A stretch of 40,566 nt of DNA from an uncultured bacterium (GTDB lineage Bacteria; Planctomycetota; Brocadiia; Brocadiales; Scalinduaceae). The stretch is taken from NCBI GenBank assembly GCA_913055705.1, contig CAJXKT010000006.1:1-40566 (forward strand), given 5' to 3'. Numbering within the stretch: position 1 is the stretch's first letter; every line of letters starts with the position of its first letter. The notes below the pieces were generated by a model, which was not told the origin of the DNA, ran no database searches, and was given only the letters and a program-made list of their open reading frames with translations. The position numbers and the translations under genes are program-made. Shown piece by piece: positions 1-40,566 of this stretch.

Positions 1-2187
1 ATTACGGCTGTATCTACTACTATAGTTTCCTTTATTCCTGTGTTCTTTATGCAGAGTCAGGAAGGCAGGCTTTTTAAGCCACTGGCGTACACAAAGACAT
101 TTGCCCTGTTTGCTTCGGTCGTTGTTGCCATAACGGTCGTACCGGTACTGTGTAACCTGTTTTTAAAGGAAGTAAATTGGCGAAAGAAGACTTCAATAAT
201 CCTTGGAGGTTCTTCCGGTATATGTTTAATATTTATAATTCGGTATCTGATATTTGGAAGATACGAAACTATTAGTATGCCAACTGCATGGATATTTTCA
301 ACGGTTGGAGGTTTGCTCATTGGATTGCTTATTTACGTAATGAGCAGAGAACGCCTCAGACCAATGGAGAAAAACGTTATTTCTCGGGGCATATGTGCTG
401 TATATGAACCTGCGCTCAGGTGGATACTTGCCCACAAGGTTATTTTCCTGATAATTCCTGCATTTATAGTCTTTAGTGGAGTTTTTATATGGTTGGGTCT
501 GGGACGGATGGCTTATCCGGTTGAAAAGGGATTAAGTTATGTCATGTTGGATTTAAATAAGATTAGCCCCTGGGTTGCACTTAAACACAAATTTCCTGGG
601 ATCGGTCGTGAGTTCATGCCTGCACTGGATGAGGGGTCTTTTCTTTACATGCCTTCGTTCTTACCTGCTGCGAGTCTGACAGAGGTGATGGCCGGTTTGA
701 AGAAGCAGGACATATTAATGGAACAGATACCTGAGGTGGATATGGTTGTTGGTAAACTGGGCAGGGCTGAGACTGCTCTTGATCCGGCTCCGACTGCAAT
801 GATTGAGACAATTGTAAATCTGAAGCCAAAGGACCAATGGAGAATAGTGACTGTGAAGAGGTGGTATTCAGATTGGTATATTCCACGATGGACGAAAAGT
901 ATCTTGGGCTTAATATGGTCAGATGAGAGGACTATCACAAAGAATGAGATCCTTGAGGAATTGCGCAAAGCTACGGATATGCCCGGTGTTGTACCCACGT
1001 GGCTTCAACCGATACAGACACGGGTGATCATGCTCCAGTCCGGCCTGCGTGCAATGATGGGGGCAAAGATATTTGGCGCTGATCTGAAGGAAATTGAACG
1101 TATAGGCTTGCAATTAGAGTCAATAATAAAACAGGTACCGGGAGCAGTTGACGTGATAGCCGATCGCATCGTTGGTAAGCCTTACATTGAGTTTAAAATA
1201 AACCGTGAAGCAATTGCAAGATACGGGGTGAATCTGAGTGATGTTCAGGATGTCATAGAGGTTGCCATTGGGGGTAAGAATATAACCTGGACTGTTGAGG
1301 GCCGCGAACGTTATCCGGTAAGGGCCAGATATATGAGAGAGATCAGGGATAATTTCGAGATGCTACCGAAGATACTCATCCCGACTCCTACCGGTGCGCA
1401 GATTCCCATTACACAGGTATGCGATATTGAATATACAATAGGCCCTTCCATGATTAAGAGTGAGGATACTCTTATGGTAGGGTATGTTACTTTTAATACA
1501 AGGGAACGTGATGAAGTTAGCGTGGTTGAAGATGCCGATAAGCTCGTAAAGGCGAAGATAGCCTCCGGAGAGTTCAGCTTACCTAAAGGGTATTATATAA
1601 AATGGGCGGGTCAATTTGAGAATCAGATAAGGGCTAATAAGCGTATGGCCATTCTGTTGCCCATATGCCTTTTCGTAAACTTTTTTATACTCTTTCTTCA
1701 GTTCAGGACTATTTCGACGACGTTGTTTGTTTATATAGCAATTCCCGTATCACTGGCTGGTGGTTTTATACTGCTTAATGTATTTGGTTACAACCTCAGC
1801 GTTGCAGTATGGGTAGGTTTCATAGCACTGTTTGGTATTGCGGTAGATAATGGTGTGATCACGGCGACGTATCTTGAGCAGACATTTAGAAAGCGAAAGA
1901 TCAGTTCCATTGAAGATGCCCGTGATGCAACTGTACTTGCATGTCTGAAGCGTATTCGTCCCTGCCTTATGACGGTAGCCACTACAATTATTGCCCTGAT
2001 GCCCATCCTCTTGTCAACGGGGCGAGGTTCTGATGTGATGAAGCCGATGGCAATCCCAACCGTTGGAGGCATGACCGTAGCCCTGATCACGATCTTTATA
2101 GTTCCCTGCTGTTATTGCGGACTCATGGAGCTTAAGCTGAGATGGGGCATCGAGGATCCTCGCTTTGAAGAAAACGCCACAGTTTAG
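1..2187 (+). CDS. Heavy-metal efflux RND transporter, CusA/CzcA family (5'-truncated by window edge)
   Basis: Frame is open from base 1 (ITAVSTTIVSFIPVFFM...), before the listed ATG at 40. RND motifs: GREFMPALDEGSF, AETALDPAPTAMIETIVNLKP, NITWTVEGRERYPVRARY, GYYIKWAGQFENQ. Confidence 0.93.
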   Translation: MTAVSTTIVSFIPVFFMQSQEGRLFKPLAYTKTFALFASVVVAITVVPVLCNLFLKEVNWRKKTSIILGGSSGICLIFIIRYLIFGRYETISMPTAWIFSTVGGLLIGLLIYVMSRERLRPMEKNVISRGICAVYEPALRWILAHKVIFLIIPAFIVFSGVFIWLGLGRMAYPVEKGLSYVMLDLNKISPWVALKHKFPGIGREFMPALDEGSFLYMPSFLPAASLTEVMAGLKKQDILMEQIPEVDMVVGKLGRAETALDPAPTAMIETIVNLKPKDQWRIVTVKRWYSDWYIPRWTKSILGLIWSDERTITKNEILEELRKATDMPGVVPTWLQPIQTRVIMLQSGLRAMMGAKIFGADLKEIERIGLQLESIIKQVPGAVDVIADRIVGKPYIEFKINREAIARYGVNLSDVQDVIEVAIGGKNITWTVEGRERYPVRARYMREIRDNFEMLPKILIPTPTGAQIPITQVCDIEYTIGPSMIKSEDTLMVGYVTFNTRERDEVSVVEDADKLVKAKIASGEFSLPKGYYIKWAGQFENQIRANKRMAILLPICLFVNFFILFLQFRTISTTLFVYIAIPVSLAGGFILLNVFGYNLSVAVWVGFIALFGIAVDNGVITATYLEQTFRKRKISSIEDARDATVLACLKRIRPCLMTVATTIIALMPILLSTGRGSDVMKPMAIPTVGGMTVALITIFIVPCCYCGLMELKLRWGIEDPRFEENATV

Positions 2188-2244
2188 TATTCCATCTTTA
2201 CAACACTTTCAATGAAAATATGGACATAGATCATCCCTCCAATA

Positions 2245-3156
2245 CTATTGTATGCCCAGTTTAAATTTAAGAGATTTGAGGGTATTTTTCATAAGCATCG
2301 TAATCGTCATAGGTCCAACACCACCGGGAACCGGCGTAATACTTCCGGCAATCTCTTTGGCTGCTTCGAAATCAACGTCACCTCTTAACACAGCGACCAT
2401 TTTGTTTGGATCCTTCTTGCTGGGTTTCTCGCCTACCCTGTTAACTCCAACGTCAATCACGCATGCACCCGGTTTAATCCACTCCGGTTTTACCAGGCCG
2501 GGAACACCGGCAGCAACGATTAAGATATCCGCACGTTTGCAGTGTTCGTCCATATTCTTTGTGCGTGTATGAACAATGGTGACTGTGGAATTGGCGCCAT
2601 TTCCTTTCTGAAGCATCATATTGGCAATTGGTTTTCCAACAATATTTGAACGTCCGACCACTACCACTTCAGCTCCACTTGTTTCAACACCCGCACGTAC
2701 AATCATCTCCTGGATACCGGCAGGTGTGCACGGAGGGAATCTAACCTCATCTCCGCCGATCATGAGACGCCCTACATTCACGGGATGGAAGCCGTCGACG
2801 TCCTTATCCGGATCAACGGCATTTAGAACCTTCTTTTCATCTATGTGATCAGGGAGGGGAAGCTGGACAAGGATACCGTTTATAGAATCATCGTTATTAT
2901 ACTTGTCGATAAGTGCAAGGAGGTCATCTTCCGAGATATCGACCGGTTGAGAATCCTGAACCTCATTGAAGCCGACCCTGTGGGCGGTCTTAATCTTCAG
3001 AGTTACATACGACATTGAGGCAGGATTTTCACCTATCAGTATAGTTACAAGTCCGGGCACAACCCCGTGCTTTTCTTTTATTTCCGCTACTTCTGCAGTA
3101 ATCTCTTCTAATATTTGTTCTCGAATCTCAGTACCTTTGATTAGTTTTGCAGTCAT
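2245..3156 (-). CDS. folD: Bifunctional methylenetetrahydrofolate dehydrogenase/methenyltetrahydrofolate cyclohydrolase
   Basis: FolD motifs: SYVTLKIKTAHRVGF, GILVQLPLPDHID, DVDGFHPVNVGRL, VVVGRSNIVGKP, PVPGGVGPMTITMLMKNTL. Confidence 0.96.
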   Translation of the reverse strand: MTAKLIKGTEIREQILEEITAEVAEIKEKHGVVPGLVTILIGENPASMSYVTLKIKTAHRVGFNEVQDSQPVDISEDDLLALIDKYNNDDSINGILVQLPLPDHIDEKKVLNAVDPDKDVDGFHPVNVGRLMIGGDEVRFPPCTPAGIQEMIVRAGVETSGAEVVVVGRSNIVGKPIANMMLQKGNGANSTVTIVHTRTKNMDEHCKRADILIVAAGVPGLVKPEWIKPGACVIDVGVNRVGEKPSKKDPNKMVAVLRGDVDFEAAKEIAGSITPVPGGVGPMTITMLMKNTLKSLKFKLGIQ

Positions 3157-3347
3157 TTCTCAAGTTCTCCTTTTATAATATGCGTTATGTTTAATTGTAC
3201 AATACCAGTGGCGTTTTATTGATTTTCCATTTGATATTGAGAAAAGCTCTATACGCAGTTCATCGTCTGTATTTCTTAACAAAAGCGTCTAGAAAGGTAG
3301 GATAATAGTAAAATAATCATTAAAATACAACTTTTTTTCTTACTCCT

Positions 3348-4283
3348 TCAATCTCTTTTGAGGTGTGGGTTATCACTACATACATTAGATTCAAATTGTA
3401 TGACGGTATGACCAATACTAAACTTTTCGTTTACCAGTGTGTTGATATTTGACATGATTTGTTGAGTTTCACTGACCATTATGTCTTTGATATAAATGTG
3501 TGCACTCATTGCGTACATACCTGACGTAATCGTCCATATATGAACATCATGCACCCCCTCTATTTCATCAAGTTCACTTATACTCTTTACTACATTCTCC
3601 AAGTCTACATCCTTTGGAGTAGCCTCAAGCAGGATGTCAACGGATTCCGTAATTAACTGATATGACCATACCAGGATTACGATACATATCAGGATACTCA
3701 GGGCAGGATCTAATATATACCATTGTGTATAATGCATAATAATTGCCCCAAAGACTACAACCAGAGATGAAAATGTATCTGCCATCATGTGCATGAAAGC
3801 AGATTTGATATTTAAACTGCCGTGACTTGTTTTGAGGATGTATGCACATGCGAGATTTACAAGAAGGCCGACAATGGCGACAATGAGCATGTGCCCGCTT
3901 GCAACAGGTTCCGGATTAATGATGCGTTTATAGGCATGGAAGAAGATCCATATGGTGATTAAGAATAAAGTAGCGCCGTTAAATAATGCGGCTAAGATTT
4001 CCAGACGGTAAAAGCCGTAGGTTTTCCTGGCGGTTGGAGGCCTTGATGCAAACATAATCGCCCCGAGGCTTATCAATAGAGCGATCATGTGGGTTAGCAT
4101 ATGTCCTGCATCACTGAGCAGGGCTAAACTATTGGTTAGAAAACCTGCGATACCTTCCACAATGAACATAGTTCCGGTTAAGGCACATGCTAATACAAGT
4201 TTTGAGCGCTCCTCTCCCCGGTGTGTGTGGTTGTGGGAGCTATTAGACACTTTATCTATTTTTGTGTTGTGATGTATTGACAT
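3348..4283 (-). CDS. Cation diffusion facilitator (CzcD-like) transporter
   Basis: CDF signature SLALLSDAGHMLTHMIAL, HMMADTFSSLVVVFGAIIM and a C-terminal cytoplasmic domain with HDVHIWTITSGMYAMSAHI; His-rich N-terminus. Confidence 0.93.
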   Translation of the reverse strand: MSIHHNTKIDKVSNSSHNHTHRGEERSKLVLACALTGTMFIVEGIAGFLTNSLALLSDAGHMLTHMIALLISLGAIMFASRPPTARKTYGFYRLEILAALFNGATLFLITIWIFFHAYKRIINPEPVASGHMLIVAIVGLLVNLACAYILKTSHGSLNIKSAFMHMMADTFSSLVVVFGAIIMHYTQWYILDPALSILICIVILVWSYQLITESVDILLEATPKDVDLENVVKSISELDEIEGVHDVHIWTITSGMYAMSAHIYIKDIMVSETQQIMSNINTLVNEKFSIGHTVIQFESNVCSDNPHLKRD

Positions 4284-4629
4284 TTTTCATATTGACGTTA
4301 TAGAAAACATTTATTATAAAAAATAGTCTCTTAAGTACAAGGCATAAATCAGTTTCCTCCAGATGTTAATTCTTGATTTTGACAGGGATATGTTTTGTAC
4401 TTTCTTGTGTGTTATGAGATTAAAAAACCTTATATTTCCAGCTCTTTTAATTCCTTGACTCCAGTGGTTTCCGATGGTAGAAAGAAGTGTAATTTACCTG
4501 TACTGCATAGCGGTTATTGCAGAAGAATGTTCTGGTTTAAATAAGCAGAGTTTAGAAAAAGAGTAACTATTTCTCCGGCTCCATCCATTCCGGCAGTACT
4601 TTTTCAATTGTTTGTAGTGTATACGATAA

Positions 4630-5088
4630 ATGACAAAGGTATATGCAGGCCTTGGATCTAATCTTGGAAACAGAGAGGCAAATTTAGTCCGTGCTATTAC
4701 CAGGATAGATGCATGTAATGATATTTGTGTTAAAGGCGAATCCGGGTTTTTGGAAACAAAGCCTGTTGGCGGCCCTCCACAGCCAGACTATCTTAACTGT
4801 GCCATAGTATTGGATACAGAAATTGAGCCACATGAACTGTTGAAAGAGTTTAAGAAGATTGAGACAGAACTCGGGAGAAAGCCGGGTGTAAGATGGGGGC
4901 CGAGGATTATAGACCTCGATATACTATTATATGGAGATAGGGTCATAAATGATCATAATCTTAAGATTCCTCATGAAAGCATGCATAAACGTATTTTTGT
5001 GTTAGAACCATTATGTGAGATATCTCCTGATATCAGGCATCCTGTATTAAGGAGAAATATTTCTGAACTATTGGAAGAATTAAAGTAG
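4630..5088 (+). CDS. folK: 2-amino-4-hydroxy-6-hydroxymethyldihydropteridine pyrophosphokinase
   Basis: YAGLGSNLGNREANL, FLETKPVGGPPQPDYLNCA, RWGPRIIDLDILLYGD, IPHESMHKRIFVLEPL. Confidence 0.95.
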   Translation: MTKVYAGLGSNLGNREANLVRAITRIDACNDICVKGESGFLETKPVGGPPQPDYLNCAIVLDTEIEPHELLKEFKKIETELGRKPGVRWGPRIIDLDILLYGDRVINDHNLKIPHESMHKRIFVLEPLCEISPDIRHPVLRRNISELLEELK

Positions 5089-5116
5089 GCATCGGCTGTT
5101 TCCTTGAAGGAGTAAA

Positions 5117-6190
5117 ATGTTATTTAAGATTGATAAATATATTATTAAGACATTTGTACCGACTTTCATCATATGTATGTTTGCAGTTTGTGGTATTTAT
5201 ATAGTTATTGATGTGATTCAGAAGCTTGATGATTTTATTGAAATGGGTTCCAAGGCGTTTGCGTTGGCAGGACATTACTATGGACTTATGATACCGGTAT
5301 TTGTAGCACAACTATTTCCTGCGATAACACTGATCGCAGTGAGTCTGGTTCTTGTAAAGTTTGCAAAGAATAATGAAATATTGGCTATGCAGGTTGCAGG
5401 GATTAATCTTTATAGGATTTTACTTCCTGTTTTCATTTTATCGGTTTTTATGTCGTTTATATCAGTTGCAAATCAGGAACTGCTTATACCAAAACTTGCT
5501 GAGGGACTGGTAAAAGTAGAGCAGTCAACATTCGAAGAGGAAGAAAAAAATAATATCCTTACTGAAGATGAGGCAAATCGCTTACTCTTAAGGGTGTGGA
5601 CATTTAATGTTGTTGAAGGAAGGTTAGAATCTGTATTTGTCATTGGAAAAAACGAAGAAGGTAAAAAAGAGTTTACTATCAGTGCCAAGAAAGGTAAATG
5701 GACAGATGACAAAAGATGGTTGTTAATGAATGTAGTCAGGCATAACTATGATGAAAGTGGTAAGTGGGTTGCTCCTGCGCAATCAATGGATGAGTATTAC
5801 CTGGAAACTACATTAACACCTGAGCAACTAAGCATAGTTGATATCAATTCGACACTGAAGAGTTTTAAAGAATTAAGAGAATTATGTAAAAAAGAACCGG
5901 AGAATCCGAGATATAGCGTTATGTTTCATGCTAGGGCGGCGTCTCCTCTGACTAATTTTGTGCTGCTTTTTTTAGGTATTCCCTTTGTTGTGGGCTTTGA
6001 AAGAATGAGCAGGAATGTCTTTCTGAGGGTTGGGATAAGTATCCTTATTTGTTGTGCATTCTTTGTCTTATCGTATGTCTGCATGAATCTTGGTAATATG
6101 GGCATTCTACATCCAGTCCTGGCAGCATGGTTGCCGGTAGTTTTGTTTGGGTGTCTGGGATTATTCTTATTTGATGGAATGCGTATTTAG
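5117..6190 (+). CDS. LptF/LptG family (YjgP/YjgQ) LPS export permease
   Basis: N-terminal IDKYIIKTFVPTF, membrane segments and periplasmic domain typical of YjgP/YjgQ; C-terminal LFLGIPFVVGFERMSRNVFLRVGISI. Confidence 0.85.
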   Translation: MLFKIDKYIIKTFVPTFIICMFAVCGIYIVIDVIQKLDDFIEMGSKAFALAGHYYGLMIPVFVAQLFPAITLIAVSLVLVKFAKNNEILAMQVAGINLYRILLPVFILSVFMSFISVANQELLIPKLAEGLVKVEQSTFEEEEKNNILTEDEANRLLLRVWTFNVVEGRLESVFVIGKNEEGKKEFTISAKKGKWTDDKRWLLMNVVRHNYDESGKWVAPAQSMDEYYLETTLTPEQLSIVDINSTLKSFKELRELCKKEPENPRYSVMFHARAASPLTNFVLLFLGIPFVVGFERMSRNVFLRVGISILICCAFFVLSYVCMNLGNMGILHPVLAAWLPVVLFGCLGLFLFDGMRI

Positions 6191-6285
6191 TGTCTTTACA
6201 GAGAAACTAATCAAATCATTTTTTAGGCTTAGTCAGGAAAATTTGTTGTTAATGAGTAGAGATGCAGGGATTGAGATGATTGCCC

Positions 6286-7467
6286 TCACTCAGTGTCTTT
6301 GTCTAACTTTTCAATCTTGACTATACCGTAAAGAAATAGATAGGCGATGGCAAGGCCTACTATAAAACCAATTGCAGTTGAGTGAAATGCTATGATTACA
6401 GCTGCTGTCAGGAGCATGACGAACATATCGCTTCTTGTCTTAGTATCTCGTGACGTCATTGCGAGTTCCATACCGGAGAATGTAAGAAGAACTCCGAGGA
6501 CACTTAACGGATAAACAGACAATAACTTAATGGCATAAGCACCAAAGAAAAAGCCGATAATCATTTTAACTATCCCAAGGATAGCTATGCTTCCTCCGGT
6601 CCTGGCTCCGAAACTATACTGCCCGGCCAGGCCTCCGGCACCATGGCACATCGGCATAGCTCCAAACCAGCACCCTATAAGGTTCATCAGACCTACACTG
6701 GTAGATACCCTTCTTACATCAGCACCTTTCTTTGGGAAGAGATCCCAGGAAAGTGCGCATACGGCAATTACTGAGTTCAGGATGGTCAGAGGTATTTGAG
6801 GTATTGCCGCCCGGAATGTACCACTTATAAAGTCATCCGCATTTAAAGTAACAAATTCTGGGATACTTAGTTCATAACTGAATCCCTTGAGAATGTCTGG
6901 TGTTCGTAAAAAGAGAAATATAAAGCCAATTGCAAAGATTACAAGGGCACCGGGAAACTTTTTGCTGAAGAACAGGAATAGGACAAGCAAGCCGCAAAAG
7001 GCTCCTACCGCTATACTGTCAAGACCAAATATAGTGTTGGTATTGGTAACCATTTTAATACCCTTGATAATAAGCAATAAGCCAAGCCCAAGTTGTAACC
7101 CCCTGATAACACTAAGAGGTATGTGTCTGTTTAGAAATACTATCAGGTTTGTTACACCCAGCATAAATACAATTGCGCTTACCACTATTCCGGCAGCTAA
7201 TATCTCATTAAGCGTGAGACCCTCATTGATTGCAATTATGCCTATCGCCTTCATTGGCTGAACGGCAATGGGTATACCAAATATAAAACCGGAGATCAGG
7301 TTGAAAAGTCCGGAGAAGAACAAGGCACTTCCGGCATTCAAACCGCAGACCGTTACCAAACCCACCAGTATGGGAATAAATGTTCCCATGTCGCCTAATG
7401 CCCCTGCAAATTCGTGTCGGTTGAAACGAAAGCCCTTAATATTATTTAATATATTTTTTGTCCACAT
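6286..7467 (-). CDS. Putative molybdate/sulfate transporter (MOT1/SulP-like)
   Basis: EFAGALGDMGTFIPILVGL, VQPMKAIGIIAINEGLT, GAMPMCHGAGGLAGQYSFGARTGGS; multiple TM helices. Preceded by a Moco-type riboswitch, which supports a molybdate role. Confidence 0.85.
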   Translation of the reverse strand: MWTKNILNNIKGFRFNRHEFAGALGDMGTFIPILVGLVTVCGLNAGSALFFSGLFNLISGFIFGIPIAVQPMKAIGIIAINEGLTLNEILAAGIVVSAIVFMLGVTNLIVFLNRHIPLSVIRGLQLGLGLLLIIKGIKMVTNTNTIFGLDSIAVGAFCGLLVLFLFFSKKFPGALVIFAIGFIFLFLRTPDILKGFSYELSIPEFVTLNADDFISGTFRAAIPQIPLTILNSVIAVCALSWDLFPKKGADVRRVSTSVGLMNLIGCWFGAMPMCHGAGGLAGQYSFGARTGGSIAILGIVKMIIGFFFGAYAIKLLSVYPLSVLGVLLTFSGMELAMTSRDTKTRSDMFVMLLTAAVIIAFHSTAIGFIVGLAIAYLFLYGIVKIEKLDKDTE

Positions 7468-7488
7468 AATTGCCTAAAGTATGATTAA

Positions 7489-7534
7489 ACAAAAAAACCA
7501 TCGTTCTGTCTTGTAAAAGATAGAACGATGGTTC
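7489..7534 (-). terminator. Intrinsic terminator between Moco-type RNA and transporter gene
   Basis: Minus strand AACCATCGTTCTATCTTTTACAAGACAGAACGATGGTTTTTTTG: long hairpin followed directly by a T-run, about 30 nt upstream of the transporter start. Confidence 0.88.
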
Positions 7535-7550
7535 TAGTTAACATTCTCGT

Positions 7551-7652
7551 TGCCATCTCCTTTCCAAGAAGGGGAGGTATAAGTGTTTCCGCTCATACCC
7601 TATCGGTTATTTATCCATTGAATTCTATTTCAGGTTAAATAACTCGGAGATA
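7551..7652 (-). promoter_or_regulatory. Molybdenum/tungsten cofactor (Moco RNA motif) riboswitch
   Basis: Minus strand ATCTCCGAGTTATTTAACCTGAAATAGAATTCAATGGATAAATAACCGATAGGGTATGAGCGGAAACACTTATACCTCCCCTTCTTGGAAAGGAGATGGC. P1 ATCTCC/GGAGAT, GTTATTT/AAATAAC stem, GGTAT..ATACC stem with GCGGAAACAC loop, and 3' GGAAAGGAGATGGC match the recalled Moco motif. Sits upstream of a molybdate transporter and downstream of a molybdoenzyme. Confidence 0.85.
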
Positions 7653-7676
7653 CAAAATTTAGATTGTATTGAATAT

Positions 7677-7728
7677 GTAGGAGTGAACCCGCCAAACTGC
7701 CGTCAGGCAGGCTGCCGTTTGCCCCTAC
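7677..7728. repeat. Palindromic REP-like interspersed element (GTAGG...CCTAC)
   Basis: GTAGGAGTGAACCCGCCAAACTGCCGTCAGGCAGGCTGCCGTTTGCCCCTAC: complementary ends and internal CTGCC-gtca-GGCAG dyad. The right end overlaps the stop codon of the formate dehydrogenase ORF. Confidence 0.6.
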
Positions 7729-10445
7729 TTGTGCCCGTTTAATTTTTCAATCTTGATTGCACACGACTTGTATTCAGGGATCTTGCATATCGGGTCAAGT
7801 GCATCGTTCGTAAGGAGATTTGTCAAAGCATCACGATTATGGAACGCGAGGAAGGTAATACCCGGCTGTACTCTATCTGTTATGTGTACCTTTACCTCCA
7901 TCTTACCTCTCCTTGAACTGGCGAGAATCCTTTCGCTGTCCGTTATGTTAAACCTTCTGGCATCAAACGGATTTAACTCTAGTGACTCTTCTGGCCATTG
8001 ATTAAATATCGCATTGGATCTTCTCGTCATGGAGCCATTGTTATAATGCTGTCTGCGGCGTCCGGTTGAAAGGATTAACGGATACTTATCATCAGGTACT
8101 TCAGCCGAAGCAATATGCTCCTTAAAATTGAACTTGGCTTTTCCATTCGGCCTGTTAAATTTCTCCTCATACATGATTTGTGTACCAGGATGGTCTAAGC
8201 TAGGGCATGGCCATTGGATTCCGTCCGGATTACATCTTCCATGATTAACACCTGCAAACATCGGTGCAACACTGGCAAGTTCGTCCCATATTTCAGATGG
8301 TGAAGAGTAGTCCATATTTTTTATTCCAAGCGCCTTTGCTACAAGACATATGGTCTCCCAATCCGCTTTGCCACACAATGGATCAATCGCCTTTCGGATC
8401 AGCTGAATTCTTCTTTCACCATTGGTAAATGTACCATCCTTCTCTGCGTGACTTGAGCCGGGAAGGACTACGTGAGCAAACTCTGTAGTGTCCGTTGGAA
8501 GAATATCCTGTACAACAAGAAAGTCCAGTTTCTTAAGGCCGGCTTTTACAAAGTTGACATTGGCATTCGTCATGGCAGGATCTTCACCGAAAATATAGTA
8601 GCCCTTTAACTTGCCTTTATTCATTGCTACGTCCATCTCTGTGCATGTCAGGCCTATCTTGTCATCCAGTTTGGTCTTCCACGCCTTTTCAAACTTCTTC
8701 TGTGCCTTATCATCACCAACCTTCTGATATCCAACAAACGTATTAGGCAGCGCTCCCATATCACACGCCCCCTGTACATTATTCTGCCCACGGGTCGGAT
8801 TGATTCCTACGTTTGATCGTCCAAGATGACCGGTAACTGTGGCAAGATTAGCCAGTGACATAACATTGTATGTACCGGTTGTATGTTCCGTCATTCCAAG
8901 GCTGTATATAATCATTGCTTTATCAGTTGAAGCGTACATTCTGGCCGCCTCAATAATCCTGTCCTTGGCTACACCTGTTATACCTGAAACGTGTTCCGGT
9001 GTATATTTCGCGACACCTTTTTTGAGCTCATTAAACCCTTCTGTGCGTTTCTTTATAAACTCCTTATCCTCAAGTCCTTCTTTCAGGATTACGTGTATAA
9101 TTCCATTCAACAGAGCTATGTTTGTTCCGGGTATCAGATTCAACCACACATCCGCCTTTTCTGCGAGTTGTGTCTTTCTCGGGTCACCTACAATCAGCTT
9201 TGTTCCATTTTTTATGGCGTCTTTTATCTTAAGCCCTACAATCGGGTGTGCTTCATATGGATTAGCGCCTATCACGAATAGTAATTCCGTATCACGAATT
9301 TGATCAAATGAATTAGTCGCGGCGCCACTACCAAAACATGCTGCAAGTCCAGAGACGCTTGCACTGTGGCATACCCTCGCGCAGTTATCAACATTGTTTG
9401 TGCCCATCATTCGGCCAAGCTTCTGGAATATATAGTTCTCTTCATTTGTACATCTTGATGAAGAGAGGAACCCAAGGCTGTCAGGACCGTGCTTCTTCTT
9501 AATCTCTGTGAACTTTTCAGCTATAAGAGAAATTGCCTCGTCCCAGCTGGCCTCTTCCAGTTTGCCATTCTTTCTTATGAGCGGTGTGGTTATTCTGTCT
9601 TTATGATGTATGTGCTCGTAACCAAATCTACCTTTTACACAGAGACTTCCTTTGTCATTAACCGGTGCATCATAGCATGGTGAAATAGAGACTACTTTCT
9701 TGTCTTTTACATTCAAAAAGTAGTTGCAGCCTGTTCCGCAATATGTACAGGTAGTCCTGGTTTTTTCAAATTGCCATGGACGTCCCTTGCCTTTCGCGGA
9801 TAGTTCCTGCAGTGCGCCAACCGGACACGCATCTATACATTGACCGCAAAGTTCACAATCACCCTCTTTGGAGATATTAGAATTGCTCGGGGCGCCAATT
9901 GCCGTAAACCCGTGAGCCTTAAACCCGAGTGCATATGATCCCTGGAGCTCACCGCAGGTACGCGCGCACCTGGTACACATAATACATTTATCTTTGTCCC
10001 ACTCTATAACTCCGTTATTTGGAAGTTCCGGGAATTTTCGAATAGTTTGCTGACTCCATTCCGCATGCACATCAAACTGGTAAGCATAATTTTGGAGTTT
10101 GCAATTACCTGTTTTTTCACAGGTCATACAGTCATTAGGGTGGTTACCTAGTATCAACTTAAGGTTGTTTCTTCGGAGTTCAGCAATGTTATCGCTTTCC
10201 GTCACAACACTCATGCCATCCCAGACAGGAGCGTTGCAAGCTGTCACAGGCCCCAGGTTCCCGTCTACTTCAACAACACACATTCTACATTGTCCAAATG
10301 GCTCTAATAGATTCCAATGACATAAATGTGGAACGTGGATATTGTTTTTCTTAGTAACATTAAGGATGGTTTCACCATCATTTGCTTCATATTCTTTCTG
10401 GTTAATTTGTAATGTAATCTTTTTCATGCTTTTCTCCTGAAACAA
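7725..10445 (-). CDS. Formate dehydrogenase alpha subunit, molybdopterin oxidoreductase with N-terminal 2Fe-2S and multiple 4Fe-4S domains
   Basis: N-terminal CHWNLLEPFGQCRMCVVEVDG (2Fe-2S), CMTCEKTGNCKLQNYAY, CIMCTRCARTCGE, CELCGQCIDACPVGAL, CTYCGTGCNYF; active-site CARVCHSASVSGL with Cys. Start may be at 10427 (MKKITLQINQ). Confidence 0.92.
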   Translation of the reverse strand: MFQEKSMKKITLQINQKEYEANDGETILNVTKKNNIHVPHLCHWNLLEPFGQCRMCVVEVDGNLGPVTACNAPVWDGMSVVTESDNIAELRRNNLKLILGNHPNDCMTCEKTGNCKLQNYAYQFDVHAEWSQQTIRKFPELPNNGVIEWDKDKCIMCTRCARTCGELQGSYALGFKAHGFTAIGAPSNSNISKEGDCELCGQCIDACPVGALQELSAKGKGRPWQFEKTRTTCTYCGTGCNYFLNVKDKKVVSISPCYDAPVNDKGSLCVKGRFGYEHIHHKDRITTPLIRKNGKLEEASWDEAISLIAEKFTEIKKKHGPDSLGFLSSSRCTNEENYIFQKLGRMMGTNNVDNCARVCHSASVSGLAACFGSGAATNSFDQIRDTELLFVIGANPYEAHPIVGLKIKDAIKNGTKLIVGDPRKTQLAEKADVWLNLIPGTNIALLNGIIHVILKEGLEDKEFIKKRTEGFNELKKGVAKYTPEHVSGITGVAKDRIIEAARMYASTDKAMIIYSLGMTEHTTGTYNVMSLANLATVTGHLGRSNVGINPTRGQNNVQGACDMGALPNTFVGYQKVGDDKAQKKFEKAWKTKLDDKIGLTCTEMDVAMNKGKLKGYYIFGEDPAMTNANVNFVKAGLKKLDFLVVQDILPTDTTEFAHVVLPGSSHAEKDGTFTNGERRIQLIRKAIDPLCGKADWETICLVAKALGIKNMDYSSPSEIWDELASVAPMFAGVNHGRCNPDGIQWPCPSLDHPGTQIMYEEKFNRPNGKAKFNFKEHIASAEVPDDKYPLILSTGRRRQHYNNGSMTRRSNAIFNQWPEESLELNPFDARRFNITDSERILASSRRGKMEVKVHITDRVQPGITFLAFHNRDALTNLLTNDALDPICKIPEYKSCAIKIEKLNGHK

Positions 10446-10606
10446 ATCATCTAGCTGTTCAACGTTTATAAAATATGTAAGTTATTTGAGCTACATTTAA
10501 ACTGTCACAATTGAAATTCTTTCATAAAAGGCTAAAGCCTGAATTCCCGGAGGAGTTTTTAAACTTTTACGTGCTTTCTATAACAGCAACAAAGCAATTA
10601 CTACGC

Positions 10607-11059
10607 TTAAGCAGTAACAGCAACCTTCTTTTCAACTTTGTATGTCAGCGCAGAAGTCTTACATGCCTCTACGCATGCCATATCGTCATACCCTTTACAA
10701 TCATCGCAGTTGATGGCAACATTCATTTCTGTTTCTTTAGTGATCGCACCGAAAGGACAAGCATCAATGCATGCCCAACAGCCATTACATTTCTCCTGGT
10801 CTATAACAACGTTACCATCCTCATATTTAGTAATTGCGCCATAATCACATGCCTCCATGCATTTTGGATTTTTGCAATTCTGGCAAACAGTTGCATGTGG
10901 TTTATCTTTTCTGAAACTTATGTTAATCCTTGGAACTGGAGCCGGTTTTTCCAGAGCGGATAAGGCAAAATCCTGTGCCACTGAATGCCTGATAGCACAT
11001 TCAATCATACATCTTTTGCAGGTAACGCAGTTTTTGCTTGTAAATCTTTTCTTTAACAT
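10607..11059 (-). CDS. 4Fe-4S ferredoxin-type electron transfer protein (HycB/CooF-like)
   Basis: Cys clusters CVTCKRCMIECAIRH, CQNCKNPKCMEACDYGAI, CNGCWACIDACPFGAI, CDDCKGYDDMACVEAC. Immediately upstream of, and co-directional with, the formate dehydrogenase gene. Confidence 0.88.
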   Translation of the reverse strand: MLKKRFTSKNCVTCKRCMIECAIRHSVAQDFALSALEKPAPVPRINISFRKDKPHATVCQNCKNPKCMEACDYGAITKYEDGNVVIDQEKCNGCWACIDACPFGAITKETEMNVAINCDDCKGYDDMACVEACKTSALTYKVEKKVAVTA

Positions 11060-11188
11060 AGTGTCTTCTCGATCTGATAATAAACTTTAAAATAATTGTA
11101 ATATTTAAAATTGCAATCGCATAATCTATCAAAATTACGGTATGTGTGCAATGATATTTTGTCAGATGATGTTTAATGGCGGGGAATT

Positions 11189-11812
11189 CTATCCTTTTAC
11201 GGCATCAATAAATTTCTTTATCAGTTTTCTGTCTTTTTTGCCGGGGCCACTTTCAACACCGGAGGAAACATCCACTGCATAAGGATTTACAATTCTTATG
11301 GCCTGTGAGACATTTAAATGTGTTAATCCTCCTGCCACTATAACGGGGATTGAAGTCCTTAATTTTTTTACAATCTTCCAGTCAAAAGAGGTACCGGTAC
11401 CACCCATTTTATTTTCTGAGTATCCGTCGAGCAGGATGGCGTCAGGTTTGTATTTTCTTATTGGAATAATATCTTTTTCATTTTGTATTCGAAACGCCTT
11501 AATAGTTTTGAAAACTTTCAGTTTATTTAATAAACTTGGCCGTTCATTTCCATGGAGTTGTATGGTGTCCAGACCGCAAAACCTGCAGATTGCTTCGATA
11601 TTTTCTGCGGTATCATTGACGAAAAGTCCAACAGTCGTAACGAATGGAGGTAATTTTCGTACGATAGCACGTGCTTTTTCCTTGCTTACATTTCGTATAC
11701 TCTCTGCAAACACAAAACCAATAGCATCTGCACCGTAATCAACAGCGAATTTTGCGTCACTTAAAGTTTTTATACCACAGATTTTTACCTTTGTCATTTT
11801 TGCCACCTTCAA
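11189..11812 (-). CDS. trpF: Phosphoribosylanthranilate isomerase
   Basis: KICGIKTLSDAKFAVDYGADAIGFVFAESIR, DTIQLHGNE, GGLTHLNVSQAI, VDVSSGVESGPGKKD. Likely start at 11797. Confidence 0.95.
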   Translation of the reverse strand: MKVAKMTKVKICGIKTLSDAKFAVDYGADAIGFVFAESIRNVSKEKARAIVRKLPPFVTTVGLFVNDTAENIEAICRFCGLDTIQLHGNERPSLLNKLKVFKTIKAFRIQNEKDIIPIRKYKPDAILLDGYSENKMGGTGTSFDWKIVKKLRTSIPVIVAGGLTHLNVSQAIRIVNPYAVDVSSGVESGPGKKDRKLIKKFIDAVKG

Positions 11813-11940
11813 GAATTGGAGACAATATCAAAATATATACATCAAGTCAAATCGATTAATACTTTAAAGGATTATGGAGGAGTTTGGGAGTTCGAAGGTA
11901 TTGGTTGTGCGATACAAACAGGCATTTCTGGTTTTTAGTA

Positions 11941-12957
11941 TTAGTTTGTGTTATCAGCGATAAATTTCTGATAAGTAAGCACGTCTTCTTTGCTTCCTAT
12001 GATTAAAGGTACTTTCTGATGAAGCTCTGTTGGCACAATGTCCATTATATTTTCTTTACCGGTAGTTGCCATTCCACCAGCTTGTTCTACTATAAATGCT
12101 AAAGGCGAAGCCTCATATAATAAACGCAATTTACCTTTTGGATTCTTTGGGTCTTTGTAATCGGCGGGATATAGAAATATACCACCGTAGAGTAGATTTC
12201 TGTGAAAATCAGATACCAGTGATCCGATATATCGCAATGAGTATGGCCTGCCTGAAGCAGAGTCTTTTTCTTTCAGATGGCTGATGTATTTTTTTGTCCC
12301 TTCATCCCAGAATTTCGCATTTCCTTCGTTTGCGCTATAGATTTTTCCTTTTGAAGGAGTTTTTATATCTTCATGTGATAATAGAAACTCACCCACACTG
12401 GGGTCTAGCGTGTAACCGTTTACGCCCTGGCCTGTTGTATAGACCAGTACGGTACTGGAACCATAAATGATGTAACCGGCAGCGACCTGATCACTTCCCT
12501 TTTGGAGGCAGTCTTCGAGTGTTCCGTTTTCACCATCTGTTTTCTTCCTATGTATGGAAAAGATTGTACCAATGCTGACATTTGCAGCAATATTGGACGA
12601 ACCATCAAGCGGATCAAAGAGTAGTACATATTTACCTTTGGGAAACTCGTCTGGAATATGCATAACTTCGTCTCTCTCCTCTGAGGCCATTATGCAAAGA
12701 TGTCCCCCATGATCCATGGAATTAAATAATTTGTCATTGGCATATTCATCCAGCTTCTTTATTTCATCACCAGAAATATTTTCTTCACCGGTGAGGCCAA
12801 GTATATCAACAAGGCCGGCCTTATTAACTTCTCTTGATATAACCTTAGCCGCATATATTAAGTCCATTAACAATCCGGTAAGACTGCCTGTTGCCTGAGG
12901 AAATTTCCTTTCCTGTTCAATAATATGCCTAAGCACACTCATACCTTTTGTGCCCAT
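11941..12957 (-). CDS. fbp: Class I fructose-1,6-bisphosphatase
   Basis: VLLFDPLDGSSNIAANVSIGTIFSIHR, ASEERDEV, RYIGSLVSDFHRNLLYGGIFLYP, KLRLLYEASPLAFIVEQAGG. Confidence 0.96.
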   Translation of the reverse strand: MGTKGMSVLRHIIEQERKFPQATGSLTGLLMDLIYAAKVISREVNKAGLVDILGLTGEENISGDEIKKLDEYANDKLFNSMDHGGHLCIMASEERDEVMHIPDEFPKGKYVLLFDPLDGSSNIAANVSIGTIFSIHRKKTDGENGTLEDCLQKGSDQVAAGYIIYGSSTVLVYTTGQGVNGYTLDPSVGEFLLSHEDIKTPSKGKIYSANEGNAKFWDEGTKKYISHLKEKDSASGRPYSLRYIGSLVSDFHRNLLYGGIFLYPADYKDPKNPKGKLRLLYEASPLAFIVEQAGGMATTGKENIMDIVPTELHQKVPLIIGSKEDVLTYQKFIADNTN

Positions 12958-13134
12958 AAAAACGCCTCCTGAAGGTTTCCGGTTTTGTCAGTTTGATATT
13001 TTTGCTGCTTAATATTTATTTAAATGTATTACATAATCAAAGAAAGAATGAGCATAGTTGAATAAAGGATTTGCTATTTATGCTTTGGCAAATCAAAGAT
13101 TTGTGGCGGGGTGCAATGTCAAATGTTCTGTTAT

Positions 13135-13596
13135 TTAAGAAACTTTCTTGTGATTTTTGACAAAGAATTTTATGGCCTTTATTACATCGTCCATATACAC
13201 ATCCGTATCTACACAGTAGCCGTGAGGTCTCAGGTTAGGGACTGCATATATGGCTTTTGGCATGGCAGCCATTAATCCTGTCCGCAATTCTTTTTCACAG
13301 GCAATGGCCACAACCCCCTGAACTTCCTCAGCCATGACTCTTTTAAGAGCAATTCTCCCGCCACTGGCAACGGCTATACTTACGCCGTATTCTTCTGACA
13401 ATGCCAGTAAGTCCATTACCTTGCACTTTCCGCAGCGTTTACACTCATTGATATCATGTTTGATATTCTGCTTGCAAGTTGAATTTTGTATGCAGTGTGG
13501 AAAAAGGAGCAGTAAACCCTCAGGCGGGCATTTCTTTTTCCTCAGCTTGGTCATCATGTTGTTAAGTGAAACAAATTTTTTGTCTATAACTTCCAT
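13135..13596 (-). CDS. DUF116 family protein
   Basis: FPHCIQNSTCKQNIKHDINECKRCGKCKVMDLLALSEEYG and VVAIACEKELRTGLMAAMP resemble the recalled DUF116 pattern; directly downstream of fmt. Confidence 0.8.
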   Translation of the reverse strand: MEVIDKKFVSLNNMMTKLRKKKCPPEGLLLLFPHCIQNSTCKQNIKHDINECKRCGKCKVMDLLALSEEYGVSIAVASGGRIALKRVMAEEVQGVVAIACEKELRTGLMAAMPKAIYAVPNLRPHGYCVDTDVYMDDVIKAIKFFVKNHKKVS

Positions 13597-13634
13597 TCTA
13601 TTTGTATCTCCCTTGTTAGAGGATTTCTAATATC

Positions 13635-14585
13635 TTATTGAAATAAATAATTAACTTTAAGATCGTGTCCTCTTGAGAATGCAGTAGCGCTCATCATTCG
13701 CTTGCCTTCCGGTTTGACTTCTTTGATCCATACACTTCCGTTTCTTGCAGCAGTCTTAATGCCTCGATTAGATATATCCGTAATCGTACCGGGAACGTTA
13801 ACTGTTCCAGCATCTGGAGAGTTATCTCGTTCCGTCTTTAGAATTATTATTCTCTCCTTTGAATTATTTCTGATTAAAGAAGTATAAGCGGATGGTCTCG
13901 GATTCATACCTCTTACAAAATCATGTATCTCTTTTTCATCTTGATTCCAGTTAATAAGCCCGTCTTCTTTTTTGATTTTTGGTGCAAGAGAAACAAGTTC
14001 TTCATCCTGTTGTGTGTATTTTACACTTCCTGTTTCAATCTGCATTAAGCTCTCTAGTAAAGTCTCTGCTCCGAGCCTGCTCAATCTGTCTCCAAGTTCA
14101 CCGGCTGTTTCTTCAAGATCGATTGTTAATGATTTCTGGACGATCATCTCACCGGCATCCATCTTCTCACTCATAATGATGGTGGTTATCCCTGACTCTT
14201 CCTCTCCGTTAATGACTGCCCAATTAATAGGTGCCGCGCCACGGTATTTGGGTAGCAGTGAAGCATGGACGTTAACGCATCTATATTTTGGTAAATTCAG
14301 TATTTCAGACGAAATTTTTTGTCCGAAAGCAACAACTGCTATAACATCTGGATTCAGCCCTTTAAGTTTCTCAATGATGAGATTATCATTTACATCGTCC
14401 GGCTGTATTACGTGGAAGCCTGCATCTATGGCAACACTTTTAACAGGGGGTGCGCAAGGCTTTCCCTTTCGACCTTTAGGTTTATCTGTCTGTGTAACTA
14501 CGGCCAGTATATTGTGTTTGGATTCACTTAAACATTTTAAACTGGGAACCGCAAATTCCGGCGTACCAATAAAAACTACATTCAT
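13635..14585 (-). CDS. fmt: Methionyl-tRNA formyltransferase
   Basis: VFIGTPEFAVPSLKCL, VNVHASLLPKYRGAAPINWAVINGEEESGITTI, DAGEMI, GRPSAY-like MNPRPSAYT. Confidence 0.96.
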   Translation of the reverse strand: MNVVFIGTPEFAVPSLKCLSESKHNILAVVTQTDKPKGRKGKPCAPPVKSVAIDAGFHVIQPDDVNDNLIIEKLKGLNPDVIAVVAFGQKISSEILNLPKYRCVNVHASLLPKYRGAAPINWAVINGEEESGITTIIMSEKMDAGEMIVQKSLTIDLEETAGELGDRLSRLGAETLLESLMQIETGSVKYTQQDEELVSLAPKIKKEDGLINWNQDEKEIHDFVRGMNPRPSAYTSLIRNNSKERIIILKTERDNSPDAGTVNVPGTITDISNRGIKTAARNGSVWIKEVKPEGKRMMSATAFSRGHDLKVNYLFQ

Positions 14586-14614
14586 ACTGTATTTAATTGC
14601 GGACAGTTAAAAGA

Positions 14615-15130
14615 CTAACTAACACCGGCCTTGCTATTTTGATAAGACTGTTCAAGTTCTTTCAGTTTCGTTTTGTTAGCTATCGTACTTGCAGGAGTCA
14701 TCTTGTCAATAAAAAGACAGCCATTCAAGTGGTCGATCTCATGCTGCCATGCACGGCTCAATAGGCCTTCAGCTTCTATCTCACGCTTCTCACCCTTAAG
14801 ATTGTATGCGATGACCTTTACATATTGTGAACGTATGATATTTCCCATTACATCGGGGAAGGACAGGCAGCCTTCTTCTTCCAGAGTTTCACCTCGCTCT
14901 TCAGCGATATACGGGTTTATGAATACCCTTTCACCGGTTTTTTCACCGGTTATGTCTAATACAACTAAACGTATCGACAGTCCTACCTGTGGCGCTGCAA
15001 GCCCCACTCCACAAGCATCATACAATGTATCAAGCATTTCCTCGGTAATTTGGCAGATCTCGTTGTTAATATCTTCAATTGGTTCAGCCTTTATTTTTAA
15101 TACCGGATTTGGGTAAACAGCTATTTCCAT
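14615..15130 (-). CDS. def: Peptide deformylase
   Basis: GVGLAAPQVGLSIRLVV, EEGCLSFPDV, AWQHEIDHLNGCLFID. Listed ORF extends to 15214, but MEIAVYPNPVLK at 15130 is the likely start. Confidence 0.96.
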   Translation of the reverse strand: MEIAVYPNPVLKIKAEPIEDINNEICQITEEMLDTLYDACGVGLAAPQVGLSIRLVVLDITGEKTGERVFINPYIAEERGETLEEEGCLSFPDVMGNIIRSQYVKVIAYNLKGEKREIEAEGLLSRAWQHEIDHLNGCLFIDKMTPASTIANKTKLKELEQSYQNSKAGVS

Positions 15131-15288
15131 ATTTAGAATGATTTTATTCAGGTTTGCTTGAAGTAAATTCCTGTTTGTCGATAGGCAGTAAAGACTTATT
15201 GCCTTCAGAGTCAACAGAAATTAATGAAATTTAATACATTAGTATATAATATTATTTCCTTTAAAAGCAAGGATTATTTGTTTTTTTG

Positions 15289-15317
15289 TTGACAATAACA
15301 ACCCTATATCATAAACT
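15289..15317 (+). promoter_or_regulatory. Candidate sigma-70 promoter for rpsT
   Basis: TTGACA, 17-nt spacer, TAAACT, about 54 nt upstream of the rpsT ATG. Confidence 0.5.
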
Positions 15318-15370
15318 TTCCAGACTAAAATATAGCTGAAGAAATGGGTAAGAAATAAAGGAAAAATTTA

Positions 15371-15646
15371 ATGCCAACCAGCAAATCTGCGAAGAAAAAT
15401 GTAAGACAAGATACTGTACGTAGGATGAGAAACAGAGACAAAAAGTCTGCTTTAAGAACCCAGATAAAGAAATTTGTTGTGACCGTCAAAAAGAATGAAC
15501 TCGAAGAAGCGGAGAAACACCTGTCACTGGCGACAAAAAAGCTTGATAAGATTGCAGCTAAAAATATTATACACAAAAAGACAGCATCGAGAAAAAAGTC
15601 CCGCTTAACAAAGATGCTTAACAGGCAAAAGGCGGCTTCATCGTAA
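15371..15646 (+). CDS. rpsT: 30S ribosomal protein S20
   Basis: Small basic protein MPTSKSAKKNVRQDTVRRMRNRDKKSALRTQIKKF...IHKKTASRKKSRLTKMLNR typical of S20. Confidence 0.93.
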   Translation: MPTSKSAKKNVRQDTVRRMRNRDKKSALRTQIKKFVVTVKKNELEEAEKHLSLATKKLDKIAAKNIIHKKTASRKKSRLTKMLNRQKAASS

Positions 15647-15674
15647 ATATCCCGGAGATATTCAGCCTGCTTTT

Positions 15675-16613
15675 TTAAATATCATACATCAGACCATTTA
15701 AATGTTCCTCTATGCATTTTGGTAAATCTAGTAAGTGATATCCACCCTCCAGGCAAGAAACAATTCTACCATCACAACAATCTTTAGCAATATTTTGTGT
15801 AAGCTTAGTTAGTTTATTGTAATCAGAAGCTTCCAGGCTCAGGCCACTTATTGGGTCCAGGCGGTATGCATCAAAACCGGATGAAATTAGTATAAACTGC
15901 GGTTTGAAAGGTTTAATTCTTTTTTCCAATATTTCTTCAAAGAATTTTAAATACTCCTGTGGTTCTATATTATAAGATAGAGGTATATTTATGGTGAAAC
16001 CAGAGCCACTGTCTTTTCCTGTTTCTTCTTCTGCGCCTGTTCCCGGGTAAAATGGATATCTATGCATGGAAAAATACATTACCGATGGATCGTCATAAAA
16101 GGCATCCTGTGTTCCGTTGCCATGGTGCACGTCCCAATCAATTATTACAATTCTATCAAGGCTGTATTTTGATTGAATGTACTTTGCGGCTATTGCAACA
16201 TTATTAAATAGGCAGAAACCCATCCCCTTTTCCGGGGTGGCATGATGTCCAGGAGGACGTACTAAACAAAATGCGTTGTCTGCCTTTTTATCCATTATTA
16301 AGTCAATGGCAGTGAGCGGTGCACCGGCAGCATTTAATGCGGCTTCATATGAGTCGGAGGATACATATGTATCGGGGTCTAAGTATTCTCCCCCTGATCT
16401 CGCAATTTCAGCAACTTGTTCTATTTGACTTGTGCTATGAATAGCAGATACTTCGGTTACGGTGGCAGCTCTTGGTTTCTTAATATCCAATTTCTGCCAG
16501 CAATTTGCTGAACGGAGGTGTTTAATCGTATTTATTATCCTTGCGGAGTTTTCAGGGTGATTGGGCCCTGTATCGTGCTTCAAATAAATATCATCGTAAA
16601 TAACTACCGTCAT
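15675..16613 (-). CDS. Histone deacetylase/AcuC/acetylpolyamine amidohydrolase family protein
   Basis: GPNHPENSARI, CLVRPPGHHATPEKGMGFCLFNNVAIAAKY, IVIIDWDVHHGNGTQDAFYDDPSVMYFSMHR, SSGFDAYRLDPISGL. Confidence 0.93.
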   Translation of the reverse strand: MTVVIYDDIYLKHDTGPNHPENSARIINTIKHLRSANCWQKLDIKKPRAATVTEVSAIHSTSQIEQVAEIARSGGEYLDPDTYVSSDSYEAALNAAGAPLTAIDLIMDKKADNAFCLVRPPGHHATPEKGMGFCLFNNVAIAAKYIQSKYSLDRIVIIDWDVHHGNGTQDAFYDDPSVMYFSMHRYPFYPGTGAEEETGKDSGSGFTINIPLSYNIEPQEYLKFFEEILEKRIKPFKPQFILISSGFDAYRLDPISGLSLEASDYNKLTKLTQNIAKDCCDGRIVSCLEGGYHLLDLPKCIEEHLNGLMYDI

Positions 16614-16679
16614 AGTAATTATGTTAAATTATTCTTTTTGATAAATCAAACCAATTATAACCAAAGGGATTGCAGGTGA

Positions 16680-17300
16680 ATGATGAAAAAAGATAGTATT
16701 TCTGACCATGAGATATTAACTCTGATACACAAGAATATCGATATGAAGAAGTTGAAGAATCAGAATAAAGCAATAACAAAGAAGAGAACAGATGAACTCC
16801 TTCAGAAACTTAAAGAATATGTAAAGAAGGATGATCTGTCCATTTCTGGTAATGCAGGAAAGGGTGCTTCAACTATTGATAAACAGTTTGATTTCTTAAT
16901 AGTAAATGTTGACGGTGCTTCAAAAGGGAACCCTGGAGAAGCAGGTATTGGCGTTGCTGTATTTGATAAAGATTTAAATATTGTGCATGAGAGCTGTGAG
17001 TATATTGGTGTGGCAACTAATAATATTGCAGAATATAAAGCCCTGATTCTTGGTGCTAAATTGGCAATAAAATTTAATGCAAAGAATACACTGTTTAAAT
17101 CGGACAGTGAACTCATGGTGAAGCAGATTATGGGCGAGTACAGAGTTAAGAATATACAGCTCAAGTCCCTTTATAGTGAGGTGCAAAGCCTTCTTGGAAA
17201 GCTGCCTGAATGGGAAATAAAGCACGTTCCCAGAGAAGAAAACAAAGAAGCTGATTTACTGGCAAATAAAGGTGTAGAAATATTTACTGAAAACAGGTAG
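16680..17300 (+). CDS. RNase HI-like protein with N-terminal extension
   Basis: LIVNVDGASKGNPGEAGIGVAVFD, NNIAEYKALILGAKLA, FKSDSELMVKQIMGEYRVK, HVPREENKEADLLANKGV; about 70-aa charged N-terminal extension. Confidence 0.88.
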   Translation: MMKKDSISDHEILTLIHKNIDMKKLKNQNKAITKKRTDELLQKLKEYVKKDDLSISGNAGKGASTIDKQFDFLIVNVDGASKGNPGEAGIGVAVFDKDLNIVHESCEYIGVATNNIAEYKALILGAKLAIKFNAKNTLFKSDSELMVKQIMGEYRVKNIQLKSLYSEVQSLLGKLPEWEIKHVPREENKEADLLANKGVEIFTENR

Positions 17301-17313
17301 AAAAATTAAGAAA

Positions 17314-18660
17314 ATGTTAACGAAGCTCCCGAAGATTAAATTACAGATATTTTTCACTTCCTTTGCGTGCCTTCTCTTTTTATCTAATTGTCTTTTTGCA
17401 CAAGACAGGCTTAAGGACGCTTCTGTTTATAAAGTTGGAGACAGAAAAGAATTCTGGACATGGAATCTTAAAGTCATGCCGCCGGAAGACATCAAATTAC
17501 AGGCAACCTGTCGTGGTATTGGAGAGAATGTATATATTTTTGTTTCTGATGATGTATGGGATGTGAATGTCTTTCAGCAGGATATAGAAAAGATAATGTA
17601 TGCTTTTGATCATTCTACTCCGGAAGCTTCAATTGACAAAGACAAAGGGATATATAAGATTCTTACCGAGACTTTTGGCTGTCCGCCTGATGAAGACGAT
17701 GATAACAGAATATATTTCCTGATTTCACAATTGGGAGAGTATCGCGGCCATCACTTTGATGGCTATTTCCGTTTTTTTGATGAGCTTGAGGGGAAGCATA
17801 GTAACCGAACAGAAATATTGTATTTAGATTGTGACGATCCTTCGGATGATTATTACCTTGGAATTATTGCACATGAGTTTCAGCATCTCATACACTGGCA
17901 GTATGACCGTAATGAGGCAGGGTGGATTGGTGAGTCATTGTCGGAAGTTGCAATGATTATTTGCGGGTTCTACACAGACAAGAAACATGTTGTCAGATAT
18001 CTAAATAATACGGACAAGCCCTTAGTAGCAAAAGGGCATCATAATGTTAGTTATGGAGCATGCCTTTTGTGGGGAACATATATTTATGAACAACTTGGGA
18101 TAGAGTTTCTGGGAAAGCTGGTACGGGAGAAGGAAAATGGTATCAAAGGCTTTCAGAATACGCTGAAAAGTATGAACATAGAAGACAACTTTTCAACTGT
18201 TTTTGGAGACTGGCTGGTTGCTAACTATGTATGCAGTAATCCTGTTAATGATGAAAAATTTAAATACAAATCCATACCACTTCCCATTACTCCGACTATT
18301 AAACATTTCTTTTCATTGCCGGTTTATGAAACCGGAAAAGTAAATGGATACGCAGCAGATTATCTGAAGTTCAGCATAGAGCGGGCGAAGGATAAGAAAC
18401 TGAGAATAATATTTAAGAGTGACATCCCTGCTGACTTCCTTATCAAGATCATCCGGATATACAATGATGACCTGTCCAATCCTGAGGTAGAAGATGTTGT
18501 GCTGAATGAACCGATAGAGACCTTTGATGTGAGTGATGTGGGAGTGGACTGCAGAGAGATTGTACTAGTGGTGTCAGTATTAAAGACAACAAAAGAACCC
18601 ATTCCCTATAGCTTTTCGGCGTCTTTAATTCCGTGTGCAGAAACAGTTTTGAGTCAGTAA
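17314..18660 (+). CDS. Secreted HExxH zinc metallopeptidase-like protein
   Basis: N-terminal signal-peptide-like segment (KLQIFFTSFACLLFLSNCLFAQ); zinc motif AHEFQHLIHWQYDRNEAGWIGESLSEVA. Confidence 0.7.
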   Translation: MLTKLPKIKLQIFFTSFACLLFLSNCLFAQDRLKDASVYKVGDRKEFWTWNLKVMPPEDIKLQATCRGIGENVYIFVSDDVWDVNVFQQDIEKIMYAFDHSTPEASIDKDKGIYKILTETFGCPPDEDDDNRIYFLISQLGEYRGHHFDGYFRFFDELEGKHSNRTEILYLDCDDPSDDYYLGIIAHEFQHLIHWQYDRNEAGWIGESLSEVAMIICGFYTDKKHVVRYLNNTDKPLVAKGHHNVSYGACLLWGTYIYEQLGIEFLGKLVREKENGIKGFQNTLKSMNIEDNFSTVFGDWLVANYVCSNPVNDEKFKYKSIPLPITPTIKHFFSLPVYETGKVNGYAADYLKFSIERAKDKKLRIIFKSDIPADFLIKIIRIYNDDLSNPEVEDVVLNEPIETFDVSDVGVDCREIVLVVSVLKTTKEPIPYSFSASLIPCAETVLSQ

Positions 18661-18700
18661 TAAGGCTTAAAAGATTGTGTTAAGTGGCGAGATATGTCTG

Positions 18701-19981
18701 CTATTTCCTGACGCCCAGCATTTCAACGAAACCTTCGGTTCTTGTGGCGATCTGCCCTGACATATAGTTGGTGTCGTCAACGCAATCTCCATCTAGATTT
18801 AAGAGTGGGTATCCTTCCTTCGCCAGCTCTGCTTTTATGGTAGGTATTGCGGCGTTGTTTCTCCTGCATCCCCAGGTGGAATAAGCAATTATGCCGTCTA
18901 CATTGTAATCTTTAGCCAATGTTTTAATAACCTTCAGCCTGTTATCCAGAGGTCCGTTGTTGTGGTTGGAGATCAGCTTTCGTGCGAGGCTTTCGTATGG
19001 CTTATCAGGGTCTAGTTTGTCCCAGTAGACGTGATTAATTTCCTCAAAAACTATTTTGGTATTTCCGGCATTTTCAATCTTGTCAAAGACATCAGCCTTA
19101 AAATATGGCTTTAATTCCAGCCAGAGGAGCCTAATCTCTTTTTCATCTGCAGCTTCTCCATTTTTTCTTCTTGTAGCAATTATATCCTTGAGTTCATCTA
19201 CCAGTGCTGTGTAGAAATTTACTGCATATTCTGAACCGATTTGATAGTGACTTGGCACCATGAAGCCAAGGCCGTCACCTCCCGTTAGTGGGGACAAGGG
19301 ATCCTGTCTCACATGATTTAATTCAATCATTTTCTCCCTTGCCTGATTGGACAATTCGATGGCTTCTGCAAAAGCGTGTTTCTCCATCTTTTTCCCCGTA
19401 GCTTCTTCGATGCACTTTGTTAAGCTGATTAATTGATTTGTCAGATATTTTATAGAGTGGTCATTCATCTCATGAGGAACGTCTACTATCATACTCTGTT
19501 TTCCTGTTATAGATTCGCAAATCTTTATTGTCTTTATGTTACTGTCACATATCGTTGATGTCCCTGCGAGAAACAGGGGGCGCGGGTAGACACCCATATA
19601 AGCATTTCCTAAAGCTGTTCTATGGAATGAACAGACATCGGTTGGTATAGTACTCAGATCAGCTTCAGCAAGAGCATTAGAGCCTTGGCCAAATTTTGAA
19701 CAAAGGGCTGCAGCTATTTCTAACGAGAAGGGATAAAGTTTCATCGCAAAGATGATCTCTGATGGCACGAATAGCGTTGTCCATATTGAACCATGTTTGT
19801 ATGAATTAGAAAAAAGTTCAATCACGCCTTTCGATAGAATATGAAAAGCTTTGATATCTTCTTTTCCAATGCCTTTTCCGGTTACTTTTGTATATATATT
19901 CAGAAATCTAAATAGCTCTTTTGCTAACAGAGGGGTTAGTTTTCGAGCAAACTTCTTTTTTGCACTTTTAATGTTTACCAT
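18701..19981 (-). CDS. 2-hydroxyacyl-CoA dehydratase-type (HgdB/BcrB/DCCP-like) component
   Basis: FVPSEIIFAMKLYPFSLE, CSKFGQGSNA, CSFHRTALG, GTSTICDSN, YSTWGCRRNNAAIPTIKAELAKEGYPLLNLDGDCVDDTNY; adjacent to a matching activase. Confidence 0.85.
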   Translation of the reverse strand: MVNIKSAKKKFARKLTPLLAKELFRFLNIYTKVTGKGIGKEDIKAFHILSKGVIELFSNSYKHGSIWTTLFVPSEIIFAMKLYPFSLEIAAALCSKFGQGSNALAEADLSTIPTDVCSFHRTALGNAYMGVYPRPLFLAGTSTICDSNIKTIKICESITGKQSMIVDVPHEMNDHSIKYLTNQLISLTKCIEEATGKKMEKHAFAEAIELSNQAREKMIELNHVRQDPLSPLTGGDGLGFMVPSHYQIGSEYAVNFYTALVDELKDIIATRRKNGEAADEKEIRLLWLELKPYFKADVFDKIENAGNTKIVFEEINHVYWDKLDPDKPYESLARKLISNHNNGPLDNRLKVIKTLAKDYNVDGIIAYSTWGCRRNNAAIPTIKAELAKEGYPLLNLDGDCVDDTNYMSGQIATRTEGFVEMLGVRK

Positions 19982-20131
19982 AATTCTCTTTAGCTTATTT
20001 GGTTTAGGAAATCTCTATAACAATGCTTGGCAAGATTAATTTGATATTACCAGATATGTTTCCTGCAGATGGCTTAAATTGAGTGTTAGTGGCTATACCA
20101 AAGACTGGGGAGATTAATTGGTATCTCTAAA

Positions 20132-22039
20132 TCACGTAGTTAGCTGTTCTATGAATGCTTCAATCCTGGTCTTTATTTGACCCTCACTTTTAGAACTGTT
20201 ATCACAATTTATATGTAACAGGGGAATATGCTTTTTCTCAAACTCTTTCTTGACCAAAGGATAATCATATAATGTATGATCGCAGAATTTTAAGGAGTGA
20301 TAGATTGCTCCGTTTATTGCTCTTCTTTCGATAAGGGAGACTATGCTTTTAATTCTCCCGAAGACGTCGACCATCCTGGAGCAGGGAGATCTTTTTAAGT
20401 ATCTCTCAGATATAGACTTGTATGGGTTGTCTGTAATCTCAACTTTTTTGTCAAAATACCTGCTGCCGGTACATAAATCTTCTGATACCACCCTGGCACC
20501 AGCATCTTCAATCATTTTGATTATCTCTTCATTTTCCAGTATGCTTCCCCAAATAAAGAGTTTTGGTACCGGATCTTTTTCAGGAACATCGCTTATTTTC
20601 TTCATGAGAGAGGTGAGAGTTGATACATAATCCTGGAATTTTTCAGGTACTGCATTTATGCCCTTCCTCAATAAGGTGAAGGTTTCATAACCGGAATGCC
20701 CAACGTAACCGTTCCATTGCTTTTGTAAAAATTCCATAACGTTATCTCTCATTCCGTTGTACAAAGTGATACTTCTATTAATGTCTTCATTCTGTATCTT
20801 GAGTTTAAAGTGATTCTCTATTCCTTCTTTAAATGCTTGAATTTCATCGGCAAAATATTGTACGGATGCTTCGTCACTATTTTTTGGAATATCGAGGAAA
20901 TAATTAAATTTCTCTCCTTTATCTATTCTTACCCACGCATCATAGAGCCTTCTCATACCATCACAGGAATTAGTAAACACAATCCCTTCAAGGTGGTCCA
21001 GATTTCCCGCTAATTTTTCATCGGTAAGAGTTTTTATATATGAACATATATTACTGCAGAGAAGTGATTCACCACCTGCTCCATTTTCTTCATTTGAGCC
21101 CTTTATCCTGACGGGGTGATATCCAGCTGCCCTGATAATCTCGACTGGTGTATAAGTACAAAAATAGCCGATTTTCAGCATTTTATCATCATCGAGTTGA
21201 ACGTCGGCGATTGATGATGTCTTATTATCAGCAGTGGCCGTAACAGATTCTTTTTTCGTATCAGCATTTGCGTTCTCTAAGGCAATTATGGCTGCTCCTA
21301 AAGCACCAATTATTTGTGGTTCTTCAGGCATTTTTATAGTGCAGAGCAGCTTCTTTTCAAGTTCACGCACAACTCCTATATTCTTGGCAACGCCCCCGGT
21401 CATTACGACCGCTTCTTCCAGGCCAATCCTCTTCGCTTGTCCTGAGACCCTTTTGGCTATGGAAATATGTAATGCCTTGCAAATGTCTGGAGTCTTGTGA
21501 TCAGCGCCAATTAAGGACACCACCTCTGATTCTGCAAATACAGTGCACAAACTGCTGATAGAGACATTATCCTTCCCTTTAAGAGAGAGTTCCCCCATAT
21601 CATCAAGCTCAATCTCTAATGTCCTTGCCATCACCTCAAGGAACCTTCCTGTCCCTGCTGCGCACTTGTCGTTCATGGAAAAATCGACTACGCTGCCCTT
21701 GGCGTCCAGCTTTATGGCTTTGCTATCCTGCCCTCCAATGTCGATGACTGTTCTGGCATCAGGGAAGAAATAATTTGCACCTTTAGCGTGGCAGGTAATT
21801 TCCGTTACAACTTCATTGGCAAAAGGAACTTTGATTCTGCCATATCCAGTCGCAATTATATAATCTAAATCTTTTGCTTCTAGCTTTGTAACATCCAGGA
21901 TATGTTTGAATATTTTGTCGCATGCCTTTTTACTGCTGGCGCCTGTAGCGATTATCTCATAGGCCACTATTTCCTTTTTCTCATTTATTAATACTGCGTT
22001 TGTCGATAAAGACCCTATATCAATTCCGAGCGTCAACAT
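20132..22039 (-). CDS. 2-hydroxyacyl-CoA dehydratase activase (BadF/BcrA/HgdC ATPase) fused to a dehydratase D-component-like domain
   Basis: N-terminal LGIDIGSLSTNAVLI, ATGYGRIKVPFANEVVTEITCHAKGA, VIDIGGQDSKAIKLD, MNDKCAAGTGRFLEVMARTL, VVMTGGVAKNIGVV. C-terminal FCTYTPVEIIRAAGYHPVRI, FTNSCDGMRRLYDAW, HSLKFCDHTLYDYPLVKKEF. Confidence 0.9.
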   Translation of the reverse strand: MLTLGIDIGSLSTNAVLINEKKEIVAYEIIATGASSKKACDKIFKHILDVTKLEAKDLDYIIATGYGRIKVPFANEVVTEITCHAKGANYFFPDARTVIDIGGQDSKAIKLDAKGSVVDFSMNDKCAAGTGRFLEVMARTLEIELDDMGELSLKGKDNVSISSLCTVFAESEVVSLIGADHKTPDICKALHISIAKRVSGQAKRIGLEEAVVMTGGVAKNIGVVRELEKKLLCTIKMPEEPQIIGALGAAIIALENANADTKKESVTATADNKTSSIADVQLDDDKMLKIGYFCTYTPVEIIRAAGYHPVRIKGSNEENGAGGESLLCSNICSYIKTLTDEKLAGNLDHLEGIVFTNSCDGMRRLYDAWVRIDKGEKFNYFLDIPKNSDEASVQYFADEIQAFKEGIENHFKLKIQNEDINRSITLYNGMRDNVMEFLQKQWNGYVGHSGYETFTLLRKGINAVPEKFQDYVSTLTSLMKKISDVPEKDPVPKLFIWGSILENEEIIKMIEDAGARVVSEDLCTGSRYFDKKVEITDNPYKSISERYLKRSPCSRMVDVFGRIKSIVSLIERRAINGAIYHSLKFCDHTLYDYPLVKKEFEKKHIPLLHINCDNSSKSEGQIKTRIEAFIEQLTT

Positions 22040-22210
22040 TTATATTTTCTCCTTAAGTGTTTATTGCCTGTTTCATACCACTTTTGGTTCTATATGATTA
22101 GTCTTCTATATTAACATGGTGGTTTTGTGTAGTCAAGGTATATAGTTATTACTGAGAATTTGCAAGAAATGTGTTATTTTTAGAGGATGGAAGATAGTTT
22201 GGTGGGTATT

Positions 22211-22252
22211 AATAAAAAAAGGCTTATAAGGTATGCAACCTTATAAGCCTTT
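22211..22252 (-). terminator. Intrinsic terminator downstream of the glycyl-radical-like gene
   Basis: Minus strand AAAGGCTTATAAGG-TTGCATA-CCTTATAAGCCTTTTTTT: perfect stem followed by a T-run. Confidence 0.9.
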
Positions 22253-22331
22253 AATGGTAGGTTTACTTAATCTATCCCATCCAATCTCCATCTGGATCTG
22301 TTATTGGAATGAATTAAAGCCTTCTTTATTT

Positions 22332-22775
22332 TTATAAAGAGTCAATCATACCTAAGCGATCATCCTGGAAAAGTGGGCTTTTCCCTGTAAGGCCGTAACT
22401 TCCTTTAGCACGGTCTCTTAGCTCTCCTACTTTTGACTTGTTCCAGTTGTTAACTCTGGAATAATAGCCAACTATCCTTGTGATGCCGTTCAAGACTATA
22501 GGTTTTCTATCGTTTTGAATTACATTTATAAATTCTTGAGCTTTGTCTGTATCTGTAACTTTTTGGACGATTTCATCGATTGACACTTCAACGTAAGCAC
22601 CTTCAATACCTTCGGTCTTACTGTAGTCTCTAATCACGAAAACCTCTTCGCTATTAGGAAGTGCTGTACCGATTATCTCGAGGTCTGAAGACAACTCTAC
22701 AGCCTCTACGAAGATTGTTAAGCTCTTTTCAACACTTTCTGCAATACTGGCGCTCTCCTTTAATGTTACTGTCAC
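22332..22775 (-). CDS. Stand-alone NrdD-type glycyl-radical-domain-like protein
   Basis: C-terminal GITRIVGYYSRVNNWNKSKVGELRDRAKGSYGL resembles the NrdD glycyl-radical segment (R-V-x-G-Y ... WN/FN-xx-K-xx-E-xx-R). The ORF is only 147 aa, with no CxxC zinc motif or catalytic barrel. Confidence 0.72.
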   Translation of the reverse strand: MTVTLKESASIAESVEKSLTIFVEAVELSSDLEIIGTALPNSEEVFVIRDYSKTEGIEGAYVEVSIDEIVQKVTDTDKAQEFINVIQNDRKPIVLNGITRIVGYYSRVNNWNKSKVGELRDRAKGSYGLTGKSPLFQDDRLGMIDSL

Positions 22776-22983
22776 TATATTCTCCTCTCTTTCGAAAAAA
22801 ATAAAATTATTTAACGTTTAAGCCACTTATTTAACTGATAACCAACCGAAAACTATTCTAGTGAGTATACCTCCTTTCCTGGAGTCTTAGAGCCGATCGA
22901 AATTTACAGTTAAAAAAGAAATGCATCTAGATGCGCAAATTCAAACTTGAGTGGTAATATACAGAATGTAAATAAAAAGTCAA

Positions 22984-23043
22984 GTACATTTTCTGCAAAA
23001 TGTACAAAATGTTGTATGTTAGGAAGTTTTATGTACAACATTT
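22984..23043. promoter_or_regulatory. Two adjacent perfect inverted repeats
   Basis: GTACATTTT-CTGC-AAAATGTAC (22984-23005), then AAATGTTGTA...TACAACATTT (23007-23043), in the intergenic region upstream of the glycyl-radical-like gene. Confidence 0.55.
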
Positions 23044-23231
23044 ATAGTCGCAAAGACATTTCATTCCATGAGTTACAGAAGAAAAGGGAATTGCTAATTT
23101 TAGAGGAATTTTTTTTAATTTTTACTCAGAAAATGTGATAAATAAGATAGTTGTTGTACATCTTGCAGCAGTTGCGGTATGTGTAAAACAGATTACACTT
23201 TGCGTAATATGCGGAATATAAAAGGGTTACG

Positions 23232-25661
23232 TCATTTACCCCTTTTTTTAGTTTTTGTTTTTTTTGTTTCAAAAACTATAGGCAGTATTTCGTCTACTCT
23301 TTCTACTAATTTGAATGACAAGCCTTTTTTTGCCTTTTCCGGAACATCTACTAAATCCTTTTCGTTCTTCTTTGGCAGGATAACTGTGGTAATACCTGCC
23401 CTTTTTGCTGCTAATACCTTTTCTTTGATCCCGCCAACAGGCAAAACTCTACCCCTTAACGTTATTTCTCCCGTCATGGCAACACGAGGTTTTGCTGATA
23501 TACTCTTGAATAATGATATTAGAGATATTGCCATGGTAACGCCGGCTGAAGGTCCATCTTTGGGAATAGCCCCTGCAGGGACATGGATATGATAGTCATA
23601 TTTTGAGAAATCCTTTAATGAGAGGCCTAACGTCTTTGCCTTTGCACGGACGTAACTCAATGCAGCCTGAGCGGATTCCTTCATAACGTTTCCAAGCTGG
23701 CCTGTCAATGTCAACTTTCCGGTTCCCGGCATTTTTGTAGATTCAATGAATAATATTTCACCTCCGGCCTGAGTCCATGCGAGGCCTGTTGCTACTCCGG
23801 GTTCAACAGCTGTTTCTGCTATTTCGGAGAAGAATTTTATGGGCCCCAGAAAGTCGTTAATATTCTTTGCGTTTGCTTTAACCGGTTTTGTATTACCTGA
23901 GGCAATTTCTTTGGCGACCTTTCTACAAACCGTGCCAATTTCGCGTTCAAGGTTTCTGAGTCCGGCTTCTCTTGTGTAATCACTTATTATTGTCTTAATT
24001 GCGCTATCCGCAATTTTTAAATGATTTTCTTTTAAGCCATGTGCCTCAAATTGTTTTGGAATTAAATACTGTTTTGCAATTTCAAGTTTTTCTTCTGTGG
24101 TATAACCGGGCAAATCCAAGACTTCCATTCTGTCTCTTAAAGCATGTGGTATTGTATCGAGAATGTTGGCTGTTGTTATGAACATTACCTTAGACAAATC
24201 AAATGGTACGTCAAGGTAATGGTCTGAAAAAGAGAAATTCTGCTCCGGATCAAGTACTTCTAATAGAGCAGATGAAGGGTCTCCATGAAAATCTGTTACC
24301 AGTTTGTCTATCTCATCCAGCATATAGACAGGGTTGTTCGAGGAAGCCTTGCGGAGGCCTTGTATGATCCTCCCCGGGAGCGCACCAACATAAGTACGCC
24401 TGTGGCCGCGAATTTCAGCTTCGTCACGAATTCCTCCAAGCGACATCCTGACAAACTCTCTTCCCATTGCCCTGGCTATTGATTTACCAAGGGAGGTTTT
24501 ACCTGTTCCCGGTGGGCCTACAAAGCAAAGTATTGGCCCTTTCATGTCTTCCTTAAGCTTCCTGACGGCTAAGTATTCCAGAATCCTTTCCTTAACCTTT
24601 TTCAGATCGTAATGATCTGTATCTAGCACTTTGTGAGCGCTGGAGATATTCAGGTTGTCTTTGGTGGACTTAGACCAGGGTAGGGATATCACCCAGTCCA
24701 GATATGTACGTGCAACAGTGTATTCTGCTGATGAAGGATGCATCCTTGAAAGGCGTGAAAGTTCCCGATCTGCTTCCTTTTGGGCTTCCTCCGGCAATTT
24801 TGCCTGCTTTAACTTCTTCCTCAATTCTTTAACCTCGGCGGCCTGATCGTCTCCTTCTCCAAGTTCTTCCTGTATAGCTTTAAGTTGCTGGCGCAGATAG
24901 TACTCACGCTGTCCTTTATCCATTTCACTCTTAACCTGTGTTTGTATCTTACCGGCGAGTTCTAATACCTGCATTTCATTGTTAACAAATGTATTTATCT
25001 TCTGTAACCGTTTCTTCACATTTGAAGTTTCAAGGATTTCCTGTTTTTCAGATATGCTTATGTTCAGGTGAGAAGATATTAAGTCCGTAAGTCTTCCGGG
25101 ATCATCTATATTAACAATGACTATCTTTAATTCTTCTGGTACATTGGGAGAGATAGATATCATTTGAGAAAACTGATTTTTAGCATTTGTCGCCAGTGCT
25201 TCAGTCTCAACATCTCCTTTATCAGGATCGTCTTTCAGTACTTCTACTTTCGCATTAAAAAAAGGCTCTGTTTCGGTAAACTCTTTTAGGCGTATCCTTG
25301 CTATCCCCTGCACAAGCATCTTTGCTGTATTATCAGGCATCCTTAACATCTGCAATACCACTGAAGCTGTTCCATACTCATAAAGGTCTGAAGGAGCCAA
25401 ATTTTCTTTTTCTACATCTCTCTCGGCAACAAGCGCTAAGAATCTGTTAGTTGCCAGAACATTATCAAGTAGTTTAAGTTCTTTTTCTGTAGAAACCCCC
25501 AGAGCTGTAACCATATGTGGAAAGACCACTACATCCTTTAGCCCCAAAACAGGCAGTTCTTCAGGGATATTCATAGATTCCGGTTCGAAGTGCTTTGGAA
25601 TATCCGTCTTATCGAGTTCCACCTCTTCCGAATTTATTGTGTTCTTTTCCTTAACTTTCAT
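23232..25661 (-). CDS. lon: ATP-dependent Lon protease
   Basis: ILCFVGPPGTGKTSLGKSIARAMGREFVRMSLGGIRDEAEIRGHRRTYVGALPGRIIQ, PVYMLDEIDK, catalytic PKDGPSAGVTMAISLIS, GGIKEKVLAAKRAGI. Confidence 0.97.
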   Translation of the reverse strand: MKVKEKNTINSEEVELDKTDIPKHFEPESMNIPEELPVLGLKDVVVFPHMVTALGVSTEKELKLLDNVLATNRFLALVAERDVEKENLAPSDLYEYGTASVVLQMLRMPDNTAKMLVQGIARIRLKEFTETEPFFNAKVEVLKDDPDKGDVETEALATNAKNQFSQMISISPNVPEELKIVIVNIDDPGRLTDLISSHLNISISEKQEILETSNVKKRLQKINTFVNNEMQVLELAGKIQTQVKSEMDKGQREYYLRQQLKAIQEELGEGDDQAAEVKELRKKLKQAKLPEEAQKEADRELSRLSRMHPSSAEYTVARTYLDWVISLPWSKSTKDNLNISSAHKVLDTDHYDLKKVKERILEYLAVRKLKEDMKGPILCFVGPPGTGKTSLGKSIARAMGREFVRMSLGGIRDEAEIRGHRRTYVGALPGRIIQGLRKASSNNPVYMLDEIDKLVTDFHGDPSSALLEVLDPEQNFSFSDHYLDVPFDLSKVMFITTANILDTIPHALRDRMEVLDLPGYTTEEKLEIAKQYLIPKQFEAHGLKENHLKIADSAIKTIISDYTREAGLRNLEREIGTVCRKVAKEIASGNTKPVKANAKNINDFLGPIKFFSEIAETAVEPGVATGLAWTQAGGEILFIESTKMPGTGKLTLTGQLGNVMKESAQAALSYVRAKAKTLGLSLKDFSKYDYHIHVPAGAIPKDGPSAGVTMAISLISLFKSISAKPRVAMTGEITLRGRVLPVGGIKEKVLAAKRAGITTVILPKKNEKDLVDVPEKAKKGLSFKLVERVDEILPIVFETKKTKTKKRGK

Positions 25662-25672
25662 TGCAGTATAAG

Positions 25673-26122
25673 CTAATATGTAATTTTAATGGATATTGTA
25701 GAATCAAAGGCTTTTTCGGCTTTTGGGATATTTATTACTATAAATCCGTTCTCGTATGCGGCCTGGATATTATTTGCATCGACATGTTTTGGAATCTTTA
25801 TCTTTCTTTCAAAATATCCATATCTTATTTCAACCTGATAAAAACATACCTTTTGATGGGCTGAATCGTCACCTCTTTTACCGCTTACTGTAAGTATATG
25901 GTTAGAAAATAGAACGGATATATCTTCCGGCTTAAGACCGGAAGCAGCAATTTTTACTATAATTTCTTTTCCTGTTTCATATACGTCAGTGGGGGGTTGC
26001 CATGGGGTTGATGAAGTGAAATCATGACTCTTTGTCATAAAAAAGAATTCTTCGAAAAGCTTTTCAATATTACTATGTTTTGCCATCAATTTTTGCGATA
26101 ATTCATCTGATATAGAAGCCAT
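25673..26122 (-). CDS. Hsp20/alpha-crystallin family small heat shock protein
   Basis: PPTDVYETGKEIIVKIAASGLKPEDISVLFSNHILTVSGKR and AYENGFIVINIPKAE. Confidence 0.9.
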   Translation of the reverse strand: MASISDELSQKLMAKHSNIEKLFEEFFFMTKSHDFTSSTPWQPPTDVYETGKEIIVKIAASGLKPEDISVLFSNHILTVSGKRGDDSAHQKVCFYQVEIRYGYFERKIKIPKHVDANNIQAAYENGFIVINIPKAEKAFDSTISIKITY

Positions 26123-26208
26123 TTTGCCCTCATTTCTATGCCTTAATAGTAGAAATATCTTGAAAAAGCGTGAAAATTAAATATAACAGCTTTGCAAAAT
26201 CCATTCAA

Positions 26209-26246
26209 CAAAAAAGCCGACCCATAAAATCAGGCCGGCTTTTTTA
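26209..26246 (-). terminator. Intrinsic terminator downstream of groEL
   Basis: Minus strand AAAAAAGCCGGCC-TGATTTTAT-GGGTCGGCTTTTTT: GC-rich hairpin followed by a T-run. Confidence 0.88.
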
Positions 26247-26279
26247 AATGATTGCTGTATAGTTTTACAGAGATAGAGT

Positions 26280-27923
26280 TTAGTACATATCTCCATATCC
26301 ACCATAACCTCCTCCACCTGCTGGCATAGCCGGTGCCTTTTTCTTTTCGGGTACTTTTCCTATCATAGCGTCAGTGGTTAACAGAAGCGTTGCAATGCTT
26401 GAGGCATTTTGAATTGCAGACCTTACTACTTTAGTCGGATCTACAATTCCCTGCTTAACCATATCACAATATTTAGATTTGCTTGCGTCATAACCCTCAT
26501 TTCCCTCGGCATTGGCTACCCTTTCTACAACGATTGGTGCATTTTCACCTGCATTCTCAACAATTTGACTTAGAGGTGCAGATAGCGCTCTACGTATAAT
26601 ATCAACCCCTGTTGATTCATCTCCCTTTAGTTTCAACGTTTTCAGTTTACCAATTGCACGCATAAAGGCCACTCCTCCACCAGGCAGAATGCCCTCTTCA
26701 ACAGCCGCTCTGGTAGCGTGCAAGGCATCTTCCACTCTGGCTTTCTTCTCCTTCATTTCACTCTCAGTAGCTGCGCCAACATTAATAAGCGCTACACCAC
26801 CAGTCAATTTTGCAAGTCTTTCTTCCAGTTTTTCTATATCGTAATCTGAGGTAGTACTCTGTATTTCTGCTCGTATTTGTGCTATTCTTCCCTGTATATC
26901 TTTGCTACTGCCGGCGCCCTCTATAATAGTAGTATTTTCTTTATCGATTTCAATCTTCTTCGCCCTTCCGAGGTCTTTGAGTTCTACTCCCTCCATATTT
27001 ATGCCCAGGTCTTCAAAGATAGCCTGTCCACCGGTAAGTATCGCAATATCCTGCAACATTGCCTTTCTTCTATCGCCAAAACCAGGTGCCTTCGCCGCCG
27101 CACATTTTAGTGTTCCGCGAAGTTTGTTGACTACCAGGAGGGTTAATGCTTCGCCTTCAATATCTTCCGCGATTATTAATAGAGGTTTGCCACTTTGTGC
27201 AACCTTTTCTAAAATAGGCAAAATATTCTTTGCTGAAGAAATCTTCTTTTCGTGAATAAGTATATAAGGGTCTTCCAGGATCACTTGCATCTTTGAAGGG
27301 TCGGTTACGAAATAAGGGGAAAGATATCCTTTATCAAACTGTAAGCCCTCAATCCATGTTGATTCGGTCTGTAAACTCTTGCCCTCTTCAACCGTAATAA
27401 CACCGTCCTTACCTACTTTTTCCATCGCATCGGCAATGATCTTGCCTATCTCGGTGTCTTGATTTGAAGATACAGTGCCAATCTGCTCTATCTCTTTTCT
27501 GCCTTTTACAGGAATACTCATCGCTTTCAAAGTCTCCACCACCTTATCAACGGCTTTTTCGATACCTCGTTTGAGTGCCATTGCATCTGCACCTGCGACT
27601 ACGTTTTTCAATCCCTCTAGAAATATGGCTTCTGCAAGTACTGTCGCGGTAGTAGTACCATCTCCGGCAACATCACTCGTCTTTGAAGCTACAGACTTTA
27701 CCATTTGCGCACCAATATTTTCTATATGATCTTCGAGTTCTATTTCTTTTGCTACTGTTACACCGTCTTTCGTAATTGTGGGCGACCCAAAACTTTTTTG
27801 CAGTATTACGTTTCTTCCTCTTGGACCCAGGGTTATTTTGACAGCAGAAGCGAGTTGATCAATACCCTTCTTCAAAGCGTCAAATGCGTCCTGGTCAAAA
27901 ACAATCTTTTTCTTTTCGGCCAT
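26280..27923 (-). CDS. groEL: 60 kDa chaperonin GroEL
   Basis: [65 protein letters not shown]-terminal [12 protein letters not shown] tail. Confidence 0.98.
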
Positions 27924-28300
27924 ATTTCAAAACCTCCCTTTTTCGGCTGTGCTACAGTTAAAATAAGTTTTTATATTTTTAGTTGAATGTAAGTAGTATA
28001 GCAAAAAAAATGCCTGATGTGATATTCTTATTTAATATCTGGGCTTTTGCCTTTGATTTCTTCCTAAAACGTATGCTGTCAACAGATCATAATACTTTTG
28101 GTTTAGTAAAATCAGGAAATACTTTTTTGTGCTAAAGGAGTGAGATTTAGTCGTACTGCCGAATTGGCAGGTGTCCTTTATTATGCAAACTTAGGAGGAT
28201 GTCATACTGGCAGTTGACGGTAAAAGAGGGTTTTTAGATGTGAAAACTAATCATAAATATATATTAGTAAAGAACTTAAGTGTCTTCTGAGATATAATAT

Positions 28301-28383
28301 GCCGAAGCGGGGATTCGAACCCCGACATCCTTGCGGACACTAGGTCCTGAACCTAGCGCGTCTGCCAATTCCGCCACTTCGGC
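28301..28383 (-). tRNA. tRNA-Leu (anticodon CAG)
   Basis: Minus strand GCCGAAGTGGCGGAATTGGCAGACGCGCTAGGTTCAGGACCTAGTGTCCGCAAGGATGTCGGGGTTCGAATCCCCGCTTCGGC: acceptor stem, anticodon loop TTCAGGA, long variable arm, T-arm GGTTCGAATCC. CCA is not encoded. Confidence 0.96.
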
Positions 28384-28453
28384 TATAAGTGTAATAACAC
28401 TTGAAACTTGATGGTATATTTGTTAATATAAATGACTATAACGGTTTGTCAAC

Positions 28454-28894
28454 ATGGAAATTGTTTCAACTAACAAAAAGGCTCGCTTTAATTATGAAAT
28501 TATTGAGAAAATCGAAGCGGGGATTGCTTTAAAAGGTACTGAAGTAAAATCAATTCGTAATAGAAATGTAAGTATAGGTGAAAGTTATGCACAAATAAAG
28601 GACGACGAGGTTTTTCTTCACAATTTACACATAAGTCCATACGAACAGGGAAATCGGGAGAACCATGATCCTATACGTGTAAGAAAGTTACTTCTTCATA
28701 AGCGTGAAATTAAGAAATTAGTCGCAAGAACCCAACAAAAAGGCCTTTCTTTAGTTCCTCTCTCAATTTATTTGAGGAAAGGGAAGGTAAAGGTTGAATT
28801 AGCTGTCGGTCGCGGTAAACGGTTAGTAGATAAAAGAGAAGCCATAAAGAAAAAGACTATTGAACGTGAGATTGAACGTATCGTTAAAAGATAA
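28454..28894 (+). CDS. smpB: SsrA-binding protein
   Basis: NKKARFNYEIIEKIEAGIALKGTEVKSIRNRNVSIGESYAQI, FLHNLHISPYEQGN, RKLLLHKREIKKL, GKRLVDKREAIKKK. Confidence 0.97.
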   Translation: MEIVSTNKKARFNYEIIEKIEAGIALKGTEVKSIRNRNVSIGESYAQIKDDEVFLHNLHISPYEQGNRENHDPIRVRKLLLHKREIKKLVARTQQKGLSLVPLSIYLRKGKVKVELAVGRGKRLVDKREAIKKKTIEREIERIVKR

Positions 28895-28914
28895 AAAGGG
28901 TTATGTGAACTAGA

Positions 28915-29268
28915 GGGGGCGAAAGGTATCGACCGGGTAACTGGATGCAAAAGTTGCACTCTGAGGTGGTCAGGCGGCCTCATAAAAAACCTGACAAAAA
29001 CTTAAATGCTGATAATGAACTAGCATTGGCTGCGTAAAACCGGCCGCGTCTTTTCAATTCTTTCCTGCGGGGCTGAATAGGCGAAAAATAGCAGGATAGT
29101 TAAGCCTTCTTGCTCAAAGGATGCTTGGCGAAACTTTAATTTGAGATAGTTGTTTTGAAGGCCTGTCTGTCGGCATTTAAAACGGCGAAATTAAAAGACT
29201 GACTATGTGTGTAGACGCTTTTGCTGAAATACTTTGGGACGCGGGTTCGACTCCCGCCGCCTCCACCA
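28915..29268 (+). ncRNA. ssrA: Transfer-messenger RNA (tmRNA)
   Basis: 5' GGGGGCGAAAGGTATCGAC, 3' GCGGGTTCGACTCCCGCCGCCTCCACCA, with complementary ends. Tag reading frame GCT GAT AAT GAA CTA GCA TTG GCT GCG TAA (ADNELALAA*) at 29008-29037. Directly downstream of smpB. Confidence 0.96.
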
Positions 29269-29309
29269 TTTGAATTTGTTAGAGCTTTATCAAAAGGGTA
29301 TTTAATAAA

Positions 29310-29705
29310 ATGAGCATTGCCAGGATTTTAATAATTGCAGATGCAAGAGAAACTGTTGACGAGCTTAGAGATTTTTTTGAGTTACACGGTTTTGAAACGG
29401 AAGTTGCCCTGAATGCCAAGGTTGCATTTGCAATCCTGGAAGAAAGAAAGATGGATCTGGCAATAATTGGTTTTAAGGTTCAGGATATACCAGGCCTTGA
29501 AGTTTTGGCAGATGTCAGGGGTATAGATCCTGTTATTCCAGCTATTATAATTCATGGAAGTAATTCCAAAAAAATAAAGTCCATGATAATGAAGGCAGGG
29601 GCCCAGGGATACATTCCAAAACCTATCGAATGGGAACCGTTTTTAAATAAAGTAAGAAAAGTACTTGCATCTCGTGTGCGCAAGGCAGTACAAAGCCGCC
29701 TGTAA
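29310..29705 (+). CDS. Stand-alone receiver (CheY-like) domain protein, atypical
   Basis: Receiver fold pattern ARILIIADARETVDELRDFFELHGFETEVA...MDLAIIGFKVQDIPGLEVL...GAQGYIPKPIEWEPFLNKV. Confidence 0.8.
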   Translation: MSIARILIIADARETVDELRDFFELHGFETEVALNAKVAFAILEERKMDLAIIGFKVQDIPGLEVLADVRGIDPVIPAIIIHGSNSKKIKSMIMKAGAQGYIPKPIEWEPFLNKVRKVLASRVRKAVQSRL

Positions 29706-29772
29706 GGGCCTGGATACAGATGGCCTGAAAACGGGATGCGAAAGGCCAGGTTATTTTTGGCCGAACTCTGAG

Positions 29773-31275
29773 ATGAAACTCATTTCCAGAACTAATCAAA
29801 CCAGATATAAAACCTCCTGTTTCTTAATAATTGCCTTCGTATTTTCCTGCATCTTATGTTTAGAGAATACATGGTCTACACCCAAAGAAGGAAAATTAGA
29901 GGAAGGCATAAATGCAATATTACAGAAATATAAGCCAAAAGGCTCCCGTGTTGGTATAAGTATATTTTCCATAAGTAAAAACAAGCCCCTGTACAAAACC
30001 AATTCTAACAAATCTTTTGTTGTTGCTTCCAATATGAAGTTATTTACTACGGCCACCGCTTTGGTCTATCTTGGCGCGGATTTTGAATACAAAACTAAAA
30101 TATTGTATCGTGGAAACATCTCTTCTGATGGTAAGCTGGATGGTGATATTGTCATAAAGGGAAGTGGTGATCCTAATATTTCAGGAAGGTTCTTTGAAGG
30201 TGAAATTACCGCTGTTCCAGCCTATTGGGCTGATGCAGTTAGAAAACAAGGTGTAAAAGTAGTTACGGGAGATATTATTGCTGATGACAGCATCTTTGAT
30301 AGAGAATTTGTTCATGATAGCTGGCCAAAAGACCAGCTTTCTGAGTGGTACTGTGCACCGATTAGTGGCCTCTCATTTAATGATAATTGCATTGATGTTG
30401 TTCTGGAACCCAACAATAAACCTGGAGGTCTTGTCTCCATTCAAATTGAACCTGAAACATCCTACGTTGAGATAATTAATAAATGTAAAACTACGACGTT
30501 GAAATCGAAGCATTCTTATTCGTTTCACAGAAAACCATTTACAAACCGGATTAATATTAAAGGGTTTTTATGGTCAAAGACTGAGCCTCAAAAAGAGTGG
30601 ATCACTATACATAATCCACCTCTATATACGGCGACTGTTTTTAAGGAGATATTAGAACAAAAGAATGTCCGGGTTATGGGGGAGGCGAGGGTTATTAACG
30701 AATCAGATTTAAATGCCGGACACAAACTTCGTAAATTAGCAGTAACGACTTCGAGTTTAACACAAGCTATCAATGTGACGAACAAGCGCAGTCAGGGTTT
30801 TTATGCGGAACAGATACTGAAGACTATTGGGGCGGTCGTTAAGAAGGAAGGGACATTTTCCGGTGGGCTGGACGTAATTAAGGATTTTATTTCAAAATTA
30901 AAAATCTCAGAGGATCAATATCAGCTTGATGATGGCTCCGGTCTGTCGAGAGAAAACAAATTGACTCCGGAATTGATAATAAGAGTGTTGCGCCATATGT
31001 ACGGACACAAAGATGCCGGTATTTTTCTGGAATCACTTCCAATTTCCGGCATAGACGGTACACTGAAGAAACGTTTGAAAGAAGAACCGTATAAATCAAG
31101 AATAAGGGCAAAGACAGGGTATATTCGCGGAACAAGCACGCTTTCCGGATACGTCAAAACATTAAACGAAGAAATAATAGCGTTTTCAATATTAGTAAAC
31201 GAAATAAAAGGCAGTACGTGGCAGGCAAAGCAGCTCCAGGATGCCTTATGCAGACTTCTGGTAAATTATAATTAA
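29773..31275 (+). CDS. D-alanyl-D-alanine carboxypeptidase/endopeptidase (PBP4/DacB, S13 family)
   Basis: FVVASNMKLFTTATALVYLGADF (SxxK-type), IVIKGSGDPNISGRFF, DDGSGLSRENKLTPELIIRVL, RIRAKTGYIRGTSTLSGYV (KTG). Listed ORF starts at 29665 inside the receiver gene; ATG at 29773 (MKLISRTN) precedes a signal-peptide-like segment. Confidence 0.92.
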   Translation: MKLISRTNQTRYKTSCFLIIAFVFSCILCLENTWSTPKEGKLEEGINAILQKYKPKGSRVGISIFSISKNKPLYKTNSNKSFVVASNMKLFTTATALVYLGADFEYKTKILYRGNISSDGKLDGDIVIKGSGDPNISGRFFEGEITAVPAYWADAVRKQGVKVVTGDIIADDSIFDREFVHDSWPKDQLSEWYCAPISGLSFNDNCIDVVLEPNNKPGGLVSIQIEPETSYVEIINKCKTTTLKSKHSYSFHRKPFTNRINIKGFLWSKTEPQKEWITIHNPPLYTATVFKEILEQKNVRVMGEARVINESDLNAGHKLRKLAVTTSSLTQAINVTNKRSQGFYAEQILKTIGAVVKKEGTFSGGLDVIKDFISKLKISEDQYQLDDGSGLSRENKLTPELIIRVLRHMYGHKDAGIFLESLPISGIDGTLKKRLKEEPYKSRIRAKTGYIRGTSTLSGYVKTLNEEIIAFSILVNEIKGSTWQAKQLQDALCRLLVNYN

Positions 31276-31399
31276 AGGATTGTAATTTTATGTTTTTTTT
31301 TATAAAGTGTGGAGTGTTGTTATATAAGCTCTATTAGTAAATAAGATATTGACGTTATTATTAACGACGGGACTTTGTAACCGTTTAAAGATTAATATA

Positions 31400-32008
31400 A
31401 TGCCAAAAAAGATCTATTCCCTGTACTCACATTTCTATGATAGTGTGTTTGGGACGCTATTACATCCCGGGCGTCGTATGGCGAGTGAATTAATGGACAT
31501 ACAACCGGGAGAAAAAATCCTTGAGGTTGGAATTGGAACCGGAATATCTCTGCCTCTTTATCGAAGAGACGCAGAGGTCATTGGTATCGACATAAGCCGG
31601 GACATGATTAAGCAGGCAGGAGAAAAAAAACAACGTCTTGGTTATCACAATGTAAAACTGTGCATAACGGATGCATCAGAGATGGCGTTTAAGAATAATT
31701 ATTTTGATAAAGTAATTGCCTCTCATTCGATCACAGTCATTCCAAAACCTTTCGAAACTCTTAAAGAAATAAAGCGTGTGTGCAAAGAAAATGCCGAGTT
31801 CTTTTTTCTAAACTATGCAGGAATCGATGATAATCTCGTTGCAAAGTTTGAGAAAGCGTTATCTCCCATACGATGCAGGCTGGGTCTGGGGAAAACCATA
31901 GACCTTGAGAAATTATTGAATAGTGCAAATTTTCATATTGATTTCAAAAACAGGATAAATATCTTCAAACTGGTCCAGCTCATAAAGTGTAGAAATAATG
32001 GTGTGTAA
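31400..32008 (+). CDS. Class I SAM-dependent methyltransferase (UbiE/PmtA-like)
   Basis: EKILEVGIGTGISLPLYRRDAEVIGIDISRDMIKQA, VIASHSITVIPKPFETLKEIKRVCK. Start likely MPKKIYSLYSHFYD at 31400. Confidence 0.87.
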   Translation: MPKKIYSLYSHFYDSVFGTLLHPGRRMASELMDIQPGEKILEVGIGTGISLPLYRRDAEVIGIDISRDMIKQAGEKKQRLGYHNVKLCITDASEMAFKNNYFDKVIASHSITVIPKPFETLKEIKRVCKENAEFFFLNYAGIDDNLVAKFEKALSPIRCRLGLGKTIDLEKLLNSANFHIDFKNRINIFKLVQLIKCRNNGV

Positions 32009-32024
32009 TGAAATGGTGAAATGC

Positions 32025-34865
32025 TTACATGCCGCAAACACTCTTTAAATACCTCCCCGTATAAGACTTTTTGATTCGACATATTTTTTCCGGTGGGCCG
32101 GCAGCCACAACCTCTCCTCCTTTTTCACCTCCCTCTGGCCCAAGATCGATTATATAATCTGCTGTCTTGATAACATCAAGGTTATGTTCAATAACTATAA
32201 CCGTGTTTCCCATGTCAGTTAATCTGTGAAGTATCTTCAGGAGGTTTTGTATATCTGCGAAGTGGAGTCCGGTTGTCGGTTCGTCAAGTATGTAGAGTGT
32301 CTTTCCTGTGCTCTGTTTTGCGAGTTCAGTTGACAGCTTTACCCTTTGCGCTTCACCACCGGAAATAGTGGTGCTCGATTGCCCGAGCGTTATGTACCCC
32401 AATCCCACGTTACGTAGTGTCCTCAATATACGTTCTATTCGGGGAATATTCCTGAAAAAATCGTATGCTTCCTCTACGCTCATGTCCAGTGTATCAGAAA
32501 TGGTTTTACCCTTATACCTTATTTCCAGTGTTTCAGGATTGTATCTTTTGCCCCTGCATTGTTCACAAAGAACAAACATATCCGGCAGGAAATTCATGGC
32601 AATTTTCTTTGTACCCTGTCCTTCACATAGTTCACACCGGCCTCCTTTGACGTTAAAACTGTAACGTCCGGATTTGTATCCACGTATTTTAGACTCTTTT
32701 ATCAGGGCAAAAACATTTCTTATATGGCTGAATAGATTCGTATATGTTGCAGGATTGGAACGCGGTGTACGTCCGATCGGGGATTGGTCTATTTCGATAA
32801 CCTTATCGATCCTCTCTATACCTGTTATCCTGCTGTGTTTGCCCGGTTTGGCCCGGCTGCCATAAATTGCTTTCATCAGCGCTCTGTTTAATATCTGGTC
32901 GATCAGTGTGCTCTTGCCTGAACCGGAAACTCCGGTTATACAGCAAAAAACTTTTAAGGGAATCCTGACGTCAATTGACTTAAGGTTGTTTTCACTGGCA
33001 CCTTTTATCAGGATAGAGTTTTTAAGATCTGCCTTTTTCCTCAACCCGGAGACTTCCACCTTAAGTTTATTATTCAGGTATTGAGAGGTTAATGAGCCGT
33101 TATTGGATATAATCTCCGGAACAGTACCCTTTGCTACTACCGTTCCTCCATGTTCACCGGCGCCTGGCCCCAGATCAATTACATAGTCTGCGCTTCGTAT
33201 GGCAGCTTCATCATGTTCAACTACTATCACGGTATTTCCCGAATCCTTCAATTTCTCTAACGTACCTATTAATCTTTTGTTATCTCTCTGATGTAGCCCT
33301 ATTGTTGGTTCATCCAATACGTAGCAGGCGCCAATCAGACCTGTACCCACCTGAGTGGCCAATTGAATTCTCTGCATTTCTCCACCGGAAAGTGTATTGC
33401 TTCTCCTGTTCAGCGTTAAGTAGCATAACCCTATGTCAATCATAAAACTTAATCTTGTTGCGATCTCTTTTAATATCCTTCCGGCAAGAATCTCTCTTTC
33501 GCCCTGGAATTTAAGAGATTTGAAAAAGTCGAAGGCTTTTTCTACAGTCATTGAGGTAATCTCGGCTATCGACTTGTCGCTGACCTTTATTGATAAAGCT
33601 TCCGGCCTTAATCTTGCTCCACTGCACTCCTCACACACATCATAATCCATATATCTTTCAAGCCGTTTTACGACATCGGGACTGTTTGTTTTATCATAAA
33701 CACGCCATAAAGTCGTGATGACACCTTCAAAATGATCCGCATTATTATTTTGTCCCTCACCATATAATAAGATGTTTTTGACTCTTTTGTTAATCTTCTT
33801 GAATGGCACCTTCAGGTCTATACCAAATTTCTCTGAGAACTCATCTATTAGATGACTGTAATGATCTTGTGTGATTGGACTCCAGTTCGACCATGCATGA
33901 ACAGTTCCTTCGCCTAAACTTAACTCTTTATTGGGAATGATCAGTTCCGGATCAAACTCCAGCGTCATACCAAGCCCTTCACATTCTTTGCACGAACCGT
34001 ACGGGCTGTTGAAGGAAAACATTCTGGGTGCAAGTTCTTCGTACCCAATTCCGCAACCCGGGCAGGAATAGTGTTCACTGAAAACCATGTCTTCCCACTT
34101 CCCTTTTTTCTTCCTGGCAACCATCACTACACCTTCACCCAGTTCCAGGCTTGTACGTATTGAATCGTAGAGTCTTTTCTGGATGTCACTCTTGACTATC
34201 AGCCTGTCAACGACAACGTCGATATCATGTATCTTATACCTGCTTAGTTTAATGTCAGTACCTGCGTCAATAATATCTCCATCAACTCTGGCACGTACAA
34301 AACCCTTGCGTCTTATTTTCTGAAAAATCTCTTTATGCTCCCCTTTTTTGCCCTTGATTATAGGTGATAAAATCATAATTTTTTTGCCTTTGGGGATCTG
34401 GCTTACCCTGTGCAAAATCTGTTCTATGGTTTGCCTTGTGATTTTTGTACCGCAATTATGGCAATAGGGGGTGCCTGTTTTTGCAAAAAGGAGGCGCAGG
34501 TAGTCGTATATCTCTGTTGTTGTGGCAACAGTGGAACGCGGCCCTGTATTACTTGTGCGCTGTTCGATGGCAATCGTGGGAGGAAGACCTTCTATGATAT
34601 CAACATCCGGTTTCTGCATCTGGTCGAGGAATTGCCTTGCATATGAGGAAAGGCTTTCTATGTAGCGTCGCTGTCCCTCTGCATAAATAGTATCGAAGGC
34701 CAGAGAAGATTTACCGGAACCGCTCACTCCCGTGATGACCACAAGCCGGTCTCTGGGAATATTGATGTTTATACTTTTGAGGTTATGTTGTCTCGCACCC
34801 TTTATTGATATGTAATTAGTAATTGCTGATTTATCAGGCTTACTTTTTTCTCTTTTTCCTCGCAT
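32025..34865 (-). CDS. uvrA: Excinuclease ABC subunit A
   Basis: GARQHNLKSININIPRDRLVVITGVSGSGKSSLAFDTIYAEGQRRYIESLSSYARQFL, LSGGEMQRIQLATQ, Zn-binding Cys pairs, FCCITGVSGSGKSTLI, YILDEPTTGLHFADIQNLL. Confidence 0.98.
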   Translation of the reverse strand: MRGKREKSKPDKSAITNYISIKGARQHNLKSININIPRDRLVVITGVSGSGKSSLAFDTIYAEGQRRYIESLSSYARQFLDQMQKPDVDIIEGLPPTIAIEQRTSNTGPRSTVATTTEIYDYLRLLFAKTGTPYCHNCGTKITRQTIEQILHRVSQIPKGKKIMILSPIIKGKKGEHKEIFQKIRRKGFVRARVDGDIIDAGTDIKLSRYKIHDIDVVVDRLIVKSDIQKRLYDSIRTSLELGEGVVMVARKKKGKWEDMVFSEHYSCPGCGIGYEELAPRMFSFNSPYGSCKECEGLGMTLEFDPELIIPNKELSLGEGTVHAWSNWSPITQDHYSHLIDEFSEKFGIDLKVPFKKINKRVKNILLYGEGQNNNADHFEGVITTLWRVYDKTNSPDVVKRLERYMDYDVCEECSGARLRPEALSIKVSDKSIAEITSMTVEKAFDFFKSLKFQGEREILAGRILKEIATRLSFMIDIGLCYLTLNRRSNTLSGGEMQRIQLATQVGTGLIGACYVLDEPTIGLHQRDNKRLIGTLEKLKDSGNTVIVVEHDEAAIRSADYVIDLGPGAGEHGGTVVAKGTVPEIISNNGSLTSQYLNNKLKVEVSGLRKKADLKNSILIKGASENNLKSIDVRIPLKVFCCITGVSGSGKSTLIDQILNRALMKAIYGSRAKPGKHSRITGIERIDKVIEIDQSPIGRTPRSNPATYTNLFSHIRNVFALIKESKIRGYKSGRYSFNVKGGRCELCEGQGTKKIAMNFLPDMFVLCEQCRGKRYNPETLEIRYKGKTISDTLDMSVEEAYDFFRNIPRIERILRTLRNVGLGYITLGQSSTTISGGEAQRVKLSTELAKQSTGKTLYILDEPTTGLHFADIQNLLKILHRLTDMGNTVIVIEHNLDVIKTADYIIDLGPEGGEKGGEVVAAGPPEKICRIKKSYTGRYLKSVCGM

Positions 34866-36390
34866 CAGGCATCTTCTTCCAGTCTAGAATCAATCGTGTT
34901 AGTAACCGTACACCAACTCCGGTAGCACCTTTTCTTATGTATGGGGTGTCCTTTTCTACCAGAAAAGTTCCGGCAATATCAAGGTGAACCCATGGGAAGT
35001 CTTCTACAAACTCACCTAAAAAACATGCAGCCGTAATGGTGCCTGCATACCGACCGCCGGTATTCTTAATATCGGCGATGTTGCTCTTTATCAATTCATA
35101 ATATTCCTTCCATAGCGGCAACTCCCATACTCTTTCATGGCTTTTTTCACCGGCGTGTTTAACCCTCTCTTTAAGTTTATCATTATTGCCGAGCATACCA
35201 GATGTAAATGTACCTAATGCGGCGACACATGCACCCGTTAATGTGGCAAGGTCTATTACGGCATCCGGCTTATACCTTTTTGCGTAAGCGATAGCATCCG
35301 CCAGGATCAGGCGTCCTTCGGCGTCCGTGTTTAAAATTTCCACCGTCTTTCCTGACATGCATTTGATAATATCACCGGGTTTCAAGGCGCTGCCACTTGG
35401 CATATTTTCTGTACACGGTACCAGGCCAACAATATGATTGGCTGGCTTCAGGTTGGATATAGCCTTAAAGGCACCCAGAACGGCGGCAGCGCCTGACATA
35501 TCGGCCTTCATCAAGTCCATACCACTTCCCGGTTTTAAGGATATTCCTCCTGAGTCAAATGTTACTCCTTTGCCTATAAGAACGATTGTATCACTGTTTT
35601 TTTTCCTGGTATTATATTCAAGGATGATAAATTTAGGTGGTTGAGAGCTCCCTCTCGATACATTCAAGATACCGCCCATCCCCAGTTTCTTCATATCCGG
35701 GCGTGATAATGTTCTGCATTTAACTCCCGTCTTCCTTGCAATCTCTTTTGCTTTATTTGCAAGGAAGGTTGGCGTCGCATCGCTTCCTGCCATATTCACG
35801 ATATCACGCGTGAAACAAACAGCTTCTGCTACAGTTTGAGTATTTTTTGCTACAGATTTAACCTTCGCCAGGACATCTTTCTTCTGGACAATCAATGTGA
35901 AATTATTAATGGTAGCTTTATCTTTCTTCTTCAATGTCTTATACATAGTGAAATTATACAGCGATAATAGTACACCCTCTACAACTGAACGAGTAGTGTC
36001 TTCTATGGAAATACCTTTGTATTCTGTTTTATATAATAGCATTGAAGGATTTTTAAATTTCTTTCCCTGTATTACCCTGGTTGCAGTACCGGCAGCCTGA
36101 CGAATCTTATCTGATGACAGTCCCGTCGCTTTTCCTAATCCAACAAGCAGGATCCTTTTTGGGATAGACTTCTTATAAGTTGGAATCATTACGGTTTCAT
36201 TTAGCTTGCCGGTAAAATCCTTGTTCTGCAGTGAATTTGATATGAATCCTCCGGATGCTTTATCAAGAGAGCTTAACTCGGAAGGTATTTTTTTTACATT
36301 TTCGAAGAGACTTATTACGATTACGTCTGTAGATTCCTTTTCTGCCGCACCAAATTTTACTGAAATCCTCATTCTCAATCCTCCATGCAA
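34840..36390 (-). CDS. pepA: Leucyl (cytosol) aminopeptidase
   Basis: VLIGKGVTFDSGGISLKPGSGMDLMKADMSGAAAVLG, MSGKTVEILNTDAEGRLILADAIAYAKRY, VHLDIAGTF. Start likely MRISVKFGAA at 36372; 3' end overlaps uvrA start by 26 bp. Confidence 0.96.
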   Translation of the reverse strand: MHGGLRMRISVKFGAAEKESTDVIVISLFENVKKIPSELSSLDKASGGFISNSLQNKDFTGKLNETVMIPTYKKSIPKRILLVGLGKATGLSSDKIRQAAGTATRVIQGKKFKNPSMLLYKTEYKGISIEDTTRSVVEGVLLSLYNFTMYKTLKKKDKATINNFTLIVQKKDVLAKVKSVAKNTQTVAEAVCFTRDIVNMAGSDATPTFLANKAKEIARKTGVKCRTLSRPDMKKLGMGGILNVSRGSSQPPKFIILEYNTRKKNSDTIVLIGKGVTFDSGGISLKPGSGMDLMKADMSGAAAVLGAFKAISNLKPANHIVGLVPCTENMPSGSALKPGDIIKCMSGKTVEILNTDAEGRLILADAIAYAKRYKPDAVIDLATLTGACVAALGTFTSGMLGNNDKLKERVKHAGEKSHERVWELPLWKEYYELIKSNIADIKNTGGRYAGTITAACFLGEFVEDFPWVHLDIAGTFLVEKDTPYIRKGATGVGVRLLTRLILDWKKMPDARKKRKK

Positions 36391-36472
36391 GAAGAATAAA
36401 CAAATAGTTTAATTATGATTCTAGTGCCATATTATACTAATAATGCCTGCAAGACAAGAGAGTCTTTTTCTT

Positions 36473-36501
36473 TTGACAATCATAATTATATACATTAGAA
36501 T
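36473..36501 (+). promoter_or_regulatory. Candidate sigma-70 promoter for PpiC lipoprotein gene
   Basis: TTGACA, 17-nt spacer, TAGAAT, about 34-46 nt upstream of the candidate ATGs. Confidence 0.6.
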
Positions 36502-36534
36502 CGATAAATTATCTATAATTTTTTAAAATCAACA

Positions 36535-37854
36535 ATGGGGAAAGTAATGAAAGTAAGAATTTTTATAACACTGATTTCTTTTAGTTTCTTAAGTTTATTA
36601 ATAAACGGCTGTGGCGATAATGGACACAGCAGCCATTATTCCGGCAGTGGCGACGACGACATGAATTTTGAGCAGCAGGCGTTGAAGATGGAACAGGAAG
36701 ACCTTGTCAAATTAAAGCAGAGTGAGAGGTATGAATCAGAGGATTTTTCCAGAATACATGAAGGTGCTACAGCAACTAAAGATCCTAACGAAGCTATTGC
36801 AATGGTAAATGGCGAACCAATCCTTCGTCTTGAACTTGACATGATATTAGATAAGGTAAAGCAAAAGATGGGTACAAAAAGATTACACCTCGTTGAAGAA
36901 AAAATTATAAAAGACCTGGTTACACAGTTTGTACTCAAGCAATTTATCAGAAAAGAAAATATTCAGGTTGATTCAAACCGCATTGAAGAAGAGATAAATA
37001 CATTCAGGGAAAATATTAGGAGTAACCCTGAGTCCGCGGATAAAAGTCTTGAAACACTTCTGGAAGAGCAGGGGGGGAGTATAGACGAGTTGAGAGTGGC
37101 CATGGACATTTCATTATCGATAGACGAATACCTGAACAGGACAACATCGGAAGAAGAGATGAAGAAATATTTTACTGAAAACATAGGTGTTTTTAACAGT
37201 GAAACTGTAACTGCAAGTCATATACTCATAGATACGAGAACGATAAAGGATGAAAAGGGTTTGAATAAGGCAAAAGAAGATACAGAAAGATTAAAGAAAG
37301 AACTTGATAATGGGGCTGATTTTGCAAAGCTTGCTGAGGAAAATTCCGATTGTCCTTCTGCAAAAAGTGGTGGAGAATTAGGTGTTATTGCCAGAGGGCA
37401 AATGGTGGAAGAATTTGAGAAAACGGCCTTTAATACGGAGGTAAATGGTATCAGTGAACCTGTCAAGACTAAGTTTGGTTACCACATAATTAAGATTACT
37501 GATAAGCAGGTGGGCAAAGACGTCACGTTTGAAGAGACAAAGGATAATGTCAAGCTTGCACTCTTTAATGAAAAAACAATGACATTAATACAAGAATTAA
37601 ACGACAATGCAGATGTAAACATTTTGTACAAACCAACCCCATATGCATCACCTGGTGGCCATGGCAGCATGTCAGCCCATGGCAGTACCATGTATGGTGG
37701 TCCGGGTGCTTCGTCTCATGGTGGCAGTACTGGCCCTGGTAATCCTGCTCCTCACGCTGGAATGCCTATGCCGGGTGGTTCAGCCTATGGTGGTGGTGAT
37801 CCTCACGGTGGTGGCAGTTCACCTCACGGTGGACCAATGAGTTCAACGGAATAA
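36535..37854 (+). CDS. PpiC/SurA-type peptidyl-prolyl cis-trans isomerase, predicted lipoprotein with His/Gly-rich C-terminal tail
   Basis: Lipobox-like LLINGCGD; SurA-like N-domain; parvulin ASHILIDTRT...DFAKLAEENSDCPSAKSGGELGVIARGQMVEEFEKTAF...TKFGYHIIKITDK. ATG at 36547 is an alternative start. Confidence 0.9.
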   Translation: MGKVMKVRIFITLISFSFLSLLINGCGDNGHSSHYSGSGDDDMNFEQQALKMEQEDLVKLKQSERYESEDFSRIHEGATATKDPNEAIAMVNGEPILRLELDMILDKVKQKMGTKRLHLVEEKIIKDLVTQFVLKQFIRKENIQVDSNRIEEEINTFRENIRSNPESADKSLETLLEEQGGSIDELRVAMDISLSIDEYLNRTTSEEEMKKYFTENIGVFNSETVTASHILIDTRTIKDEKGLNKAKEDTERLKKELDNGADFAKLAEENSDCPSAKSGGELGVIARGQMVEEFEKTAFNTEVNGISEPVKTKFGYHIIKITDKQVGKDVTFEETKDNVKLALFNEKTMTLIQELNDNADVNILYKPTPYASPGGHGSMSAHGSTMYGGPGASSHGGSTGPGNPAPHAGMPMPGGSAYGGGDPHGGGSSPHGGPMSSTE

Positions 37855-37918
37855 TCATACACCCTTACAAATTGAGGGTCTGTAAACAACTATCCGTATT
37901 TTGTTATTCCCTTCCGAC

Positions 37919-37942
37919 CCGGCCTTGTCTATACAAGGCCGG
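37919..37942. other. Perfect GC-rich hairpin downstream of ppiC-type gene
   Basis: CCGGCCTTG-TCTATA-CAAGGCCGG; lacks a strong T-run, so terminator function is uncertain. Confidence 0.5.
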
Positions 37943-38013
37943 TGTTCGGCCAATAAACCTCATTGAGTCTTTTATCTTAACAATTCCCCTTCTCCTCCAG
38001 GGCGGACATGTTT

Positions 38014-38033
38014 CCCCCCTTTATAGAAGGGGG
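38014..38033. repeat. C-run/G-run hairpin element
   Basis: CCCCCCTTTATAGAAGGGGG followed by ATTTTAAATT; resembles a degenerate interspersed intergenic element. Confidence 0.4.
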
Positions 38034-38057
38034 ATTTTAAATTAGTCAATTAATAAA

Positions 38058-38825
38058 ATGGATCCACAGTTATATATAAAATTATCCATTATCTTATATT
38101 GGTGTTCATTGCTTATATACACCTCTTACTGGGTAATCGGTTTTCTGGGCAGGGGGCTAAGATTTTATGTCCTCTTAGGCGGGGTTATTCTACATTCATT
38201 ATCAATTACCTTCAGGGGTATTTCCATAGAATATTTCCCGCTGACAAACAAGTTTGAGTCCTTCACCGCATTTGCCCTTTCCTGCTTCATTGTGCTTTTG
38301 TGTTATTCCAGAGTGGAAAGTTACGTATACAGGATATCCCTGTTTTGTGTGGGATACTGCTTTTTTGTTGTAGCCTCTGTCTTCTTTTCAATGAAACAAT
38401 CATATGCCCCTCCGCTGATGTTGACTATATGGTATATCCTTCACGTTCCCATATCTTTCTTCTGTTATGCATTGTGGACAAGTTCAGCTGCTGCGGCAAT
38501 GGCGAGATATTTCTCAGAGGGAGATAAAAAGCGGTTTGAGAACATAATTGATTTCGGCTTTCAATACGGCCTGATAGCATTCTCAATATCCATGATCTTC
38601 GGCGGTCTGTGGGGGTACGTAGCCTGGGGTTCTTATTTCCTGTGGGATGCGAAGTTGCTGTGGTCTGTGATTATCTGGTTCTTCTATGCTACATGTATTC
38701 ATCTGGATTACTGGCCAGAGGCCAGCAGAAGATTCAAGACCCCACTAGCGCTGGTAGGTTTTGTGATATTACTTACAACGTATGTCGGTACGAGTTTCCT
38801 TATAAAGAGTACACACAGTTTTTAG
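38058..38825 (+). CDS. CcsA/ResC-like cytochrome c assembly protein
   Basis: Multi-TM protein with WGYVAWGSYFLWDAKLLWSVIIWFFYATCIH (WWD-like motif) and LHVPISFFCYALW; followed by a ResB-like gene. Confidence 0.85.
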   Translation: MDPQLYIKLSIILYWCSLLIYTSYWVIGFLGRGLRFYVLLGGVILHSLSITFRGISIEYFPLTNKFESFTAFALSCFIVLLCYSRVESYVYRISLFCVGYCFFVVASVFFSMKQSYAPPLMLTIWYILHVPISFFCYALWTSSAAAAMARYFSEGDKKRFENIIDFGFQYGLIAFSISMIFGGLWGYVAWGSYFLWDAKLLWSVIIWFFYATCIHLDYWPEASRRFKTPLALVGFVILLTTYVGTSFLIKSTHSF

Positions 38826-38830
38826 TTTTT

Positions 38831-38953
38831 TTGCCACGAAGACCCTAAGGCACAAAGTAGTAAAATATGATTTAAAAATCCGTTTAATTCTTTAGACGGG
38901 ATTAACAAGATTTACAAGATTTTTTTTATCTTTGTTTATCCTGTTATCCTGTC
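38831..38953. repeat. Degenerate interspersed intergenic repeats
   Basis: CCACGAAGACCCTAAGGCACAAAG followed by an imperfect dyad GGATTAACAAGATTTACAAGATTTTTTTTATCTTTGTTTATCCTGTTATCCTGTC. Confidence 0.5.
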
Positions 38954-38975
38954 AAAAAACATAAGTTATATTAAA

Positions 38976-39944
38976 ATGAAGCAGATATACGGTTTCTTAA
39001 AATCTCAGAAGACTGGAATAATAGTCGGGTTTACCGTCACGGGACTCCTCATAATAGGGAGTCTTATAATGAATTTTTTCCCTGAATCTTATGAAGGGCT
39101 TTCGGGAGAAGATATTACCTTCTTCTATAATAACCCCCGGCCAATACACACATGGTTTTATATAATGTTTGTTGCCTTTGCCATGTATGGGATATCTATT
39201 TTCTTCTGTACACTGGACTCTATTCTCAGGAAGGTGAAGGCACGTACCAGCAAGATTCCCCTGTATGGGGCATCGATTGTACACGTTGGATTTCTGATTA
39301 CGCTGGTGGCCCATCTTATAGGCGGTATATGGTCAGAGTCCGGCATGCCTATCACGATTGCCGATGAATGGGTGCAGTCCGGTGAATATGAGTTGAAGGT
39401 GACAGACCTTGAAACCACTTCATACCCCAATGGTATGCCAAGGAAAATAAAGGCACAGATGAAAATAAGGAAGGACGGGGAAGAGTACGATGATACACTT
39501 GGCTACAACAATCCCGTACTTGTCGATAGCGGAACTAAGCAGTTTCTTTTACAAAATTATGGGAATATGCCAAACGGAGTAGTATTAAATATTGACGGTA
39601 AGACAAGTGTTTTTAATATAAAGGATGTTATAGAGATAAACGGATCAAAAGTGCTCCTGGCAAACCTTTTCCTTCCTCCACAGTTCCGCATTCCCGCTAT
39701 CCAGCTGGTTTCAAAAGGTAAAGACGGCAAGTACAATAAAAGTTACGTCCGCATCGGCAGGCAAAATGCACAAAACGTCAAGGGGTCGAACATGATTTTT
39801 GAAGACATCAAAGTCACACCTGCAGTAGCTGTTTCCGTAAAAAAGAACCCGAGTATACCACTTACACTGATTGCAATCGGCTGCTTCGGTTCTGGAATGC
39901 TTTTAGTGATCTTCAGGACAGCATATAAGATGGTAAGGGTCTAG
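38976..39944 (+). CDS. ResB-like cytochrome c biogenesis protein
   Basis: KQIYGFLKSQKTGIIVGFTVTGLLIIGSL, KIPLYGASIVHVGFLITLVAHLIGGIWSESG, a soluble extracytoplasmic region and a C-terminal TM; downstream of the CcsA-like gene. Confidence 0.75.
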   Translation: MKQIYGFLKSQKTGIIVGFTVTGLLIIGSLIMNFFPESYEGLSGEDITFFYNNPRPIHTWFYIMFVAFAMYGISIFFCTLDSILRKVKARTSKIPLYGASIVHVGFLITLVAHLIGGIWSESGMPITIADEWVQSGEYELKVTDLETTSYPNGMPRKIKAQMKIRKDGEEYDDTLGYNNPVLVDSGTKQFLLQNYGNMPNGVVLNIDGKTSVFNIKDVIEINGSKVLLANLFLPPQFRIPAIQLVSKGKDGKYNKSYVRIGRQNAQNVKGSNMIFEDIKVTPAVAVSVKKNPSIPLTLIAIGCFGSGMLLVIFRTAYKMVRV

Positions 39945-40075
39945 GGATTGAATATTGAAGATTGTATATTGGAGCAAGAAGCAAGAAAAACGTTGAAGTT
40001 TACGTCTTTACATCAGAAATCATATCAGAGAAAATTAATAATAACTGTTAAGGCTTCCTCTATCTTGAAAAATAC

Positions 40076-40510
40076 CTAACACTCCGCATGAATGTATCTC
40101 TCTAGTTCCTGAATCTCGAATTTCTGATCTTCTATTAACTGTTTGAGTACATCTCCCACTGTCACTATTCCGACCAGCTGATTCTTTTCTATAACTGGCA
40201 AATGTCGGACGTTTTTCTCAGTCATCAGCGCTATACAATCCTCAACCGAAGTTCCAGGATCAATGTAGAGCACTTTTTTAGTCATCAGTTCACTAACAGG
40301 TGTAGTTTTGGAAGACTTCCCTTTTAGAATTACTTTGCGAGCGTAATCACGTTCCGAGAAGATACCCACCACCCCCCTTTTGTCAATAACCAACAAAGCC
40401 CCCAAATTCTGATCAGACATTATCTGCAATGCATTATATGCGGTTTCACGTGGAGAAACAGACCATATCTTTCCCTTTTTGTCCTTCAAGATTTGACTGA
40501 CGTAATTCAT
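40076..40510 (-). CDS. Tandem CBS domain protein
   Basis: Two CBS repeats: AYNALQIMSDQNLGALLVIDKRGVVGIFSERDYARKVIL and TSVEDCIALMTEKNVRHLPVIEKNQLVGIVTVGDVLKQLI. Confidence 0.93.
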   Translation of the reverse strand: MNYVSQILKDKKGKIWSVSPRETAYNALQIMSDQNLGALLVIDKRGVVGIFSERDYARKVILKGKSSKTTPVSELMTKKVLYIDPGTSVEDCIALMTEKNVRHLPVIEKNQLVGIVTVGDVLKQLIEDQKFEIQELERYIHAEC

Positions 40511-40566
40511 TGATATACACTCCTTTCTTTAAAAACAGTCTGGCAATACTTTACCTACCATAATTA

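Follow-up and report, generated by a model that had tools for sequence, protein, structure and literature searches.

The window, by which we mean the whole stretch of 40,566 nucleotides analysed here, comes from an uncultured bacterium of the Scalinduaceae, lies in an assembly of 2.07 Mb and carries on its minus strand the gene of a small stand-alone glycyl-radical protein (SA). The following features were assigned at the locus.

22332-22775, minus strand: coding sequence of SA, 147 amino acids, GTG start
22782-22788, minus strand: Shine-Dalgarno sequence AGAGGAG, about 6 nt 5' of the GTG, assigned from sequence
22491-22775, minus strand: N-terminal domain of SA, residues 1-95, unfamiliar fold
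22455-22481, minus strand: glycyl-radical loop TRIVGYYSR, residues 99-107
22467-22469, minus strand: codon of Gly103, the candidate radical residue
22410-22448, minus strand: post-loop NWNKSKVGELRDR helix region, residues 110-122, conserved with NrdD tails
22214-22252, minus strand: terminator-like hairpin AAAGGCTTATAAGG..CCTTATAAGCCTTTTTTT with a T-run, 3' of SA, recognized by eye
23002-23048, minus strand: candidate pair of NrdR boxes 5' of SA, ACTATAAATGTTGTAC (23048-23033) and ATACAACATTTTGTAC (23017-23002), 31-bp spacing

The 147-residue open reading frame is real, and the sequence-only reading, which had described it as complete and provided with its own terminator, is confirmed by the GTG start, the Shine-Dalgarno sequence and the hairpin with its T-run. 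Downstream of SA, positions 18701-22039 of the minus strand encode two 2-hydroxyglutaryl-CoA dehydratase D-component-type proteins, the first of them fused to a BcrAD/BadFG ATPase domain. A comparison of the SA gene neighbourhood between families revealed no conservation. At two Brocadiaceae loci (L189 and L190, in G031 and G046) SA is located near genes of a universal stress protein and an AmmeMemoRadiSam radical SAM protein, the identity of the latter having been checked with a profile in L190 only.

The C-terminal part of SA resembles the very end of NrdD, the class III (anaerobic) ribonucleotide reductase (RNR). Residues 95-123 align with positions 533-560 of the 562 positions of the Pfam NRDD profile (PF13597; E = 2.3e-5, 23.7 bits), a score just short of the curated cut-off (26.2), since no more than 28 of the 562 positions are present, and the NCBIfam NrdD profile (TIGR02487) matches the same stretch with E = 5.6e-4. 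Judged by these scores, the match is well above chance, and the NrdD-type C-terminal glycyl-radical segment claimed earlier is borne out. The choice of Gly103 as candidate radical residue, which the same reading had made dependent on conservation among homologues, has held up as well: this residue aligns with the radical glycine of NrdD, and the glycine of the R-[IV]-x-G-Y motif is invariant in SA alignments of 14, 21 and 45 sequences. Across 21 diverse host homologues the invariant positions are T99-Y104 (TRIVGY), N110-N112, S114, K115, E118, L119, D121, R122 and Y127, and the loop TRIVGYYSR is 100% identical in 13 Scalinduaceae. The traits of a complete NrdD (ten-stranded barrel, catalytic cysteine, zinc CxxC/CxxC site) were sought in the 147 residues of SA and none was found, as had been predicted for the barrel and the zinc site; as far as its sequence tells, SA is a detached NrdD domain without the status of an NrdD enzyme. 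It does not match the Gly_radical family (PF01228) either, NRDD being the sole family matched, and its sequence pattern fits a protein that works like GrcA/YfiD without being its homologue by the PF01228 test, the activity in trans being inferred.

In a structural model of SA built from 45 sequences (pLDDT 82), the N-terminal domain has the order alpha-beta-beta-beta-alpha-alpha, with pLDDT of about 90 or above over most of its length, and is followed by a beta hairpin tipped by the glycine and then by a helix spanning residues 112-122; an earlier model from 14 sequences had the tail at low confidence. A PDB fold search with the N-terminal domain of both models gave no match at E<=0.001, so the description of these approximately 95 residues as unfamiliar stands, and a PDB sequence search with SA gave no credible match. 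Weak fold resemblances of this domain to dsRBD and chromodomain were disregarded. The N-terminal domain is probably the docking part of SA, which is an inference.

The sole other NRDD match in the genome of the window is a full NrdD of 798 residues, encoded between nrdR and the gene of an NrdG2-type activase. The tail of this NrdD reads CTYCDASNLYSIKKSASQSRINNWDRTKMQELVDRHKENSKVK versus the usual YGITRIVGYFSRVNNWNKSK: in the segment NLYSIKKSASQSRINNWDRTK, RIVGYF is replaced by KKSASQ and alanine takes the place of the radical glycine, no glycine is found anywhere in the tail, and the post-loop helix is retained. That the loop loss is due to a frameshift or to faulty assembly was ruled out because the frame continues into the conserved helix in all members of the Scalinduaceae. 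The questions left undecided by the sequence-only reading, i.e., whether NrdD keeps its own RVxGY tail and whether an NrdG activase exists, are thus answered for this genome: the tail is lost, and the activase is present and adjoins nrdD. Of class I and II RNRs this genome has only an NrdA-like fragment at a contig end (G000:C92, L192), which is in frame with menaquinone-pathway-like sequence (MqnA-like, by eye) and is probably an assembly chimera or a contaminant.

The same pattern was followed through 63 genomes of anammox bacteria from five families (f1-f5), of which f1 and f4 are inferred to be Scalinduaceae and Brocadiaceae from named relatives and shared sequences; most of the genomes surveyed in this work are MAGs. 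In the Scalinduaceae the motif is absent from all 14 readable NrdD tails and SA is present in 17 of 17 genomes. Both members of f2 have lost the NrdD loop (2/2) and both have SA, while in f3 all eight readable NrdD loops are degraded, two of them retaining the glycine in an x-D-G-Y context (RLDGYK, RTDGYQ), and SA is present in every genome except G026. The Brocadiaceae have intact NrdD tails in 32 of 33 cases and SA is also found in 30 of those 32 genomes; G053, which belongs to this family, combines an NrdD reading RIGDYF with SA. The single genome of f5 has lost the loop and SA was not found in it. Degraded NrdD loops without a detected SA occur in G026 (96% complete) and G062 (77%; loci L095 and L097). 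A tree of the NrdD body recovers f1-f4 each as monophyletic, with the order between them unresolved, and places G053 inside the intact f4; therefore, the loop must have been lost independently at least twice in anammox bacteria. All loop-less anammox NrdDs that are long enough to show them have kept the zinc CxxC..CxxC motif and ACCRL, which by homology contains the radical cysteine.

Selection acts on the two loops very differently. In the Scalinduaceae the NrdD body has a dN/dS of 0.048 and the NrdD loop 0.47 with a mean amino acid identity of 0.42, whereas the SA loop (n=13) has dN 0, dS 0.74 and identity 1.00; intact Brocadiaceae NrdD loops give 0.013. With only 9 codons the loop values are coarse, and by these estimates the constraint is gone from the NrdD loop and now rests on SA. 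The post-loop helix of the Scalinduaceae NrdD is constrained (dN/dS 0.09), and therefore it still does something, perhaps having been recruited into the docking site. In the loop-less Scalindua tails (L051-L060) the post-loop NNWDRTKMQEL is constrained although SA has its own copy of it.

Beyond anammox bacteria, a wider survey of 395 planctomycete genomes revealed SA homologues of about 105-120 residues in seven families (f39, f45, f50, f71, f87, f99 and f100). A loop-less NrdD occurs together with SA in 18 genomes with readable tails (f39, f45, f71, f87 and f99), and an intact tail without SA in 23 genomes whose tails were read directly; G366 has both. The association of loop loss with SA presence is significant by Fisher test (p ~1e-8, and 9e-6 within the NrdD clade concerned), with no correction for kinship. 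The loop is lost and SA was not found in G115 (73% complete, L367), G123 (L371) and G188 (L370), the last two reading RIADYF. These three dead NrdDs without detected SA and those of G026 and G062 are unexplained, and SA is perhaps divergent or missing there. The survey also brought up a second kind of split, in which the nrdD reading frame stops behind the zinc site; a separate short open reading frame with its own Shine-Dalgarno sequence encodes the RxxGY segment and is followed by nrdG. The three cases (L248, 911-1063, in G340:C81; L384, ~2000-2172, in G090; and L383, overlapping the nrdD end, in G287) are possibly independent gene fissions.

The upstream region of SA was scanned for pairs of NrdR boxes with what we take to be their consensus, ACACwATATATwGTGT, allowing up to 8 mismatches per pair and using shuffles for comparison. 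In 80 host SA upstream regions, which include near-duplicate loci and related genomes and hence are not independent, the spacing peaks at exactly 31 bp (33/80), and pairs at 30-34 bp are present in 42% versus 0.04% of shuffles. The pair score was reached by 2 of 106 control open reading frames (L188, L190), both apparently genes that lie divergently beside SA and have its upstream region in common with it. The pair in the window itself is weak (10 mismatches in 32), with pair and spacing conserved 5' of SA in relatives, and no pair was found by the same scan upstream of phage SA copies. NrdR-box pairs are known to follow a rule of 15-16 bp spacers, 15 bp being among the commonest (PMC12051234). 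The 31-bp distance between centres corresponds to a 15-bp spacer and agrees with this rule, and pairs spaced in this way are enriched 5' of host SA. NrdR is predicted to regulate SA at the separate locus of this gene.

SA is also carried by phages. A scan of IMG/VR with an SA profile yielded 61 contigs and 38 distinct readable stand-alone SA sequences, the nearest being 75% identical to the protein of the window. In five of five IMG/VR loci checked SA is flanked by portal, head or tail genes, and therefore the copies there are phage genes. The phage homologues (L306-L361) have varied N-terminal domains and are often located among head and tail genes, the type that they most resemble being that of Scalindua in some and that of Brocadiaceae or of further planctomycetes in others. 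The second SA copy of G033 probably belongs to a prophage, because it matches the SA of a phage contig (L358). No SA was found in INPHARED phages, and a search with one protein query did not find a close NrdD relative in phage contigs.

Sequence comparison alone establishes that the NrdD loop with its glycine has been lost, that the SA loop is constrained, and that the NrdD body, catalytic cysteine, zinc site, NrdG and NrdR are kept. The explanation that we hold to be very probable, in the absence of biochemistry or a structure of the complex, is that class III RNR here consists of two polypeptides, SA being the subunit that bears the glycyl radical and supplies it in trans. In the mechanism we infer, NrdG, whose gene adjoins nrdD, would generate the radical at Gly103 of SA, which would dock on NrdD through its N-terminal domain and, by analogy with GrcA and PflB, displace the dead native tail. 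The RIVGYY loop of SA would be placed in the NrdD barrel beside the catalytic cysteine of ACCRL, and a thiyl radical would then form on NrdD by radical transfer in trans; the decayed loop of NrdD itself cannot carry a radical. The closest demonstrated precedent is GrcA, which acts on cleaved PFL (PMC8683613) and without which full-length PflB-G734A makes no formate in vivo (PMC12338860). In P. copri NrdD, whose radical domain is mobile, the tyrosine that follows Gly711 is in contact with the active-site network (PMC11226230); the tyrosine after the radical glycine is kept in SA and mostly missing from dead NrdD loops.

Were SA a strict analogue of GrcA, it would only replace the oxygen-cleaved radical domain of a self-sufficient NrdD. 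The Brocadiaceae, in which intact NrdD tails and SA coexist, and G366 can be accommodated in this way, but the NrdDs of the Scalinduaceae, f2, G053 and the f39-type families have no radical glycine to damage, and for Scalindua the sequence of NrdD suffices to refute a spare-part function as the only one. Overall, we regard it as very unlikely. The sequence-only reading, which had proposed a GrcA-like spare part for a damaged or C-terminally truncated NrdD, was supported by each of the sequence checks it had suggested, and a spare part fits the Brocadiaceae, where both copies are intact; this reading understates the case in the genome of the window because NrdD is deficient there and SA looks obligate. 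Another possibility, to which we give scarcely any credence, is that NrdD is dead or regulatory, dNTPs come from another RNR and SA is an inhibitor or a relic. Several SA genomes, including several Scalinduaceae, do carry a class II RNR (NrdJ); however, the strong constraint on the NrdD body, the intact catalytic and zinc cysteines, the invariant SA loop and the carriage of SA by phages all speak against it, as do six genomes (both of f2, G008, G009, G010 and G014; 93-95% complete) in which no class I or II RNR was detected with the PF02867 or RTPR profiles. That the partner of SA is some other glycyl radical enzyme or a radical-SAM system, as the AmmeMemoRadiSam-type gene near it in some Brocadiaceae might suggest, is highly improbable given that no such neighbour is seen next to SA in the window, that no PF01228 enzyme and therefore no other glycyl radical enzyme partner was found in the genome of the window, and that SA has an NrdD-type tail, co-occurs with NrdD loop loss and is preceded by NrdR-like boxes. 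For SA as a radical subunit of NrdD, it is strongly indicated that class III activity cannot do without the protein in the Scalinduaceae and the other loop-loss lineages, and that it is a backup in the Brocadiaceae.

In known glycyl radical enzymes the radical glycine is on the catalytic chain and GrcA is a rescue device; to our knowledge, every NrdD described so far has it there too. Like GrcA/YfiD of E. coli and Y06I of phage T4, SA is small, consists of an N-terminal part and a glycyl-radical loop, and has phage-borne versions. Those proteins act in trans on a large glycyl radical enzyme, PFL, whereas the enzyme of SA is NrdD, SA has no PF01228 match, and, unlike in the GrcA system, the large enzyme has lost its own glycine naturally and permanently. 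The ATP-cone, catalytic cysteine, zinc site, NrdG2 and R-[IV]-V-G-Y motif are shared with the class III NrdD/NrdG systems of T4, P. copri and T. maritima, but in P. copri NrdD Gly711 is on the same chain (PMC11226230), while here the radical glycine is on another gene. The distribution of one RNR over two genes is also found in split class II NrdJa/NrdJb and split phage nrdD/nrdA (PMC9669993, PMC3653736). These are fissions, introns or inteins, in contrast to the SA loop, which is joined to a new domain and encoded at a different locus, the loss from NrdD having come later. In the open literature we found only spare parts for PFL and other kinds of split RNR; subscription papers and most preprints were outside this search, and priority is uncertain.

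Both in marine anammox bacteria and in other planctomycetes, the radical glycine of anaerobic RNR seems to have moved from NrdD to a separate small protein. An obligate two-gene glycyl radical enzyme with an exchangeable small radical subunit, which is predicted to be under NrdR control, is carried by phages and is accompanied by independently repeated loop loss in planctomycetes, is in our opinion likely. Apparently the radical would now have a subunit to itself, in the manner of class I RNR (alpha/beta), and the enzyme concerned is essential, in bacteria that are central to marine nitrogen loss. We infer that, with the radical on a separate subunit, an oxygen-fragile enzyme could be repaired by exchange of a small protein, an additional control point could arise, and phages may gain a cheap lever on the dNTP supply of the host. 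The natural glycine-less NrdDs make radical transfer in trans directly testable.
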